64,000 nucleotides of DNA from Thalassospira sp. MCCC 1A01148. Its GTDB lineage: Bacteria > Pseudomonadota > Alphaproteobacteria > Rhodospirillales > Thalassospiraceae. The stretch lies in the NCBI RefSeq assembly GCF_001613795.1, contig NZ_LPVZ01000019.1, positions 1-64,000 on the forward strand, in the 5' to 3' direction. The notes beneath the pieces are model-generated. The model searched no databases and had not been told where the DNA came from. It saw only the letters and a list, made by a program, of their open reading frames with translations. Shown here piece after piece: positions 1 to 64,000 of the stretch. A program made the translations under genes and the position numbers. Within the stretch, counting starts at the first letter, position 1, and the number at the start of each line of letters is the position of its first letter.

Positions 1-2304
1 GACGCCATCGACATCAACCGTGATCGAACCGGTTGAGGTGGCAACATCCGAACCATCAGCAGATGTCGCTGTCACACCAAGATCAAATGATCCGCTAAAG
101 TCGTCAGCCGGTGTGATCGTCAAACCGTCAAGCTGATCAGAGCTCAGTGTCCACGTGCCATCACTATTATCGGTACCGGCAGAGAGGGTTGCGCCATCCG
201 GAACACCGGAGATCGTCACCGTCAGAGCTTCAGAGCTGTCGGTGAGACCTGCATCAATATCGAGCGCAATGGCACTGTCTTCGTTACCTGAAGCATCGCT
301 GGCATCCAGCGTCGGCGCATCGGCAACGCCTTCAACATCAACCGTGATTGAACCCGTCGCGCTGGCAACGTCTTCACCATCAGCAGATGTCGCCGTCACA
401 CCCAGATCAAACGACCCGCTGAAATCGTCCGGCGGCGTGATGCTCAAACCATCAAGCTGATCAGAACCCAGCGTCCAGGTACCGTCACCATTATCGGTAC
501 CGGCAGAGAGGGTTGCGCCATCCGGAACACCGGAGATCGTCACCGTCAGGGTTTCGCTGGAGTCCGTCAGCCCTGCATCGATATCGAGGGAAATGGCACT
601 GTCTTCATTGCCTGAAGCATCGGACACATCCAGCGTCGGCGCGTCTGCAACACCAGTAACATCGACGGTGACGCTGTCGGTGGCAGTCGCAACATCCGAA
701 CCATCAGCAGACGTCGCTGTCACACCAAGATCAAACGATCCGCTGAAGTCATCCGGCGGTGCAATGCTCAAACCATCAAGCTGATCAGAATTTAGGGTCC
801 AGGTGCCATCGCCATTGTCGGTACCGGCAGAGAGGGTTGCGCCATCCGGCACACCAGAGATGGTCACGGTCAGCGTCTCGCTGGAATCCGTCAGACCTGC
901 ATCGATATCAAGCGCAATCGCACTATCTTCGTTGCCCGACGCATCGGATACATCCAGCGTCGGCGCATCGGCAACGCCTTCAACTTCGACGGTCAGGTTT
1001 TCCATTACGACGGCGCTGTCATCGCCATCTGTCGTCGAAACCAGAACGGAAAGGTCAATATCGCCGCTGAAATTCTCGGCGGGTGTAATGGTCAGGCCTT
1101 CAAGCTGATCAACATCAAGCGTCCAGGTGCCATCGCCGTTATCTGTTCCAGCCGAGAGCGCAGCACCTTCGGGCACACCTTCGATGGTGATCGAGAGGTT
1201 TTCGCTGCCATCAAGAAGCTCGGTATCGATATCAAGTGCGATTGCGCTGTCTTCGCGGCCACTGGCGTCAGAAACAGCAAGGTTTGCACCGTCTGCAACA
1301 CCCGTGACGTCAACCGTGAAGCCAGAATTGACGGTTGACGTATCACCATTGGCTTCACGACTGGTTGCCGCGATATCAAGATCAATGCTGCCACTGAAAT
1401 CTTCCGGCGGCGTCAGGGTCAGGCCGTTCAACTGCCCGGGCAAGAGCGTCCATGAACCATCGCCATTATCTGTCCCGGCCGAAAGCACGGCACCTTCGGG
1501 GACACCGGAAATCGTGATGGACAGGGTTTCACTTCCACTATCAAGGTCATTTAGCGACGCCGACAGATCAAGCGTGATCGCGCTGTCTTCCGCACCGCTC
1601 ACATCGCCAGCATTCAGGCTCGGTGCATCGGCGACCTTGGGTTCTTCAACCTCGATCTCGTCTTCGGTGTCGATTTCGTCATCAAGAAGAAGCTCGTCAT
1701 CTTCTTCAAGGTCGTCTTCAACAACTGCAGATTCTGCTGATGGTGCTTCTTGTGCTGGCGGCACAAAATCGGGTTGCAGGCTATCATCCGTGGCGGGACC
1801 GGCATCTTCACGGTCGCCACGCAATGCATTCGTATCATTGGTCGAAAGCGGGACCTCGGGCAACTCGACCGCGCTGGGTTCGGACTGCAACGAAAGCTCG
1901 TCAGCACCGTCGTTCCCACCGCTACTTTCGAAGCTGTCCGCCCCGGTATCGAGATTGTTTTCAATCTCGGCATTTTCAATCTGAGACAGGGTCTGCTGTT
2001 CGGTCGCCTCTTGGGCTTGCGCACGTTCCTGACGCTGGGCGGCGGCATTTTGACGCAGAAAGGCCTGCTGTTCTTCAGCTTGCGGATTTCGGATCTGGGT
2101 GCCGTAATGCACTGATCCCAGTTCCTGCTCCTGATCTTGCGGACGCGCAGAACCGTCCTGATCGTCATGCATTTCGACCAGTTCGTCCGCGTCGCCATCC
2201 TGACCAAGCCCGCGCTCGATTTCTTCCTGCGCGGCCGCGTTGTCAAGATCACCCCGACCGTCGTCAGAGCGAGAATTTTCAGTATCGCGAAGATCGTCCG
2301 CCAT
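1..2304 (-). CDS. Large repeat adhesin / type I secretion substrate, N-terminal part (runs off left edge)
   Basis: An open frame runs without a stop from the ATG at 2304 to the window edge (768 codons), so the C-terminus, where a type I secretion signal would lie, is not visible. Residues 1-223 are acidic and Gln/Glu/Asp-rich with no Sec signal or membrane segment. From residue 224 there are five tandem Ig/cadherin-like domains of 108-112 residues, each with an N-terminal NEDSAI-type motif, a GVPDGATLSAGTDNGDGTW-type core and a DFSG motif. This fits giant biofilm adhesins of the BapA/LapA/VCBS type. The gene lies 144 bp downstream of, and in line with, the type I secretion genes, so it is very probably their substrate. 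I saw no clear LapG-type cleavage motif; the AAAQ stretches in the N-terminal region are only loosely similar. The exact adhesin class is inference. Confidence 0.85.
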   Translation of the reverse strand, partial: MADDLRDTENSRSDDGRGDLDNAAAQEEIERGLGQDGDADELVEMHDDQDGSARPQDQEQELGSVHYGTQIRNPQAEEQQAFLRQNAAAQRQERAQAQEATEQQTLSQIENAEIENNLDTGADSFESSGGNDGADELSLQSEPSAVELPEVPLSTNDTNALRGDREDAGPATDDSLQPDFVPPAQEAPSAESAVVEDDLEEDDELLLDDEIDTEDEIEVEEPKVADAPSLNAGDVSGAEDSAITLDLSASLNDLDSGSETLSITISGVPEGAVLSAGTDNGDGSWTLLPGQLNGLTLTPPEDFSGSIDLDIAATSREANGDTSTVNSGFTVDVTGVADGANLAVSDASGREDSAIALDIDTELLDGSENLSITIEGVPEGAALSAGTDNGDGTWTLDVDQLEGLTITPAENFSGDIDLSVLVSTTDGDDSAVVMENLTVEVEGVADAPTLDVSDASGNEDSAIALDIDAGLTDSSETLTVTISGVPDGATLSAGTDNGDGTWTLNSDQLDGLSIAPPDDFSGSFDLGVTATSADGSDVATATDSVTVDVTGVADAPTLDVSDASGNEDSAISLDIDAGLTDSSETLTVTISGVPDGATLSAGTDNGDGTWTLGSDQLDGLSITPPDDFSGSFDLGVTATSADGEDVASATGSITVDVEGVADAPTLDASDASGNEDSAIALDIDAGLTDSSEALTVTISGVPDGATLSAGTDNSDGTWTLSSDQLDGLTITPADDFSGSFDLGVTATSADGSDVATSTGSITVDVDGV
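4..1635 (-). repeat. Five tandem 324-336 bp repeats encoding Ig-like domains
   Basis: On the minus strand, units run 1635-1300 (336 bp), 1299-976, 975-652, 651-328 and 327-4 (324 bp each). The last codon in the window starts a sixth. Units 3-5 are almost identical at DNA level, while the first two are diverged, so the inner units look like recent tandem duplications or gene-converted copies. They sit wholly inside the adhesin reading frame. Confidence 0.93.
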
Positions 2305-2352
2305 CTAACCCATTCTCCGTAAAGCGCGGGACAGGATAGCCCCAGCCCACAC

Positions 2353-2372
2353 TTCTATACCTTAGTATAGAA
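2353..2372. promoter_or_regulatory. Perfect 8-bp inverted repeat upstream of the adhesin
   Basis: Arms TTCTATAC and GTATAGAA flank a CTTA loop, in the 144-bp gap between the hlyD-like stop and the adhesin start. Read on the minus strand it contains TATACT, which resembles a -10 element. It is AT-rich with no T-tract, so an operator or promoter is likelier than a terminator. Confidence 0.4.
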
Positions 2373-2448
2373 TCACTGATAGAAACCAGTGAAATGTACG
2401 GCCAGGCAGTAGAAATGAATCACATTTCCAGCGGGACCAGAATTTTGC

Positions 2449-3804
2449 TCAGCGTTCGCTAAACGCTTGATCAAGCGAGACATAAACCGGCTTCAACAGA
2501 TATTGAAGAAGAGTACGCTCCCCGGTCTGGATATCGGCCTGAACCGTCATCCCGGGTATGATCTTCTGAGCTGTTGCCCCTTCGCCGACAGCATCGGCTT
2601 CCAGCGCAACTTTGCCTTTATAATACGGACGTCCATCTTCATCAACAAAAGTAGAGGCCGAAATCGATACCAATTCACCCTGAATCCCGCCATAGCGGAT
2701 AAAATCAAACGCGCTGACCTTGACCGTCACCGGCTGACCAAGGTGAACATGACCGATATCCTCGGTCGAAATGCGGGTTTCGGCAATCAGCACATCGTCA
2801 ATCGGGACAAGCTCCATCACCACCTGTGCTGGCGCAATGACCCCGCCGATGGTGGTGAACTGCAGGCCCTTGATGTAGCCGCGCGTTGGCGCGACGATTT
2901 CAAGTCGCGCCACGCGATCACGCAGTTTGCGCAATGCTTCACGGGCCTGTGCAATTTCCCCGCCCAATCGGCCAAGCTCGGTAATTGATTCTTCGCGCTG
3001 GCTTTTCTCAAGTTCATTGAGGCGCAGCTTCGCCTCGGCAATGGTTTCACGTGCACGGGCCTGTTCGGCAACCACGCCGGAAAGGTTGCCTTGTGCCTCG
3101 TTCAGCTCACGCTGGATATTAAGAAACAGAACCTTGGAATTCAGCCCCTGCTCATAAAGCGAACGGCGCATCGTCACTTCCTGGCTAAGCAAATCAACTG
3201 ATTTGCGAAGGGTTGCTTCCTGCTCGCTCAGTTGGGCCAGCTCGGCATTGCGTTCCTTGATCTGAACCTGAAGGATTTCGTTCTGGTTCGCATCAAGTTC
3301 GGTCTGAATGCGATAGATTTCCTCCTGATTTTGCGCCAGTTCCGGATAGCGTTCATGAAGAATTGTGAAATCCGGTTCGCGCCCCTCGGCCAGCGCGCGG
3401 AACCTTTCGGCTTCAAGCTGCAAATTACCCAGCCGCGTTTCGGTCTGGGAAAGCTCCGCCTGCGCCCCGTCGGCCTTGAGGCGAAGAAGGACCTGACCCT
3501 TTTCAACAAGGTCGCCATCGCGCACCATGATCTCTTCGATGATGCCGCCTTCAAGATGCTGGATCTTGTTGACCGCACTGGTTGGCATGACCTGCCCGAA
3601 CGTGATCGCAGTTTCCTTGATTTCGGTGGTCGCAGACCATGCGATCAAGGCAAGGAAGCCGACCGAAAGCATCACCATGGCGGAACGCACAAAGACGGAA
3701 ATGCCCCCCTCTTCAAGCAACACGGCATGCGACAAATAGCGCGCCATGCGCCGCGAGCGCCGGAACCGCTGAATCGCAGTATCCCGAACTGCTGCATCAC
3801 TCAT
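2449..3804 (-). CDS. Type I secretion membrane fusion protein, HlyD family
   Basis: This 451-residue periplasmic adaptor would link the inner-membrane ABC exporter to an outer-membrane TolC-type channel. A short cytoplasmic N-terminus is followed by one membrane segment at about residues 38-58. A lipoyl-like half-motif (QHLEGGIIEEIMVRDGDLVEKGQ) comes next, then a long coiled-coil hairpin at about 120-280, then the second lipoyl half and a beta-barrel domain containing PTRGYIKGL. Length and order match HlyD/PrtE/LapC proteins. The ATG at 3804 overlaps the stop of the upstream ABC gene by four bases (ATGA), implying translational coupling. No TolC-like gene is in the window, so the outer-membrane partner must be encoded elsewhere. 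Confidence 0.93.
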   Translation of the reverse strand: MSDAAVRDTAIQRFRRSRRMARYLSHAVLLEEGGISVFVRSAMVMLSVGFLALIAWSATTEIKETAITFGQVMPTSAVNKIQHLEGGIIEEIMVRDGDLVEKGQVLLRLKADGAQAELSQTETRLGNLQLEAERFRALAEGREPDFTILHERYPELAQNQEEIYRIQTELDANQNEILQVQIKERNAELAQLSEQEATLRKSVDLLSQEVTMRRSLYEQGLNSKVLFLNIQRELNEAQGNLSGVVAEQARARETIAEAKLRLNELEKSQREESITELGRLGGEIAQAREALRKLRDRVARLEIVAPTRGYIKGLQFTTIGGVIAPAQVVMELVPIDDVLIAETRISTEDIGHVHLGQPVTVKVSAFDFIRYGGIQGELVSISASTFVDEDGRPYYKGKVALEADAVGEGATAQKIIPGMTVQADIQTGERTLLQYLLKPVYVSLDQAFSER

Positions 3805-5942
3805 AGGTAGCCTCCGTCTATCACTTGTTGCTTGATGCGTTCGGGCGGGCCGTCCCCGCGCAGTTGCCCGCCATCAAGGACAAGAATGCGGTCTGCCAAA
3901 TCCAGGTGACTTGGCCGATGGGTAATCAAAAAGATGGTCGAACCACCGCGCAGGCGATTGATCGTGCTTTGGAAGGCACGGTCGGCCCGCTGGTCCAGAC
4001 CATTGGTAGGTTCATCAAACAGAATAATTGGCGCTTCACGCACAAGCGCACGCGCAAGTGCCAGACGCTGCAGGAAACTGGCAGAAAAGCGCGAAGAATG
4101 CTGATCGCCGACACGGGTCTTGAAACCGTTGGGCAGCGCTTCGACTTCATCAAGAATGCCAGCCGCCATACAAGCCATCCGCAAATCATCAGGCGCGGCC
4201 ACCGGGTTGGCCAAACGCAGGTTCTGCGCAATGGACCCCCGGAAAAACTCGATATCCTGCGGCACATAGGAAATGGCCTGACGCAAGGTCTGCGGATCCA
4301 TCTGACGGATATCGGCCCCATCGATCAGAACCGCGCCGGCCTGGGGCTGGTACATGCCTGCCACAAGCTTGATCAGGGATGATTTACCGGCACCATTGGC
4401 ACCAACAACCGCCACGACCTGCCCCGGCTTGATTTCAAAGTTCACCCCGACCAGTGCCGGGTCGGAATCAGCTGTGTAGCGGAAACTGACACGTGAAAAT
4501 GTCACCGCCCCGTCAAAACGATGCTGCTCGACCGAGCGCGGCACCAGATCACCTTCCGGCGCGATGGTCATCAACCGGTTGATCTGGCGTACGCTGCCAC
4601 GCAACTGTGCCAGTCGCGGCAATCCAAGAAATGCCTGATTGATCGGGCCCAGAACCCGCCATGCCAGCATCATGGATGCCACCAGCGCACCGACGCTCAT
4701 TTGCGCATCCATCACGCGTTGCGCCCCAAACGCCAGAACAAGCGCACCGGACGTAATCATCAAAACCTGTGCGGATGTGTTGATCACGTTATTGACCATG
4801 GCAACGCGATAACCGGCATAGGCAGTATCAGCAGATATATCGCGGAAACGCGCAAGCCAGCGTTTTTCAGATGCGGTGTATTTCAAGGCCGACATCTTGC
4901 CGACCGTTTCCACAAGAAACTCCTGTCGGCTTGCACCATGCCGGCCCAACTCGGACACGCGGCGCGCGACAATCGGAAATGCCACGATACCGATCAGGGC
5001 GAACACCCCGATCAGGGCAATCGGGATCAGGGCAAGCCAGCCGCCAAGATAGAACATGACAATCAGGAAAAGCGGGACGAACGGAATTTCCATAACCACC
5101 AGAGCCATCGGCCCAGTGAAAAATTCGCGCACGCTTTCAAAATCGCGAATGCGTGAAATCTGCACGCCGACCGGGGCGCGTTCGGTAAAGGCCGGTGGCA
5201 AGGATAACAAACGTTCGAAAATCGCACCGCTGACCAGTGTATCAAGCCGTGCACCGAAATGACTGACAATCTGGCTTCGCAAGGTACGCAAAACCCAGCT
5301 CAGGATCAGGACAATCCCGATCCCGATGGAAAACTGGATCAACATCGGAATGGAGCGCGTTCCGATCACCCGGTCATAAATACCCATGATGAAAATCGGC
5401 GTCGCCAGTGCCATGATGTTGAGCACAAAGGTCATCGTCAGCAATTGATAACCAAGCTTCGAGAACCGGTCGGCAATGCCGCCAAACCAGCCGCGTTTAT
5501 CATCTTCGAGATAACGTTCACGACGATCCGCCGCCGAAAACTGATAAATCTTGCCCGGAATGGCCGACAGCTTGATGACCATTTCCCGGTCTGTGCCACC
5601 GTCAAAGACACGCACGCCATTTTCTTCGGGGCGGATTACGACCAGGGCCGTGCCTTCGTCGGGAACGAACAGACAGGGCATCATCCGTTCATCAATCAGA
5701 TCAAACGTCGCATCGATTTCGCGCGACTGATAGTTCAGATGCGCCAGAACGTTTCGGAAATCGGTCAGATCAAGCGCCTGATCCATGTGCGGCAGGGCCT
5801 CGGCAACCTGACGCGGCAATCCGCGCCAACCAAGCGCCTGAAGCAAAGGCCAAACACATGCGTCGAAATCGGACTGCGCGTCCGTGCTTTCCAGGCCCAT
5901 GCGATAGTTCAGCGCAAAGTCCATGTTTTCGAGTTTTTTCAT
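3801..5942 (-). CDS. Type I secretion ABC transporter with N-terminal C39-like domain
   Basis: This 713-residue exporter subunit has about 150 N-terminal residues resembling the peptidase-like C39 domain of HlyB/LapB proteins. No catalytic Cys/His pair is obvious, so it is probably a substrate-docking domain. Six membrane segments follow, then a nucleotide-binding domain with Walker A GANGAGKSS, Q-loop YVPQD, Walker B ILFDEPTNGLD and H-loop LITHRPS. The position of the LSGGQ signature reads FSASFLQ, which is non-canonical. The gene overlaps both neighbours by ATGA, so the two ABC genes and the HlyD gene form one translationally coupled operon. A heterodimer with the upstream ABC protein is inferred. 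Confidence 0.92.
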   Translation of the reverse strand: MKKLENMDFALNYRMGLESTDAQSDFDACVWPLLQALGWRGLPRQVAEALPHMDQALDLTDFRNVLAHLNYQSREIDATFDLIDERMMPCLFVPDEGTALVVIRPEENGVRVFDGGTDREMVIKLSAIPGKIYQFSAADRRERYLEDDKRGWFGGIADRFSKLGYQLLTMTFVLNIMALATPIFIMGIYDRVIGTRSIPMLIQFSIGIGIVLILSWVLRTLRSQIVSHFGARLDTLVSGAIFERLLSLPPAFTERAPVGVQISRIRDFESVREFFTGPMALVVMEIPFVPLFLIVMFYLGGWLALIPIALIGVFALIGIVAFPIVARRVSELGRHGASRQEFLVETVGKMSALKYTASEKRWLARFRDISADTAYAGYRVAMVNNVINTSAQVLMITSGALVLAFGAQRVMDAQMSVGALVASMMLAWRVLGPINQAFLGLPRLAQLRGSVRQINRLMTIAPEGDLVPRSVEQHRFDGAVTFSRVSFRYTADSDPALVGVNFEIKPGQVVAVVGANGAGKSSLIKLVAGMYQPQAGAVLIDGADIRQMDPQTLRQAISYVPQDIEFFRGSIAQNLRLANPVAAPDDLRMACMAAGILDEVEALPNGFKTRVGDQHSSRFSASFLQRLALARALVREAPIILFDEPTNGLDQRADRAFQSTINRLRGGSTIFLITHRPSHLDLADRILVLDGGQLRGDGPPERIKQQVIDGGYL

Positions 5943-7660
5943 CGTACCCCCGTCCCGGCCGCTTGCGACTTGGCATCCTCGCCAAGGGCAGCGGTTTTGT
6001 TGGTACGACGCAGAACAGGCACAAGATGCTTGTCGATCAGACGGTACTGTTTATTGGCCATCGCAATCAGCGACGGTCGATGCGATACCATCACCAGCGT
6101 ACAGTGGCGTTTAAGCTCCATCATCAGGCTGGTCATGATGTTATCGCCCGCGATATCAAGCGAACTGTTGGCTTCGTCAAACAGGACAATCCGCGGATAG
6201 TCGATCAGGGCACGGGCAACAGCAATGCGCTGCTTCACCCCGCGCGGCAATGTTTCGGATGCCTGCCCGCCGACCTCGGTGTCATAGCCTTCGGGCATGC
6301 GCATAACGATGCTGTCCAGTCCAAGACGCCGCGAAATCTCGATCACGCGGTCCACGCTGATTTCCTTGCGAAAACCGGTAATGTTTTCAAGGATCGTTCC
6401 CTTGAACATCACACCATGTTGCGGCAGATAGGCAATCTGGCGACGGGTGGATTCGGCTGAGTAGTCTGCCGGGTTCTTGCCATCGAGCAACACGTCACCG
6501 CGATCCGGGCGCAAGGCCCCCATCAACAACCACAAAAGGGTGGTTTTGCCCGTTCCATTATCGCCGGTAATCGCGATGCACTCACCGGGCTCCACCTTCA
6601 AATCCAGATCTTCAAAGATTTTTTTGCCGTCAGCGTGCGAGAACGCGACGTTGCGCAGTTCGATCTTGCCATCAAGCAGTGGCATGTCAGACGCACCGAG
6701 TTCGTCTTCTTCTTCGATCTCAAACAGCTCATTGACCCGTTGGCGGGCAACACGAATGTTCTGGAACTGTGTCCACAGGGTCATGGCACGTTGCAATGGC
6801 TGGATCGAACGCCCCGACAGCATCGTGCAGGCCGCAAGACCACCAACCGTCAGTTCGCCGTCAATCACAAGCACACTGCCCATCGCCGCCACCAGCACCA
6901 TGGTCAGCATGGAAAATGTCGCACTGGCATTAACCGCAGCATGCGCTGATCGTGCTGCACGCAGGTCATCACCCGCACATTGTGACTGGAGCTGATCATG
7001 ACGACGGATCATCAGGTTTTCCATCGCCATCGATTTGATGGTGTGAATGCCCGTCAGGGTCTCGATGATGAAGTTGTAACGCCGTTCATCGGACTGGCTC
7101 CGGTCATCAAGGGCTGAACGCAATTGATGACCCAAAAACACCGCGGTCAAAAGGAACGCCGCAAGAATGGCCAGCGGCACAAAGACCAGATATCCGCCGA
7201 TCACCGCAATCAGAGCCAGGAACAGAACGATAAATGGCAGGTCCACAACCGCCCCGATCGCCTGACCGGAATAGAAATCGCGCAGCATGTTCAGGCTGTT
7301 AAGACGCTGCAAATGCAGCCCCGGCGCAGTTTTCCCATAGTCGGTCAAACTTGCAGCCAGCAGATGTCCTACCGCCTGTTGTGAACTGTGATGCTCAAAC
7401 TTTGCCGCAGAAAGCGACGAGATATATGCCCGCCCGAGACGCATGATCGCTTCAAGGATAATTGCCCCCAAAACCCCAAAGATCAAAAGCGTCAGCGTCG
7501 GGATCGAACTGTGCGGCAGCACCCGGTCATAGACCTGCAACAGCGTAATCGGCAGGGCAAGCGTCAGCAGGTTGATCACCAAAGCCGTGATCAACAGTGC
7601 AAAGCGACCGGTACGCAAGTGCGACAATGCACCGATATTTAATCGAGACCGACGTCTCAT
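5939..7660 (-). CDS. Type I secretion ABC permease/ATPase, first gene of operon
   Basis: This 573-residue protein has the transmembrane-NBD layout of PrtD-like exporters and lacks the C39-like domain of its neighbour. Membrane segments occupy about residues 20-300. The NBD has Walker A GDNGTGKTT, Q-loop YLPQH, Walker B IVLFDEANSSLD and H-loop MVSHRPS. The signature reads LPRGVKQ instead of LSGGQ. Two different ABC subunits with one HlyD adaptor is unusual, because classical type I systems use an ABC homodimer. Both subunits keep the Walker B glutamate, so neither is plainly dead, but both signature motifs deviate. Function is inferred from neighbours and domain order. Confidence 0.9.
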   Translation of the reverse strand: MRRRSRLNIGALSHLRTGRFALLITALVINLLTLALPITLLQVYDRVLPHSSIPTLTLLIFGVLGAIILEAIMRLGRAYISSLSAAKFEHHSSQQAVGHLLAASLTDYGKTAPGLHLQRLNSLNMLRDFYSGQAIGAVVDLPFIVLFLALIAVIGGYLVFVPLAILAAFLLTAVFLGHQLRSALDDRSQSDERRYNFIIETLTGIHTIKSMAMENLMIRRHDQLQSQCAGDDLRAARSAHAAVNASATFSMLTMVLVAAMGSVLVIDGELTVGGLAACTMLSGRSIQPLQRAMTLWTQFQNIRVARQRVNELFEIEEEDELGASDMPLLDGKIELRNVAFSHADGKKIFEDLDLKVEPGECIAITGDNGTGKTTLLWLLMGALRPDRGDVLLDGKNPADYSAESTRRQIAYLPQHGVMFKGTILENITGFRKEISVDRVIEISRRLGLDSIVMRMPEGYDTEVGGQASETLPRGVKQRIAVARALIDYPRIVLFDEANSSLDIAGDNIMTSLMMELKRHCTLVMVSHRPSLIAMANKQYRLIDKHLVPVLRRTNKTAALGEDAKSQAAGTGVR

Positions 7661-7689
7661 CAGGCTGGCAAGCTCCAGAACTTTACAAG

Positions 7690-7713
7690 ATCCACCACAC
7701 CAAAGTGGTGGAT
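7690..7713. promoter_or_regulatory. 9-bp inverted repeat upstream of the secretion operon
   Basis: Perfect arms ATCCACCAC and GTGGTGGAT enclose a 6-base loop, 30 bp upstream of the first ABC gene. There is no T-run on either side, so this looks more like an operator or 5' leader hairpin than a terminator of the preceding S4-protein gene. Confidence 0.4.
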
Positions 7714-7861
7714 ATATACCATCAGATAGGATGCATACTGGATCGCCTCACCAGACGCAAGAAGATCGTGGCAATAACACAACCTGATATGATCTACATC
7801 TTACCGGGAATAACCGGCCACGGATCAGCGGCAGGATAAACGTCAGTATCGCCAGACCATT

Positions 7862-8275
7862 TTAAGCATCACCACCTTCGCCGCGCAACCGATCGAGTGC
7901 CCGGCGCTCAGCCTTTGTCGGGCGGCCCGCCCCGGCTTCACGTTCGGCAACGGGGGCGGTGCGGATGTCAGATGCGACTTCTTTCCTTGGCATGCGCGGC
8001 GGCGAATGATCGGCATAAAGGGTCTGCGCTTCCGGTGCCGGGCCACGACGCACACCAAGGGCCATGATCTCGACCACACGCAGATGCGGGCCCTGAAAGA
8101 ACTGAAGGCGGTCACCGACGACGATCGTGACGCTTGCCTTGGAAACCGACTGACCATTCAAAACAATATGGCCAGACTGGCAGGCCTTGCTGGCAAGCGA
8201 CCGGGTTTTGTAAAACCGCGCGTGCCATAGCCATTTATCAATCCTGAGCTTCTCTGCCTGTTCCGCCACGGCCAA
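7862..8275 (-). CDS. hslR: S4-domain RNA-binding protein, Hsp15 family
   Basis: This 137-residue protein has an N-terminal S4 RNA-binding fold (LRIDKWLWHARFYKTRSLASKAC, then SGHIVLNGQSV and VGDRL) followed by a basic, Ala/Arg-rich tail. Hsp15 binds stalled 50S subunits carrying nascent chains and helps recycle them. The start used is TTG at 8275, with AGGA five bases upstream; a GTG two codons later (8269) is also possible. In many alphaproteobacteria a protein of this type follows the Suv3-like helicase gene, as here, 89 bp downstream and in the same direction. Confidence 0.87.
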   Translation of the reverse strand: MAVAEQAEKLRIDKWLWHARFYKTRSLASKACQSGHIVLNGQSVSKASVTIVVGDRLQFFQGPHLRVVEIMALGVRRGPAPEAQTLYADHSPPRMPRKEVASDIRTAPVAEREAGAGRPTKAERRALDRLRGEGGDA

Positions 8276-8319
8276 CGATTTCCTGCACTAACGGGATACA
8301 ACACACTTGGAAAGCAGAA

Positions 8320-8341
8320 CGGCGACCCACAAGGGTCGCCG
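8320..8341 (-). terminator. Strong hairpin between helicase and hslR genes
   Basis: A perfect 9-bp GC stem (CGGCGACCC/GGGTCGCCG) has a 4-base loop. It is followed on the minus strand only by a weak pyrimidine tract. It could be an attenuating terminator or a processing site between co-directional genes. Confidence 0.4.
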
Positions 8342-8364
8342 CACAGCCATAATATCTGAGATGA

Positions 8365-11274
8365 TCAGCCCTTGGCTTCAAGCATTTCCTTGAGCTTGGC
8401 AAATGGCGAATCTTCATTGATCTGGTTGGCTTTTTCGGGGGCATGATTGCGACCGCCGCCCGGCTTGCCGCCACGACCACCCTTGCCGCCCTGGTTTGGA
8501 CGATTGCCGCCCTTGCCTTTCGGGCCACCTTTGCCGCCACCACGGGCTTCCTGACGCGGGCCGCGCTGACCACGGTTCTGTCCGCCACCGCGTTTGCGAC
8601 GATCAACCCGGACGAAATATTTGACTTCGACCAGTTCGTCGCCATCGGCATCGGTTTCAACCGCCGGCGTTTCCGACGTTGCTTCTGCAGACGCATCCGC
8701 AGCGACCTCTGCCGGTTCTGCCTTTGCTTCTGCCGGTGCTGCTGGCTCCTCGGCCGGGGCATCAGCCTTGGCTTCGGTTGCAGTGGCATCAGAAGTTTCG
8801 GCTTCGGCTTTTTCCGCTTCAGGTTTGGTCTCCTTGGCGGATTCTTCGGCCTTTTTATCGGCTTCCTTGGCTTCAAGTTCGGATTTCTTGACCTTGGTCA
8901 CCTCGGCACGCCAGCCAAGTGCGGTAAACACACCTTCGGCCTGTTCGACCGTGCAGCCCAGCAGGGACAAAAGATCCGGATCCGGGCGCACCTTGCCGTC
9001 ATTTTCACGCGCTTTCTGACGCAGAAGGGCCGCAAAACGTTCCAGCATATCCACGCGCGCAGCAAGCGGACCGACCGGCATGTAACCCGCCGCCAGATAG
9101 AACCCCTTGGAATTCGCACGATCATTGGGGACCGATGTCCGGCCTGCCGGCGGCAATTCAGGAAGGGCTTCAAGTTCACGTGCCACCGCCCACAGAATGC
9201 CGCGCAGCTCAACCGGATCCGGTTTAAGCGCGTCAAGCACATGGACAGTTTCAACACCCAGACGCACACCAAGCTTGGCAAGCGCCTTGCGGTCCTCGTC
9301 AGACAGGTCCTTGACCAGGCTTTCGAGTTCCGAACGCGGCACACAGCCCAGACCTTCGTTCAATTGGAACAGAAGACCGCGAATCGGTCCGGAAAGCTGA
9401 CAATCGCGCAGGCGGGTCAGCATCTTCAGACGCGTTTCAATGTGGGCATTGATGAAATTCTGCAGACGGGTGCGCACCCGTTCGCGGGTCGGACCGTCAA
9501 AGAACTCGCTGTCGATCACCTGAACTTCGGGCGACAAGACCGTGTCACCCTTTTTCAGAACACCAACCGACGAACCGTTCCAAAGGACTTCAAGCTTGCC
9601 GTTAACCGCGAACTTGTCGTCTTCGTCGGTTTCAAGTTGTTTGACGCGCTGGGCGATTTCGCCGGTCAACGCGCGACGTGCGGCACTGGCAATAGCCTTG
9701 CCTTCAAAAGCAGCATCGGTTTCATCAGCAATGAAACGGAATCCGTCAAGACGGCCGACAAATTCACCTTCGACCTGTACTTCACCATTCGCAGTGATGG
9801 TAGACATGAGTTCAGACTTGTCCTTGAGACTTTTCAATAAAACCGAGGTTCGTCTGTCAACGAACCTTTGGGTCAGGCGTTCATGTAGCACATCTGAGAG
9901 CTTGTCCTCAATGGCCCGCGTGCGTTCCTGCCAATGATTGGCATCTTCGAGCCAGTGATGCTTATGCGATACATATGTCCAGACGCGAATACCTGCCAAA
10001 CGTGATGACAACTGGTCAATATCACCATCATAACGATCCAGACGCAAGATTTGTTCGCCCAGCCAGTCGATGGGCAGTTTGCTTCCGGGTTTCGCAAGAT
10101 AGCGATAGATAGATGTTAGCAGCCTCGGATGGGCATCGGTATGGATATTTCTGAAGTCGGGAATCTGGCAGACTTCCCACAATAACTGTACCCGATCAGG
10201 CGCTGTTGCGATACGTGCGACATCTTCGTTGCGCGCAAGGTGATCGAGCATGATCTCGTCAACCGGCTCACGCGCCAGAATAAGCGTCGGGTCATCCGAA
10301 CGCCTGCGCAGCGATTTCTGAAGCGCGCCAACGGTTCGGAAATCAAGTCGCGCGTTGCGCCAGAACACTTTTGCAAGCGGTTCGAACTCGTGCTCTTCGA
10401 TCTGCTCGATAATGTCGGGATCAATCCCCGAAAGGTTACCCGTCACCCCGAACGTGCCGTCATTCATATGACGTCCGGCACGGCCCGCGATCTGTGCGGT
10501 TTCTGCCGCCGTCAGACCACGATTGAACTTGCCATCGAACTTTTTCATCGCCGCAAAGGCGACATGGTTGAGATCAAGGTTCAAGCCCATACCGATTGCG
10601 TCGGTCGCGATCAGGTGTTCGACCTCGCCATTCTGGAACATCTCGACCTGGGCATTGCGCGTGCGTGGGCTCAACGCGCCAAGAACCACAGCCGCCCCGC
10701 CCTTCTGGCGACGCACCAGCTCGGCAACGGCATAAACTTCCTGGGCTGAAAACGTCACCACGGCCGACTGGGCCGGCAGGCGCTGTATTTTCTTGGCCCC
10801 GTTATAGGTCAGGGTCGAAAAGCGTTCGCGGCGATCAAATTCGACATTATCAACCAGCTTGCGGATCACCGGGCGGATGGTTTCCGCCCCCATGAACATG
10901 GTTTCCGACCGACCACGCGCGTGCAACAACCGGTCGGTAAAGACATGGCCGCGTTCCGGGTCCGCGCACATCTGGATTTCATCAATGGCAAGAAAATCGA
11001 CCTGTTTGGCGATTGGCATCGCCTCGACCGTACACAGGAAATAGCGGGCCGTTTTGGGAAGAATACGCTCTTCGCCGGTGATTAATGCCACCGCCCCCTT
11101 GCCGACCTTGGCCACTGCGCGGTCATAGTTTTCGCGCGCCAGAAGTCTGAGCGGGAACCCGATCATCCCGGTGGTATGCGCCAACATCCGTTCCATGGCC
11201 AGATGGGTCTTGCCGGTGTTGGTCGGCCCCAATATGGCAAGGATACGTGGGCCGGTTCGGGTTGAAATCTGCAT
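8365..11274 (-). CDS. Suv3-like superfamily 2 RNA/DNA helicase
   Basis: This 969-residue ATPase resembles mitochondrial Suv3 helicases. Near the N-terminus are Walker A GPTNTGKTH, a DEIQ motif II, and helicase C motifs including IATDAIGMGLNLDL and QIAGRAGRH. The central region matches the Suv3 C-terminal core. The last ~180 residues are low complexity: an acidic Lys/Glu/Ala linker, then a Gly/Arg/Lys-rich RGG-like tract, probably for RNA binding. I chose the ATG at 11274, preceded by GGAAA; an in-frame TTG one codon upstream would add one residue. A role in RNA turnover is inferred from the mitochondrial relatives. Confidence 0.9.
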   Translation of the reverse strand: MQISTRTGPRILAILGPTNTGKTHLAMERMLAHTTGMIGFPLRLLARENYDRAVAKVGKGAVALITGEERILPKTARYFLCTVEAMPIAKQVDFLAIDEIQMCADPERGHVFTDRLLHARGRSETMFMGAETIRPVIRKLVDNVEFDRRERFSTLTYNGAKKIQRLPAQSAVVTFSAQEVYAVAELVRRQKGGAAVVLGALSPRTRNAQVEMFQNGEVEHLIATDAIGMGLNLDLNHVAFAAMKKFDGKFNRGLTAAETAQIAGRAGRHMNDGTFGVTGNLSGIDPDIIEQIEEHEFEPLAKVFWRNARLDFRTVGALQKSLRRRSDDPTLILAREPVDEIMLDHLARNEDVARIATAPDRVQLLWEVCQIPDFRNIHTDAHPRLLTSIYRYLAKPGSKLPIDWLGEQILRLDRYDGDIDQLSSRLAGIRVWTYVSHKHHWLEDANHWQERTRAIEDKLSDVLHERLTQRFVDRRTSVLLKSLKDKSELMSTITANGEVQVEGEFVGRLDGFRFIADETDAAFEGKAIASAARRALTGEIAQRVKQLETDEDDKFAVNGKLEVLWNGSSVGVLKKGDTVLSPEVQVIDSEFFDGPTRERVRTRLQNFINAHIETRLKMLTRLRDCQLSGPIRGLLFQLNEGLGCVPRSELESLVKDLSDEDRKALAKLGVRLGVETVHVLDALKPDPVELRGILWAVARELEALPELPPAGRTSVPNDRANSKGFYLAAGYMPVGPLAARVDMLERFAALLRQKARENDGKVRPDPDLLSLLGCTVEQAEGVFTALGWRAEVTKVKKSELEAKEADKKAEESAKETKPEAEKAEAETSDATATEAKADAPAEEPAAPAEAKAEPAEVAADASAEATSETPAVETDADGDELVEVKYFVRVDRRKRGGGQNRGQRGPRQEARGGGKGGPKGKGGNRPNQGGKGGRGGKPGGGRNHAPEKANQINEDSPFAKLKEMLEAKG

Positions 11275-11460
11275 CAATCTTTTCCAATCGACAGCCCAAT
11301 GATCCGGGCCGTCGCAATCATTGGGCCTTTCAACACGCGATCCGGCGCGATGTCAAGCATTCTGCCCGCGCCGGGCAATGTACAATGCGCATACCATGCG
11401 GCGTCTGGACTGTCTCATCTCACACCAGCAGACCAGGACAGTAACTGCAGCGACAAAGAC

Positions 11461-11922
11461 TTATTCTTCTTCGACTTCCAGCAACCGCGCCCCCGGGCCA
11501 TCCCCGGCGAGTTCGTCATAAGGGTTGCGCAGCGGGCAATCGGATATCGACAGACAGCCACAGCCGATACATTGCCCCAATTGATCGCGAAGCCGGGTCA
11601 GTTGTTCAATCCGGTCATTCAAGTCATCGCGCCACTGCGAGGACAGCTTTTCCCAATCCTTGGCAGTTGGCACCGTGTTGGGGGGTAGCTTTTCGAACGC
11701 GTCCCCGATTTCCGAAAGCGGAATACCGGTTTTCTGGGCAACCTTGATAATCGCCAGTTTACGCAAGACCCCGCGATGAAAACGTCTTTGATTGCCATCG
11801 GTGCGAATGGAGCTGATCAGACCTTTGCGTTCATAAAAATGAACAGCCGACACGGCAATGCCACACCGGCGCGCAACTTCTCCGACACTTAAATAGCGCT
11901 GCAACACGCCTTTTTCCGCCAT
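11461..11922 (-). CDS. soxR: Redox-sensitive transcriptional activator SoxR (MerR family)
   Basis: This 153-residue MerR-type regulator has an N-terminal winged helix ([26 protein letters not shown]), a dimerisation helix, and a C-terminal [2Fe-2S] motif C-x2-C-x-C-x5-C ([12 protein letters not shown]). SoxR is activated by oxidation of the cluster by redox-cycling compounds. The start is placed at the internal ATG 11922, which has AGGA just upstream and matches the usual SoxR N-terminus; a longer frame to 11958 exists. The gene is divergent from an FMN reductase, with a canonical sox box between, so that reductase is the obvious target. There is no soxS, as expected outside enterics. Confidence 0.95.
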
Positions 11923-11967
11923 TTTTCCTGCTCCCGTCACTGTTTTGGACAAGTTCAAAAAACATGC

Positions 11968-11998
11968 TTGACCTTAACATTAGTTGAGGTTTTAGAAC
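11968..11998 (+). promoter_or_regulatory. SoxR-type promoter: -35, sox box in 19-bp spacer, -10
   Basis: A -35 TTGACC (11968-11973) and a -10 TAGAAC (11993-11998) are separated by 19 bp, the overlong spacing typical of MerR-family promoters. The sox box ACCTTAACATTAGTTGAGGT (11971-11990) is a 7-of-8 inverted repeat with a 4-bp centre, very close to the enteric sox box. It faces the FMN reductase gene and also lies upstream of soxR. Confidence 0.88.
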
Positions 11999-12036
11999 TT
12001 TACTCAATGAAGCGAAATTAGCAAGGAGCCAAAGCC

Positions 12037-12627
12037 GTGAAAGAGACATTTAACATCGCCGTTATCTTCGGCAGTGCGCGTGAAGGCCGCTTTTGCGACA
12101 CCGTTGGAAACTGGGCCGTTGAAACGTTGAAAACGGATCGCGAGCTGTCTGTAGAGACGATTGACCCGGCTGTTTTGAATTTGCCTGCTGCCCATGTTGG
12201 TGCCAGCCACCCTTCGGTTCAGCAGCTCCACACCTCGCTGGCAGAAGCCGACGCCTTTGTTGTGGTCACCCCGGAATACAATCACAGCTTCACTGGCGAA
12301 TTAAAACTTCTGATCGATGCCGCCAAAGAGGAATGGAAGCGTAAACCTGTTGCCTTTGTGTCCTATGGCGGCGTGTCCGGCGGGCTGCGCGCTGTTGAGC
12401 AATTGCGCCTTGTCTTTGCCGAACTGCACGCCGTGACAATGCGCGACGTGGTCAGCTTTGCCCAAGGCTGGGACAAGTTTGATGAGAACGGCTTGCCCAG
12501 GGACCTTGATGGCACCAACGCCGCCCTGCATCACATGATTACGGACCTCAAATGGTGGGCAGGCGCCCTGCGTGAGGCGCGCCATCCGCAAAGCAAAGCC
12601 CAGTTCATTGAGGCGATCGCATCATGA
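12037..12627 (+). CDS. NADPH-dependent FMN reductase family flavoprotein
   Basis: This 196-residue flavodoxin-fold enzyme has a phosphate-binding loop GSAREGRFCD and a flavin motif TPEYNHS, typical of the NADPH-dependent FMN/quinone reductases (PF03358). It probably reduces quinones or free flavins to limit redox cycling. The start is GTG at 12037 with AAGGAG at 12023-12028, an optimal spacing. It is controlled from the sox box promoter immediately upstream, so SoxR-dependent induction is strongly suggested. The exact substrate cannot be read from the sequence. Confidence 0.9.
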   Translation: MKETFNIAVIFGSAREGRFCDTVGNWAVETLKTDRELSVETIDPAVLNLPAAHVGASHPSVQQLHTSLAEADAFVVVTPEYNHSFTGELKLLIDAAKEEWKRKPVAFVSYGGVSGGLRAVEQLRLVFAELHAVTMRDVVSFAQGWDKFDENGLPRDLDGTNAALHHMITDLKWWAGALREARHPQSKAQFIEAIAS

Positions 12628-12812
12628 CCCGGAAACCTGATGCAACGGGTCTTGGCATTTCGCCAACCACATGGCGCGCGTTCGACCGTTAATTGAACCG
12701 GCATCTCCCGGCCGGTTCAACACCCCGTATCAGTCCGGCACTGTTTTCCCCCTCGCCCCGCCCCGCAGTGCCGGGCTGATACATCCTTTTTACCACCTCG
12801 TGCCACCACACG

Positions 12813-12845
12813 AAAAAGCGGGGCGACCATCTGGTCGCCCCGCTT
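12813..12845 (-). terminator. Rho-independent terminator of hpf
   Basis: A perfect 13-bp GC-rich stem (12816-12828 with 12833-12845) has a 4-base loop and is followed on the minus strand by five T's. It lies 26 bp beyond the hpf stop. The upstream part of this gap (12628-12812) shows no gene. Confidence 0.88.
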
Positions 12846-12870
12846 GTCTTCCTAGCCTTCATAAGGGACC

Positions 12871-13197
12871 CTAGTGGTTCCGCATCTTGTCGGCATATTC
12901 CTTGAGCTGGCGACGGGCCGCCTGGAAACTGTTCTTCAAAGCGATATAGACATCCTCGTGGGCATGGTCCGCGCTATCGCGTTTAACCATGATTTCCTTG
13001 CCGGGGACATTGATACCGAAATGCACGGCAAAACGGTTTCCATGATTGTGCGACGCGTGCGGGCGTTCCACTACAACATGACAACTGGTCATGCGATCGA
13101 AGGTTTCTTCCAGTTTTTGCACCTTGAAACGAATACGCTCATCAAGCGCATCTGACTGATCAACATCACGGTAGGTGATTTGAACGGGAACCTTCAT
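12871..13197 (-). CDS. hpf: Ribosome hibernation promoting factor, short form (HPF/YfiA family)
   Basis: This 108-residue single-domain protein starts VPVQITYRDVDQSDALDERIRFKVQKLEETFDRM and has the beta-alpha-beta-beta-beta-alpha pattern of the S30AE ribosome-binding domain. It would bind the 30S decoding centre and silence ribosomes in stationary phase. It lacks the C-terminal dimerisation domain of long HPF, so it is the short type. AGGAGG lies 7 bases before the ATG. It has its own terminator and is divergent from htpG. Confidence 0.9.
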   Translation of the reverse strand: MKVPVQITYRDVDQSDALDERIRFKVQKLEETFDRMTSCHVVVERPHASHNHGNRFAVHFGINVPGKEIMVKRDSADHAHEDVYIALKNSFQAARRQLKEYADKMRNH

Positions 13198-13231
13198 GAT
13201 ACGGCCTCCTGTTTAAAGCCTTGGACGCAAA

Positions 13232-13287
13232 GCAGGGCATTGCACCCTGCCGTTCACCCCCGAAAACTTTGCAGTTTCGGGATTTTT
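13232..13287. other. Two hairpins in the hpf-htpG intergenic region
   Basis: GCAGGG/CCCTGC (13232-13250) is followed by CCCGAAA/TTTCGGG (13259-13281), with five T's on the plus strand at 13283-13287. The second could be a plus-strand terminator insulating htpG, or part of the hpf 5' leader. Confidence 0.35.
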
Positions 13288-13355
13288 AGGGGCGTTGTTG
13301 TGTGGTTTGTACGCCCCTGTTAAAAACCGTCTATATTTATACTTAGGATACAGGA

Positions 13356-13384
13356 CTTGCGCTGCAAGGTGCGTTGACGCATAT
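13356..13384 (+). promoter_or_regulatory. Candidate heat-shock (RpoH-type) promoter for htpG
   Basis: CTTGCGC at 13356-13362 and CGCATAT at 13378-13384 are 15 bp apart. They resemble the RpoH elements CTTGAAA and CCCATAT, about 95 bp before the htpG start. The match is imperfect, but chaperone genes of this type are usually RpoH-controlled. Confidence 0.4.
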
Positions 13385-13480
13385 CAAGCTCGGTTGAAAC
13401 CAGACCGTTGAGTTGGTTGACCCTCTGCCTCAATCGGGGAGGGTTTATAATTGTTTGAATTACAGGAGAAACAAGAGGTC

Positions 13481-15355
13481 ATGACGGAAGAAAAAATGCG
13501 GTTCGAGGCCGAGGTCAGCCGCCTGCTCGATATCGTTGTCCATTCGCTTTATTCCAACAAGGACATCTTCCTGCGCGAGCTGATCTCAAACGCTTCTGAT
13601 GCCTGCGACAAGCTGCGCTACGAAGCGATTGCCAAACCGGAACTGCTCGCTGGCGACGCTGAATTCAAGGTCCGCTTGCTGACGGACAATGTCCGCAATG
13701 TTCTGACGATTGCCGATAACGGGATCGGGATGAACAAGGAAGATCTGGTCGAAAACCTTGGCACCATCGCCAATTCCGGCACCGCCAAGTTCCTTGATGC
13801 CGTCTCGAAGTCCGAGAACGCCAAGGATGTCGATCTGATCGGTCAGTTTGGTGTCGGTTTCTATTCCGCCTTTATGGTGGCAAACAAGGTCGAAGTCGTA
13901 AGCCGCAAGGCTGGTGATGACCAGGCCTGGAAATGGTCCTCTGACGGCAAGGGCGAATACACCATTTCCGAAGCAGAGATGGAAGGGCGCGGCACGCAGA
14001 TCACCCTTCATCTGAGCGACGACAACAAGGAATTCACAGACGAACACCGCCTGCGCCATATCGTCAAAACCTATTCCGACCATATCGGCATTCCGGTGGT
14101 CCTGATGAAAGGCGACGGTGACGAAACGCTTAACGAGGCATCCGCACTCTGGACCCGCCCGAAAAGCGAGATCACCGAGGAACAATACAAGGAATTCTAC
14201 AAGCACACCTCGCACGCCTTTGATGATCCGTGGAAAACCATCCACTATCAGGCCGAAGGTGCAATTGAATATACCGGCCTTCTGTATCTGCCGACCATGC
14301 GCCCGTTCGATCTGTATGATCCGCAGCGCAAAGGCCATCTGAAGCTGTATGTCCGCAAGGTCTTCATCACCGAAGGTGCCGATGAACTTCTCCCGCCCTG
14401 GCTGCGCTTTGTTTCCGGTGTGGTCGACAGTCAGGACCTGCCCCTCAACGTCTCGCGCGAGATGTTGCAGGACCATCCGCTTCTGACCAAAATCAAGAAC
14501 GGCCTGACCAAAAAGGTCCTGTCCGAACTTGAAACGGCTGCCAAGAAAGATCCTGAGGGTTATGAAACCTTCTGGGAAAACTTTGGCTCGGTCGTTAAGG
14601 AAGGCCTTTACGAAGACCAGACCAACCGTGACCGCATCCTTAAACTGGCACGGTTCCGTTCGACCCATGGTGATGGCTGGACGACGCTGGCCGATTATGT
14701 CGAACGCATGAAAGAAGGCCAGAAGGCCATTTATTACATCAGCGGCGAGGATATCGACGCCCTTAAACGCAGCCCGCAGCTTGAAGGCTTTGCCGCCAAG
14801 GGGATCGAAGTCCTGCTTCTGACCGATCCGGTCGATGAGTTCTGGATGCCATCTGTTGGCCAGTTTGACGGAAAGGACTTCAAATCGGTCACCCGTGGTG
14901 GTGCGGACCTTAACGACATCAAGTCCGATGACAAGGATGCGGACAAGGACGACAAGAAGGATGAGGATGCAAGCGATGCATCTGCACTGATTGCCGCCAT
15001 CAAGGTCGCCCTTGGCGACGGGATCAAGGACGTTCGCGAATCTGATCGCCTGACCAGTTCGGCCTGCTGTCTGATTGCCGATGAGATGGGTATGGATCTG
15101 CGCATGGAACGTTTGATGAAACAACACAACCGTGTTGATGAAGTCAGCCCGCGCATCCTTGAAATCAATCCGAAGCACAGCCTGATCAAGAAGCTGTCTG
15201 ACATCGCAACCAAGGATGCCAAGGCCCCGATCCTGAATGACGCAGCCCTGCTGCTTCTGGATCAGGCCCGCATTCTTGAAGGCGAAGCCCTGCCCGATCC
15301 GGTCAGCTTCGCCCGCCGCCTTGATCTGGTGATGGAAAAAGGTCTGGGTGCTTAA
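13481..15355 (+). CDS. htpG: Molecular chaperone HtpG (bacterial Hsp90)
   Basis: This 624-residue Hsp90 begins MTEEKMRFEAEVSRLL, the usual HtpG start; an in-frame TTG at 13451 would add ten atypical residues, so 13481 is preferred. The N-terminal GHKL ATPase domain shows LISNASDACDKLRY, DNGIGM and GQFGVGFYSAFMV. The middle domain has the catalytic-loop region PLNVSREML, and the C-terminal dimerisation domain ends near residue 620. A Lys/Asp-rich charged segment lies at about residues 487-505. The gene is flanked by a hairpin region upstream and a strong terminator downstream, so it is probably monocistronic. Confidence 0.97.
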   Translation: MTEEKMRFEAEVSRLLDIVVHSLYSNKDIFLRELISNASDACDKLRYEAIAKPELLAGDAEFKVRLLTDNVRNVLTIADNGIGMNKEDLVENLGTIANSGTAKFLDAVSKSENAKDVDLIGQFGVGFYSAFMVANKVEVVSRKAGDDQAWKWSSDGKGEYTISEAEMEGRGTQITLHLSDDNKEFTDEHRLRHIVKTYSDHIGIPVVLMKGDGDETLNEASALWTRPKSEITEEQYKEFYKHTSHAFDDPWKTIHYQAEGAIEYTGLLYLPTMRPFDLYDPQRKGHLKLYVRKVFITEGADELLPPWLRFVSGVVDSQDLPLNVSREMLQDHPLLTKIKNGLTKKVLSELETAAKKDPEGYETFWENFGSVVKEGLYEDQTNRDRILKLARFRSTHGDGWTTLADYVERMKEGQKAIYYISGEDIDALKRSPQLEGFAAKGIEVLLLTDPVDEFWMPSVGQFDGKDFKSVTRGGADLNDIKSDDKDADKDDKKDEDASDASALIAAIKVALGDGIKDVRESDRLTSSACCLIADEMGMDLRMERLMKQHNRVDEVSPRILEINPKHSLIKKLSDIATKDAKAPILNDAALLLLDQARILEGEALPDPVSFARRLDLVMEKGLGA

Positions 15356-15379
15356 CTGCCCCGAACATTCGATCTTTGC

Positions 15380-15410
15380 AAAACGGCGCATCATCAGATG
15401 CGCCGTTTTC
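15380..15410 (+). terminator. Terminator of htpG
   Basis: A perfect 13-bp stem (15380-15392 with 15397-15409) has a 4-base ATCA loop; the stem ends in AAAA/TTTT, so it could act in both directions. Confidence 0.9.
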
Positions 15411-15524
15411 GCTAGGGGCAGGACCCAAGTTTATGCAAAATTTAAAATGCTTATTTACCAACAAGCGGCATAAACACTCCAGTTATCAAAGAACTCAAGT
15501 CCGAACGGAAGGCGCCAAAAAACG

Positions 15525-16859
15525 ATGACAGCGATGATGAACTGGCAAAAACTGCTATCACCGGCGCGCCTTGGCACCCGTCATTCCAGTGTTGGGCCCT
15601 TTGGCCGATCAGATTTCCACAAGGATTACGACCGGATCATCTTTTCCGCATCCTTTCGACGCCTGCAGCGCAAAACGCAGGTCCATCCCCTGCCGGAAAA
15701 TGACAATGTCCATACCCGCCTGACCCACAGTCTGGAGGTATCCTGCATTGCCCGGTCACTTGGCTTGATGGTCGGGCATCAATTGCATGAAAAGGGCAGT
15801 TTGCCCGACGCGATTGAGCCAGACCACATGGCCGCCATCGTTCAGGCCGCAGCCCTTTGTCACGATATCGGCAACCCGCCTTTTGGTCATGCCGGGGAAT
15901 ACGCCATCCGCCAGTGGTTCGTTGATGCGGCCCCGAAATTCACCCAAGGCCTCAGTCCAGAACAGTTCGCGGATCTGACGACCTACGAGGGAAATGCCCA
16001 GGGTTTCCGCCTTCTGACAAACAAACGGACCGGTCTGTATGATGGTGGTATGCGCCTGACATACGCAACATTGGCCAGTTTTCTGAAATATCCCTGGTCG
16101 GCAGCAGGAAGCCCGTTTCCCGAGAAAAAGAAGTTTGGTGCCTTCCAGAAAGAATTCTCGCTACTTGAAGAAGTCGCCGATGCCACCGGGCTGATCCGGA
16201 CAGGCGAACAATCATTCTGTCGCCACCCACTGGTCTATCTTGTCGAGGCCGCCGATGATGTTTGCTATGCGCTGATTGATATTGAAGATGGCGTGGAACT
16301 TGAACTCGTCGACTTCGCCGTTCTGGAAAAAATGCTCCTGCCCTGCATCTCTGACGAACTGCCTTCGGAATATGCCCGCGAACAGAACACCAGCCGCAAG
16401 ATCTCCTTCCTGCGCGGCAAGATCATAACCGGTTTGCTCGATGCACTGGTAAAGGCATTTGTCGCCAACGAAGAAGCACTGCTTGCCGGTGAATGGAAGG
16501 GAGATCTTTTGGCATGTGCAGATGGTCCCTATAACGATTTGATCGTTCAAGCCAAGTCGTTCTCGGAAAAGCAGATCATTCTTAACCGCCGCAAGGTCCA
16601 GATTGAAGTCGGGGCCTTCGCCCATCTCGAAACCCTGCTTGAGACATTCTGCAAAACCGCGCTTGAGGTCCATCATGCAAAATCGGAATCCGACCTGCCC
16701 TATCGCGCCGGACGGGTGCGTGAACTGATTGGTAATGATGCCATGCCCATCGGCGCATCGCTTTATGATCTTTATCTGGTCATTCTTGATTATGTATCGG
16801 GCATGACCGATGACTTCGCCGCACGCCTTGCCCGTGACATTGGCGGCGGACAGCACTAG
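15525..16859 (+). CDS. dgt: Deoxyguanosinetriphosphate triphosphohydrolase-like protein (dGTPase)
   Basis: This 444-residue HD-domain enzyme would hydrolyse dGTP or other dNTPs to the nucleoside and triphosphate, tuning dNTP pools. Visible motifs include FRRLQRKTQVHP near the N-terminus, the metal-binding HTRLTHSLEV, and CHDIGNPPFGHAGE. A later ANDVCYALIDIEDG-like segment reads AADDVCYALIDIEDG. Length fits the bacterial dGTPase family. The start at 15525 was chosen over Mets at codons 4 and 5. A small membrane protein gene begins 3 bp after its stop. Confidence 0.94.
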   Translation: MTAMMNWQKLLSPARLGTRHSSVGPFGRSDFHKDYDRIIFSASFRRLQRKTQVHPLPENDNVHTRLTHSLEVSCIARSLGLMVGHQLHEKGSLPDAIEPDHMAAIVQAAALCHDIGNPPFGHAGEYAIRQWFVDAAPKFTQGLSPEQFADLTTYEGNAQGFRLLTNKRTGLYDGGMRLTYATLASFLKYPWSAAGSPFPEKKKFGAFQKEFSLLEEVADATGLIRTGEQSFCRHPLVYLVEAADDVCYALIDIEDGVELELVDFAVLEKMLLPCISDELPSEYAREQNTSRKISFLRGKIITGLLDALVKAFVANEEALLAGEWKGDLLACADGPYNDLIVQAKSFSEKQIILNRRKVQIEVGAFAHLETLLETFCKTALEVHHAKSESDLPYRAGRVRELIGNDAMPIGASLYDLYLVILDYVSGMTDDFAARLARDIGGGQH

Positions 16860-16862
16860 GCC

Positions 16863-17093
16863 ATGTGGTTGCTTGGTCCTTTCATTGCCCGCTATCGGCG
16901 TCGCACGGCTTTTCTGGGGGCAGCAGCATTCGCCGCCATCATCTATGGCCTCGTCGAACAAAGCACACGCCCCGAGATCGCGGCTTGGTATTGGCCATCC
17001 CTTGCCAGTGTGGTGACCTTTATTGTCACCCGATTTGCCATTTCACGCCTGATCGGTCGGTTTATTGGCGGCGTACGCCGAAAGCTGCAATAG
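16863..17093 (+). CDS. Small two-segment membrane protein, unknown function
   Basis: The 76-residue product has two hydrophobic segments (about 17-28 and 42-60), a basic N-terminal RYRRR and a basic C-terminus RRKLQ. I do not recognise a family. It begins 3 bp after dgt and precedes a strong terminator, so it is probably cotranscribed with dgt. Composition looks like a real gene, but no function can be given. Confidence 0.6.
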   Translation: MWLLGPFIARYRRRTAFLGAAAFAAIIYGLVEQSTRPEIAAWYWPSLASVVTFIVTRFAISRLIGRFIGGVRRKLQ

Positions 17094-17108
17094 CAACATT
17101 CCCAAAAC

Positions 17109-17143
17109 AAAAGGAGGCAGGCCCATAGGCCTGCCTCCTTTTT
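17109..17143. terminator. Bidirectional terminator after dgt operon
   Basis: A 15-bp perfect stem (AAAAGGAGGCAGGCC and complement) has a 4-base CATA loop and T-runs on both strands. It separates the plus-strand dgt unit from the minus-strand Pmp3 gene. Confidence 0.92.
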
Positions 17144-17182
17144 CGGATTTTCAGTTGCCTGCCTTCCGGCAGACAGGGCGGG

Positions 17183-17380
17183 TCATTCCAGACCGCCACC
17201 CATGGCGCTGTTGATTTTCTTGTCGGTGTTATACTGGCTAAGCGAATAAACGGCCCAGATCGCGGCCGGAACCCACCCTACCAGAGTGATCTGCAAGATC
17301 AGGCAAATCACACCTGCAATCGGACGCCCGATGGTAAAGAAAAGCAACCAGGGCAGAAGTAGTGCAATCAATAGACGCAT
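17183..17380 (-). CDS. YqaE/Pmp3 family small membrane protein
   Basis: This 65-residue protein has two membrane segments. Its second half, GVICLILQITLVGWVPAAIWAVYSLSQ, fits the UPF0057/PMP3 pattern of a small hydrophobic protein linked to membrane potential and salt or cold stress. It lies just downstream of the OmpA-like lipoprotein gene in the same direction (about 30 bp gap), so the two may share a transcript. Confidence 0.8.
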   Translation of the reverse strand: MRLLIALLLPWLLFFTIGRPIAGVICLILQITLVGWVPAAIWAVYSLSQYNTDKKINSAMGGGLE

Positions 17381-17410
17381 GGATGAAATCCCCTTTTTGG
17401 TTCGACGTGC

Positions 17411-18259
17411 TTACATGCCGTCTTCGAAAGTCACGGTCACAACCCGGTTGCCCTGTTCGGCAACGCCATCTGCGGTCGAAACCGGCACATCGGATTCGCC
17501 ACTGATGCTGATTGCAAGCATGCTGGCCGGGATACCGGCATCACGCAATGCCTTGACCACCGCATCAACACGCGATTTGGCAAGCATGTCATTATACTTC
17601 GCATCGCCAGCGCGGTCAGCATAGGCAACAAGGCTGATCATTTCCGGCTCGTACTTGCCATAGGCCTCAACGATACCATCAATAACCGACATCGCCTTGT
17701 CACTGATCTCGGCACTGTCGAAACCGAAATAGACATTCATCGGAACCGGCATCGGCATGGCCGCCATCGGTGCCGGAGCAGTGTCAAGTTCGGCCTGAAC
17801 GATTGCCAGTGCCTGATAGAATGCCGCGCGGCAGTTATCGATGTCTTCCTGCTGAATGTTTTCTTCAAGTTCCTGCAACCAGCAATCGAAGCTGGACTGC
17901 GCACGCGCTGCGGCACTTGAAGCCTTCTCACGACCACCTGCATCAAGCGCTGCCATCAGATCAGCACGCGCAACTTCGACCTCAGCGCCGGACCCTTCAG
18001 GAAGCGAACGTTCCGCAATTTCCTGCGGTCCGCCATCCATGCCCATCGCTGCTGTCTTGGAACGGTTGGTGAAATAACGCGCGTCCGACCAATCGGCCTC
18101 GTCATATTCTGCCTGGGCAAGGTCGGCGTAATTCTGGTGAAGAGCGGCGTCAAAAGCCGACCCTTCGTCGGCCATTTCACGTACTCCGGGGATGTTCATA
18201 TTTGCACACGCGCTCAGAAAGGCGGCGGCGGATACAACGGCAAGCAGTTTAGCTTTCAT
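17411..18259 (-). CDS. OmpA-family lipoprotein
   Basis: This 282-residue protein has a lipoprotein signal peptide with lipobox LSAC (Cys 18). Residues 20-170 form an Ala/Glu-rich helical region. A C-terminal OmpA-like peptidoglycan-binding domain (about 175-280) begins VYFGFDSAEIS and contains the YADRAGDAKYNDMLAKSRVDAVVKAL motif. It would sit in the outer membrane facing the periplasm and contact peptidoglycan. The family's usual TDxxGxxxYN reads ADRAGDAKYN here. Confidence 0.88.
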   Translation of the reverse strand: MKAKLLAVVSAAAFLSACANMNIPGVREMADEGSAFDAALHQNYADLAQAEYDEADWSDARYFTNRSKTAAMGMDGGPQEIAERSLPEGSGAEVEVARADLMAALDAGGREKASSAAARAQSSFDCWLQELEENIQQEDIDNCRAAFYQALAIVQAELDTAPAPMAAMPMPVPMNVYFGFDSAEISDKAMSVIDGIVEAYGKYEPEMISLVAYADRAGDAKYNDMLAKSRVDAVVKALRDAGIPASMLAISISGESDVPVSTADGVAEQGNRVVTVTFEDGM

Positions 18260-18623
18260 CGGTTTTACTCCTTGGTCTGACCGACTATCAGGATCCCAGT
18301 CCCATTATTCAGGCCGAACGGCATTTGTTGCCAATGCCTTTTCATGCCTCATCCTTGCGGACCTTGTGGCCCGTCCGGTTCCATGCCGTTCTTGTTATCG
18401 ATCAGATCAAAGGACCTGACCCCGAATGTCGACCAGCCCCAAGTCCTTGGCCGATTGCCCCAAGACAACATAGATTATGGATATACTTAACCCTATCCAC
18501 AGATATATAGAAGTCAAATTCATGAAAAAAAGCAGTGGGATAGAGAAATTTCATAAACCGCTAACGTCCAATAACGATGGCAATACCGGCAAATCGAGCC
18601 CGTGAACGGTTCAAAAAGTATAA
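18260..18623. other. Gene-free stretch upstream of the OmpA-like lipoprotein
   Basis: No coding frame here is convincing. The right half is AT-rich (about 18470-18560) and contains one near-match to a DnaA box (CTATCCACA), which I do not regard as meaningful alone. A promoter for the lipoprotein gene is presumably present, but none stands out. Confidence 0.5.
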
Positions 18624-18656
18624 CGGCCCGACGCATGTTTTCCATCCGCCGGGCCG
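18624..18656 (-). terminator. Likely terminator of the AsmA-like gene
   Basis: Arms CGGCCCG/CGGGCCG (7 bp) enclose a 19-base loop, with a TTTTT run about 6 bases further on the minus strand. It lies 36 bp beyond the stop codon. The long loop makes this moderate evidence. Confidence 0.5.
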
Positions 18657-18691
18657 AATATTAGATCAACTTGGTATGGTTAACTGCGGCT

Positions 18692-19525
18692 CTATTCCGA
18701 CGACCCGCCGAACAGCCCCTTGACCGCACCGCCCAATGCGTCTGTACCTTCTTTGATCTTGGTGCCTCCGCCGCTGGCAACACCACCAACAGCACCAACG
18801 ACGCCTTTGCCCAGATCACCGACACCCTGCAACAGACCATCGACATTCAGGCTCGAAACGGCCTTGAAGACGGCGGTGTTGATCGCTGTCAGGATTTCAC
18901 CAGCAACCTGGGCCGGGGTCGCGCCACCTTCTTCCTTGCCCACATCGGTCAGATGAATTTCCGGCAGGCTGGCCGACAGCTTTTTGCCCTGCAGGAAGCC
19001 TGCCGAGACACCAACGTCACCGTTGCGGACATAGACATTGTCGATAATGATTTTGGTTCCACCTGCGGCATCATCGCCAGATGTTGCACCATCAGCGCCA
19101 CCCGCCCCGGTCGGGCCGGAAACACGTTGAACAAAGGCTTCGACGTTGCGCTGGATGGTTGCGATGTTTGAACTGCCATTGCCCAGTTCGTAAATGACAC
19201 TTGGCTGATCAACCACCACTTCGATGATACGGATCGTATCGCTGGTCAGGGTCGAACCATCAAGACGGACCGAGATATTGCCAAGCGAAAACGCATAATC
19301 GGTGTTGAACCCATCCGGATTGCCGACCACAAGCCCGTTGATCGCCGCGGTATTTTGCGTTGGTTCGATCGACACACCTTCAACCGCGACATCGGCCAGC
19401 GTCACACGCGTGCCTGCCTCTTCGATGGTGGATTTCACGATGTTATCAAGATTGACGTAAACATAGACGAGGGCCCCGACGACCAAAGCGATGATCACGG
19501 CCAGACCAATCAGTATCTTTTTCAT
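18692..19525 (-). CDS. AsmA-like membrane-anchored periplasmic protein
   Basis: This 277-residue protein has one N-terminal membrane anchor (residues 4-26) and then a segment resembling the N-terminus of AsmA-family proteins (VKSTIEEAGTRVTLADVAVEGVSI, NGLVVGNPDGF). AsmA-like proteins act in inter-membrane lipid transport or outer-membrane biogenesis. This protein is much shorter than AsmA or TamB and ends in a Gly/Val-rich amphipathic tail. A Gly/Ala/Asp linker lies at about 138-155. Family assignment is moderate; function is not established. Confidence 0.65.
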   Translation of the reverse strand: MKKILIGLAVIIALVVGALVYVYVNLDNIVKSTIEEAGTRVTLADVAVEGVSIEPTQNTAAINGLVVGNPDGFNTDYAFSLGNISVRLDGSTLTSDTIRIIEVVVDQPSVIYELGNGSSNIATIQRNVEAFVQRVSGPTGAGGADGATSGDDAAGGTKIIIDNVYVRNGDVGVSAGFLQGKKLSASLPEIHLTDVGKEEGGATPAQVAGEILTAINTAVFKAVSSLNVDGLLQGVGDLGKGVVGAVGGVASGGGTKIKEGTDALGGAVKGLFGGSSE

Positions 19526-19660
19526 TGCCCGTTTCCTGCGTAGTGCCTCACCGAAAATACGCGAAATTCAACCCTTAGGGTGCAAATGGGTACGCATCCG
19601 GTATCGTTCAATCAGAAGAGTTGCGCTGATCGGCCAGACAATCAAGTTATTTCACATGAC

Positions 19661-19696
19661 AAAACAGCGGATTAGGCTTCCCTGATCCGCTGTTTT
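19661..19696. terminator. Terminator downstream of xthA
   Basis: A 16-bp stem with one T-G wobble and a CTTC loop, capped by AAAA/TTTT on both sides, lies 24 bp beyond the exonuclease III stop. It can act on the minus strand and possibly the plus. Confidence 0.88.
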
Positions 19697-19719
19697 GATA
19701 TCTCGGATGATCCGGGTAC

Positions 19720-20517
19720 TCAGAGATTGAATTCCACCACAACGGGTGCGTGGTCTGATGGTTTTTCCCAATCACGGGCAATATCATAAACCGACGCCGT
19801 GCGAACGGTTCCGGCCATATTCGGCGTCATCCAGACATGATCCAAACGACGCCCCTTGTTGCTTTTGCGCCAGTCGCGCGCGCGATAGCTCCACCAGCTA
19901 AACAGCTTTTCCGGTTCGGGAACAACGTCGCGCACAGCGTCAATGAAATCACCCGACTGACGGAATTTCTCAAGAATTTCGACCTCGACCGGCGTGTGGC
20001 TGACCACTTTGAGAAGCTGCTTGTGCGACCACACATCATTTTCGGACGGGGCAATGTTGAAATCCCCGACCAGAACCGCCTTGCGATCAGGGTTGGCCGC
20101 GCGACGCTCACTCCACCAATTGGTCATTTCATCAATGAAGGACAGCTTGTGGGCAAACTTTTCGTTGATTGCCGGGTCCGGCTCGTCGCCACCTGCCGGG
20201 ATATAGAAGTTATGCAACTCAACGCCGTTCTCAAACGTCACCATGCAGTGACGGCGATCTTCCTTGCCACAAAAATGCTTGATGTCGGTTTCGGCAAACG
20301 GCAGGCGCGATACAATCGCCACCCCGTTATAGCTTTTCATGCCGTGATTGTGGCGGTGAACGTATCCGGCGGCCTCAAAGGCGTCATGGGGGAAATACTC
20401 GTCCGGACATTTCAGTTCCTGCAGGGACAGCGCATCAGGCTGCTGTTCTTCCAGGAACTTGACAACCTGTTCGATGCGCAGACGGACGGAATTGATGTTC
20501 CAGCTTACGATTTTCAA
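19720..20517 (-). CDS. xthA: Exodeoxyribonuclease III
   Basis: This 265-residue AP endonuclease / 3'-exonuclease of base-excision repair begins KIVSWNINSVRLR. It contains LQELKCPDEYFP (metal-binding Glu), GDFNIAPSENDVW, RLDHVW and a terminal SDHAPVVVEF, all hallmarks of the XthA/Ape1 fold. The start codon is TTG at 20517, with GGAG upstream; no ATG fits the family N-terminus better. Confidence 0.95.
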   Translation of the reverse strand: MKIVSWNINSVRLRIEQVVKFLEEQQPDALSLQELKCPDEYFPHDAFEAAGYVHRHNHGMKSYNGVAIVSRLPFAETDIKHFCGKEDRRHCMVTFENGVELHNFYIPAGGDEPDPAINEKFAHKLSFIDEMTNWWSERRAANPDRKAVLVGDFNIAPSENDVWSHKQLLKVVSHTPVEVEILEKFRQSGDFIDAVRDVVPEPEKLFSWWSYRARDWRKSNKGRRLDHVWMTPNMAGTVRTASVYDIARDWEKPSDHAPVVVEFNL

Positions 20518-20594
20518 AACGGGCTCCGTTTTCTTTCTTCTTCAAAGGACGGGCTTTGGGAATGACCTTCCAAACCCTTGGTCCCTGCAAGGTT

Positions 20595-21281
20595 CTATTT
20601 AAGGGTCACTGACAGTTCTGCGACTTCGGCGATTGCCAGATCGATCCGATCACCGCGAACGACCTGACCGACGCCTTCCGGTGTTCCGGTAAACAGAAGG
20701 TCCCCGGGCTTGAGTTCAATCAGTGTGGAAAGGTGCATCAGCGCATCGACAACCGGCCAGATCATCTTGGCCGTAGTGTCATTCTGGCGGACATCGCCAT
20801 TAACCGACAATTTCAGATTGGTCGCATGCGGATGACCCGCATCGGCTTTGGGCTGGATTGCGGAAATGGCCGCACACCCATCAAAGGACTTGGCCATATC
20901 CCAGGGCAGACGACGTTCCTTCAGGCCCGCCTGCACGTCACGGCGGGTCATATCAAGACCTGCCGCATACCCGAAAATCGCATCCTCGACAGCCGCACGG
21001 TCCAGATCCTTGCCGCCTTTGGAAAGGGCTGCGACAAGTTCACCCTCGTAATGCAGATCCTCAGTACCCGACGGGTACGGCAGGTCGCCATTGCCCACTA
21101 CAAGGCAATCGGTTGGCTTCATGAAGACGCAAGGCGGGGTATCAGACGGGTCCGATCCCATTTCACGCACGTGATCGGCATAGTTCTTTCCAATGCAGAA
21201 AATGCGATTTACCGGGAAAAAGTCGTCCGCTCCCTGAACCGGAATGGTCGTCGGCGCAGGCGCGTCAAAGATCAAGCTCAT
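20595..21281 (-). CDS. Fumarylacetoacetate hydrolase family protein
   Basis: This 228-residue protein has the FAH fold: IFCIGKNYADHVREMG, FMKPTDCLV, the metal-binding HYEGELV, and LFTGTPEGVGQV near the C-terminus. The best guess is a fumarylpyruvate or acylpyruvate hydrolase of aromatic catabolism, but no aromatic-degradation genes are adjacent. The start is placed at 21281 (MSLIFDAP), preceded by GGGG; a longer frame to 21314 is less likely. Confidence 0.87.
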   Translation of the reverse strand: MSLIFDAPAPTTIPVQGADDFFPVNRIFCIGKNYADHVREMGSDPSDTPPCVFMKPTDCLVVGNGDLPYPSGTEDLHYEGELVAALSKGGKDLDRAAVEDAIFGYAAGLDMTRRDVQAGLKERRLPWDMAKSFDGCAAISAIQPKADAGHPHATNLKLSVNGDVRQNDTTAKMIWPVVDALMHLSTLIELKPGDLLFTGTPEGVGQVVRGDRIDLAIAEVAELSVTLK

Positions 21282-21407
21282 GATGACCCCATGTTGTTTA
21301 TGCGTGGTATGCATCAGTCATAAACAAGCAAGGGCCAGAATGAAACGGCCAAAACGACTTGGCGCACCTCTGCTGTCAGGAATTGTCAGGAGGCCGCATC
21401 AAATCTT

Positions 21408-21821
21408 TCAGCGCTTGGGCATAAAGGCGGAATAGTGCCGTTGCTCGTTAAGTATCATATCCCTGACACGGGCTTTGGCAATTTGCAGGATCTCGCGATT
21501 TTTCGGGTCATCAAGCTCCGGCACCGTAAGTATCAAAAGCTTGGCGGTGTCACCTGCATTGACCTGAAGACGATATCTTTGCCCGCGTGCTAACGAAACA
21601 CAGCAATCACGGCCGCTAAAAACATTGCCTTCACCATCCCAGATCTCGGCATTTCCGGACCGCACAAAAACCAGTTCTTCGGCATGGTGGCTTTGCACGC
21701 CAGACACAACACAAGGCCCACTCAGGTTCAATTCGCGCGTCGCAAGGCATGACGCAACGTCACCATTTACTGGCGTTATCTGATCCTGGTCTGTCGTGGG
21801 CTTGTCAATCAGCCTTACCAT
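21408..21821 (-). CDS. Cupin-like small protein
   Basis: The 137-residue product starts MVRLIDKPTT at 21821, with GGAAG upstream. A cupin-type beta-barrel is suggested by HHAEELVFVRSGNAEIWDGEG and GQRYRLQVNAGDTAKLLIL. Only some canonical metal-ligand residues are evident (HH and E). The frame extends to 21944 but would then overlap the terminator of the upstream gene. Function is not known. Confidence 0.6.
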   Translation of the reverse strand: MVRLIDKPTTDQDQITPVNGDVASCLATRELNLSGPCVVSGVQSHHAEELVFVRSGNAEIWDGEGNVFSGRDCCVSLARGQRYRLQVNAGDTAKLLILTVPELDDPKNREILQIAKARVRDMILNEQRHYSAFMPKR

Positions 21822-21921
21822 TTGCGCACTTCCCGAAATTGAAAACCTGTTTGGTTTGAACACGGGAAAGATGCCGGTATCGGGAAAATTGCACCATCCA
21901 CATATGGGGAGTGCAGAAAAG

Positions 21922-21948
21922 AGGGGTGATACAACCAGTATCACCCCT
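21922..21948 (-). terminator. Terminator of the 2-hydroxyacid dehydrogenase gene
   Basis: An 11-bp stem (AGGGGTGATAC and near-complement) has a 5-base loop and is followed on the minus strand by CTTTT, 24 bp after the dehydrogenase stop. Confidence 0.82.
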
Positions 21949-21971
21949 TTGATATCGCTATGAAATCCGGA

Positions 21972-22958
21972 TTACAGCAATCCTTCAATAACCCTGTCTG
22001 GCGGTGTATGACCGTCCACAAAGGTCTTGATATTGATCAGGACTTTTTCGCCCATGTCAACGCGTCCCTCAATCGTGGCCGATCCCATATGCGGCAACAG
22101 AACGGCATTTTGCAGTTCAAGCAATTTCGGGTTCACCGCCGGTTCATGTTCGAACACATCAAGACCGGCACCGGCGATTTCGCCATCGGCCAGCATCCGT
22201 GTCAGGGCCGGTTCATCCACGATTTCGCCGCGCGCGGTGTTCACCAGAATGGCATGCGGCTGCATCAGTTTCAGACGACGCGCCGAAAGCAGGTGATAGG
22301 TTGCTGGCGTATGCGGGCAGTTGACCGAAATGACATCGACATGGGCCAGCATCTGATCAAGGCTTTCCCAATAGGTCGCGTCGAGTTCTTCTTCGATGTC
22401 AGGATGAACACGGCGGCGGTTGTGGTAGTGCACCGACAAGCCAAACCCCTTGGCGCGGCGCGCAAGTGCACGGCCAATGCGCCCCATGCCAACAATGCCA
22501 AGGCGCTTGCCCCAGATACGATGGCCCAGCATCAAGGTCGGGCCCCAGCCACCCCATTCGCCCTTGCGAATAAGACGCTCGCCCTCTGCCAAGCGGCGCG
22601 ATACCGACAGGATCAGCGCCATGGTCATGTCCGCCGTATCTTCGGTCAGAACATCAGGGGTGTTGGTCACGGTAATGCCGCGCGAACGCGCTGTTTGCAG
22701 ATCAACATGGTCGACACCCGTGCCGAAATTGGCAATCAGACGCAGATTGGGGCCCGCATGTGCGAGAACCGCTGCATCAATCTTGTCGGTCACCGTCGGC
22801 ACCAGCACATCGGCTTCCTTGACCGCATCAATCAGTTCCTGTTTGCTCATCGGCGCATCGTCGATATTCAGACGCGCGTCAAACAGCTCCATCATGCGGG
22901 TTTCAATCGCTTCCGGCAGTTTCCGGGTCACGACGACAAGCGGTTTTTTCTTGGTCAT
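21972..22958 (-). CDS. D-2-hydroxyacid dehydrogenase (glyoxylate/hydroxypyruvate reductase type)
   Basis: This 328-residue NAD(P)-dependent enzyme has a Rossmann motif GIVGMGRIGRALARRA. The catalytic triad is visible as Arg in NTARGEIVDE, Glu in FEHEPAVNP and His in LPHMGSAT. The DHVD and TPDVLTEDTADM segments fit glyoxylate reductase / D-glycerate dehydrogenase. It probably reduces glyoxylate or hydroxypyruvate. The gene has its own terminator. Confidence 0.9.
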   Translation of the reverse strand: MTKKKPLVVVTRKLPEAIETRMMELFDARLNIDDAPMSKQELIDAVKEADVLVPTVTDKIDAAVLAHAGPNLRLIANFGTGVDHVDLQTARSRGITVTNTPDVLTEDTADMTMALILSVSRRLAEGERLIRKGEWGGWGPTLMLGHRIWGKRLGIVGMGRIGRALARRAKGFGLSVHYHNRRRVHPDIEEELDATYWESLDQMLAHVDVISVNCPHTPATYHLLSARRLKLMQPHAILVNTARGEIVDEPALTRMLADGEIAGAGLDVFEHEPAVNPKLLELQNAVLLPHMGSATIEGRVDMGEKVLINIKTFVDGHTPPDRVIEGLL

Positions 22959-22994
22959 GTGCCGATCCTATGCGGTCTTTTAACTCTTTTTCAG

Positions 22995-23020
22995 ACAAAA
23001 TACGGCATGGTGCATTTTGT
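22995..23020. promoter_or_regulatory. Inverted repeat between divergent dehydrogenase and SH3 genes
   Basis: ACAAAAT and ATTTTGT arms (7 bp) flank a 12-base centre in the divergent intergenic region. It is a possible operator; no regulator is identified. Confidence 0.3.
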
Positions 23021-23157
23021 GTCCTGCCGCAACGCAGTGATGCCATGCCAAAAGGTACAAAAGCAAGGATTTTGACGCATTTTTTGTAATTTTATTTCGC
23101 AAGTGCGAGTTTCCACAAAAACCGTTCAAATCGAATAACCAAAGGAATACCAACAAG

Positions 23158-23673
23158 ATGTCGCAGGTTTTGCGCAAATTTCTGTATCGCTTCATGGCAT
23201 TGGCGATTCTGGGCAGTCTGACCGCACCGATCGTGGCCAGCGCACAGGAATCGGGCCTTCCGATCCCGCGATTTGTCGCACTGCGCTCTGACAAAGTATT
23301 CCTGCGCGCCGGCCCCGGCCTTAGATACCCGAAAGTCTGGATTTATCATCGCCGCAACATGCCCATGGAAGTGGTGTCCGAGTTTGATACCTGGCGCAAG
23401 GTCCGTGACTGGGAAGGCAGCGAGGGCTGGGTTCATCAAAGTCTTTTGATCGGATCGCGCCATGTGATCGTGACCGATGAAAGCATCACCCTATACTCTG
23501 CAGCCGATAAAAACGCGCGCAAGATCGCAATGGTTTCAGCCAGCGTAATCGGCAGCATCGAGGATTGCCCAAGCAGCGTTGACTGGTGCCAGCTGCGCTT
23601 TGGTGATTTCGAAGGATGGACGCCCCGTCACGGATTTTGGGGCATCTATGAAGGCGAGAATATCGAAGGCTAG
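23158..23673 (+). CDS. Secreted SH3-domain protein
   Basis: This 171-residue protein has a Sec signal peptide (residues 1-30, cleavage near ASA-QE). A bacterial SH3-like region follows: ALRSDKVFLRAGPGLRYPKVW, EFDTWRKVRDWEGSEGWVHQSLL, and a second half with ITLYSAADKNARKIA ending in WTPRHGFWGIYEGE. Proteins of this type are periplasmic and probably bind peptidoglycan or a partner. No neighbour hints at a more specific role. Confidence 0.82.
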   Translation: MSQVLRKFLYRFMALAILGSLTAPIVASAQESGLPIPRFVALRSDKVFLRAGPGLRYPKVWIYHRRNMPMEVVSEFDTWRKVRDWEGSEGWVHQSLLIGSRHVIVTDESITLYSAADKNARKIAMVSASVIGSIEDCPSSVDWCQLRFGDFEGWTPRHGFWGIYEGENIEG

Positions 23674-23729
23674 GATCAGCCGCCCCGGGCCTCGGAATAT
23701 CAGATCAGGAAATCAGATCAGGCTGGGGG

Positions 23730-24782
23730 TCAGACTTCAACAGAAACCCGATTGGCCGCCGCACGCTCGGCGCCACCGCCACCCGCAGACGTCCCATTGC
23801 CACCGCTGTCATATCCGCCAAAGGCCGGCGCAGCAAACGGCTGAGCTGTCGCGCCACCCTGCCCGGTTTGGGCCAGGAATTCCTGATCATCAGACGTGCC
23901 GTCATCTTCCGCATCCGGATCGAGGATTGTGTTTTCCTCAGGCTCGGGAAGCGGGTCGGGACGCGGCTCAGGCAGGGTAAAGCCACCCACCGTCACAGAC
24001 TGGCTGGCCAGCTGGGTGGATATATCCCCCAGATACGCCTGAAGATTTTCAGAAATACGTGCTTGTGCGTCATCGCGCCCGGACGTCTGTGATGCGGCCA
24101 GTTGCGCCTGCACGATATTTTCACCAGCAACCTGAGAAACACGGTTTTGGTCCTGTGCTGTGCGCAGGCTGCCCTGATCTGCAGCCACCGAAATTTCGCG
24201 ATCACGCAGGGCTTCCTGTGCTTGGTCCACCAGCGTTCGCGCATTTGAAACGCCCGCACTGTCCGAAACATTGATCTCTGACAGGCCAGTGGCCAAATCT
24301 TCGGAACCTGATGCCGACAGGTCGATATCAATCCGGTTATCCGATGATGTCCCCGTACCGACCTGAAGCGTGATCGTCTGGTCGGACGCCAGTAGATCGC
24401 GCCCTTCAAAGCTGCTGTTCGCGGCAATATCATCGATCCGGGTCAGGTAATCTTCGATCTGCGCATTCAACTGCGCGCGCTGCTGCGTCGAAAGATCGCT
24501 ATTTTCTTCGGCGATCGTGACCAGTGCATCAATCTCGTCAAGCGCGTCACCGATCCGCGAAAGATCATTGGATGCCTGACCAAGTAGTGCACCAGCGCTG
24601 CCAAGCGACCCATTCAGCTGGGCACTGGTATAACCGGCATTGCGAAACGAGTCGGCGCTGCGATCTGTATTCTGATTTTCAGCGGAGAACTGGCTGCTGT
24701 CAGACGCAATCAACCTGTTCTGCGGCGCAATTGTGCGCGCAGTATTGGTATAGATTGGTAGCTGGCTGGCCAGTGTTTCCAT
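23730..24782 (-). CDS. Flagellin-like protein with proline/glycine-rich C-terminal extension
   Basis: In this 350-residue protein, residues ~60-240 resemble the flagellin D1 core: GQASNDLSRIGDALDEIDALVTIA, then ARAQLNAQ-like segments, SSFEGRDLLASDQTITLQVG and VDQAQEALRDREISVAADQG. The conserved D0 helices that polymerise flagellin are poorly preserved at both ends. The C-terminus is an unrelated Pro/Glu/Gly-rich tail. The ATG at 24782 is preferred to an in-frame TTG at 24800. No flagellar genes are nearby. It could be a divergent flagellin or a surface/secreted flagellin paralogue; certainty is moderate. Confidence 0.65.
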   Translation of the reverse strand: METLASQLPIYTNTARTIAPQNRLIASDSSQFSAENQNTDRSADSFRNAGYTSAQLNGSLGSAGALLGQASNDLSRIGDALDEIDALVTIAEENSDLSTQQRAQLNAQIEDYLTRIDDIAANSSFEGRDLLASDQTITLQVGTGTSSDNRIDIDLSASGSEDLATGLSEINVSDSAGVSNARTLVDQAQEALRDREISVAADQGSLRTAQDQNRVSQVAGENIVQAQLAASQTSGRDDAQARISENLQAYLGDISTQLASQSVTVGGFTLPEPRPDPLPEPEENTILDPDAEDDGTSDDQEFLAQTGQGGATAQPFAAPAFGGYDSGGNGTSAGGGGAERAAANRVSVEV

Positions 24783-24896
24783 CGTTTTCCGCTCAAACAA
24801 GCCGGTAAAACAACTACATGCTGCTTGGGCAACAGGGATCGAACGTTTTCAATCCCTTGCCAACCTGACCTTCCTGGTGTCCGGCGGAAATTCCAG

Positions 24897-24916
24897 CTGA
24901 TAGTATAGTATATCAG
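24897..24916 (-). promoter_or_regulatory. Inverted repeat / TATACT element upstream of the flagellin-like gene
   Basis: CTGATA/TATCAG arms flank an AT-rich 8-base centre that reads TATACT on the minus strand, about 115 bp upstream of the flagellin-like start. It is a candidate promoter/operator only. Confidence 0.3.
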
Positions 24917-24961
24917 AGAATAAAAATTAAGCCCCAAAGCGATCTGGACTGCAAACGGCCC

Positions 24962-26353
24962 TTAACCGTTGGATCCGCGCCGCAAAATCGCAAATATTTC
25001 GAGATGAGATGACCACAGAAACTGGTCAACCGGGACGACCTTTTCGATCTCGTAGCCACTGTTGCGCAGCACCCGCATGTCGCGGCTAAACGTCGCTGGA
25101 TTACATGATACTGCAATAACCCATTCCGGCCCGTCTGCGGCCAAGGCTTCACATTGCGCCAACGCACCGGCACGCGGCGGGTCAAACACCACCAGATCAA
25201 AGCCGGTCAACTCATCGCCCACAAGTGGCTGACGAAACAGATCGCGACGCATCACTTTGATCGGGCTGCCCGATTGCCCAACAGCATATTGCAACAGCTC
25301 TACCGCACGCGGGTCACTTTCAACCGCGGTTACCGAACGCCGCTTACCTGCAAGTGCCAGCGAAAATGTAAAGCTCCCAACACCGCAAAAGAGATCCGCC
25401 ACATTCTTGGGCGCAATCTCGACGACGGCCGCCTTGATCGCACGAACAAGTGCTTCTTCGCCGTGACTGGTGGCCTGCAAAAAGCCGCCCGGCGCAATTG
25501 GAACATCGATATTTTCAAAATGGACAACCGGCGTGTGACGTGCGGCCAAGGGTTCATCAGGGCGATCGCCTGTTTTCCAGCTAAGGCGGGCAATATTCTG
25601 GTCATCTGCAAACGCGGCCAGATCCTGACGCATATCCAGATCCGGGTCGTTACTGGCGTGAACCAGCACATCCAACCCTGTATCGGTCAATGTAACAAAG
25701 ACTTCCTTGATATCGCGCGCTTGCGCCGGTGGGCAGGCTTCAAGAAACGCCACGAACGCTTTGCGGAACGTCATCAATTCCGGTCTCAGGACGGCACAGT
25801 CGGGCACATTCAGAACTGTGTGACTGAACCGGCCGTGAAATCCGACAAAAACGCCAGTTGCGCCAACATGCACGGAAAACCCTGCACGGCGGCGGCTGGC
25901 AGGTGGTGATATTTCGACATCCCCGACAAGGCCTTCGGCATCTTGCGGGTCAATACCGGCCCGCTGCAGGGCGACAATAGCCTTGTCGCGTTTCCAGCTG
26001 CGGTAATCGTCGTCATTCATATGTTGCAGGGCGCAACCACCGCATTCCTTGAAATGCGCACAGCGCGGCGCACTATACCCGTCGGAACGTGCGATTTCGG
26101 AAACCACCTCTGCCCCGTAACCATCGCCACGCTTCTGACGCAACGCCACACGCACTTGATCCCCGGGCAGGACGCAATCGACATAGATCAGAACCGACTT
26201 TCCATCGGGTGCTGCGACATGCGCGATCCCGTCACCGCGCGCACCAATCTGTTCGACTGTCACGTCTGCTTCAAACCCGATCAGCGGATCGCGCCGGGAC
26301 GGTTGACGTTTGCGTCCCCCTCGGGCGCGGGGATTGCGGTTATGGTGTTTCAT
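24962..26353 (-). CDS. 23S rRNA (uracil-C5)-methyltransferase, RlmD/RumA (TrmA) family
   Basis: This 463-residue SAM-dependent RNA methyltransferase has an N-terminal basic segment and TRAM-like domain, then an Fe-S cluster motif CAHFKECGGCALQH (C-x5-C-x2-C; a later Cys in VPDCAVLRP may be the fourth ligand). The methyltransferase domain has VADLFCGVGSFTFSLA and FDLVVFDPPRAG, and the catalytic Cys is in VSCNPATFSRD. It would methylate a specific uridine in rRNA or tRNA; RlmD (U1939) is the best guess. The start is set at 26353 (MKHHNRN) with AGAGAG upstream, discarding a 29-residue extension. Confidence 0.9.
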   Translation of the reverse strand: MKHHNRNPRARGGRKRQPSRRDPLIGFEADVTVEQIGARGDGIAHVAAPDGKSVLIYVDCVLPGDQVRVALRQKRGDGYGAEVVSEIARSDGYSAPRCAHFKECGGCALQHMNDDDYRSWKRDKAIVALQRAGIDPQDAEGLVGDVEISPPASRRRAGFSVHVGATGVFVGFHGRFSHTVLNVPDCAVLRPELMTFRKAFVAFLEACPPAQARDIKEVFVTLTDTGLDVLVHASNDPDLDMRQDLAAFADDQNIARLSWKTGDRPDEPLAARHTPVVHFENIDVPIAPGGFLQATSHGEEALVRAIKAAVVEIAPKNVADLFCGVGSFTFSLALAGKRRSVTAVESDPRAVELLQYAVGQSGSPIKVMRRDLFRQPLVGDELTGFDLVVFDPPRAGALAQCEALAADGPEWVIAVSCNPATFSRDMRVLRNSGYEIEKVVPVDQFLWSSHLEIFAILRRGSNG

Positions 26354-26746
26354 GAACTCTCTCTGGGGGTGAACTTTGTCACACAATAAATCGGCATTGA
26401 ATACGGGTGCCGGATTTCCGCCTGAGATACACCACTTCACGTTCCCAGAACAGGGGCTAACGCTGATTTATTGTCCTCTGGTCTATCTCAATACCCTGTC
26501 CCGAAATACTTTTTGCGGATCCCGAACAAAATTATTCCGTGAATGCAGGCGACCAACCCCTTAAAGTCGTGTAAGAATAACACCATAAGATAATAGTACC
26601 GATTTCTTGTCGGCGAAATGCCATCGCCGTTTTGTTCATCGCGAATGCTGTGCTTGGCTTCGCCGATGGTTTCTGGTGAGGCCAGTTTTTTTTTACACAC
26701 AGCCCGATCGGGGAGGATCAGGCAGCGTGTTTATGTTGGGGGAGAC
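26354..26746. other. Gene-free divergent intergenic region with a distant inverted repeat
   Basis: This separates the RNA methyltransferase from the CHASE-GGDEF-EAL gene. ACAATAAATCGGC at 26383-26395 is repeated in inverted orientation, with one mismatch, at 26462-26474. The centre contains AT-rich blocks likely to hold promoters. The 10-mer ACAATAAATC recurs elsewhere in the window. Confidence 0.5.
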
Positions 26747-29371
26747 ATGGAAGAAGAAGCCAAGCTCGTGGAGGAAAACGAAACCAAACAGACGTCACGC
26801 CTCAAGAAGCGGGCGTTGGTGGCTGGTTTTCTGACGGCTGCTTTCTTCGCATCGGTCACCTACCTCGTTTGGAACACGGTCGAGAATGATCGCAGGGCAA
26901 TCCTTCAATCAGCAGGTCAGATTACGGCAAGTTCCGTAGCCCAGCAGGTCAAGACCATTGTGAACAACAATCTCTCGGTGCTCGAAAGCTTTGCCGATAA
27001 CTGGCAAAGTGGCCCGCCAGAGGACGAACGTGAATATCTCTCCGTTGCAACGCCCCTGCAAAGCCGCTTCCCTGCGCTGCAGGCCGTCAACTGGATCACA
27101 CCGAACTACATCATTTTGTATGTTGCCCCAATCAAGGGCAACGTACCGGCCATGGGTGCCGACCTGAAGCGCCATCCGCTGGCAGGCCCGGTGCTTGATA
27201 TTGCGCTTGATCAGCGCCGCACCCAGATCACGCCAACCCTTGAACTGATGCAGGGTGGCCGTGGCTTTGCCGCCTATAGCCCGGTTCTTGGAAGTGACGG
27301 CGAAATCATTGGCATCATCAATGGTGCGTTTCGCATTCGCTCCATGCTGGCATCGGTGATCAATACCGAACAGGTCGAGGATTACACCGTACGTGTGCGC
27401 GAAGGCGATACGGTTCTGTTCGAGATCCGTGGCGAGGGTGACGATGAAACCCTGCAACGTACGGTGTCCTTCGAAGTGGTCGGCCGCCAATGGCAAGTCG
27501 ATGTCATCGCTGATCCGAAACTGGCGCAAACCACAGTGCATCCTGAACTGGTCGTGATATTTGGGTCCCTGACCACGGTTCTGTTCACGGTCATCATGTT
27601 CTTGCTGACCAACCGGCAAAAAGCCCCTCTGCGACGTTCGGTTCATCACATCAATGTCGGGGATGACATCAATGACCTGTCACTGTCGATTACCAGGCTC
27701 GACGGTCATCTGAAATCAATGTCTTCCGAAACAGCCGAATTCTTTGACCTGCGCGAAGAAGACTACGGCTTCATCCGTTTTTATAATCTGGCACCGGAAT
27801 TCCAGTCCGATGGCACGGCGTCGCGCCGTTCACAGGAAAAGATGTTGCTGGCGATCAATCGCGGTGACGAGGAACTGCGTCGTGAATGGATTGTTCGCAG
27901 TGCAGAGGGCGTGCATGTTGTCTGCAATCTGGCGATGAAGCCATCGACGACACATCCAGACTGCGTTGACATCACACTGCATCATAATCCGGCGGCCAAC
28001 GCATCGGTCAACCGGCTGCGCTATCTGGCCACGCACGACCCGCTGACCGGCCTACCCAACCACGCCCTGTTCGAGGATCGCCTTAACCAGGCGGTTGCAC
28101 ATGCCAAGCGCTATGAAAAGCTGCTTTCGGTTCTGGTGGTCGATATCGACAACTTCCGGGCGATCAACGACCGGTTTGGTGCCGATGTCGGCGATGAAAC
28201 GCTCCGCACCATTTCCGGTCGCCTGCGCGCGACAGTGCGCGAAAAGGACACCTGTGCAAGGTTCTCGGGCGATATGTTTGCCATCATCGCCACGGACCTA
28301 TCCGAAGCAGAGGGTGCCGCACTGGTTGCAGAACGCGTGGTCGAGGCGATGTCGCAACCGATCCTGACCACCACGGGCGACGAAATCCGCCTGCATGTCA
28401 GCGTTGGCGTGGCCCTTTATCCCAATGATGCGCGCGCACCATCGCAGTTGATGGCCAACGCCGATGCCGCAATGTATCGCGCCCAGAAATCGGCTGAGTC
28501 GTCCTATTGCTTCTTTGTCGAGACGATGAACAACGTGATGCATGCGCGCCTGTCGATGGAAACGCAATTGCGCCGCGCTGTGGATGAAAAGCGCTTTGTG
28601 CTTGAATATCAGCCACGGTATCGCACCTCGGATCGCAACCTTACCGGGTTTGAGGCGCTTCTGCGCTGGATTGATGACAGCGGCAAACGTCGTCTGCCGC
28701 CCGATTTCATCGCAGTTGCCGACCGCACAGGTCTGTTGTCACCGCTTGGGCACTGGATCATTGAAACGGTCTGCAAACAGCTTGCCGAATGGCGCAAGCA
28801 GGGATATGCCCCGGTACCGATTGCACTGAACGTCTCAAGCCGCCAGTTCATTCAGGCCGACCTGATCAAGAACATCACCGATCTGACCTCCGAATACGAA
28901 ATCGATCCAGCAATGATCGAGATCGAGGTTTCCGAGGAAATCGCCATGCGCGACCCTGAACGTGCGCTTGGTCAATTCTATCGCTTTGCCGAGGCCGGCA
29001 TTGGCTTGACCTTGGACCACTTCGCAGCAGCCAACACATCGCTTCGCTATCTAAAGCGCTTCCCGGTGCAACGGATCAAACTGTCCAAGTCGTTGTTCAG
29101 CGTGGCCCTTGATGAACAACCCGAAAACAGCGTTCTGCAACCGGCAATTCGACTGTGTAAAAGCCTCAATCGCAAGGTCGTGGCCGTTGGCGTGGAAACC
29201 GAGGAACAGATGGCGTCATTGCAGGCTGCCGAATGTGACGAGATACAGGGCTTCTTGCTGTCTGCACCACGTGATGCGGCCGACACAACAGAACTCCTGA
29301 TCCAGCAAAACAAGCCCCAACCGGCCCCCAAGGCAACACCGGGCCCGTCAGATGACAAAGGGTCTGGCTAG
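26747..29371 (+). CDS. CHASE-GGDEF-EAL membrane protein with degenerate catalytic motifs
   Basis: This 874-residue protein has TM1 (~20-42), a periplasmic CHASE sensor domain, TM2 (~265-285, PELVVIFGSLTTVLFTVIMFLL), a PAS-like linker, then GGDEF and EAL domains. The GGDEF site reads RFSGDMF: the catalytic Glu is replaced by Met. In EAL, FEALLRW is present, but DDFG reads LDHFA, the following KID motif reads KLSK, and AEGVE reads AVGVE. Both enzymatic activities therefore look lost, suggesting a c-di-GMP receptor/transducer like LapD rather than an enzyme. The start at 26747 has a GGGGGAG ribosome site. This loss of activity is inferred from motifs alone. Confidence 0.9.
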   Translation: MEEEAKLVEENETKQTSRLKKRALVAGFLTAAFFASVTYLVWNTVENDRRAILQSAGQITASSVAQQVKTIVNNNLSVLESFADNWQSGPPEDEREYLSVATPLQSRFPALQAVNWITPNYIILYVAPIKGNVPAMGADLKRHPLAGPVLDIALDQRRTQITPTLELMQGGRGFAAYSPVLGSDGEIIGIINGAFRIRSMLASVINTEQVEDYTVRVREGDTVLFEIRGEGDDETLQRTVSFEVVGRQWQVDVIADPKLAQTTVHPELVVIFGSLTTVLFTVIMFLLTNRQKAPLRRSVHHINVGDDINDLSLSITRLDGHLKSMSSETAEFFDLREEDYGFIRFYNLAPEFQSDGTASRRSQEKMLLAINRGDEELRREWIVRSAEGVHVVCNLAMKPSTTHPDCVDITLHHNPAANASVNRLRYLATHDPLTGLPNHALFEDRLNQAVAHAKRYEKLLSVLVVDIDNFRAINDRFGADVGDETLRTISGRLRATVREKDTCARFSGDMFAIIATDLSEAEGAALVAERVVEAMSQPILTTTGDEIRLHVSVGVALYPNDARAPSQLMANADAAMYRAQKSAESSYCFFVETMNNVMHARLSMETQLRRAVDEKRFVLEYQPRYRTSDRNLTGFEALLRWIDDSGKRRLPPDFIAVADRTGLLSPLGHWIIETVCKQLAEWRKQGYAPVPIALNVSSRQFIQADLIKNITDLTSEYEIDPAMIEIEVSEEIAMRDPERALGQFYRFAEAGIGLTLDHFAAANTSLRYLKRFPVQRIKLSKSLFSVALDEQPENSVLQPAIRLCKSLNRKVVAVGVETEEQMASLQAAECDEIQGFLLSAPRDAADTTELLIQQNKPQPAPKATPGPSDDKGSG

Positions 29372-29403
29372 AGTTCTGGCTAAGCTGACATCTGAAACAA
29401 ACA

Positions 29404-29436
29404 AAACCCCCGCAACGGTATCGCTTGCGGGGGTTT
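29404..29436 (+). terminator. Terminator after the CHASE-GGDEF-EAL gene
   Basis: A perfect 12-bp stem AAACCCCCGCAA/TTGCGGGGGTTT with a 9-base loop lies in the convergent gap with mgtE, and is likely bidirectional. Confidence 0.88.
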
Positions 29437-29455
29437 ACTGTTCAGACTTGCATGC

Positions 29456-30859
29456 TTAAAGCAAAAAGACCGCCGCCAATCCAAGAAAAGCAAAGAAGCC
29501 GACCACATCGGTAATAGTGGTCAAAAAGACCGAGGACGACACGGCCGGGTCAATGCCCGCACGTTCGAGACCAAGCGGGATCAATGCCCCGAAAAGCCCG
29601 GCAAACAACAGGTTGATGATCATCGCAACCCCGATGACACCGCCAAGCATCATATCATCGAACCAAAACCACGTTACCGCCCCGGACAAAAAAGCAAAGG
29701 CAAGGCCGTTCAAACCACAGACGGCAACTTCCTTGCGAATAACACGCCATGCGTTCGTACTGGAAAGTTCACGCGTTGCGATGGCGCGCACGGCAACCGT
29801 CAGGGTCTGGGTACCGGCATTCCCGCCCATGGATGCGACAATCGGCATCAGAACCGCCAGGGCAACCAGCTTTTCAATCGTGCCTTCGAACATGCCGATG
29901 ACAAGCGATGCCAGTACAGCAGTCCCAAGATTGACCAGAAGCCATGTAAAGCGCGACCGCGTCGTGGCAAGGATGTCGCTTGAAAGGTCATCCTCCTCAC
30001 CGACACCTGCAAGGCGCATCATGTCTTCTTCGTATTCCTCGTCAATAACGTCAACGACGTCATCAACCGTGATCACACCGACCAGTCGACCGCTATCATC
30101 AACAACCGGCGCAGAAATCAGGTCGCGCTGACGGAACAGATGGGCGACGTTTTCCTGCTCCTCGGTCACGACGACCGTGCGCATTTCCTCAGATTCCATG
30201 ACATCGCGGATCAGCACTGGGCGGTTTGTTCGGATCACGCGCGACAGAGGAACAATGCCCACCGGGCTATAGCGCGGATCAACAACGATAATGTCGTAAA
30301 AATCTTCGGGCAGGCTTTTGGCCGAACGCAGGAAATCAATGGTTTGCCCGACAGACCAGTAATCCGGGATCGCCACCAGCTCGCGCTGCATGATACGACC
30401 GGCGGTGTATTCCGGATAGGACAGCGCCTCTTCAACACGCGCACGCTCGATATCCGAAAGCGCGCCAAGAAGTTCGCGCTGCTCGTCTTCGTCAAAGTCC
30501 TCGATGACCTCGACCACGTCATCCGAATCAAGTTCGGTGATCGCCTCGGCCACCACGTCGGTGCCAAGCAGGCCAATGACCTCTTCACGAAGTTCATCAT
30601 CAAGTTCAGTAAGGAATTCCGGGTCAAAGTCCGGCCGGATCAGGTCGACAAGCTGTTCACGCTGGCTGGAACTGGCCCAACCAAGCAAGTCAGCAATATC
30701 GGCAAAGTGCAACTCGGCCAGAAGATCGGCGGCCTTGCTACCCTCTTCTTCGCCAAGGGCGTCAAAAATTTCGCGGGCATATTCGGGAGTCAGATCGACA
30801 TATTCATCGCCGGAGGACGTATCCGCCGGACGGTCGAGTTCTTCGACTTGACCTGTCAT
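29456..30859 (-). CDS. mgtE: Magnesium transporter MgtE
   Basis: This 467-residue Mg2+ channel/transporter has an N-terminal superhelical domain (LTPEYAREIFDALGEEEGSKAADLLAEL), two CBS domains (about 140-270, including DYWSVGQTIDFLRSAK and LVGVITVDDVVDVIDEE), a connecting helix and five C-terminal membrane segments containing MPIVASMGGNAGTQ. All features match characterised MgtE. The ATG at 30859 has GGGAGGGG upstream. No Mg2+ riboswitch was recognised in the leader. Confidence 0.96.
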   Translation of the reverse strand: MTGQVEELDRPADTSSGDEYVDLTPEYAREIFDALGEEEGSKAADLLAELHFADIADLLGWASSSQREQLVDLIRPDFDPEFLTELDDELREEVIGLLGTDVVAEAITELDSDDVVEVIEDFDEDEQRELLGALSDIERARVEEALSYPEYTAGRIMQRELVAIPDYWSVGQTIDFLRSAKSLPEDFYDIIVVDPRYSPVGIVPLSRVIRTNRPVLIRDVMESEEMRTVVVTEEQENVAHLFRQRDLISAPVVDDSGRLVGVITVDDVVDVIDEEYEEDMMRLAGVGEEDDLSSDILATTRSRFTWLLVNLGTAVLASLVIGMFEGTIEKLVALAVLMPIVASMGGNAGTQTLTVAVRAIATRELSSTNAWRVIRKEVAVCGLNGLAFAFLSGAVTWFWFDDMMLGGVIGVAMIINLLFAGLFGALIPLGLERAGIDPAVSSSVFLTTITDVVGFFAFLGLAAVFLL

Positions 30860-30910
30860 CTGCCCCTCCCTGAATTAATGTGCCGCCGTCTCTTTCTGCA
30901 CAAGATAAAC

Positions 30911-30947
30911 GCCGTGCCGGGCTTTTGGTTCCAATGCCCGACACGGC
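30911..30947 (-). terminator. Probable terminator of malic enzyme gene
   Basis: Twelve-base arms GCCGTGCCGGGC and GCCCGACACGGC pair at 11 of 12 positions around a 13-base loop. It lies about 90 bp beyond the maeB stop; a short T-rich run follows on the minus strand. Confidence 0.55.
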
Positions 30948-31037
30948 TGTTTCTGCGCCATCACAATGACTTGGTCAAGAGCGCGATGGCAGGTCACCTC
31001 GTCCCGCAATCAAGGCGGGGCGCGATGAGATGACGTT

Positions 31038-33332
31038 TTACTGACCTTCCTGATTCCGTGTCACGGCGTCAACCACGGCAATCGCCGTCATGTTGACGAT
31101 GCCACGCACGGTAATGGACGGGCTGACAACGTGGGCAGCCTTCGCCGCACCGACCAGGATCGGCCCGACCGGAAGCCCGTCACCCAACATTTTGACCATG
31201 TTATACGAGATGTTGGCTGCATCAAGGGTCGGCATGACCAAAAGGTTGGCCGAACCGCTCAGCATCGAATGCGGGAAGATCCGGTCACGGATCGGTTGCG
31301 AAATGGCTGCATCCGCATGCATTTCACCTTCGATCTCAAGATCCGGGGCCTGCGTTCTGATCAGCTGAAGCGCATCACGCATCTTGCAGGCCGATTTGTT
31401 TTCATGGCTGCCAAAGTTGGAATGCGAAATCAAAGCGGCCTTTGGCGTAATACCGAAACGCTTGACCACGTCTGCCGCCATGATGGCGGTTTCTGCGACA
31501 TGCTCCGGGGTCGGATCCACCGACACATAGGTATCGGTCAGGAAGAACGTCCCCTGCTTCATGATCATCATGTTGACGGTCGAGAAGTCGGTAACCCCCT
31601 TGCGCAGCCCGACAAGATTGCGGACATAGCGCAGATGGCGCAGGAAGCCGCCCTGACAACCGCACAGCATCGCATCGACTTCACCACGACGCAGCATCAG
31701 GGCCGCAATCACGGTCGGACGGGTACGCACGATTGCACGGGCATATTCCGGGTTGATCCCCCGGCGGCCCATGATGTTGTGGAAGTCCTGCCAGTCCTGC
31801 TCGAAATGCGGGTTGTCATCGGGATCATGAATTTCGATCTGCTCGTCGGGGACAAGACGCAGGCCAAGTTCGGTAATCCGTTCAAGGATGACTTCGCGAC
31901 GCCCGATCAACACCGGATGGCAAATGCCATCATCGACAAGCACCTGACAGGCCTGCAGAACGCGGCGCGATTCGCCTTCGGGATAAACAACGCGTTTCTT
32001 GTGTGAGCGCGCCACATCAAAGACCGGCTTCATGACAAGGCCGGACCGGAAGACAAACCCTTCAAGCTGCTGGCGATATTCGTCGAAATCCTCGATCGGG
32101 CGTTTGGCAACACCGCTATCCATCGCAGCCTTGGCAACACGCGGCGGGATTTCCAGCATCAGGCGCGGATCAAACGGCTTCGGGATAAGATATTCCGGAC
32201 CGAATTTAAGCTCCTCACCGCCATAGGCAGTTGCCACGATATCGGAAACTTCGGCTGTCGCCAGATCGGCAATCGCCTCGACGGCGGCGATCTTCATTTC
32301 CTCGTTGATCTCGGTCGCGCCGACATCAAGCGCGCCGCGGAACAGGAACGGGAAACAAAGTACGTTGTTGACCTGGTTGGGGTAATCCGTGCGGCCGGTC
32401 GCCATGACCGCATCCGGGCGGATTTCCTTGACCAGTTCCGGGGAAACTTCCGGGGTCGGGTTGGCCAGCGCCATGATGATCGGGCCTTCGCCCATCTTGC
32501 GCAGTTCGTCCTCACCCATCACGTTCGGTGCCGAAAGACCAAGGAAGATATCAGCCCCCTCGATCACATCACTCAGCGTACGTGCATTGGTTTCAATGGC
32601 GTATTCGGCTTTCCACGGATCCATTTCCTCGGCCCGGCCCTTATAGACCACGCCAAACCGGTCAGTGACCGTGATGTTGTGTTTGGGCAGGCCCATGGAA
32701 ACCAGAAGGTTCAGACACGCCAAGGCCGCTGCACCGGCACCTGATGTTACAAGGCGGACCTTGTTGATATCCTTGCCGGTCACACGCAGACCATTGAGGA
32801 CTGCGGCCGCAACACAAATCGCCGTGCCGTGCTGGTCATCGTGGAAAATCGGAATGTTGCAGCGTTTGCGCAATGCCTCTTCAATGATGAAGCATTCGGG
32901 GGCCTTAATGTCTTCGAGGTTAACACCCCCGAAAGTCGGCTCCAGCGCCGCAACGATATCAATAAATTTCTGCGGGTCGGTTTCGTTCACTTCAAGATCG
33001 AAGACATCGATATTGGCGAACTTCTTGAACAGAACCGCCTTGCCTTCCATCACCGGCTTGGACGCCAGCGGGCCAATCGGGCCAAGGCCCAGCACCGCCG
33101 TACCGTTCGAAATCACACCAACCAGATTGCCGCGCGCAGTGTAGTCAACTGCGGTATCCGGGTCTTTGACGATTTCTTCGCAGGCAAACGCAACGCCCGG
33201 CGAATAGGCCAGGGCTAGGTCACGCTGGTTTGCAAGGGTGGTGGTTGCCGTTACGGACAATTTCCCCGGGGTGGGATACCGGTGATAGTCCAAAGCTGCT
33301 TCGCGCAGCTTGTCATTTCTATTTGCCATCAT
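31038..33332 (-). CDS. maeB: NADP-dependent malic enzyme with C-terminal phosphotransacetylase-like domain
   Basis: This 764-residue MaeB converts malate to pyruvate and CO2 with NADP reduction. The malic domain (1-430) has YSPGVAFACEEI, FHDDQHGTA and the Rossmann-like VTSGAGAAAL. Residues ~440-760 resemble phosphate acetyltransferase (RVVYPEGESRRVLQACQV, GCQGGFLRHL, VMPTLDAANISYN), usually catalytically silent and regulatory in MaeB. Architecture and length are standard. The start codon abuts a small hairpin containing the ribosome-binding region, recorded separately. Confidence 0.96.
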   Translation of the reverse strand: MMANRNDKLREAALDYHRYPTPGKLSVTATTTLANQRDLALAYSPGVAFACEEIVKDPDTAVDYTARGNLVGVISNGTAVLGLGPIGPLASKPVMEGKAVLFKKFANIDVFDLEVNETDPQKFIDIVAALEPTFGGVNLEDIKAPECFIIEEALRKRCNIPIFHDDQHGTAICVAAAVLNGLRVTGKDINKVRLVTSGAGAAALACLNLLVSMGLPKHNITVTDRFGVVYKGRAEEMDPWKAEYAIETNARTLSDVIEGADIFLGLSAPNVMGEDELRKMGEGPIIMALANPTPEVSPELVKEIRPDAVMATGRTDYPNQVNNVLCFPFLFRGALDVGATEINEEMKIAAVEAIADLATAEVSDIVATAYGGEELKFGPEYLIPKPFDPRLMLEIPPRVAKAAMDSGVAKRPIEDFDEYRQQLEGFVFRSGLVMKPVFDVARSHKKRVVYPEGESRRVLQACQVLVDDGICHPVLIGRREVILERITELGLRLVPDEQIEIHDPDDNPHFEQDWQDFHNIMGRRGINPEYARAIVRTRPTVIAALMLRRGEVDAMLCGCQGGFLRHLRYVRNLVGLRKGVTDFSTVNMMIMKQGTFFLTDTYVSVDPTPEHVAETAIMAADVVKRFGITPKAALISHSNFGSHENKSACKMRDALQLIRTQAPDLEIEGEMHADAAISQPIRDRIFPHSMLSGSANLLVMPTLDAANISYNMVKMLGDGLPVGPILVGAAKAAHVVSPSITVRGIVNMTAIAVVDAVTRNQEGQ

Positions 33333-33355
33333 AATACCTTTAAATTTCAGGTATT
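33333..33355 (-). promoter_or_regulatory. Hairpin overlapping the maeB ribosome-binding site
   Basis: Reading maeB sense, arms AATACCT and AGGTATT (7 bp, perfect) enclose nine bases. The right arm contains the AGG of the presumed Shine-Dalgarno and ends directly before the ATG. If it forms in the mRNA it would mask initiation. Confidence 0.45.
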
Positions 33356-33363
33356 TACATAAA

Positions 33364-33382
33364 TTAACCGTGAATCGGTTAA
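33364..33382. promoter_or_regulatory. Inverted repeat upstream of maeB
   Basis: TTAACCG-TGAAT-CGGTTAA is a perfect 7-bp inverted repeat, 32 bp upstream of the maeB start, in an AT-rich region. It is a candidate operator. The rest of the 340-bp gap to tRNA-Leu shows no gene, and carries one ACAATAAATC copy at 33501-33510. Confidence 0.45.
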
Positions 33383-33606
33383 ATCCTGATCATTCACTCT
33401 AGTGGGACCGGTAGACTAAATGAGTTTGGTCCGCTGTTGAAGCATTCAGTGTCATTCTCTGCCAAGGGGCTGCATTGCGTAATTTTCAACGCGGCACCGC
33501 ACAATAAATCAATCGGTTATGCCGCAACTGCGACATCGCATTTGCCAACCGGTTACTTGCCTGATGCAAACCATTGTAGGGGATATATGGGGAAGGTCCA
33601 CAAACG

Positions 33607-33630
33607 AAAAAACCCGCCATTTCTGGCGGG
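33607..33630 (-). terminator. Terminator of tRNA-Leu
   Basis: Stem CCCGCCA/TGGCGGG with a 4-base loop is followed directly on the minus strand by TTTTTT, 43 bp beyond the tRNA 3' end. Confidence 0.9.
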
Positions 33631-33672
33631 CTCTTTTTCGTGACCATCCCGATTGGCCGGGAGGCCAGATAA

Positions 33673-33760
33673 TGGTGCGGTCGAGAAGACTCGAACTTCC
33701 ACGGGCTATTAACCCACAGCGACCTCAACGCTGCGCGTCTACCAATTCCGCCACGACCGC
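33673..33760 (-). tRNA. tRNA-Leu(GAG)
   Basis: A class II cloverleaf can be folded: acceptor GCGGTCG/CGACCGC, D-loop with AATTGGTAGA, anticodon stem CAGCG/CGCTG with loop TTGAGGT (anticodon GAG), a long variable arm, and T-loop TTCGAGT. The CCA end is encoded (33673-33675). Transcribed alone, with its own terminator. Confidence 0.96.
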
Positions 33761-33876
33761 ATATGTATGTCTGCAAGCCCTTGAGGTATCGAAGCGGGCT
33801 TGCCTTGGCGCGGAAAGGGAGATAGCAAATTGGTATCCCCTGATCAAGGGCTCATTTCACTTATTTGACAGGAAAA

Positions 33877-34527
33877 ATGCAAAGCAACGCCCCAACCGCG
33901 CAAATCCCCGAGTGGCGCACCACCCAGGAGTTGGTTTCCTACCCTGAAGCCCTTGCTGAAATGGAAGCCCGCGCAGAGGCCATCCATACCGGCGAAGCCC
34001 ATGAACTTGTTTGGTTTCTTGAACATCCGCCACTTTATACTGCGGGCACCAGTGCGCACGCCGAAGACCTTGTCGATCCGGATCGCTTTCCGGTCTATGA
34101 CGCGGGACGTGGCGGGCAATATACTTATCACGGACCGGGTCAGCGCACGGTTTATCTGATGCTCGACCTTAAGAATCGCGGTCGCGATGTCCGGGTCTAT
34201 GTTCATAATCTTGAAGAATGGGTGATTCGCACGCTTGCGTTGCTCGGCATCAAGGGGGAACGCCGTGACGGCCGTGTGGGCATCTGGGTGGTGCGCGATG
34301 ACGGCCGCGAAGACAAGATCGCCGCCATCGGTGTGCGTGTGCGCCGCTGGGTGACCTTCCACGGCATTGCCATCAATGTCGCCCCGGACCTGTCACATTT
34401 TGGTGGGATCGTTCCGTGCGGCATCTCTGATCATGGTGTTACCAGCCTTAAGGACCTTGGCGTCGATATTTCTATGGCGGAACTTGATCGGCTGTTAAAA
34501 CAAACCTTTGGTGAAATATTTTCGTGA
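33877..34527 (+). CDS. lipB: Octanoyltransferase LipB (lipoate biosynthesis)
   Basis: This 216-residue enzyme transfers octanoyl from octanoyl-ACP to lipoyl domains. Visible are the substrate motif [11 protein letters not shown], the catalytic Lys in [17 protein letters not shown], and the catalytic Cys in GIVPCGI. Length and motif order are typical. The ATG at 33877 with AGGA five bases upstream is used; an in-frame TTG at 33865 is less likely. The downstream DgcZ-like gene starts 21 bp after the stop and may be cotranscribed. Confidence 0.95.
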
Positions 34528-34548
34528 AACCGTTCCCGAGCCATCCGC

Positions 34549-35583
34549 ATGAGTGACAAGTCGCACCCGGCCAAGGCAGAAGCCCAAGCAGAAGCCGCAG
34601 CGCCCATGCAGGCCAAAGGCAGGACCAAGGGCCATAAAATGCCCGGAAGTGTTGCGAACGGTGGAATGGCCGACGCGGAACGTGACATTCTTGCGGAACT
34701 CGACAAGGCACTTGGGGAACATGTTGCCCTTTTGCTGCGCTGGAACCGCAAGCTCGTCCTGCCGGATTCGCCCGCCCCGGATACCGAAGACGACGACCAT
34801 GACTGCGATTTCGGGGCCTGGTACGCTTTAAATCGCCACAACAGGCTCATTGATCAACCGGCCATGCATGCGCTGGCAACAACCCATCAGCAACTGCACG
34901 ATTCGGCAAAACGGCTTTTATCGGCACGTGATGTCGACAACGAAGTCGATTCGGCCGAATTTGACATGATGGCACTGCGCGCGGAGTCGTTCTTTGCCCA
35001 GTTGCGTCGCCTTGAACGCGCGTTCCGAACGGCCCGCTCCGATGTTGACCCGCTGACAGGCACCTATAATCGCCAGACGATGATGGGCGATCTGAATGCC
35101 GAACGCGAACGCGCGAGCCGCACCGAAGTCCCCACCGCCATTGCGCTGGTCGATCTCGATCACTTCAAATCGGTCAATGACACCTATGGCCATCAGGCAG
35201 GCGATATCGTCCTGCAATCGGTAGCGGGCATTCTGCAATCGCATGTCAGGCCGTTTGACAAGGTGTATCGCTATGGCGGGGAAGAATTCCTGATCTGCCT
35301 GCCCAATGCTGACATGAAGCAATGTGCGCGCGTGCTTGAACGCCTGCGCCGGGTGATCGAGGCATCGCCGGTCACGATCAGCGATGATACAATCTTGCCC
35401 GTTACCGCATCCATCGGCGCAGCGCCGATGACCAAAAGCCGCACGACAGAGCAAATCATCGAAAAAGCCGACAGGGCCCTTTACGCCGCCAAGGAAGGCG
35501 GTCGGAACCGCGTGCGCGTCTGGCGCAGTCCGGATGGCAAGGCAGCTCCCACGGCACCAAAACACGGCAAGAACGCCCCCTGA
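34549..35583 (+). CDS. Diguanylate cyclase with N-terminal CZB zinc-binding domain (DgcZ-like)
   Basis: This 344-residue protein has a Lys/Ala-rich N-terminal tail (~1-45), then a CZB domain (~46-145) with the expected zinc ligands: His in EHVALLLRWNR, Cys in DCDFGAWYA and two His in THQQLHDSA. The GGDEF domain follows, with intact GGEEF. An allosteric I-site RPFD lies five residues before it, so the enzyme should be active and product-inhibited. This matches E. coli DgcZ (YdeH), whose cyclase activity is repressed by zinc. Soluble, no membrane segment. Zinc control is inferred from the family. Confidence 0.9.
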   Translation: MSDKSHPAKAEAQAEAAAPMQAKGRTKGHKMPGSVANGGMADAERDILAELDKALGEHVALLLRWNRKLVLPDSPAPDTEDDDHDCDFGAWYALNRHNRLIDQPAMHALATTHQQLHDSAKRLLSARDVDNEVDSAEFDMMALRAESFFAQLRRLERAFRTARSDVDPLTGTYNRQTMMGDLNAERERASRTEVPTAIALVDLDHFKSVNDTYGHQAGDIVLQSVAGILQSHVRPFDKVYRYGGEEFLICLPNADMKQCARVLERLRRVIEASPVTISDDTILPVTASIGAAPMTKSRTTEQIIEKADRALYAAKEGGRNRVRVWRSPDGKAAPTAPKHGKNAP

Positions 35584-35912
35584 GCGACCTACGCCCCATT
35601 GGGATGCCCTGCACCGCCCACAATCCAACCGGGCCCGAAAATTTTTTGCCGATTTTCACTGCAATGCAGCAATCTCAATCAGCGCACAATTTCAGTTTGT
35701 TAGATTGGAAAAGTGTTTTTGTTCACTGCAAAGAACAAAAAATTCCGCACAAGCGAAATCTTGTCTTCACAAGTTGGCAACATATCTGCAAACTATAATA
35801 AGAAAAAGGCAGCAAGGCTTTGCCCCCATCAAGACCGAGAGAGCAATGCCAAGAGTCAAAACCGCTGCCGAATTGGGAGGGAATTCGTTTAGACCCGAAC
35901 GGAGGCCCATGA
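35584..35912. other. AT-rich gene-free region with small inverted repeats
   Basis: No convincing gene. A perfect 9-bp inverted repeat TTTTTGTTC/GAACAAAAA lies at 35716-35741 and a smaller CTTGT/ACAAG at about 35764-35777. A perfect -10 box TATAAT is at 35794-35799, about 115 bp before the RMF-like gene; no well-spaced -35 is evident. Confidence 0.5.
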
Positions 35913-36452
35913 ATGTCCAGTTCTATGGATTTCGCGCCTGGCGACCCGGCCCTGATGCTGACCGTACTGCGCAGCGCAGAGGCAAATCTTGATCGCAGCA
36001 TGCTGCTGCGCCGTGTCTTGTCCCTTTTCTGTACCGATGATTACGGCAATCAGGTTGCCATTGAAGACAATCCTGATCTGCACCGCCGTATTGATAATGC
36101 CATTGCCCACCTCAAACTGGCCGGACTGATCCGTATGACGGCTGGCGAAGAATTGTCGATTACCTCGCTTGGAACCGCCATGATGATGGCCTACCCGATG
36201 GGCATTGATGACGGTGTGCTGTGCTCTCTTCCTGCTTTCCGCAACAGCATTTATGAAACCCATGCCCCTGTGGTGCAGGAACGCCATCTGCCGAACTCGG
36301 CCTATGGTTCCGGTTTCTCGGCCGGCATCGAAGCCCACCGCCTGACCGAAAACCCCTATCCGTCCGACTCCCGCGACTTTGAAGACTGGTTGATGGGCTG
36401 GGACGAGGCCCTTGATCAGGCCAAACGCGAAGCGGAAACGCTGGTGAACTGA
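35913..36452 (+). CDS. Winged-helix protein with RMF-like C-terminal domain
   Basis: This 179-residue protein has two parts. Residues ~25-95 look like a winged helix of the Mrr N-terminal type (RRIDNAIAHLKLAGLI, EELSITSLGTAMM). Residues ~130-170 (YGSGFSAGIEAHRL, PYPSDS, WLMGWDEAL) match the pattern of ribosome modulation factor: G-[YF]-x-AGI, PY, then W-x2-GW-x-EA. RMF silences ribosomes by forming 100S dimers. A fusion of the two is not one I know as a characterised protein. GGAGG lies 7 bases before the ATG at 35913. The function is open. Confidence 0.7.
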   Translation: MSSSMDFAPGDPALMLTVLRSAEANLDRSMLLRRVLSLFCTDDYGNQVAIEDNPDLHRRIDNAIAHLKLAGLIRMTAGEELSITSLGTAMMMAYPMGIDDGVLCSLPAFRNSIYETHAPVVQERHLPNSAYGSGFSAGIEAHRLTENPYPSDSRDFEDWLMGWDEALDQAKREAETLVN

Positions 36453-36771
36453 TCCCCGTTCTGCCATTCGGCATGACGGCCAAAGATATGCGACCGGCAC
36501 CTGAAACGTCATCGTGGGGTGCTGTGATTTGAAGACCCGGCTTCGCCGGTATTGCCGTGCCAACCTGCGCAACGGCCAAAGCCTGCCCGTTCGATCCGCG
36601 ACGATGGCAACAAGCCAGTGTCACTGCGCATCAGAACCGGCAGCGGCTTTTTGCCCCCTGTTCCCAAACCTGTGAAATTTCTGCACCACAGATGCCTCGT
36701 CATGCGCTCAGACATCTGTCGCATGTAGACGGGACCGTTTTGAAAGGGATGGCTATTTAACGACCAGGACG
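36453..36771. other. Gene-free convergent intergenic region
   Basis: No supported gene. It contains one small hairpin CCGGC-TTC-GCCGG (36537-36549). It lies between convergent genes, so terminator activity is expected, but no T-tract was found. Confidence 0.4.
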
Positions 36772-37065
36772 TCAGCTGTCCGACGGCTCATCCGCGCCGA
36801 AAATCGGAACCACATTGTCACCCGCGCTCTTGGACGGTGCTTTGTCGCCCTTTGAGGCCTTGCTGGAAGTCTGCGCCTCATCATCTGCAACACCCGTACG
36901 CTTGTGACCATCAAGCTGTTTGTCGGCATTCTTGCGTTCATGATCGCCAAGTGTGCGCTCGCCGCGCGTTCGACCATGCAAGGCACGGTTTTGATCGGCC
37001 TTGCGTGCCTTGTCGTCGCGTTGCTTTCGTTTGCGTACCTGACGCAGATTGACGAGATCGCCCAT
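36772..37065 (-). CDS. DUF4169-family small basic protein
   Basis: The 97-residue product begins MGDLVNLRQVRKRKQRDDKARKADQNRALHGRTRGER, which fits the DUF4169 pattern (VNLRxxRKxxxR, NRxxxGRTKxER, LDGH). It is highly charged and probably disordered, with a Lys/Ser-rich C-terminus. The start at 37065 is preferred to an upstream frame extending to 37119, because it restores the family N-terminus. Function unknown. Confidence 0.75.
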   Translation of the reverse strand: MGDLVNLRQVRKRKQRDDKARKADQNRALHGRTRGERTLGDHERKNADKQLDGHKRTGVADDEAQTSSKASKGDKAPSKSAGDNVVPIFGADEPSDS

Positions 37066-37149
37066 ATCACAACACTTCTGTTTATCTGCCTGCCGGGTGC
37101 TGACAAAGGCGGTCAGCACCCACCCAAATAAAGCCCACCGAAATAAAGA

Positions 37150-37177
37150 ACGGGTGCTTCGATATCCCGAAGCACCC
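37150..37177. terminator. Hairpin downstream of the lipoprotein gene
   Basis: A perfect 11-bp stem CGGGTGCTTCG/CGAAGCACCCG has a 6-base loop, 38 bp past the lipoprotein stop. The T-tract is weak on the minus strand. Confidence 0.6.
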
Positions 37178-37215
37178 GCTAGCCGTTCTTAAAATCCTTT
37201 TATGTCCGACCGGAC

Positions 37216-38337
37216 TTAGCGCACGAAGACGTGCACCTCGTTGGCCGAGACAGATGCGCTTGTGGCATCAGAAGCACGCACGCGTGAACTTGGCATGCCC
37301 ATATCGGTCAGCGACCGAAGAACTGCCTGCGCGTTGCGCTTGGATTTGTTGGCGTTCAGCGCAACCTGCGCCGGGGTACCACGATTCGGTGTTACCGCAA
37401 CAACGTCAAAGCTTGCCTGCGGGCGACGTTCCAGAACGCGGTTAACCGCGTTGTAAAGCGCCTGTTCGTATTTCACGCTGGCCGTATCGAAACGAATGAC
37501 AACAAGCGGACGGTCGCTTGGTGCTGCTGCCATGCGCTGACCGCTTGATGCCGGTGCAGCCTGCGACTGGAAGACACGTTTGGAAAGTGAGTCCCCGAAG
37601 ATCTCACCATTCTTGACGGCCAGTGCCAGCGCATTGAGGTTTGCACGCTCGGTGCTGACATAAGACGTCTGACGCGCAAGGCTTTCGCTGATTTCATTGA
37701 GAAGACGGTCAATCAGCACTGTCGTGCGGTTGGTTTCGTCTTCGAGCAGGGCCAGTTGACGGTGATCTTCGTCAACAGCACCGGAAACCTGATAGGCCGA
37801 ACGAACCGACTCAAGCAGGAAGGTCGACAGCGTGCTGTCGGCAGCAACCTTGTTGGCCAGCGAGTTCAGCGCGGCAATATCGTCGTTCACACGATCAAGC
37901 TCGCCCTGTGCGGTGTTCCACTGCTGCACCAGAACCGGGTTACCCGGCGTGGTGCCGACCTGCAGACGGGCACTGATCGCGGCAACCGTGCCGTGATAGG
38001 CCTGCGAGTGCGCGACGGTCTGTCCTCGCAGCTGCTGCAGTTCGTTGCTGTGCTGGTTCAACGCAGATTTGAGACGGTTCAGCTCTTGCTGCATGTTCTC
38101 GACTTTGGAACCGACAAAGGTTCCGGTCTGAGACACACCCGTCAGCGGCTCTGTGCTTGCAGCGACATCATAATTGGTGATGGCATCGGCGCCAGCCGGC
38201 TGCGAAGCAACGACGTTTTCCTGCGTCGTTTCCTCTTCTCCGGCAAGTGTCGGCCAAAGGGCCTCAGAAGAAAAAGAACATCCCCCCAGCATAAGGGCGG
38301 TGCCGATTACGGCGAGGTAGGTTTTACGAACGGCCAT
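37216..38337 (-). CDS. Lipoprotein with coiled-coil and OmpA-like C-terminal domain
   Basis: This 373-residue protein has a lipobox LGGC (Cys 20) after a signal peptide, then a disordered acidic segment. A long helical/coiled-coil region (~75-260) contains several Gln/Asn/Leu-rich heptads. The C-terminal ~100 residues resemble an OmpA/periplasmic fold (VVIRFDTASVKYEQALYNAVNRVL, NKSKRNAQAVLRSL, EVHVFVR). It is probably anchored in the outer membrane facing the periplasm. No close family is recognised. Confidence 0.75.
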   Translation of the reverse strand: MAVRKTYLAVIGTALMLGGCSFSSEALWPTLAGEEETTQENVVASQPAGADAITNYDVAASTEPLTGVSQTGTFVGSKVENMQQELNRLKSALNQHSNELQQLRGQTVAHSQAYHGTVAAISARLQVGTTPGNPVLVQQWNTAQGELDRVNDDIAALNSLANKVAADSTLSTFLLESVRSAYQVSGAVDEDHRQLALLEDETNRTTVLIDRLLNEISESLARQTSYVSTERANLNALALAVKNGEIFGDSLSKRVFQSQAAPASSGQRMAAAPSDRPLVVIRFDTASVKYEQALYNAVNRVLERRPQASFDVVAVTPNRGTPAQVALNANKSKRNAQAVLRSLTDMGMPSSRVRASDATSASVSANEVHVFVR

Positions 38338-38674
38338 TTCGATCTATTACCTAAGTAGAAATATGCGAATCTCCCTGGGCCTGCTTTTTTATCTAGGTGA
38401 AACAAGCCCCTGCTCCCCCGGGATTGAATGCATCTTAGTCTACGACCACTTATGGAACAAGACGCATTTGCCCCTTTTTTGCCGAGTCTTGTCCTTATTC
38501 ACTGCAAACTGGACAAAGCCGGGCAAAACAGGGCCGTAGCAGTCAGGCAAACCGCGCCTTACGAAAAAATGGCAAAAATTCAAATTTACCACTTGCAATG
38601 ATACCCTCGTTTGCATAAGTTCCGCTCCGCCGACGGGGAGCAGCACTAAGCGAACCGCCGGAAAATAAGGCAAA
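38338..38674. other. Gene-free region between lipoprotein and tRNA-Arg pair
   Basis: It holds the divergent promoters of the lipoprotein (minus) and the tRNA-Arg genes (plus). A possible tRNA promoter is TTGCAA, a 17-bp spacer, then TAAGTT, ending near 38620. A TTGTCC/GGACAA inverted repeat lies near 38490. No coding frame looks real. Confidence 0.4.
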
Positions 38675-38751
38675 GCGCCCGTAGCTCAGCTGGATAGAGC
38701 ATTTGACTACGAATCAAAAGGCCGGGAGTTCGAATCTTCCCGGGCGCGCCA
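38675..38751 (+). tRNA. tRNA-Arg(ACG), copy 1
   Basis: A 77-nt cloverleaf with encoded CCA: acceptor GCGCCCG/CGGGCGC, D-loop with AGCTGGATAGAGC, anticodon stem TTTGA/TCAAA, loop CTACGAA (anticodon ACG), T-loop TTCGAAT. It is followed by a terminator. Confidence 0.97.
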
Positions 38752-38754
38752 TTG

Positions 38755-38784
38755 AAAGGCTCGACGTTAGCGCGTCGAGCCTTT
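38755..38784 (+). terminator. Terminator of tRNA-Arg copy 1
   Basis: 12-bp stem AAAGGCTCGACG/CGTCGAGCCTTT with a 6-base loop, 4 bp after the tRNA; TTTTAT follows a few bases later. Confidence 0.85.
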
Positions 38785-38805
38785 GCCTTTTATACAAGCT
38801 AAAAA

Positions 38806-38882
38806 GCGCCCGTAGCTCAGCTGGATAGAGCATCTGACTACGAATCAGAAGGCCGGAGGTTCGAATCCTTCCGGGCGCGCCA
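38806..38882 (+). tRNA. tRNA-Arg(ACG), copy 2
   Basis: Same 77-nt structure and anticodon as copy 1, exactly 131 bp downstream. The anticodon stem carries a C-G pair where copy 1 has T-A, and the T-stem carries its G-U wobble one position over; both copies fold well. Confidence 0.97.
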
Positions 38883-38884
38883 GT

Positions 38885-38916
38885 CAAAGGCCCGACGTCG
38901 ACGCGTCGGGCCTTTG
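38885..38916. terminator. Terminator of tRNA-Arg copy 2
   Basis: 13-bp stem CAAAGGCCCGACG/CGTCGGGCCTTTG with a 6-base loop, then TTTC. It is a diverged duplicate of the copy 1 terminator, and may also end the minus-strand chemoreceptor gene. Confidence 0.85.
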
Positions 38917-38940
38917 TTTCATCTGGGGCAATCTGGCGTC

Positions 38941-41025
38941 TTATCCCTTGCGCACAGCATTCAGGAACGTCGAAACCGACTGTTCAAGCGATCCGCTGTC
39001 AGATTGCAGATTGGTTGCCGAACCGCGCACATCTTGCGAAACGCCTCCGACTTCCTCAATCGACTGCGCCACATCTCCGATGCTGCTTGCAAAGGTCTGA
39101 ACACCCTCGGATGCCTTGCCTGCACTATTGGCAATTTCGCGTGTTGCAGCGCTTTGCTCCTCGACCGCCGAGGCAATCGTCGTTGAAATCCCCTCGACAC
39201 GTCCGACAACTTCATCAATGCGCGTGATCGTTTCCACCGCACCCGTCACAGAGCTCTGAATGACGCTGATCTGATCGGAAATTTCATCCGTGGCCTTGGA
39301 AGTCTGGTTTGCAAGGCTTTTGACTTCGTTTGCAACAACCGCAAAGCCCTTGCCCGCGTCACCGGCGCGTGCGGCCTCAATGGTCGCATTCAGCGCCAGA
39401 AGATTGGTTTGCTCGGCAATATCCTGAATGATGGTGACAACCTCGCCAATCTGGCGGGCCTTGCCGTCAAGATCACTGATATTGGCCGTCGCTGTTCCGG
39501 CTTCTTGCGCAGCCTCACGGGCAACATCGGCCGCCATCGAGACCTGCTGACCGATTTCCTCGATCGAGGCCAGCAACTCTTCGGCAGCGGATGCCACAAC
39601 CTGAACATTCTCGCTGGCCTGATCTGCACCGCCGGTGGCTTCTGCCATCCGGGAACGTGCAGTTTCGACAAGTTGCCCCATGCGTTCGGTAATCTCGCCA
39701 AGCGCAGCAGCGGCCGAACTGACGGATGCCACCGCCTGACCGGAACTGGCTTCAAAATCGTCGGCAACCTTGATCATGGCCTGCTTGCGATTTTGCTCGG
39801 CACGTTGTTCGGCTTCTTCCGCCTCGTCTTCAAGTTCCTTTGCCCGGATGGCCTTGTCGCGGAAGTTTTCAAGGGCGGCGGCCATCTTGCCCATTTCATT
39901 GCCCTGCCCGACATGGGGGATTTCCGCCTTAAGGTCACCATCGGCCATCTTGCCCATCACGGCTGCCAAATTCAGGATCGGCCGCGCCTGAAGCTTGCCG
40001 ACCATAAGCGCAGCCGCAATCGCGGCAACCAGAACGATCAAACCGATGATGATGGCTTCGAGGGCAGCACTGTTCGCACTGGCCAGAACCGCATCACTTG
40101 GTACTGCCCCGATAATCGTCCACACCTGCGGGGCACGGCCAAATTGCACGGGCAATGCAACGACATAGTTTTCCACCCCGTCAAGTTCGGCCGTCACGAA
40201 ACCTTCCGTGCGGGCTTGTTCAAGCAGTTCAGCCGTGACGCCGGTGTCTTCCAGACTTGCGGCAAGCAAAGCCGGATCCGGATGGGCAACGACGGACCCG
40301 GTATCGGTCACAAGCCACACCCTGCCAACGCCAAACGGCTTTTCCTCTGCCACGCGACTTTGAAGTGCGCCAAGTTCAAGATCGACACCTGAAACCGCAA
40401 TCACCTTGCCATCCACAATGACCGGCGCTGTCGCAGAGGTCATGACGACCTCGCTGTCGTCAGCCAGCGTCTCGACATAGGGTTCAAGCACGGCTGGCAG
40501 CTTGGTGGTTTCAGACACCATATAAAAGTCTTCGCCGAAATCGCCGGTTGCGTCGTAGTCAGCATCCGTGTCCATGACGATATCGCTGCCATCACGCACC
40601 CAATAGGGTGTGTAAATCCCTGCGGCATCACCGCCTGATTTTCCGATCCAGTCGGCATCAGAACCGCCCAGAACGTTCGGGCGCGCCAGCGTCCAGGTAC
40701 CAAACCAGCTTTCGTGATCAACAAGGGATTCCCGCAAGGCCTGGCTAAGCACTTCGCGCCCGTCACTGCTGCCAGATGTTTTGCCATTGCGTGCAACCGC
40801 GGCTGCCATATCGGAGAAACCGGAACTCGCGGTAAGGGCCGTTTCAACAACCTCGGACATATCATTGGCAGCGGTTCGGATTTCGCTGCGCATCTGGGAA
40901 ATACCGCCACTGCGGGCCGCATCAAATGCGCGGCTCGACGATTGGGCGATCACAATCACCAGTGCCAGCGCAACAACGACCGCCGAAAACAGCGCAATTT
41001 TTGCACCAAGTGCAAGATTGTTCAT
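38941..41025 (-). CDS. Methyl-accepting chemotaxis protein with dCache-like sensor
   Basis: This 694-residue transducer has TM1 (8-28), a large periplasmic sensor region (~30-315) with dCache-like features ([53 protein letters not shown]), TM2 (~325-345), a HAMP domain (~345-400) and a cytoplasmic signalling domain. The conserved hairpin tip reads [35 protein letters not shown]. It should control flagellar rotation through CheA/CheW. The ligand cannot be read; similar dCache receptors often bind amino acids or organic acids. Confidence 0.94.
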
Positions 41026-41233
41026 CAGTCCCCCTTCTCATCTGCACCAGAACAGCACGTTCCAACGGCAGACAAACCAACGGATTAACCTGGAAGAATT
41101 GCCGCCGCAGAAGACAAGCGGTCTGTTACCCGAAGTTAGAGTGCCTGAATATTTGAACTATTTCAAATGTTTGGAGCTGTTTTCGTTCCTGATGGACGAA
41201 CAGCACAACGCAAATAGTCGTGGTTTGGAAACG

Positions 41234-41265
41234 AAAAAAGCCCGGCGCTTGTATGCACCGGGCTT
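41234..41265 (-). terminator. Terminator of the fasciclin gene
   Basis: AAGCCCGG/CCGGGCTT arms (8 bp) flank a 12-base loop and are followed on the minus strand by TTTTTT, 24 bp beyond the fasciclin stop. Confidence 0.87.
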
Positions 41266-41288
41266 CGCTGGTCGAAATTCCGAATTCA

Positions 41289-41777
41289 TTACATGCCAGG
41301 CATGATCACCGTATCAATCACGTGAATAACACCGTTGTCGGTTTCGATGTCAGCAGTCACCACGCTGGCTTCATCGACCATGACACCATTCGTGGCATCC
41401 ACATCGATGCTATCGCCCTGAACGCTTGCGACCATCATTTCCTTGCCGGCAATATCACCCGACATGACTTTGCCCGGAACAACGTGATAGGTCAGGATAG
41501 ATACGAGCTGATCCTTGTTTTCCGGTTTCAGCAGGTCTTCGACAGTTCCGGCAGGCAGTTTTGCAAACGCCTCGTCGGTCGGGGCAAATACGGTAAACGG
41601 ACCGTCACCCTTCAAGGTGTCAACAAGCCCTGCTGCCTTTACAGCAGTGACAAGCGTGTTGAATGAACCTGCGGCAACGGCGGTATCAACGATGTCAGCT
41701 GCCTTGGCAGACATCGCACCAAAGGTAAGGCTGGCAGCGGTAGCAACGGCAATAAGAGATGTTTTGATCGCAGACAT
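41289..41777 (-). CDS. Secreted fasciclin (FAS1) domain protein
   Basis: This 162-residue protein has a signal peptide (cleavage near SAKA-ADI) and one FAS1 domain. H1 reads [15 protein letters not shown], the central YH motif is in [10 protein letters not shown], and H2 reads [13 protein letters not shown]. Bacterial FAS1 proteins act in adhesion or cell-surface interaction. It has its own terminator. Confidence 0.93.
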
Positions 41778-41851
41778 GGTCCTGTTCTCCTGTTAACCAA
41801 CGTTTGTTTCCAACGTCGAATTTTTGCTGTCACAGGAAGGCATACGCCCCA

Positions 41852-41887
41852 TCATCACACACCAGTTCAATCATATGATTGTGATGA
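41852..41887. promoter_or_regulatory. Nested palindrome upstream of the fasciclin gene
   Basis: An outer inverted repeat TCATCAC (41852-41858) and GTGATGA (41881-41887) partly overlaps a perfect 14-bp palindrome CAATCATATGATTG (41868-41881). It lies 75-110 bp upstream of the fasciclin start in a divergent gap, so an operator is plausible. Confidence 0.4.
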
Positions 41888-42046
41888 CACACACCCCATC
41901 CAATCACCTTTGGGCAACGTACTGACCCTTTCGTGCGCGCCCAACACACGACAAAATCACTGTACCTTGCATCGCCCGGTGCTATGGTCACGTGATAACA
42001 AGGGCACTGCCCCAACGGGAGAACCTCCTAGAACGGAGCGCACCAC

Positions 42047-42568
42047 ATGAACGCCAACACCCGGATCACCATTTCCTGCAACGACCGCGTCGGTTTGATT
42101 TCAGATATCACCGGACGGCTGTTTGATATTGGGACCAATCTTGGCCCAACGTCCTTCTCTCTTGAAGGCAACCGGGCGCACTTCGAAACCAGTTGTGAAC
42201 TCCCCGAAGACTGCCCGATTGCTGAATGCGAAACGGGCCTTCGGGAACTGGCACTGGAAAATGCCGATATCACGGTCGAAGCCATCGCCGCTGCACCGGA
42301 ACTGACGACAGCACCGGGCGCAACCCATCTGATTGAATGTTCGGGGATTGATCAGCCAGGCCTGATTGCGCGCCTGTCAGAAATCTTTATCGAATATAAC
42401 GCCAACATCGTGCGTCTGGCCGCATCGGCAACCGATGAAAAAGATGCCCGGATCTACACCCTGCGCTTTGCGGTTGCCATTCCGCCTGAACGGTCGGCCA
42501 ACTGCCTGGCAACGCTTGCCAATACAGCGGGATCCATGCGCCTCGTCTTCAAGTTTGACGAGCTCTGA
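42047..42568 (+). CDS. GcvR-like double ACT-domain protein
   Basis: The 173-residue protein consists of two ACT domains: ITISCNDRVGLISDITGRLFDIG (first) and IECSGIDQPGLIARLSEIFIEYNANIV (second). This is the layout of glycine cleavage system regulator GcvR and related amino-acid sensors. It probably binds an amino acid and a protein partner. No gcv genes are adjacent, so a specific role is not supported. It is convergent with the diguanylate cyclase downstream, with six bases between the stops. Confidence 0.85.
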   Translation: MNANTRITISCNDRVGLISDITGRLFDIGTNLGPTSFSLEGNRAHFETSCELPEDCPIAECETGLRELALENADITVEAIAAAPELTTAPGATHLIECSGIDQPGLIARLSEIFIEYNANIVRLAASATDEKDARIYTLRFAVAIPPERSANCLATLANTAGSMRLVFKFDEL

Positions 42569-42574
42569 GACCCG

Positions 42575-43735
42575 CTAGATCACCACACGGTTTCGACCCG
42601 ACTGTTTCGCCCGATAAAGTTTCTGGTCGGCACTTTTCAGCACCGCCCACGGGTCGGTGGTGTCTTCGTCGCGTTCGCACACACCGACCGAAATGGTGAC
42701 GGATACAGGTTTGGATTTCTCGGGCGGGGTGATCTTGTTATCCGCGATGCGTTGGCGCAGGGCATCAAGCGGCTCCTGGGCCCGTTCTGCGGTCCGCCCG
42801 GCAAACAGGACCGCAAATTCTTCGCCGCCATAACGGTATGCCTTGCCGCCCCCGCCGACACGCGCAAGCTCACGCGCGACCTTTTTTAAAACGATATCGC
42901 CAACATCATGACCATAGGTGTCGTTGAACTTCTTGAAGTGATCAACATCAAGCATCGCGATCGCATACTGATTGCCAAGTTCCGCCATCGCATGTCCCAG
43001 CGCGCGCCGCCCCGGCAACCCGGTCAGATCATCCACGAACGCCATCCGCCAGGCTTCCTGCGCCAGTCCTGCCAGAACCACACCGGTCGCAGCAAGATAT
43101 CCATATTGAATGACACCGGCCCCCATCACGGTTGCCGCATCAATCGCGATGATCGCCGCTGCAAAGCTGGTTTCAAGCGGCTTGTGCCGGATCAAAAGCA
43201 GGACCACCGCAATAGCTGAAATGATCATCGCCGGATGGGGCATCGTCCCAAGCACACCTGTGCTGGCAAAGAACCGTGTCTCAAGAACGCGATAAAGGGC
43301 GGAACCAACATCGGGCTGCCCGGCCAGCATCAGCATGACAAAGATCTGCAATCCCAGAATCAGCATTCGGGCAATACCACGCGGGTTCAAAACACCCCGT
43401 TCTGCGGTAAAGCCCAGAAATAGAAGGTTCAACGGAACCAGATAAAGTGTCGCGATCTGAAGAAACGCCAGCCCCTCGGCCGAAATGCCCGCCCCGTTGC
43501 CAACCAGAAGCCAATAGCAAATCAGCAACAAAGCCATGACAAAAACCGCACGCCCGCGGTTAAACCACCACCCGATCACCCCGCCCAGCAATGCCAGCAA
43601 GAACGGGCCATATCGCACCAGACCAGCAAGTTCCGCAGGCACCAGCGTCGGTGAAACGGCCAGCACCAGACACGCCCCCAGAATAAGCGCGGGTGCCAGA
43701 CCGGCAGAAACAACGATGGAATAAACGCGACGCAT
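42575..43735 (-). CDS. Membrane-bound diguanylate cyclase
   Basis: This 386-residue protein has an N-terminal block of about eight membrane segments (1-215), then a GGDEF domain. The catalytic site YRYGGEEF is intact and DVDHFKKFNDTYGHDVGD is typical. The upstream inhibitory I-site is absent (GGGG at the RxxD position), so product inhibition through that site is not expected. The membrane part resembles MASE-type sensors, but the signal is unknown. Confidence 0.92.
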   Translation of the reverse strand: MRRVYSIVVSAGLAPALILGACLVLAVSPTLVPAELAGLVRYGPFLLALLGGVIGWWFNRGRAVFVMALLLICYWLLVGNGAGISAEGLAFLQIATLYLVPLNLLFLGFTAERGVLNPRGIARMLILGLQIFVMLMLAGQPDVGSALYRVLETRFFASTGVLGTMPHPAMIISAIAVVLLLIRHKPLETSFAAAIIAIDAATVMGAGVIQYGYLAATGVVLAGLAQEAWRMAFVDDLTGLPGRRALGHAMAELGNQYAIAMLDVDHFKKFNDTYGHDVGDIVLKKVARELARVGGGGKAYRYGGEEFAVLFAGRTAERAQEPLDALRQRIADNKITPPEKSKPVSVTISVGVCERDEDTTDPWAVLKSADQKLYRAKQSGRNRVVI

Positions 43736-44135
43736 GGGCCGTTTGATACTACCTGCTGATAGGGTCTCCGGGACGCATACCGGGCCGCAAACCCGATAAC
43801 GTCGGTAATCTAACGACAGTCGTGTTAAGGGGCTATTGCTTTATCCGGCTTATCTCGAGTTTTTCTTAACTAGAGCCTGCTCTGGGTCCTCTGCGCCGAA
43901 AGCACTAGAAGGATAAGCGTATTTGGGCTTGCCAGCATTCGCATCCGCACCATAGATTACCCACAGGATTACTGCGACGCACAATGATCGCAGGCCACAT
44001 AACTGTCACGGCGGCCACGGTACGATCCCGAAAACGGGACGCAAGAATACGCCACATGCCTCGCGCGATGATCGATTGATGATCCATCGCCTGCGACGCA
44101 CTGATTGAAATGACAGGTTCTGGAGAAACGTTACC
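43736..44135. other. 400-bp gene-free divergent region
   Basis: This lies between the diguanylate cyclase and malyl-CoA lyase starts. It holds an AT-rich patch near 43830-43870 and a hairpin TCCCG-AAAA-CGGGA at 44026-44039. No supported ORF or recognisable RNA was found. Confidence 0.5.
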
Positions 44136-45122
44136 ATGAGCTTCACCACACCGCCCCCGGCCCCGGCACGTCTGAACCGGTCCGAACTTGCCGTTCCCGG
44201 CAGTCGCATCGAACTGTTTGAAAAGGCCGCGAAATCCAAGGCCGATGCCATTTTCCTTGATCTGGAAGACGCCGTCGCGCCCAGTGACAAGGAACAGGCG
44301 CGCAAAAACATCATCGAGGCCATCAACGATATCGACTGGGGCGACAAGGTCCTGTCGGTTCGCATCAACGGTCTTGATACCCATTACATGTACCGTGACG
44401 TCGTCGATGTTCTCGAACAGGCCGGTGACCGGCTTGACCTGATCATGATCCCCAAGGTCGGAACCGCTGCCGACGTTTATGCGCTTGATATGATGGCAAC
44501 CCAGATCGAAACGGCCAAGGGCCGCAAAAAGCGCATCGGGTTCGAGCTGATCATTGAAACCGCCCTTGGCATGCAAAACATCCATGAAATTGCCGCAGGC
44601 TCCCCGCGCAATGAAAGCCTGCATTTCGGCGTGGCCGACTACGCCGCCTCGACCAAGGCCATGACAACCGGCATTGGCGGCCCGAACCCGCATTATGGTG
44701 TCCTGACCGACAAGGATGGCGACAATCCGCGCGATTATCACTGGGGCGACATGTGGCACTATGCCATTGCGCGCATGGTGGTTGCGGCGCGCGCCAATGG
44801 CCTGCGTCCGATTGATGGTCCGTTTGGTGATTTTTCCGATCCGGATGGCTATCGCGCACAAGCCGCCCGCGCCATGGTACTGGGCTGCGAGGGCAAATGG
44901 GCCATTCACCCAAGCCAGATCGCCCTGTCGAACGAGGTTTACTCGCCTTCCGAAGAAGAAGTCACCAAAGCCAAGCGCATCCTTGAAGCAATGGAAAAGG
45001 CCCAGGCCGAAGGAGCCGGTGCCGTCGCCCTTGATGGTCGTCTGATTGATATCGCATCGATCAAACAGGCCGAAGTCATGGTCCGTCAGGCCGAAGCCAT
45101 CGCCGCACGCGACGCGGGCTAG
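44136..45122 (+). CDS. mcl1: L-malyl-CoA / beta-methylmalyl-CoA lyase
   Basis: This 328-residue enzyme of the citrate-lyase-beta superfamily cleaves L-malyl-CoA to acetyl-CoA and glyoxylate, and beta-methylmalyl-CoA to propionyl-CoA and glyoxylate. Motifs include RSELAVPGS, DAIFLDLEDAVAP, RINGLDT, FELIIETALGMQN and the C-terminal GKWAIHPSQI. Length fits Mcl1 of Rhodobacter-type bacteria. It suggests the ethylmalonyl-CoA pathway or related glyoxylate metabolism, but no other pathway gene is in the window. TGGAGA precedes the ATG. Confidence 0.92.
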   Translation: MSFTTPPPAPARLNRSELAVPGSRIELFEKAAKSKADAIFLDLEDAVAPSDKEQARKNIIEAINDIDWGDKVLSVRINGLDTHYMYRDVVDVLEQAGDRLDLIMIPKVGTAADVYALDMMATQIETAKGRKKRIGFELIIETALGMQNIHEIAAGSPRNESLHFGVADYAASTKAMTTGIGGPNPHYGVLTDKDGDNPRDYHWGDMWHYAIARMVVAARANGLRPIDGPFGDFSDPDGYRAQAARAMVLGCEGKWAIHPSQIALSNEVYSPSEEEVTKAKRILEAMEKAQAEGAGAVALDGRLIDIASIKQAEVMVRQAEAIAARDAG

Positions 45123-45146
45123 GCATAGAACGCCAACAAAATTAAG

Positions 45147-45179
45147 AAGGGCCGGAGATGAACTCTCCGGCCCTTTTTT
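45147..45179 (+). terminator. Terminator of mcl1
   Basis: 12-bp stem AAGGGCCGGAGA/TCTCCGGCCCTT with a 5-base loop is followed by TTTT. It reaches the stop codon of the convergent oxidoreductase gene. Confidence 0.92.
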
Positions 45180-46019
45180 CTAGGACGCAAGCCGCCTTGT
45201 TTGCCGGACCTGCCCGCGAATGACTTCCTGGGGATCGCCTTCACGCAGCAGATGCATGCTGATGCCATCTGAACCACCACCGAGTTCCGGCTTCAGGCGC
45301 TGTTTACCATCATAGTGCCCCCCATTCTGAGCACGATACGGGATCGGATCATCGACAAACAGACGCGCAAGGCGCCCCTTGAACGCGGTCTGGGCTTCTG
45401 TCCATCCGTCCTCATCCATGCGATCGGCGCTATAAACGGGAAATGGCGGCATGACATCCATACCGGGATAGAAAAGCGCGCCGTGCTGGATCGGCCACAA
45501 CACATCATCGATGCTGCCATTAACGCCACGGTCACTGTAATGCGGCAAATGCCCGCCAATCGGCACAATCAACATCGCGCGACGCCCGGCAAGGGTGCCC
45601 TCGCCATAGCGATCGCCCCAGTGTTTTTCGTTGTGTTCGCCAACTCCATACGCAAAGCCATAGGCAAACACCCGATCAAACCAGCCTTTCAGGATGGCGG
45701 GCATGCCAAACCACCACAGTGGAAAGCTGAACAAAACCGCATCCGCCCACAGAAGTTTGTCCTGCTCGGCTGCGATGTCTGGTGACTGGCTTCCACTGCG
45801 ATAGGCATTCTTTGACTCGGCGATATAAATCAGCCGTTCCGCGTCACTGCGGTCAGTAAAATCCTGCCCGTCTGCAAGGGGTTTCCACCCCATGGCATAC
45901 AGATCCGAAACCTTTACGGCATGGCCGTCAGCACGCAGTTTCTCAACGGCAACATCCTTTAATGCGCTGGTCAGGGATGCGGGTTCGGGATGGGCATGGA
46001 CAATCAAGACATTCGACAT
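45180..46019 (-). CDS. NAD(P)H:quinone oxidoreductase, MdaB/KefF family
   Basis: This 279-residue flavodoxin-fold enzyme starts MSNVLIVHAHPEPASL at 46019, with AAGGA upstream; a longer frame to 46094 would swallow the operator-like repeat. The motif FSFPLWWFGMPAILKGWFDRVFAYGFAYG is diagnostic of the NQO/MdaB/KefF group. It probably carries out two-electron quinone reduction. It is divergent from a LysR regulator that likely controls it. Confidence 0.9.
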   Translation of the reverse strand: MSNVLIVHAHPEPASLTSALKDVAVEKLRADGHAVKVSDLYAMGWKPLADGQDFTDRSDAERLIYIAESKNAYRSGSQSPDIAAEQDKLLWADAVLFSFPLWWFGMPAILKGWFDRVFAYGFAYGVGEHNEKHWGDRYGEGTLAGRRAMLIVPIGGHLPHYSDRGVNGSIDDVLWPIQHGALFYPGMDVMPPFPVYSADRMDEDGWTEAQTAFKGRLARLFVDDPIPYRAQNGGHYDGKQRLKPELGGGSDGISMHLLREGDPQEVIRGQVRQTRRLAS

Positions 46020-46040
46020 TGGGCCGTCCTTTCCAAAGGG

Positions 46041-46061
46041 GATCACGTTCGATGCGTGATC
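46041..46061. promoter_or_regulatory. Perfect inverted repeat in the LysR/reductase divergon
   Basis: GATCACG and CGTGATC flank 7 bases (TTCGATG), 22-42 bp upstream of the reductase start and 56 bp upstream of the LysR start. The spacing fits a LysR-type operator. Confidence 0.55.
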
Positions 46062-46116
46062 ATGGCCTGATGTTCTGCTATCTTTGAAATCCAATTATTT
46101 TTGATTTGGTATAAAT

Positions 46117-47031
46117 ATGACAGATATCAGAAAGCTTGACCTGAACCTGCTGGTGACACTCGACACGCTGCTGGCCGAACGCAATGTCACGCATGCGGCA
46201 AAGCGCCTGAACCTCAGCCAACCGGCGATTTCAACACGCCTGACGCGCCTGCGTGATTTGCTGGGCGATCCGCTTTTGTTGCCCGCACAGCGCGGCATGA
46301 TCCCGACCGAACGCGCACTTGAACTGCAAGAACCACTGCATCAAGCATTGGAAGGTGTGCGCCGGGTCGTTGCGGAAAACAGCCCGTTTGATCCATCAAC
46401 AATCACCGCCACCATCGCCATTGCCGCCAGTGACTATGTGCAATACGCGATCCTGATGCCGCTTCTTGATGTATTGCGGCGTGATGCGCCGGGGATCAAG
46501 GTCGCGTGGCGCACGATTGATACGTCCATGCTTGATACCCAGATGGCGCGCGGCGATGTCAGCCTGGCACTTTCAACCCCTCAAACCGCGCCAGAAACGC
46601 TTCGGATGCGTAAAATCTATCGCGAGGAATATGTCGCCATCGCCAGATGCGATCATCCGGCAATCGACCGTTCGCTTGATCTCGACAGCTTTTGTGCACT
46701 TGACCATGTGATTGTATCCCCCGAAGGCGGCGGCTTTGAGGGGCCAGCGGATGATGCCCTGGCGGCACTTGGTCGCAAACGCAATGTTGCCCTGTCTGCG
46801 CCGGGTTTTCTTGTCGTCCCCGAAATCGTCGCGCGCAGCGATATGATCGCCCTTGTGCCCAGCCGGGTTGCAAAGGGCCGCACTGGACAAATCCGGATGT
46901 TTGATCCCCCGATGCCTGTCACGGGTTTTGACATGGCCCTGATCTGGCATGACCGCACCACCACCCATCCCCTGCATCGCTGGCTCCGTGATCGAATCAC
47001 CGCATTGATTGCAAACGCGTCCGCCGATTAA
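46117..47031 (+). CDS. LysR family transcriptional regulator
   Basis: This 304-residue regulator has an N-terminal winged helix (LNLLVTLDTLLAERNVTHAAKRLNLSQPAISTRLTRLRDLLGDPLLL) and a periplasmic-binding-like effector domain. It is divergent from the quinone reductase, the standard arrangement for a LysR gene and its target. It begins ATG at 46117 with a weak ribosome site. The inducer is unknown; the neighbour suggests quinones or electrophiles. Confidence 0.93.
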   Translation: MTDIRKLDLNLLVTLDTLLAERNVTHAAKRLNLSQPAISTRLTRLRDLLGDPLLLPAQRGMIPTERALELQEPLHQALEGVRRVVAENSPFDPSTITATIAIAASDYVQYAILMPLLDVLRRDAPGIKVAWRTIDTSMLDTQMARGDVSLALSTPQTAPETLRMRKIYREEYVAIARCDHPAIDRSLDLDSFCALDHVIVSPEGGGFEGPADDALAALGRKRNVALSAPGFLVVPEIVARSDMIALVPSRVAKGRTGQIRMFDPPMPVTGFDMALIWHDRTTTHPLHRWLRDRITALIANASAD

Positions 47032-47048
47032 ACGGCATATCGCGCAAA

Positions 47049-47086
47049 TAAAAAAGGCCGACCCGCGACATTCACGCGGATCGGCC
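47049..47086 (-). terminator. Terminator of the quinone oxidoreductase gene
   Basis: Arms GGCCGACCCGCG and CGCGGATCGGCC pair at 11 of 12 positions around a 7-base loop and are followed on the minus strand by a T-run of at least six. It may also end the convergent LysR transcript. Confidence 0.8.
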
Positions 47087-47122
47087 CGGTATTCAGATGC
47101 CCGTCATCAACAGGCGCTGTGA

Positions 47123-48145
47123 TCAGTCGGCAATACCATCAAAGGTGATCTTGCCAATGGCCTTGCCACTTTCCAGCAACGCATGCGCTTTCTGCAGGCT
47201 TTCCGGTGACAACGCGCCAAAGCTTTCATTCGCGGTATTGATGATGGTTCCGTCATCCACCAACTGGGCCACCGTCGCCAGAAGCTTGTGCTGTTCAATC
47301 ATGTCCGCCGACTGGAACATCGAGCGGGTAAACATGAACTCGTAAGAGAAGCTGGCAGACTTGGCTTTCAAAAGGTCCACATTGTGGTTTTCCTTGGCCT
47401 CGGTGATCGTCACGATCCGGCCCTGCGGCGCGATAACAGTCGTCATCACATCAAAGTACTGATCGGTTTCCGATGTGCAGAGAATGTAATCGACATTGGC
47501 AACATCAATGGCTGCCAGTTCTTCATCCAGCGGATTGCGATGGTTGATCACCTGGTCTGCGCCAAGCTTCTCCACCCACGCCACAGTTTCCGGGCGGGAT
47601 GCGGTCGTGATGACTTTCAAACCGGCAAGCTTGGCCAACTGAATGGCGATGGAACCAACACCACCGGCCCCGCCAATGATCAGGATCGTTTTGTCCGCAT
47701 TGGAATCGACTGCGGTGCGATCAATCAAAAGACGATCAAACATCGCTTCCCACGCCGTAATCGTCGTCAGCGGCAGCGCTGCAGCAGCGGCAAAATCAAG
47801 TGACTTTGGCTTGGGCGCGACAATACGTTCATCAACAACTTGCAGCTGGGCATTGGAACCTGACCGGGTCACATCCCCGGCATACCAGACCTCGTCGCCC
47901 GGACGGAAAAGGGTGACGTCCTCGCCAACAGCCTCGACCACACCGGCCGCATCCCAGCCAAGCACCTTGAAGGCACCGTCATCCTGCTTGCCCTTGCGGA
48001 CTTTGAAATCGACCGGATTGACCGCAACACCCTTTACCCGAACAAGGATATCGCGCCCTTCAGCAACAGGGGCATCGGTTTCGATCTGGGTGAACAGCCC
48101 GTCGGTTTCGACCGGGGCGGATTTATAAATACCAATGGCTTTCAT
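47123..48145 (-). CDS. Zeta-crystallin-like zinc-independent alcohol dehydrogenase / quinone oxidoreductase
   Basis: This 340-residue medium-chain dehydrogenase/reductase has the GroES-like N-terminus (VKGVAVNPVDFKVRKG, LGWDAAGVVEAVG, GDEVWYAG), a Rossmann motif GGAGGVGSIAIQLAKL, and ends KITFDGIAD. It lacks the structural zinc Cys cluster. It fits the TIGR02817/QorA-like group. Divergence from an HxlR regulator matches known QorR-QorA pairs, where the oxidoreductase detoxifies quinones. Confidence 0.9.
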   Translation of the reverse strand: MKAIGIYKSAPVETDGLFTQIETDAPVAEGRDILVRVKGVAVNPVDFKVRKGKQDDGAFKVLGWDAAGVVEAVGEDVTLFRPGDEVWYAGDVTRSGSNAQLQVVDERIVAPKPKSLDFAAAAALPLTTITAWEAMFDRLLIDRTAVDSNADKTILIIGGAGGVGSIAIQLAKLAGLKVITTASRPETVAWVEKLGADQVINHRNPLDEELAAIDVANVDYILCTSETDQYFDVMTTVIAPQGRIVTITEAKENHNVDLLKAKSASFSYEFMFTRSMFQSADMIEQHKLLATVAQLVDDGTIINTANESFGALSPESLQKAHALLESGKAIGKITFDGIAD

Positions 48146-48238
48146 CTTTGGCCTTCCCTTTCGTCAAAGGTTTGATTTGTGAATGGCCAAGTTTTAACGC
48201 ATAATCACCACCATTATAAGTACGCACAATTTTTGCAT

Positions 48239-48260
48239 ATAGTGTCAATTTGTATACTAT
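48239..48260. promoter_or_regulatory. Near-palindrome in the HxlR/oxidoreductase divergon
   Basis: ATAGTGT and ATACTAT (6 of 7 complementary) flank 8 bases between the divergent genes. A perfect TATAAT -10 is present on the minus strand at 48213-48218, facing the oxidoreductase; its -35 is not clear. Confidence 0.45.
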
Positions 48261-48323
48261 TGTGGATTTCCAACGCTTGCAGAAGCACTACCTGCGCCGA
48301 TCCTTGGTGACATGGAGGTTGAA

Positions 48324-48692
48324 ATGACGATCTGCCCACCCAACAGAAGCCCCGGCTGCCCGGTTGAAGGTGCGCTTGACCTGATTGGCGGCAAGTGGAA
48401 AGGCGTTGTAATGTTCCATCTGCTAGATGGCAAAAAACGCTTTAACGAACTGCGCCGCTTGATGCCCGGTGTGACCCAGCGCATGCTGACCCGCCAGCTC
48501 CGCGAACTTGAGGCCGACGGTCTTGTGCATCGTGAAGTTTACGCCGAAGTCCCGCCGCGCGTTGAATACAGTCTGACCCAAAAGGGTGAAACACTGCGTG
48601 GCATTATTCTGGCCTTGAAGGATTGGGGCGAAACACACGTGCCTTATTATGCCATGTCAAAACACCCGATGCCCGACAGTGAACCCGCATGA
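48324..48692 (+). CDS. HxlR family transcriptional regulator (QorR/YodB-like)
   Basis: This 122-residue winged-helix regulator has CPVEGALDLIGGKWKGVVMFHLLDGKKRFNELRRLMPGVTQRMLTRQLRELEADG, typical of HxlR proteins. A Cys lies in the N-terminal GCPVE motif, at the position used for redox or quinone sensing in QorR, YodB and HypR; a second Cys lies eight residues earlier. The start at 48324 has a perfect TGGAGG upstream, better than the ATG at 48312. It probably represses the divergent oxidoreductase. Confidence 0.92.
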   Translation: MTICPPNRSPGCPVEGALDLIGGKWKGVVMFHLLDGKKRFNELRRLMPGVTQRMLTRQLRELEADGLVHREVYAEVPPRVEYSLTQKGETLRGIILALKDWGETHVPYYAMSKHPMPDSEPA

Positions 48693-48926
48693 ACACGCTG
48701 TGAATGAACACGTCCCGCCTTGATCCCCGGGGCTTTTGGCCCGGTGTGATCTGGTTACTGGACGGCACAGGCGTCAATGTGCAAACTGTTGTTATTAAAC
48801 ATGGCATGCGACGCTGGTTATTTTACATAAACGGAAAATATGGGCTGCGTATCGCTCGACCCTTGACGTAGCGGGTCGATATACTATGTTCCGCCCCATT
48901 GTTTCCCAGTCGGATATGATGCACTG

Positions 48927-49883
48927 ATGCATAACTTCCTCGATTTTGAAAAACCGATCGCCGAACTTGAAGGCAAGATCGAAGAGCTCCGTCACCTGAC
49001 GGGCAATGACGAAGTCAACATCGCAGACGAGGTTTCCCGCCTGCAGGAAAAGCTGACAAAGCTTTTGCAGGGCACCTATGGCAAGCTGACCCCCTGGCAG
49101 AAAACCCAGGTGGCGCGCCATCCGGATCGTCCGCATTTCACCGACTATATCGCCAACCTGTTTGACGATTTCACCCCGCTTGCCGGCGACCGCCAGTTTG
49201 GCGAAGACGCCGCAATCATCGGTGGTTTTGGTCGTTTGCAGGGCCGCACGGTGATGGTCATTGGTCATGAAAAAGGCCGCGATACCGAAACCCGCGTAAA
49301 ACACAATTTCGGCTCCGCCCGCCCGGAAGGCTATCGCAAGGCGATCCGCCTGATGCGCATGGCCGAACGTTTCAATATTCCGGTTGTGACGCTTGTTGAC
49401 ACCGCCGGTGCCTTCCCGGGTGCCGACGCAGAGGCACGTGGCCAGTCCGAAGCCATCGCGCGGTCGATCGAAGCCTGCCTTGATATCAAGGTGCCGCTGG
49501 TATCCGTGATCATCGGTGAAGGCGGATCGGGCGGTGCGATTGCACTTGCCGTTGCCAACAACGTTCTGATGCTCGAAAACTCGATCTATTCGGTGATTTC
49601 GCCAGAAGGCTGCGCATCAATCCTTTGGCGTTCCGGCGACGAAGCCAAAACTGCGGCCGAGGCGCTCCGTCTTACCGCACAGGATCTTTTGCAGCTTGGC
49701 GTCATTGACGAAATCGTGCCAGAGCCACTTGGCGGCGCACAGCGCGATGCCAAGGAAGCCTGCAAACGGGTTGGCAATGCGATCATCAAGGCGCTTGAAG
49801 GCATGGATGACGTCGAAGGTGGCGTACTCAAGGCGCGCCGTCGCGACAAGTTCCTTGAAATGGGCCGCAAGGGCCTGAACTGA
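48927..49883 (+). CDS. accA: Acetyl-CoA carboxylase carboxyltransferase subunit alpha
   Basis: This 318-residue AccA begins [18 protein letters not shown] and contains [54 protein letters not shown], and [13 protein letters not shown]. It is the alpha subunit of the carboxyltransferase that makes malonyl-CoA for fatty-acid synthesis. It stands alone, apart from accD, as is common in alphaproteobacteria. Confidence 0.97.
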
Positions 49884-49892
49884 TTTTCCATT

Positions 49893-49935
49893 CAGGGCGC
49901 AGATGATTGTCAATGAATCTGCGCCCTGTTGTTAT
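49893..49935 (+). terminator. Terminator of accA
   Basis: 12-bp stem CAGGGCGCAGAT/ATCTGCGCCCTG with a 12-base loop is followed by TTGTTATTTT. Confidence 0.85.
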
Positions 49936-50009
49936 TTTCCGGCGCAGTCTTTCCGTCGGCTATATCCGGCACAATGAAGCGCCCTTTTCCGACCTTGTCG
50001 GGAGGCACC

Positions 50010-50846
50010 ATGAACTTTCTTCGCCGGATTGTTGAATCCAGTCGCTTTCAAAATTTCATCACCGCCGTCATCGCGATCAATGCCGTCATACTCGGGCTTG
50101 AAACATCCCCGACTGTGATGAACGCGATGGGCTCGACCTTGCACGTCCTTGACCAACTGGCGGTCGCGATCTTCGTGATCGAGCTCCTGATGAAACTTGC
50201 CGTCTATCGGCTGGCATTTTTCAAACGCGCTTGGAACATCTTTGATTTCACGATTGTTGCCATCACCCTGATGCCTGCGGGCCAGGGGGTATCGGTCCTG
50301 CGCGCGCTGCGTATCCTGCGTGCCTTCCGCCTGATTTCCACCGTCCCCTCGATGCGCAAGGTGGTCGAGGCATTGATGCGTGCCATCCCCGGCATGATTT
50401 CGGTTCTGACATTGCTGTCACTGGTATTTTACGTCTCGGCGGTGATGGCGACCAAATTGTTCGGCGAAGGCTTCCCAGACTGGTTTGGCACAATTGGCGA
50501 ATCACTTTATTCGCTGTTCCAGATCATGACGCTGGAAAGCTGGTCAATGGGCATTGTCCGGCCGGTGATGGAGTCTTATCCGCTGGCGTGGCTTTTCTTC
50601 GTGCCGTTTATCCTGATAACGACCTTTGCGGTACTGAACCTGTTTATCGCAATTGTGGTTGATGCGATGTCGACGCATGTCGATGTCGAGGAAACCCAGA
50701 CACGCGATGTAATCCAGCTGGATCATCAGGAAATTATGACCGAACTCCGCGCTCTTCGCGCAGAAATGAGCAAACTGACCAGCGCCGAGAATCGCGAAAT
50801 TCAAAATGCTTCGTCAGACGAAAAACAGTCGTCCGAGACGCCCTGA
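50010..50846 (+). CDS. Bacterial voltage-gated sodium channel (NaChBac/NavAb family)
   Basis: The 278-residue single-repeat channel has S1-S4 (S4 reads SVLRALRILRAFRLISTVPSMRK, with Arg every third residue), a pore S5-S6 and the selectivity filter TLESWSM, identical to that in NavAb and NavMs. This filter with its Glu ring specifies sodium. A charged C-terminal helix (~230-270) should form the tetrameric coiled coil. The start is placed at 50010, with GGGAGG upstream, discarding a 27-residue extension. No flagellar or pH-homeostasis neighbour explains its role. Confidence 0.95.
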   Translation: MNFLRRIVESSRFQNFITAVIAINAVILGLETSPTVMNAMGSTLHVLDQLAVAIFVIELLMKLAVYRLAFFKRAWNIFDFTIVAITLMPAGQGVSVLRALRILRAFRLISTVPSMRKVVEALMRAIPGMISVLTLLSLVFYVSAVMATKLFGEGFPDWFGTIGESLYSLFQIMTLESWSMGIVRPVMESYPLAWLFFVPFILITTFAVLNLFIAIVVDAMSTHVDVEETQTRDVIQLDHQEIMTELRALRAEMSKLTSAENREIQNASSDEKQSSETP

Positions 50847-50960
50847 ATACACGGTCATGACGGGCCATCCGGTAAAAATCGGAACTTTCCTTGCAAAAGG
50901 GGGTGGTTAAACGCCCCGAACCTCGTCTAATCTTTCGACAAAATATCGGGAGATCGGGGA

Positions 50961-51740
50961 ATGAAACTTACGTTTGCGGGGACAGGCTCGGCCTTTTGTA
51001 TGGCTGCCGACAATTTTCAGAGCAACATGGTTCTGGAAACGACCCCGTCTGGCGAAGACCGGCCGCAGCGCCTGCTGATTGACTGTGGTTCAGATGCACG
51101 CCATTCGCTGCGCAATCTTGGTTTCATGCCAAACGACTTTGATGGCGTCTATATCAGCCATCTGCATTCCGATCATATCGGGGGTCTGGAATGGATGGCC
51201 CTTGCCAATTACTTCGTCTTTGATGGTCACCGAACACAACTGTTTGCAGCCAGGGAATTGCTTGATCCGCTTTGGGAACATTCGCTGCGCGGCGGGCTGG
51301 AAACCAGCGACCATGGCAACAGCAAACTGTCCTCCTATTTCGATGTCGTTCCTTTGACACCCAAAGACGGCTTTGACTGGCAAGGCATGCATTTTGATGT
51401 CATTCCCACCCCGCATGTCGTAACACCCGAAAACACGATGTATTCCTTTGCCCTGTTCGGAACAGGGACAGAAAAGTCTTTCTTCCTGACGACAGATGCG
51501 ATTTTCAATCCCAAGGATCATATGGCGTTTTACAAAAAGGCCGATATCATCTTTCAGGATTGTGAATTGGGCCCCCGCCATTCGGGTGTACATGCCCATT
51601 ACGACGAGCTGATAACCCTGCCCGATGACGTGAAGGCAAAGATGTGGCTGTATCACTATCAGGCGTATGACAAGCCTGACGCGGTGGCAGATGGTTTTTG
51701 CGGATTCATTGACCCGGAACAAAGTTTTGATCTTGGTTGA
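50961..51740 (+). CDS. MBL-fold metal-dependent hydrolase
   Basis: This 259-residue metallo-beta-lactamase-fold protein has the HxHxDH motif in SHLHSDHIGGLEWM, preceded by LLIDCGSDARHSL. Further ligands are in TPHVVTPENT, TDAIF and HYQAYD. It resembles RNase Z-like/PhnP-like hydrolases, but lacks features allowing a substrate call. It is upstream of the split ABC/cNMP gene in the same direction; the 100-bp gap makes an operon uncertain. Confidence 0.82.
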   Translation: MKLTFAGTGSAFCMAADNFQSNMVLETTPSGEDRPQRLLIDCGSDARHSLRNLGFMPNDFDGVYISHLHSDHIGGLEWMALANYFVFDGHRTQLFAARELLDPLWEHSLRGGLETSDHGNSKLSSYFDVVPLTPKDGFDWQGMHFDVIPTPHVVTPENTMYSFALFGTGTEKSFFLTTDAIFNPKDHMAFYKKADIIFQDCELGPRHSGVHAHYDELITLPDDVKAKMWLYHYQAYDKPDAVADGFCGFIDPEQSFDLG

Positions 51741-51849
51741 TCTGACATCTGGCGCATAATCTGCACACGATGGGGTCCTGCCCCTGCCCAAACAATAAAT
51801 CGAGCAAACGGAACAAAAATGTTCCAGATTCACAAAACGGGACGTGCGA

Positions 51850-54800
51850 ATGCCAAAATCGGTTTTTGCCTATATATGGCGTCATAGCCGCCTCCAGCAG
51901 ATCATTCTGACAGTGATCACGCTGGCCTCTTTCCCGTTCCTGTATTACTCGCTCGATCTGCCCAAACAGATTGTCAACGAAGCCATCGGTGGTGCCGGTG
52001 CGCCTTATGACCTTATGGGCGTTGACCTGACCCAGATCGAATACCTGTTCGCCCTTTCAGGGGTTTTTCTGGCCCTTGTCTTCGTCAATGGCGGGTTCAA
52101 GTATTTCATCAACGTCTATCGCGGGGTAATGGCCGAACGGCTGTTGCGGCGCCTGCGCTATCTGTTGTTTGATCGTGTCTTGCGGTTTCCGGTACCGCAT
52201 TTCCGCAAAACCAGTCAGGGCGAAATTGTTTCCATGATCACCGCCGAAGCCGAACCGCTTGGCGGTTTCTTCGGCGAGGCGATTTCTCTGCCGCTTTATC
52301 AGGGCGGCATCCTGATCACGATTTCTGCCTTTATCTTTATTCAGGACCCGTTAATGGGGTTGGCGGCAGTCGCGTTCTATCCGCTGCAGGGCTACCTGAT
52401 CCCGAAACTGCAAAAACGCGTCAATCTGCTGGGTAAACAGCGCGTGCAGAACGTGCGCCGCATGTCCGAACATATCGGCGAGACCGTTGGCGGCGCGACC
52501 GATATCCGCGCCAACGAAACACAGGGTTTTGAACTGACCCATTTCACCCAGCGTCTGGGTCGAATTTTCGAAATCCGCAAGGAAATCTATTACCGAAAGT
52601 TCTTCATCAAGTTCCTCAACAACTTCATCGCCCAGATCACGCCGTTCTTCTTCTACTCCATCGGCGGCTATCTGGTGATTACCGGTGATCTGAGCTTCGG
52701 TGCACTGGTCGCAGCTCTTGCCGCCTACAAGGACATGTCTGCGCCGTGGAAGGAACTTCTGGCTTACTATCAGCGCCTTGCCGACGCACGGATCAAATAC
52801 GAACAGCTTCACGAACAGTTCGAACTCAACGATTTGGGTCCCGAACATCAGCTTGACGCCCAAACATCCGAACCGCTTGGCGGCCCGCTGGATGTCAGCG
52901 CGCTGTCCTGGACCGATGATGACGGAACGCGGGTGGTTGAAAATGTGTCCTTTAACATGCCGCTTCCCGGCAAGGCGCTTTTGATCGGCTCGTCAGACAG
53001 CGGCAAATCGCAACTCGCAAGACTTCTGGCGCGTATCCTTGATCCCAGCGGCGGACGCATCCAGTTTGCCGATGTCGATGCCACAAAACTACCTGCGGCA
53101 ATCGTTGGACAACGGCTGGCCTATGTCGGGGCGGATGCCTATCTGTTTAATGGCACCATTTCAGACAACCTTTTCTATGGCCTGAAACACCGTCCGGTCC
53201 TGCTGCAACAGGATAACGACAACCCTGCCCCAAAAGATGCCAAAAAGGAAAATGCCGTCGCCACGACCAACGCGACGCCTGATGCGAAAAAATCCTTCCC
53301 CGATCCCAAGTTTGTTGATGTGATCGAACTTTCCGATCCCGCCGAACTGCCGTGGAAACTGACCCGCGAGATGTATGACGAGATCAAGATGTCGGGCAAC
53401 ATCCCCTATGATCCGTCCGCCGAGTGGATTGATTATGTTGGGCCGGGCTTTGCATCGCGTGACGAACTGCAAAAGGAACTGATGCGCCTGCTGGAGGTTG
53501 TCGGTCTTGATCGTGACATCTACCGCATCGGTCTTTCCCGCCGGATCACCCCGGAAGAACGCCCGCAACTGGTCGAATCGGTTCTGGCAGTTCGGCCAAG
53601 GCTCAAGGAAATTTTGGCCGAACGGCAATTGTCCGACCTTGTAGAACCCTATGACTTTGAAAAGTACAATGACAACGCGCCCGTTGGCGTGAACATCATG
53701 TTCGGGACGCCATCGCGCACCGAGTTCAAGCGCTTTGACTTCCTGTCGCATCCCTATATCCAGAGAAGCCTTCGCGAAAACGGCCTTTACGACAAAATGG
53801 TCAAGATGGGGCGTGAAACCCTTGATCTGATGATCGAACTGTTTACCGGCCTGCCACCCGGCCATGAGTTCTTTGACCGTTACAGCTTTGTCTCGGCCGA
53901 TGAAATTCCCGAAGTCAAAAACATCCTGCGCCGGACCGATGGCGTGGCTGTTGATGACATGCGCAAGGAAGACCAACTGCATCTTCTTGATGTCGCCATG
54001 CATCTGACACCGGCCCGCCACCGCCTGCGCGTGATCGATGATGGTTTCCGTGAGCTTGTCCTGCAGGCCCGGCCCAAAGTCCGCGCCAACCTGCCTGACG
54101 AACTGGCTGGCTATATCGACTTCTTCGAGGCGGATGGCTATGCATCAGCCGCACCGATCCTGGATAACTTGCTGTTTGGTCGCTTCGCCTATGGCCGTGC
54201 AAATTCCGAAGAACGTGTTGGCGAAGTCCTGTTTGAAATCGCCCACGAAGGCGGCCTTTACGAAGGATTGGTGTCACTTGGCCTTGAAAGTCAGGTCGGG
54301 GTTGGTGGCAGCCGCATGTCCCAGACATTGCGTCAGAAAATCGCCCTTGTCCGGGCATTGATCAAGAACCCGGATCTTCTGGTGGTCGACGAAGGCCTTT
54401 CTGCCCTGGATCGCGAAACCCGCGAAAGCATCATCAACTACCTTACCGGCGAAACCGACCATACCAGTCTGATCTGGGTTGATGATGACGATCATGCCGG
54501 TGAAAAGTTCGACACACTGCTGCACATGTCGAACGGCAAACTGGTCAAACGCCGGAACATTGCGGACGCCACTGAAACAACCACCGAAGACGCCGAAGAC
54601 GATGCCGCAGCACTGGCAAGTGGCGACATCGATCAGGAAGTCAGGTTGCTGCGCACCATACCGCTGTTTGCCGGTCTCGATCCCAGCGTCGTCAAGCTGC
54701 TGGCCTTTACCAGTCCGCGCCTGACCTTCAAACATGGCGAGGTTCTCGTCAAACAGGGGGATCCGGGCGATGCAGCCTTTATCGTCATTTCCGGGCGTGG

Positions 54801-55086
54801 TGAAATCTGGTTGACCACCGATGAACACCAGACCCTGAAACTGCGTGATGTCCATCCCAAGGAAGTCATTGGTGAAATCGCCCTGTTGGTTGACGCGCCG
54901 CGCTCTGCCACGATCCGTGCGGTCGAGGACATGACGGTTCTGAAACTCGACAAGGCCGAATTCCTTGGCCTCGTCCGACAGGACCAGGCTGTCTCCAACC
55001 AGTTGATCCGCGTACTGGCCGAACGCCTTGATCAAACCACCAAACAGCTGACCAACCGCAACAACAACAGCAACAACAAGGAATGA
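51850..55086 (+). CDS. ABC exporter with split nucleotide-binding domain and C-terminal cyclic-nucleotide-binding domain
   Basis: This 1078-residue protein has an ABC transmembrane domain (~15-320) and Walker A GSSDSGKSQ at about 380. About 440 residues then separate Walker A from the signature region (MSQTLRQKIALVRAL, ~822); the usual distance is about 100. The inserted segment follows TISDNLFYG and ends before a similar ILDNLLFG. Walker B LLVVDEGLSALD is intact, LSGGQ reads MSQTL, and the H-loop His is replaced (WVDDDDHA). Residues ~930-1065 form a cNMP-binding fold with GEIALLVDAPRSATIRA. The start is ATG 51850; GTG 51844 is possible. Substrate unknown. Confidence 0.85.
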   Translation: MPKSVFAYIWRHSRLQQIILTVITLASFPFLYYSLDLPKQIVNEAIGGAGAPYDLMGVDLTQIEYLFALSGVFLALVFVNGGFKYFINVYRGVMAERLLRRLRYLLFDRVLRFPVPHFRKTSQGEIVSMITAEAEPLGGFFGEAISLPLYQGGILITISAFIFIQDPLMGLAAVAFYPLQGYLIPKLQKRVNLLGKQRVQNVRRMSEHIGETVGGATDIRANETQGFELTHFTQRLGRIFEIRKEIYYRKFFIKFLNNFIAQITPFFFYSIGGYLVITGDLSFGALVAALAAYKDMSAPWKELLAYYQRLADARIKYEQLHEQFELNDLGPEHQLDAQTSEPLGGPLDVSALSWTDDDGTRVVENVSFNMPLPGKALLIGSSDSGKSQLARLLARILDPSGGRIQFADVDATKLPAAIVGQRLAYVGADAYLFNGTISDNLFYGLKHRPVLLQQDNDNPAPKDAKKENAVATTNATPDAKKSFPDPKFVDVIELSDPAELPWKLTREMYDEIKMSGNIPYDPSAEWIDYVGPGFASRDELQKELMRLLEVVGLDRDIYRIGLSRRITPEERPQLVESVLAVRPRLKEILAERQLSDLVEPYDFEKYNDNAPVGVNIMFGTPSRTEFKRFDFLSHPYIQRSLRENGLYDKMVKMGRETLDLMIELFTGLPPGHEFFDRYSFVSADEIPEVKNILRRTDGVAVDDMRKEDQLHLLDVAMHLTPARHRLRVIDDGFRELVLQARPKVRANLPDELAGYIDFFEADGYASAAPILDNLLFGRFAYGRANSEERVGEVLFEIAHEGGLYEGLVSLGLESQVGVGGSRMSQTLRQKIALVRALIKNPDLLVVDEGLSALDRETRESIINYLTGETDHTSLIWVDDDDHAGEKFDTLLHMSNGKLVKRRNIADATETTTEDAEDDAAALASGDIDQEVRLLRTIPLFAGLDPSVVKLLAFTSPRLTFKHGEVLVKQGDPGDAAFIVISGRGEIWLTTDEHQTLKLRDVHPKEVIGEIALLVDAPRSATIRAVEDMTVLKLDKAEFLGLVRQDQAVSNQLIRVLAERLDQTTKQLTNRNNNSNNKE

Positions 55087-55110
55087 CGGGGCAACGCTAC
55101 CTGTCATTCC
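55080..55110 (+). terminator. Weak hairpin at the end of the ABC/cNMP gene
   Basis: 8-bp stem GGAATGAC/GTCATTCC with a 15-base loop overlaps the stop codon; the T-run after it is poor. Confidence 0.4.
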
Positions 55111-55146
55111 TGCCTTGTTTGAACCGACTTTTATGAATTGCGTCCC

Positions 55147-55392
55147 ATGAACAAGATCGCCTCTATCCTGCTTGCTGGACTGCTTGCCATTGTCATTCTG
55201 GGTGGCTTCATCGCCCTTGTCGGCGGAAGTGTCGTGGGCGCGATTGTCTTTGTCATCGGCATCCCGGTCGCCTTCCCGATGACGACCAGTGTGGTGGTCT
55301 TGTTTTTCACAGTCATCATCATCCGCACCGTCATCGAAAAACGTCGCCAGAAGCGCGAAATGCGGAAATATATAGATCGCTCAGAAGATTGA
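55147..55392 (+). CDS. Small two-segment membrane protein, unknown function
   Basis: The 81-residue protein has two hydrophobic segments (~5-33 and ~38-60) rich in Gly/Val/Ile, and a basic C-terminus EKRRQKREMRKY. ATG 55147 is used; an upstream in-frame TTG at 55138 is weaker. No family recognised. It lies 60 bp after the ABC/cNMP gene and may be cotranscribed. Confidence 0.55.
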   Translation: MNKIASILLAGLLAIVILGGFIALVGGSVVGAIVFVIGIPVAFPMTTSVVVLFFTVIIIRTVIEKRRQKREMRKYIDRSED

Positions 55393-55584
55393 TTTTCTGC
55401 GCTTTTTGACCTCTGGCAGAAAAAACATTCCGATTTTGCCACCTCGTGCCAAAAAAAACGCATTAAATGGCATGGAGTTCGGTCACCTCCTCTGACCGCC
55501 TGTTGATACCTTCCTTTCAGTTCAATGACACGCTTCGCGCAAACCGCGCCAAGCCACAGTCGCCCCAACGGAAGGAGGCCAACC

Positions 55585-57072
55585 ATGACGGCACAATCAA
55601 AGGAACAACGCTGCGTATCGCTCAGCCAGCTTTCCGATCTGCGTTTGCTGCGCGAACATGCCTACATTGATGGCCGCTGGTGTTCGGCTGATAATCTTCA
55701 GGTGATCGAAGTCACCAACCCGTTCGATGGCAGCTTCATCGGCACGGTTCCGAACATGGGCGTTTTGGAAACCCGCAAGGCTATTGCGAGCGCCAAGGAA
55801 GCTTTCCCGGCCTGGGCAGCCCTTCTGCCACAGGAACGTTCTTCTGCATTGCGGCGCTGGCATGATCTTCTGATTGAAAACAAGGAAGATCTGGCCCTTC
55901 TGATGACCCTCGAGCAGGGCAAGCCAATCAACGAGGCACGCGGCGAGATCGATTACGCTGCAAGCTTCGTCGAATTTTATGCCGAAGAAGCCAAACGGGT
56001 GAATGTCGAAAACGTCACATCCCACCTGCCTGGTCGCAACATGTCGATCAAACGCGAACCGATTGGTGTTACCGCCGCAGTCACGCCGTGGAACTTCCCG
56101 TGCGCGATGATCACGCGCAAGGCCGCCGCGGCCCTGGCAGCCGGTTGCACCATGATCGTACGTCCGGCAACCGAAACACCGTTCTCGGCCACCGCACTGG
56201 CTGAACTGGCCGAACGTGCTGGCATCCCGGCCGGCGTGTTTAATATCGTAACCGGTGACCCGAACCCGGTGGTGGGCGAGCTTTGCGGCCATCACGATGT
56301 CCGCGCGCTGTCCTTTACCGGCTCGACCGAGGTTGGCCGTCTCCTGCTGTCTCAGGGCGCACAGACGGTCAAGAAAATGTCGATGGAACTGGGTGGTCAT
56401 GCGCCGTTCATCGTCTTTGATGACGTCGATCTCGAGGAGGCCGTTGCCCATGCGGTGAATGCCAAATTCGCCACCAGTGGTCAGGATTGCCTGGCGGCCA
56501 ACCGCATCTTCGTTCAGCAAGGCATCTATGACGACTTCCTTGATAAATATGCCAAGGCCATCGCAGAATTGCGGGTCGGCAATGGCATCGAGGAATATGT
56601 CGAAATCGGTCCGCTGATGCATGACCGCGCCGTTGCCAAATGCGAAGACCACGTCACAGACGCCCGCATCAAAGGCGCACGCGTCCTGACAGGTGGCAAG
56701 AAGATGGGCGGGCTTTTCTATGCCCCGACACTGCTTGCCGATGTCACCGACGAGATGAAGATCTATCGCGAAGAAACATTCGGCCCGGTTGCTCCGGTCA
56801 TGGCGTTTGAGTCAGAAGAAGAAGTCATCGCCAAGGCCAATGACAGCGAATATGGCCTTGCCGCCTATCTGATGACCAGTGACCACGACCGCGCTGCACG
56901 CGTTTCGAACGCGCTGGAATACGGCATGGTTGCGCTGAACTGCGTCAAGATCACCGGCGCGCCGGTTCCGTTTGGCGGCGTCAAGCAATCCGGCCTCGGT
57001 CGCGAAGGTTCGCGCCATGGCCTCGAAGAATTTACCGAACTGAAATACGTCTGCGCTGCCTACAAATCGTAA
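55585..57072 (+). CDS. gabD: NAD(P)-dependent succinate-semialdehyde dehydrogenase family
   Basis: This 495-residue aldehyde dehydrogenase has TPWNFPCAMITRKAAAALAAGCTM, FTGSTEVGRLL, the general base Glu in MELGGHAPFIV, the catalytic Cys in SGQDCLAANRIF, and EETFGPVAPVM. It fits the GabD/SSADH group, acting on succinate semialdehyde or a related omega-semialdehyde. The start is ATG 55585 with an AGGAGG site; a 20-residue upstream extension was rejected. It is followed by a class III transaminase, supporting an amine/omega-amino-acid catabolic operon. Confidence 0.87.
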   Translation: MTAQSKEQRCVSLSQLSDLRLLREHAYIDGRWCSADNLQVIEVTNPFDGSFIGTVPNMGVLETRKAIASAKEAFPAWAALLPQERSSALRRWHDLLIENKEDLALLMTLEQGKPINEARGEIDYAASFVEFYAEEAKRVNVENVTSHLPGRNMSIKREPIGVTAAVTPWNFPCAMITRKAAAALAAGCTMIVRPATETPFSATALAELAERAGIPAGVFNIVTGDPNPVVGELCGHHDVRALSFTGSTEVGRLLLSQGAQTVKKMSMELGGHAPFIVFDDVDLEEAVAHAVNAKFATSGQDCLAANRIFVQQGIYDDFLDKYAKAIAELRVGNGIEEYVEIGPLMHDRAVAKCEDHVTDARIKGARVLTGGKKMGGLFYAPTLLADVTDEMKIYREETFGPVAPVMAFESEEEVIAKANDSEYGLAAYLMTSDHDRAARVSNALEYGMVALNCVKITGAPVPFGGVKQSGLGREGSRHGLEEFTELKYVCAAYKS

Positions 57073-57113
57073 CGCGCGCACGGGCATCAACGCATTCACA
57101 TGGGAGAAGTAAA

Positions 57114-58514
57114 ATGAATGTCATCAAAAACACCACTGCTGATCTGCAGGAAATGGATCGGGCGCATTTCATGCACCCCTCGACCCACATGCGTCAGCAC
57201 GCAGCGGGTGAAACCCCCAACCGCATCATCAATGGCGGCAAGGGCATCTATATCCACGACACCGAAGGCCGCGAAAGCCTTGATGCGTTCGCCGGTCTGT
57301 ATTGTGTAAACGTTGGTTACGGCCGCACCGAAATTGCCGATGCGATCTATGCGCAGGCAAAGGAACTGGCCTATTACCACACCTATGTCGGACACGGGAA
57401 CGAGCCGGTCATCCGTCTGTCGGACCGTATTATCAAAAGCGCGCCCGAAGGCATGCAGCGCGTCTATTACGGCATGTCCGGTTCGGATGCGAACGAAACC
57501 AACATCAAGCTGATCTGGTACTACAACAACATCCGCGGCCTGCCGCAGAAGAAGAAAATCATCTCGCGTTGGCGTGGCTATCATGGCTCGGGCATCATGA
57601 CCGGCAGCCTGACCGGCCTTGCTGCCTTCCACAATGCATTTGATCTTCCGCGTGCACCCATTCTGCACACCACCTGCCCGCACCATTACTGGAATGCAGA
57701 GGCAGGCGAAACCGAAGCAGAATTTGCCAAACGTTGTGCCGATGATCTGGAAAAAATGATCCTGCGCGAAGGTCCGGAAACCGTTGCGGCCTTCATCGGC
57801 GAGCCGGTCATGGGCACAGGCGGCATCATCACCCCGCCGGACGGCTATTGGGAAGCCATCCAGGCTGTTCTGAACAAGTATGATGTTCTGCTGGTTGCCG
57901 ACGAAGTCGTGACCGCCTTTGGCCGTACCGGGTCCTATTTCGGCTCCTTGCATTATGGCATCAAGCCGGACCTGATCACGATTGCCAAGGGCGTCTCATC
58001 GGGCTACCTGCCGCTGTCGGGTGTGATCATTGGCGAACGCGTCTGGAAAGTTCTTGAACAGGGTTCCGATCAGATGGGTCCGATCGGCCATGGCTGGACC
58101 TATTCCGCCCATCCGGTCTGCGCGGCTGCGGCCAACGCAAACCTGGATATCGTCGATGGTGAAAACCTGACGGGCAACTCGGCGGAAACCGGTGGCTACT
58201 TCCAGCAGCGCATGCATGAAACCTTTGACAACCACCCGCTGGTTGGCGAAGCCCGTGGCGTTGGTCTGATGGCCGCGCTGGAGTTTGTCGCAGACAAAAC
58301 CAAGAAGGAACGCTTCGATCCGAATGCGAAAATCGGTCCGCGCGTTTCGGCTGCCTGCCTTGAGCGTGGCATGATTGCACGTGCCATGCCGCACGGTGAC
58401 ATCCTTGGCTTTGCACCGCCGCTTTGCATCACCAAAGCCGAAGTCGACAAAGTCATCGACATCGCCAAGCAGGCTGTTGATGCGGTTGCTGACGAAGTTG
58501 CTGCTGGCAAGTAA
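57114..58514 (+). CDS. Class III (omega) aminotransferase, putrescine/GABA/beta-alanine:pyruvate type
   Basis: This 466-residue PLP enzyme begins with MDRAHFMHPSTHMRQHAAG, has GMSGSDANETNIKLIWYYNN, GYHGSGIMTGSLTGL, the aspartate ligand in LVADEVVTAFGRTG and the PLP Lys in TIAKGVSSGYLPLSG. It resembles SpuC/omega-amino acid:pyruvate transaminases. With the adjacent semialdehyde dehydrogenase it could turn an amine or GABA into a dicarboxylate. The precise substrate is inference. GGGAGA precedes the ATG. Confidence 0.9.
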   Translation: MNVIKNTTADLQEMDRAHFMHPSTHMRQHAAGETPNRIINGGKGIYIHDTEGRESLDAFAGLYCVNVGYGRTEIADAIYAQAKELAYYHTYVGHGNEPVIRLSDRIIKSAPEGMQRVYYGMSGSDANETNIKLIWYYNNIRGLPQKKKIISRWRGYHGSGIMTGSLTGLAAFHNAFDLPRAPILHTTCPHHYWNAEAGETEAEFAKRCADDLEKMILREGPETVAAFIGEPVMGTGGIITPPDGYWEAIQAVLNKYDVLLVADEVVTAFGRTGSYFGSLHYGIKPDLITIAKGVSSGYLPLSGVIIGERVWKVLEQGSDQMGPIGHGWTYSAHPVCAAAANANLDIVDGENLTGNSAETGGYFQQRMHETFDNHPLVGEARGVGLMAALEFVADKTKKERFDPNAKIGPRVSAACLERGMIARAMPHGDILGFAPPLCITKAEVDKVIDIAKQAVDAVADEVAAGK

Positions 58515-58537
58515 GCCAACCTGACATCAAAAAATAC

Positions 58538-58606
58538 CCGCCGCGTCATACCTTCTTCCCGACGCGGCGGCCCACAGGGGCCGGACCCATGCCGGCCCCT
58601 GTTTTT
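58538..58606 (+). terminator. Two consecutive terminator hairpins after the transaminase
   Basis: Hairpin 1: CCGCCGCGTC/GACGCGGCGG (58538-58570, 13-base loop). Hairpin 2: CAGGGGCCGG/CCGGCCCCTG (58575-58601), followed by TTTTT, making it a strong rho-independent terminator. Confidence 0.88.
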
Positions 58607-58632
58607 ATGTGAGCACGCAAAAGGCCCGCCGG

Positions 58633-59055
58633 TCAGCAGGTGGTCTCAAACTTGCCACCGGTGCCTTTTTTTGACGAGACCGTACAATTGCCCGTCACGC
58701 TGCCCGATGCATTGCGGATTTGAAGTTTGATTTCGGCATTTCCACCACCTTTGGCGGGCCACCAGATCGAACCTGCGCTGTCAGAACCAGACAGGTTCAA
58801 ATACGGCGCAGAATCCGGGTTGCTGACCCCGGCAACGATGTCGTCATTGTCAGAATTGCTCAGCGCATCTTGTACGGTAACCGCTGCCGCGTCCGGCGAT
58901 TTCTCGGCCAGTTCGGTTTTAGATATCGGTACACCATTGGGATTGCGAACTTCAGCCTTTGGCGAGGTCACAACCGAGCCAAGCAACATCAACCCAAACA
59001 TAATCGCCGGGAAGAGAACGTCGCGAACACCCAAAAGCAGGTTGAACATATTCAC
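58633..59055 (-). CDS. Single-pass membrane-anchored protein of unknown function
   Basis: The 140-residue protein has one N-terminal membrane segment (~10-30) and a periplasmic domain with Asn/Ser/Gly-rich stretches, a WWPAKGGGNAEIKLQIRN strand pair, and two Cys near the C-terminus (NCTVSS and ETTC) that could form a disulfide. I do not recognise a family. GTG 59055 has AAGGA seven bases upstream and is preferred over an in-frame TTG (59061) and ATG (59049). It is convergent with the transaminase operon. Confidence 0.6.
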   Translation of the reverse strand: MNMFNLLLGVRDVLFPAIMFGLMLLGSVVTSPKAEVRNPNGVPISKTELAEKSPDAAAVTVQDALSNSDNDDIVAGVSNPDSAPYLNLSGSDSAGSIWWPAKGGGNAEIKLQIRNASGSVTGNCTVSSKKGTGGKFETTC

Positions 59056-59202
59056 AGCCAAATCCTTTCACGTCAGTTTCATCACCTCAGTCCGATCCTC
59101 GGACAGGGCACGCATCAGACGCGGGAGGCTTGATGTTGTGAGCACCACAGGGATGTAAATACGGATGATTTCCGAACGTAAGGCCACTGGGCGCGACACA
59201 AA

Positions 59203-59238
59203 CAAAAACCCCCGCAAGCATCGCCTGCGGGGGTTTTG
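59203..59238 (-). terminator. Terminator of dctP
   Basis: 12-bp stem AAAACCCCCGCA/TGCGGGGGTTTT with a 9-base loop, followed on the minus strand by a run of T's, 31 bp beyond the dctP stop. It closely resembles the terminator at 29404. Confidence 0.9.
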
Positions 59239-59267
59239 TGAAATCCCGTTACGCCGGGAAATACTGA

Positions 59268-60287
59268 TTACATTTCAGTGCCGAACTCTTCACGCAGCGA
59301 ATTCAGAACTTCTTCGGTATCGCCACCGACTTCCTCGACAAGGCTTGCGCCAATGCCTTTGGAAGCTTCCTTGAAGACTTCGCGCTGTTCTTCATTCAGG
59401 CGGATGACTTCGATTTCCGGCTTGGCTTCCTTGATGCGGGCCAGTGCCTCGTCATTTGCCTTTTTCTGGGCGTCATAGATGAAGTCGTCCAGTTCGGCCT
59501 TCACTTCAGCCAGCATCTCTTTGCGTTCATCGGACAGACCTTCATAGAACGCCGCATTGGATACCACGGTGGTGGTGTACTGCTGCTGACCGGCATAGAT
59601 CAGATAGTCGGTCACTTCGTAGAATTTAGCACTTTCAACGAAGAAGATCGGGTTAACCTGCGCGTCAATCACGCTGGTTTGAAGACCGGAATAAACTTCA
59701 CCCCACGGAAGGGCAACCGGATCGGAACCAAACGACTTGTAGGTTTCGATCAGGATCGGCGAGGTCATCACGCGGAACTTGACACCATCGAAATCAGCCG
59801 GCTCTTCGACCGGTTTCTTGGTGGTCCAGACCATCTCGCCTTCCGGGTACATGGTGTAAAGCTTCAAGCCCTTGGACTCGAAGTCCTTGGACAGGCCTTC
59901 GTAAATGGTCGGGCTGGATGACAGGACCTTCTTGTTCACCTCGTTATCCTGCGACAGCAGGTAGGGAACACCAAAGACCTGGATTTCCGGAACAAAGGTA
60001 CCAAGGTGACCAGGGGACGCGTTGGAGAACTGGACAGCACCGGCTGCGGTCAGCTCGGTAATGTCGTTCTCGGTGCCCAGCTGGCCATAGGTGTAGATGG
60101 TCACGTTAACGTCGCCATCGGTCTTTTCCTCGACCAGGCGCTTGAATTCCTGTGCATACAGGTCCTGAACATCACCCGGGCTTTCTTCGTGGGCGAATTT
60201 CCATTCCTCGGCGTGGGCAGCGGTCCCGGCTACTGCAAACAGCGCAGCAGCAGAAAGGGTCGCTTTAAGGAGTTTGTTCAAACTCAT
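59268..60287 (-). CDS. dctP: TRAP transporter substrate-binding protein (DctP family)
   Basis: This 339-residue periplasmic protein has a signal peptide (cleavage near AHA-EE) and DctP motifs: FAHEESPGDVQDLYAQEFKRLVEEKTDGDVNV, FGVPYLL, and DFDGVKFRVMTSPILIETYKSFG with the conserved binding Arg. Sequence after it (WGEVYSGLQTSVIDAQVNP) is diagnostic. It delivers a carboxylate-type substrate to the DctQM membrane subunits, encoded about 2 kb away on the other strand. The start is 60287 with a GGGAGA site; a 10-residue extension was rejected. A palindromic operator lies 128 bp upstream. Confidence 0.93.
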   Translation of the reverse strand: MSLNKLLKATLSAAALFAVAGTAAHAEEWKFAHEESPGDVQDLYAQEFKRLVEEKTDGDVNVTIYTYGQLGTENDITELTAAGAVQFSNASPGHLGTFVPEIQVFGVPYLLSQDNEVNKKVLSSSPTIYEGLSKDFESKGLKLYTMYPEGEMVWTTKKPVEEPADFDGVKFRVMTSPILIETYKSFGSDPVALPWGEVYSGLQTSVIDAQVNPIFFVESAKFYEVTDYLIYAGQQQYTTTVVSNAAFYEGLSDERKEMLAEVKAELDDFIYDAQKKANDEALARIKEAKPEIEVIRLNEEQREVFKEASKGIGASLVEEVGGDTEEVLNSLREEFGTEM

Positions 60288-60414
60288 ATCGAAGTCTCCC
60301 GTGTTATATACGCACAACGACCGGCCTGAAGCCCGGAATCGGGGCGTTTGGTTAGAACATCACTGTCATGAACGCGCAAAGTGTTGAAATGTTCCTGCAT
60401 CAGGTCAATGCTAG

Positions 60415-60431
60415 TTTTGTCTCATGACAAA
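60415..60431. promoter_or_regulatory. Palindromic operator candidate upstream of dctP
   Basis: TTTTGTCTCATGACAAA, an inverted repeat (TTTGTC-TCAT-GACAAA), recurs word-for-word downstream of the MocR gene at 62167-62183. Its location upstream of dctP makes it a likely binding site of the adjacent MocR-type regulator. Confidence 0.7.
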
Positions 60432-60478
60432 TTAACTTCAACGCCTACACAAACCCCTGTTGGTCATGTTAGGGTCAA

Positions 60479-60743
60479 AGGGTCAGAACCTACTAATTTG
60501 ATTTGAATGGCAGCGCTTATACTTGTGAAGTCCGAGGAAAACCCCGCTGAGCGGGTTGGCACCCCGCTCAAGGGATTTGACGCGGGAGTTTGCAATTATA
60601 AGCCCTGTCCTCTGGATCGTTCAGATTTGCACGACCTACTTTGTCGCAAAACCTTGCAAGATGTTGATCTTCCGGCGGTTTCGCTCCGCGTATCCGCACA
60701 AATCTGAGCGACCATTCCAACCAAAATAGTAGGTTCTGACCCT
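60479..60743. mobile_element. 265-bp segment bounded by 17-bp perfect inverted repeats (MITE-like)
   Basis: AGGGTCAGAACCTACTA at 60479-60495 is matched by its exact reverse complement at 60727-60743. Inside are more small inverted repeats (for example TCAGATTTG near 60627 with CAAATCTGA near 60704, and several CCCCGCT/AGCGGG copies), and no convincing ORF. Such a structured, non-coding, terminally repeated unit resembles a miniature transposable element; target-site duplication is not evident. Confidence 0.6.
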
Positions 60744-60768
60744 AAACATCAGGGGTGGAAATAAAATC

Positions 60769-62166
60769 ATGTGGTTACCTGAAATCGACCTAAGTGGCGA
60801 AACAGGTCCGAAATACAAGACACTCGTCGAAGCGATCATTACAGATATTGAATCTGGCAGGCTTCGCCATGATGTGCGAATGCCAACCCATCGCGAGCTG
60901 GCATATCGCCTGAAAGTCAGCGTCCAGACAGTAAGTGCGGCCTACAAGGAAGTCGAACGCCAGGGCTATCTGCGATCCGAACGCAGACGCGGAACCTTCG
61001 TTCAGGCCCGCCTTACCGACCGGGCATCATCCTTCATCCTTGATAGCCGCCAGCCCGACCTGATTGATCTTTCCATCGTCCGCGCGGCCTATACCGACTT
61101 TCACAATGATCTGTCGCGTCAGATGCATGCAAAACTGGCCGAAGAAACCAACCAGAGCTGGATGGAAAGCTGCCGTCCGGTGGCCGGGTTCGAATACCAC
61201 CGCGAGATCGGCCGCACCTGGCTTTCAGGGATGGGCGTTGATGTCGACATCCCCAACCTTCTGATCACCAACGGCGCCGCGCAAGGGGTGTTTACCGCCC
61301 TTTCCACCGTCATTCAGCCCGATGATGTCGTCCTGACCGAAAGCCTGACGGATCATGGTGTTATCGGATCGGCCAGCATCCTGCGCTTTAAACTCGGTGC
61401 CTTGCCAACCGATGACGAGGGCATCCTGCCCGATGCTTTCGAGCGGGAATGCCGCACCCGTCAGGTCCGGGCCCTTGTCGTGACCCCGATCTTTACCAAC
61501 CCGACCAATTGTCTGATGGGGGTTGAACGCCGCAAACGCATCGCCGAAATCGCTGAACATTATGGTGTTTACGTCATCGAAGATGATGTTTATCGCCCGC
61601 TGCTTGAAGAAAACCTGCCGCCGATCACAAGCTTTCTGCCCAAGCTCGGCTTCCATGTTTCAAGCCTGACCAAGGTTGTCATGCCCGGCCTTCGCACCGG
61701 CTTTTTGACGGTACCTGCACATTTGTCGATTCGCGCCAGCAGCGTTTTGCGTGTCACCGGCTGGATGGGGACTCCGTTGATGGCCGAGATCGGCGCACGC
61801 TGGATTGCCGATGGTACCATCGATCAGGCGGTTACCGTCCAGCGCGCCCTGATGCGTGAACGTCAGGCACTGGTGGCCGAAATTCTGGGTGACGCCGTCG
61901 TCCGCCACCACCCGACCTCATTAAGCGCCTGGGTCCGCATCCCCGAACATTGGCAAGAGGAATGGTTTGCCTCTGAACTGCGCAAAAACGGGGTTGCGGT
62001 CACAATTTCCGACCCGTTCATGACAGTCAAGGTGCCGCGACCAAACGCCATGCGCATCTGCCTTGGCGGCGCCCCCGATACACCAACCGCACAGCACGCC
62101 CTGATCCAAATTCGCCATACCATGGATCAAATGCCGGGCGTTCATGCCTTCGATGTCATGTATTGA
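60769..62166 (+). CDS. MocR/GabR-type PLP-dependent transcriptional regulator
   Basis: This 465-residue regulator has an N-terminal GntR-type winged helix (YKTLVEAIITDIESGRLRHDVRMPTHRELAYRLKVSVQTVSAAYKEVERQGYL) fused to a fold-type I aminotransferase-like domain (~110-460), with the PLP Lys in SSLTKVVMPGLRTG and the NPTNC and DDVY motifs. GabR uses this fold to sense GABA plus PLP and activate gabTD. Here the neighbours are a transaminase, a semialdehyde dehydrogenase and a TRAP system, so an analogous role is likely. Identical palindromes flank the gene. Confidence 0.92.
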   Translation: MWLPEIDLSGETGPKYKTLVEAIITDIESGRLRHDVRMPTHRELAYRLKVSVQTVSAAYKEVERQGYLRSERRRGTFVQARLTDRASSFILDSRQPDLIDLSIVRAAYTDFHNDLSRQMHAKLAEETNQSWMESCRPVAGFEYHREIGRTWLSGMGVDVDIPNLLITNGAAQGVFTALSTVIQPDDVVLTESLTDHGVIGSASILRFKLGALPTDDEGILPDAFERECRTRQVRALVVTPIFTNPTNCLMGVERRKRIAEIAEHYGVYVIEDDVYRPLLEENLPPITSFLPKLGFHVSSLTKVVMPGLRTGFLTVPAHLSIRASSVLRVTGWMGTPLMAEIGARWIADGTIDQAVTVQRALMRERQALVAEILGDAVVRHHPTSLSAWVRIPEHWQEEWFASELRKNGVAVTISDPFMTVKVPRPNAMRICLGGAPDTPTAQHALIQIRHTMDQMPGVHAFDVMY

Positions 62167-62184
62167 TTTTGTCTCATGACAAAA
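62167..62184. promoter_or_regulatory. Palindromic operator candidate upstream of dctQ
   Basis: TTTTGTC-TCAT-GACAAAA, a perfect 7-bp inverted repeat, starts directly after the MocR stop codon and 136 bp before dctQ. It matches the copy upstream of dctP. Confidence 0.72.
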
Positions 62185-62319
62185 ATCTGATTGAACCATC
62201 ACAAAGCGTTTTTATTCTGACACGATTGGCGTGAAGCAGAAGACAACCCGTGTGGGGGGAACCAACAGCCACAAAGCACGTTTTGCAATAATGTCTCGCA
62301 CGCGCACCAAGGAGGTTCT

Positions 62320-62904
62320 ATGTCAGGTTCAAACGGGGAGGCCCCCGCTCCGAGCGGCGGGGCGTTGGGTATTCTGAGAAAGCTTGATCACGGCTTGTCG
62401 TTTGTCGAGCGACAGCTTCTCGGATGGAGCATCGTGATCATGGCGGTGAATACCGTTGCCAACGTGATCATGCGCCTGGGCTTTAATTCGAGCATCTTCT
62501 TTTCCGAAGAGCTCAATCAGTTTCTGATCATTCTTGTCACCTTTGTCGGCATCAGCGAGGCCGCCCGCATGGGACGGCACATTCGCATGTCTGCCTTTAC
62601 CGACATGCTCGGCCCGCGCGCCAGCAAGGTCATGATGATCATCATCACGCTCGGAACGGCCAGCCTGCTGTTCCTTCTGGCGTGGTATTCGCTTGATTAT
62701 GTTTCCTCGTTGATCACATCGAACCGGTTAACCCCGGCATTGCGCATCCCGTATTACCTGACCGTACTGATCGTACCGTTTGGTCTTTGTGTAACCGGTA
62801 TCCAGTTTGTCTTGGCCGCGTTGACCAATATCCTCAAGCCCGGGACGCACCTGTCCTATCAGGTCGAGGATAAGTTTGACGACGCCGACGAGCATCATCT
62901 GTAA
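62320..62904 (+). CDS. dctQ: TRAP transporter small permease (DctQ)
   Basis: This 194-residue protein has about four membrane segments (~35-55, 68-85, 103-125, 145-165), with FSEELNQFLIILVTFVGISEAARMGRHIRMSAF typical of DctQ. It pairs with the large permease DctM. Ribosome site GGAGG precedes the ATG. The gene is followed by dctM after 13 bp. Confidence 0.93.
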   Translation: MSGSNGEAPAPSGGALGILRKLDHGLSFVERQLLGWSIVIMAVNTVANVIMRLGFNSSIFFSEELNQFLIILVTFVGISEAARMGRHIRMSAFTDMLGPRASKVMMIIITLGTASLLFLLAWYSLDYVSSLITSNRLTPALRIPYYLTVLIVPFGLCVTGIQFVLAALTNILKPGTHLSYQVEDKFDDADEHHL

Positions 62905-62917
62905 GGGGGAACAGAAA

Positions 62918-64000
62918 ATGGATTTAGGTACTTCAATCCTTCTGGTGATGCTGGTCCTTCTGGTCCTTGGCTTCCCCATGATGGTGCCGCTTGCAACGGC
63001 CAGCGTCGTTGCCTTCATGTTTTACATGCCCATTCCCGAACGCATCCTGATTCAGCAGATGGTCACGGGCATATCACCGGTCGCCCTGATCGCGGTGCCG
63101 ATGTTTATCTTTGCCGCCGATATCGTGACAAAGGGGCATACGGCCAACCGGCTGATTGACCTTGCCATGACCTTTGTCGGTCATGTGCGCGGCGGCCTTG
63201 CGGTGACCACGGCCCTTGGCTGCACCATGTTCGGTGCCGTATCGGGGTCGACACAGGCCACCGTGGTTGCCATGGGCGGTCCGCTGCGTCCCAAGATGCT
63301 CAAGGCCGGGTACGAAGACAAGTTCGCCATGGCGCTGATCATCAATGCCAGTGACATTGCGTTTCTGATCCCGCCATCGATCGGCATGATCGTGTTTGGT
63401 GTGGTTGGCAAAGTTTCGATCGGTGAACTGTTCCTGGCCGGTATTGGTCCGGGCATTCTCATTCTGATCATGTTCTCGCTGTACTGCATGTACTACGCCA
63501 AAAAGAACAATATCCCGACCATCCCGCGCATGACCTGGGCCGAACGCGGCAAGGCCGTGATCAATGCTGGTCCGGCGATCATGTTCCCGGTTCTGATCGT
63601 GGGCGGCATCTATCTGGGTTGGGTCAGCCCGACCGAGGTCGCGGCCGTTGCCGTTGTCTATGCCATTATCCTTGAAGTGCTGATCTTCAAGTCGGTGAAA
63701 TGGTCTGAACTGCTGGCGATTGCGCGTTCAACCGGCTTGATCACCGCAGTTGTGTTCATTCTGGTGGGTGCGGGCACGACATTCTCGTTCGTGATTTCCT
63801 TTGCCCAGATCCCGCAACATGTGATCGGCGCATTGGGGCTTGAAGGTGCCAATCCGTACATCATTCTGGCTGCGATCTGTGTTGCCTTCTTCATCGGCTG
63901 CATGTTCGTTGACCCGATTGTTGTCATTCTGGTACTGACGCCAATCTTCATGCCGCTCGTCAATGCGGCGGGGCTGGACCCGGTTCTTGTCGGCACACTG
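62918..64000 (+). CDS. dctM: TRAP transporter large permease (DctM), 3' end off window
   Basis: The frame is open from ATG 62918 to the window edge (361 codons seen; DctM is usually about 425). It is highly hydrophobic with many membrane segments and DctM motifs: VALIAVPMFIFAADIVTKG, GAVSGSTQATVVAMGGPL, IINASDIAFLIPPSIGMIVFG. AAGGGGGA precedes the start. It is the sodium-coupled transport subunit. Confidence 0.95.
   Translation, partial: MDLGTSILLVMLVLLVLGFPMMVPLATASVVAFMFYMPIPERILIQQMVTGISPVALIAVPMFIFAADIVTKGHTANRLIDLAMTFVGHVRGGLAVTTALGCTMFGAVSGSTQATVVAMGGPLRPKMLKAGYEDKFAMALIINASDIAFLIPPSIGMIVFGVVGKVSIGELFLAGIGPGILILIMFSLYCMYYAKKNNIPTIPRMTWAERGKAVINAGPAIMFPVLIVGGIYLGWVSPTEVAAVAVVYAIILEVLIFKSVKWSELLAIARSTGLITAVVFILVGAGTTFSFVISFAQIPQHVIGALGLEGANPYIILAAICVAFFIGCMFVDPIVVILVLTPIFMPLVNAAGLDPVLVGTL

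Follow-up and report, generated by a model that had tools for sequence, protein, structure and literature searches.

A P-glycoprotein-type ABC exporter gene of Thalassospira with a repeated segment in its ATPase domain, a C-terminal cNMP-binding domain and a genetic context pointing to surface-glycan export

Few protein modules are under tighter constraint than ABC ATPase domains. The exporters ABCB1, TmrAB, TM287/288 and MsbA have in common with the protein described here a PF00664 transmembrane domain (TMD) and a match in the ATPase domain (NBD). Compared with P-glycoprotein-type exporters in general, the present family adds a repeated insert of ~260 residues between Q-loop and signature, is without LSGGQ, has a cyclic-nucleotide-binding (CNB) domain at its C-terminus or encoded in an adjacent gene and, in relatives outside Thalassospira, has eroded ATP-site residues. 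HetC of Nostoc is similar in that an ABC exporter is fused to a Crp-like ligand domain which is needed for function, but it is set apart, on the excerpts of its description used here, by the N-terminal position of that domain, a peptidase domain, an essential ATPase residue and ppGpp binding (PMC10986499). Degenerate-site exporters, as presented in the excerpted account, likewise carry non-canonical ATP-site residues, although there it is NBS1 of a two-site transporter that is affected, whereas in the present family a half-transporter gene is eroded (PMC7756269). No work recognisably on this exporter family was found among the literature matches listed, subscription journals being mostly outside the scope of that search.

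The window analyzed was a stretch of 64,000 nucleotides from Thalassospira sp. MCCC 1A01148 (contig NZ_LPVZ01000019.1, positions 1 to 64,000), and the computed results concern the architecture of the exporter, its repeats and motifs, its conservation among relatives, and its linkage and co-occurrence with other genes. The features of the locus are as follows.

50961..51740, + strand, MBL-fold hydrolase gene, ending 109 bases before the exporter ATG
51850..55086, + strand, complete gene, encoding a TMD, an NBD split around a repeated segment and a cNMP-binding domain
51850..52833, + strand, ABC exporter transmembrane domain (residues 3-330; Pfam ABC_membrane, Foldseek)
52987..53010, + strand, Walker A GSSDSGKS (residues 382-389)
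53113..53652, + strand, repeat unit 1 (residues 424-603; hhalign)
53206..53358, + strand, linker with approximate limits (residues ~455-505), modeled for the most part with low confidence
53359..54138, + strand, conserved insert core, helical, about 260 residues (residues 506-765)
53632..53988, + strand, repeat unit 2 (residues 597-715; hhalign), with GVNIMFG at 53686-53706
54106..54393, + strand, repeat unit 3 (residues 755-850; hhalign), with motif ILDNLLFG
54316..54330, + strand, degenerate signature MSQTL (residues 825-829) at the LSGGQ position
54376..54393, + strand, Walker B LLVVDE (residues 845-850)
54484..54486, + strand, switch-His position, occupied by Asp (residue 881)
54724..54984, + strand, cNMP-binding domain (residues 961-1047; Pfam PF00027, E 6e-21)
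54871-54921, + strand, phosphate-binding cassette GEIALLVDAPRSATIRA within the cNMP-binding domain

The open reading frame (51844-55086) can also be read from a GTG at 51844, which gives a product of 1080 aa; the ATG at 51850 is the likelier start because many homologues align from its Met (residue 3). Pfam assigned ABC_membrane to residues 64-292 and cNMP_binding to the C-terminal domain, with ABC_tran split into two stretches. A PF00664 TMD fused to an NBD, the arrangement of P-glycoprotein-type ABC exporters, was present, and Foldseek analysis of the whole model returned P-gp, TmrAB and TM287/288 (E about 1e-13 to 1e-16). Judged by sequence and predicted fold, the protein is half of a P-glycoprotein-type ABC exporter. 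MsbA was the top NCBIfam match, far under its threshold (TIGR02203, 162 bits against a cut-off of 602). TIGR03796, which describes NHLP-type or peptidase-containing exporters, missed its cut-off (144.7 bits versus 853.3), and none of the 6 Pfam hits with E <= 1 was to a peptidase family. The MBL-fold hydrolase gene was likewise found upstream in Thalassospira loci L001, L012, L015 and L029; a tie to the exporter is only suggestive.

The initial annotation had described an insertion of ~300 residues within the ATPase domain, with Walker A and signature about 440 residues apart. Both were borne out: the separation was 443 residues, and the insertion resolved into a ~50-residue linker and a conserved core of ~261 residues. 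Homologues were surveyed in a set reduced from 97 to 43 non-redundant members by removal of sequences of <820 residues, both window copies and relatives at >=75% identity. The core measured 252-271 residues in all 43 members and was near constant in length across this diverse set, and R584, N617, F667 and R743 were invariant in 63/63 rows and in 43/43 non-redundant members. The initial annotation had proposed structure prediction for recognizing a separate domain; modeled alone by AF2, the insert folded confidently (mean pLDDT 86.3, pTM 0.71). Of 93 Foldseek PDB matches for the insert, none reached E <= 0.001, phmmer against PDB sequences gave nothing better than E 0.025, and Pfam provided no cover of the window's insert and matched just 3 of 63 members, weakly, to DUF6576. 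These data support the insert as a conserved, separately foldable domain, according to its model, without a known fold match. Because it is conserved in length and sequence and confidently folded, a common variable loop was rejected. The broader proposal of an insert that is variable or arose in assembly as an artefact, with the CNB domain joined to the exporter by chance, we regard as scarcely credible: loop-like behavior was confined to the linker, which is lineage-specific and ~40 residues longer than in most relatives, while the insert recurs in independent genomes (131 of the 385 genomes of the source organism's class).

The insertion had also appeared to be bracketed by a duplicated motif, and this held with a third copy, the motif occurring as TISDNLFYG (438-446), as GVNIMFG (615-621) inside the insert and as ILDNLLFG (772-779). 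Repeat unit 1 spans the Q-loop strand, TISDNLFYG and the helices up to the Arg 584 helix, linker included, and unit 3, which reaches to Walker B, is native to the NBD and matched canonical NBDs with an hhalign E of 5.1e-19. Profile comparison gave E 5.8e-13 (probability 98%) for unit 2 against unit 3 and E 1e-6 (91%) for unit 1 against unit 2; unit 1 against unit 3 was modest (E 8.5e-5, 60%), and unit 2 against canonical NBDs was weak (E 4e-4, 35%). The canonical set consisted of 4 exporters from the same genome, with three of seven stretches (L114, L115 and L117) left out by the motif filter or, for L117, as no exporter. On the strength of the first two comparisons, the stretch from Q-loop to signature is, by sequence profile, a true internal repeat arranged in tandem within the NBD.

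Walker A and Walker B persist in the window protein, and LSGGQ and the switch His are lost, with MSQTL and an Asp in their places, all as first annotated; the Q-loop Gln position holds Ala. With these three substitutions the protein is, by motif, no canonical ATP-hydrolysing exporter. A complete ATP-site set, catalytic Glu included, was limited to the genus among the aligned sequences, being present in two Thalassospira sequences out of the 43 in the non-redundant set. The other 41 lacked one or more of four residues (Walker A Lys, Walker A Ser/Thr, Walker B Asp, catalytic Glu), so most members may be incapable of ATP-driven export. The idea that charges had been exchanged between Walker A Ser/Thr and Walker B Asp was tested and found unsupported (Fisher p 0.12). 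The erosion would fit a pseudo-ATPase in a signaling or scaffold role, an ABC-fold membrane platform that assembles glycosyltransferases and signals the level of cNMP but pumps nothing, as would the signature Gly positions, which held Gly in only 3/43 and 4/43 members, the lower conservation of the NBD parts (mean pairwise identity 38-42% for three parts versus 55% for the TMD) and a C-terminal GGDEF domain, without GGDEF-like motif, added in five relatives as a possible regulatory add-on. We consider such a platform unlikely, however, as the TMD was the best conserved of the four parts compared, with 58 of 328 columns near-invariant as for a substrate path, the full ATP-site set was retained in each of the 23 Thalassospira rows aligned, and the D-loop Asp was kept in 41/43 members.

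The expected C-terminal cNMP domain with a recognizable phosphate-binding motif was confirmed, its cassette being intact, and the cassette pattern GE...R(T/S/A)A was retained in 53 of 55 rows. In 36 of the 55 rows the CNB domain was split off as an adjacent gene of its own and in 19 it was fused to the exporter, by automatic labels of which two were corrected; a further 7 loci showed no CNB next to the ABC gene, 4 of these ending at a contig edge. By sequence, the domain is supported as retaining those cassette residues that a cyclic-nucleotide binder should have, and its tie to the exporter as conserved by fusion or adjacency. A PF00211 cyclase gene was present in 8 of 57 ABC-bearing rows, directly 3' of the CNB gene in L038, L044 and L095, and the source genome itself held 9 PF00211 matches. 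That the fused GGDEF domain supplies c-di-GMP was unsupported, 0/5 C-termini matching a loose GGDEF pattern. A CNB domain does not by itself imply cyclic-nucleotide binding, since for the CNB-type domain of HetC the excerpted text reports that cAMP gave no protection and that ppGpp was bound (PMC10986499).

The exporter family is widespread and mostly single-copy; a weak generic ABC match from Clostridia (L056) was excluded from it. The associated cluster comprises two GT28-like genes, two GT4 genes, a histidine phosphatase and a DUF2334 protein. GT28a lay near the ABC gene in 33 of 57 rows, and 38 of the 57 had at least one of the five cluster seeds; in the source genome the cluster has the same order but is unlinked, on another contig. 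An ordinary ATP-driven lipid or peptide exporter, with a merely structural insert and a glycan link due to shared ancestry of gene sets, would suit the generic nature of the nearest named models, e.g. MsbA, the 19 of 57 rows, including the four Thalassospira rows, in which no cluster gene was in reach, and the mutual relatedness of the genomes in the co-occurrence table. That explanation is in our judgment distinctly unlikely, given that a conserved GT28 glycosyltransferase was found in 124 of 131 exporter carriers versus 3 of 254 other genomes, and that GT28a-GT4a-GT4b-HisP-GT28b is a recurrent neighbor of the ABC gene, in some loci co-oriented with it (e.g. L022) and in others divergent (e.g. 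L024). From its genetic context the protein looks less like a free-standing signaling ATPase than like a surface-glycan exporter, and the "new type" of transporter or signaling ATPase first proposed was not upheld, the protein being P-glycoprotein-type by sequence and fold.

On pSymB of Sinorhizobium meliloti, relatives of GT28a, GT4a, GT28b, GT4b and DUF2334 were found with a cyclase, an ABC homologue and a CNB gene; the histidine phosphatase had no match within that stretch. The excerpted literature assigns the interval smb21252-smb21271 to the phazolicin-protecting polysaccharide (PPP), for which it counts nine genes, with smb21252 and smb21265 mutants about eight-fold more sensitive to phazolicin; cyaA insertions were depleted, and the effect of phazolicin on a cyaA mutant is described as small (PMC10128002). 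From two tag anchors, the ABC homologue would lie at ~SMb21269, inside the PPP interval, and the CNB gene at SMb21270; the excerpted PPP text names no exporter.

The reading we prefer, and on which we stand evenly balanced, is a cyclic-nucleotide-controlled surface-glycan exporter or flippase with an unusual ATPase. The half-size exporter, presumably dimeric, would move the product of the glycosyltransferase cluster, a lipid-linked or free surface glycan, over the inner membrane. The Q-loop/helical segment of exporters generally touches the membrane domain, and its tandem extra copies may form an enlarged coupling module. The CNB domain, fused or encoded next door, would tie activity to cAMP or cGMP. 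A further version, which we find more doubtful and think improbable, holds that the ATP site has degenerated and that cyclic nucleotides have taken over its controlling role, the repeats serving as a new gating module that links CNB to TMD in a glycan flippase needing no ATP hydrolysis; CFTR, an ABC exporter turned gated pore, would be a parallel. The repeated coupling segment, the ATP site eroded outside one genus and the likely second-messenger sensor of this family provide a natural test of which parts of the ABC cycle are dispensable. A surface-glycan exporter under cyclic-nucleotide control would be a candidate exporter for a rhizobial surface polysaccharide protective against an antimicrobial peptide, and may offer cAMP a direct route to export instead of to transcription.

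The frame at 51844-55086, which opens with GTG, encodes 1080 residues, and the likely start of the exporter gene is the ATG at 51850. Residue numbers start here at the GTG; those of alignment A1 and of the first AF2 model start at the ATG and are two lower. Pfam recognized the following domains in the product of this plus-strand gene.

Residues 64-292, ABC transmembrane region (TMD)
Two stretches, ABC_tran domain, the nucleotide-binding domain (NBD)
Residues 961-1047, cNMP-binding (CNB) domain, E 6e-21

The top NCBIfam model was MsbA, whose 162 bits fell short of the 602-bit cut-off. The Walker A and signature regions lie at residues 382 and 825, as far apart as the initial annotation had placed them. 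The whole AF2 model (mean pLDDT 75.6, pTM 0.66; pLDDT 63-91 along the insert in blocks of ten residues) resembled P-glycoprotein, TmrAB and TM287/288 by Foldseek, with query TM-scores of only 0.2-0.3 because much of the query is unmatched. The same genome (G000) encodes two TMD-only paralogues without an NBD, at G000:C20:360067-360978 (loci L058, L119:4993-6192) and G000:C2:29148-30041 (L059, L120), in ORFs of 399 and 362 aa with 44% and 30% identity over the exporter TMD; a gene that looks by eye multicopper-oxidase-like adjoins one of them. At G000:C12:377007-377219 a 958-residue open frame gave a match restricted to the C-terminal half of ABC_tran.

The insertion in the ATPase domain, already reported in the initial annotation, is a conserved domain, as judged from its near-constant length, its detection by an insert profile in 131 of 385 sampled genomes of the class, and an AF2 model of the insert alone (63 sequences; mean pLDDT 86.3, pTM 0.71) that was helical save for two short strands. 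Among 43 family members under 75% identity to each other, the stretch aligned to 505-765 measured 252-271 residues and exactly 261 in 29 of them. In Thalassospira the linker at about 455-505 has some 40 residues more than in most other members. None of 93 PDB fold matches to the insert reached E <= 0.001 in Foldseek.

The insert had been described as bracketed by a duplicated motif; both copies are present, but the motif is really threefold, with a third copy, GVNIMFG, at 615-621. Profile-profile comparison of the three corresponding units (residues 424-603, 597-715 and 755-850) matched unit 2 to unit 3 (E 5.8e-13, probability 98%), unit 1 to unit 2 (E 1.1e-6, 91%) and unit 1 to unit 3 (E 8.5e-5, 60%). 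When compared with the NBDs of four exporters from the same genome, unit 3 gave E 5.1e-19 and unit 1 E 6.5e-10, with a weaker match for unit 2 (E 4e-4, probability 35%). Every unit begins with a strand, passes through a [D/E]N[L/I][L/M]xG-like motif and continues into helices, and Arg 584, 743 and 837, each on a helix close to the end of its unit, are invariant in 43 of 43 members. These mutual matches and the shared layout make tandem duplication of the NBD Q-loop/helical segment, followed by divergence, the most likely origin of the insert as far as sequence can tell.

A protein scan returned 56 loci, of which 55 were taken as family members and one (L056) was left out as a weak generic match. 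Twenty-two show 72-95% identity (21 labelled Thalassospira, one Rhodospirillales), which points to Thalassospira or a close relative as the source of the window; the other 33 are MAG loci labelled Alphaproteobacteria or its groups, Proteobacteria or, in three (L033, L035, L040), Gammaproteobacteria. Loci L050 and L052 stop upstream of the insert and were assigned by the TMD and first NBD part. Among 398 phylum-drawn genomes, which include an unspecified share of the class, 31 were positive with the insert profile, all of that same class. Genomes G331, G154 and G022, all from the same family, each hold between one and three divergent copies, L100 and L101 among them (insert E 2e-13 to 6e-39). 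The three loci with a Gammaproteobacteria label have a separate ABC ATPase gene just upstream of the exporter (L033:425-1168, L035:5083-5844, L040:5164-5916), DrrA-like in L033 and L035 and assigned by its cluster in L040; it is possibly a substitute ATPase.

A GT28 C-terminal glycosyltransferase (GT28a; mean column identity 68%, 12 rows) occurred in the same stretch as the ABC gene in 33 of 57 rows, and any of GT28a, GT4a, GT4b, a histidine phosphatase or GT28b in 38, absences being soft because the stretches are of unequal length and contig ends truncate some of them. Some rows also held DUF2334, a small methyltransferase (PF12692) or an oligopeptide-type importer. The window's genome has the glycosyltransferase set on contig C12, in the same order and not linked to the exporter. 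At an analyst-chosen cut-off of E < 1e-60, GT28a was present in 124 of 131 ABC carriers versus 3 of 254 non-carriers (385 genomes; Fisher p 7e-88, a significance inflated by relatedness among the genomes). The carriers without it were genomes G044, G071, G169, G210, G255, G266 and G283; the G255 and G071 assemblies are incomplete, and in G210 a fragment of GT28a (E 1.8e-19) lies no more than 1 kb away from the ABC match. GT28a without the ABC gene was found in G025, G070 and G324.

In the 55 aligned CNB rows near the ABC gene, window included, the cassette GE...R[T/S/A]A was intact in 53; it is missing from L100 and L101, divergent copies with altered cassettes. The domain is fused to the exporter in 19 rows and encoded by its own gene downstream in the other 36, with L043 and L095 counted as split over the automatic 'fused' label. 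No CNB lay in reach of the ABC gene in seven further loci (L034, L042, L046, L050, L052, L053, L099), of which four are truncated at the end of a contig. Five relatives (L023, L027, L028, L045, L054) carry a C-terminal GGDEF-family domain behind the CNB, none with a GGDEF-like motif. Cyclase genes were found in eight of 57 ABC-bearing rows (L030, L033, L035, L038, L040, L044, L095, L102; four checked with Pfam PF00211), at least two contigs being entered twice in the locus rows (L026/L084, L024/L088), and are annotated also in Rhizobium and Sinorhizobium meliloti loci of the family. With nine PF00211 matches in the window's genome, a ligand source for the exporter's CNB domain is plausible.

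The S. meliloti relative lies on pSymB after relatives of GT28a, GT4a and GT28b, and is followed by a CNB gene, an FkbM methyltransferase and a LacI regulator. In S. meliloti records (L106:8412-9531; L110:15441-16590 and 17886-19005) the GT28b match is split over two frames, as is the GT28a match in L110. An MBL-fold hydrolase gene occurs in this cluster (L110:2707-3537), its product matching a cyclic-nucleotide phosphodiesterase model far under the cut-off, and another beside the exporter in Thalassospira (window 50961-51740). If GT28a is smb21265, a 'glycosyltransferase family protein' in excerpts of PMC10128002, and the LacI gene is SM_b21272, listed as LacI family in part of PMC11387232, we infer by counting genes between these anchors, rather than from the records, that the ABC gene is SMb21269 and the CNB gene SMb21270; the count includes the unannotated GT28b stretch. 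According to the same excerpts of PMC10128002, the putative surface polysaccharide PPP (phazolicin-protecting polysaccharide) requires nine genes between smb21252 and smb21271, and the phazolicin MIC was 0.18 ug/mL in smb21252 and smb21265 mutants versus 1.47 in the wild type; insertions in the adenylate cyclase gene cyaA were strongly depleted, with the mutant's MIC little changed (0.74 ug/mL). Seven of the nine PPP genes were up-regulated under predation (excerpt of PMC10315480). The Clr-dependent control described in part of PMC5498481 belongs to another cluster, nodP2-smb21248, and is therefore no evidence for this one.

Judging by its residues, the ATP site of the family is eroded outside Thalassospira. 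Among the 43 members, the Walker A Lys is present in 29; the next position holds Ser/Thr in five and Glu or Asp in 31; the Q-loop Gln is kept in 13, the Walker B Asp in 12, the catalytic Glu in 26, the switch His in 17 and the D-loop Asp in 41, and the two middle signature positions are Gly in three and four. Two of the 43, the window and L015, have the joint Lys, Ser/Thr, Asp and Glu set, as do 26 of all 97 aligned rows: the window, 22 near relatives and L072-L074 of the same genus. Mean pairwise identity was 55% for the TMD, 38% for the N-terminal NBD part, 41% for the insert and 41.5% for the C-terminal NBD part; exporters would usually be expected to have the opposite order. Most members look incapable of ATP hydrolysis of the usual type, and the protein may instead be a scaffold or a cNMP-gated flippase independent of ATP; energetics is the chief uncertainty of a glycan exporter or flippase model. 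The most economical reading is a putative exporter or flippase of a surface glycan that would be controlled by cyclic nucleotides and whose NBD was remodelled when a segment was duplicated.
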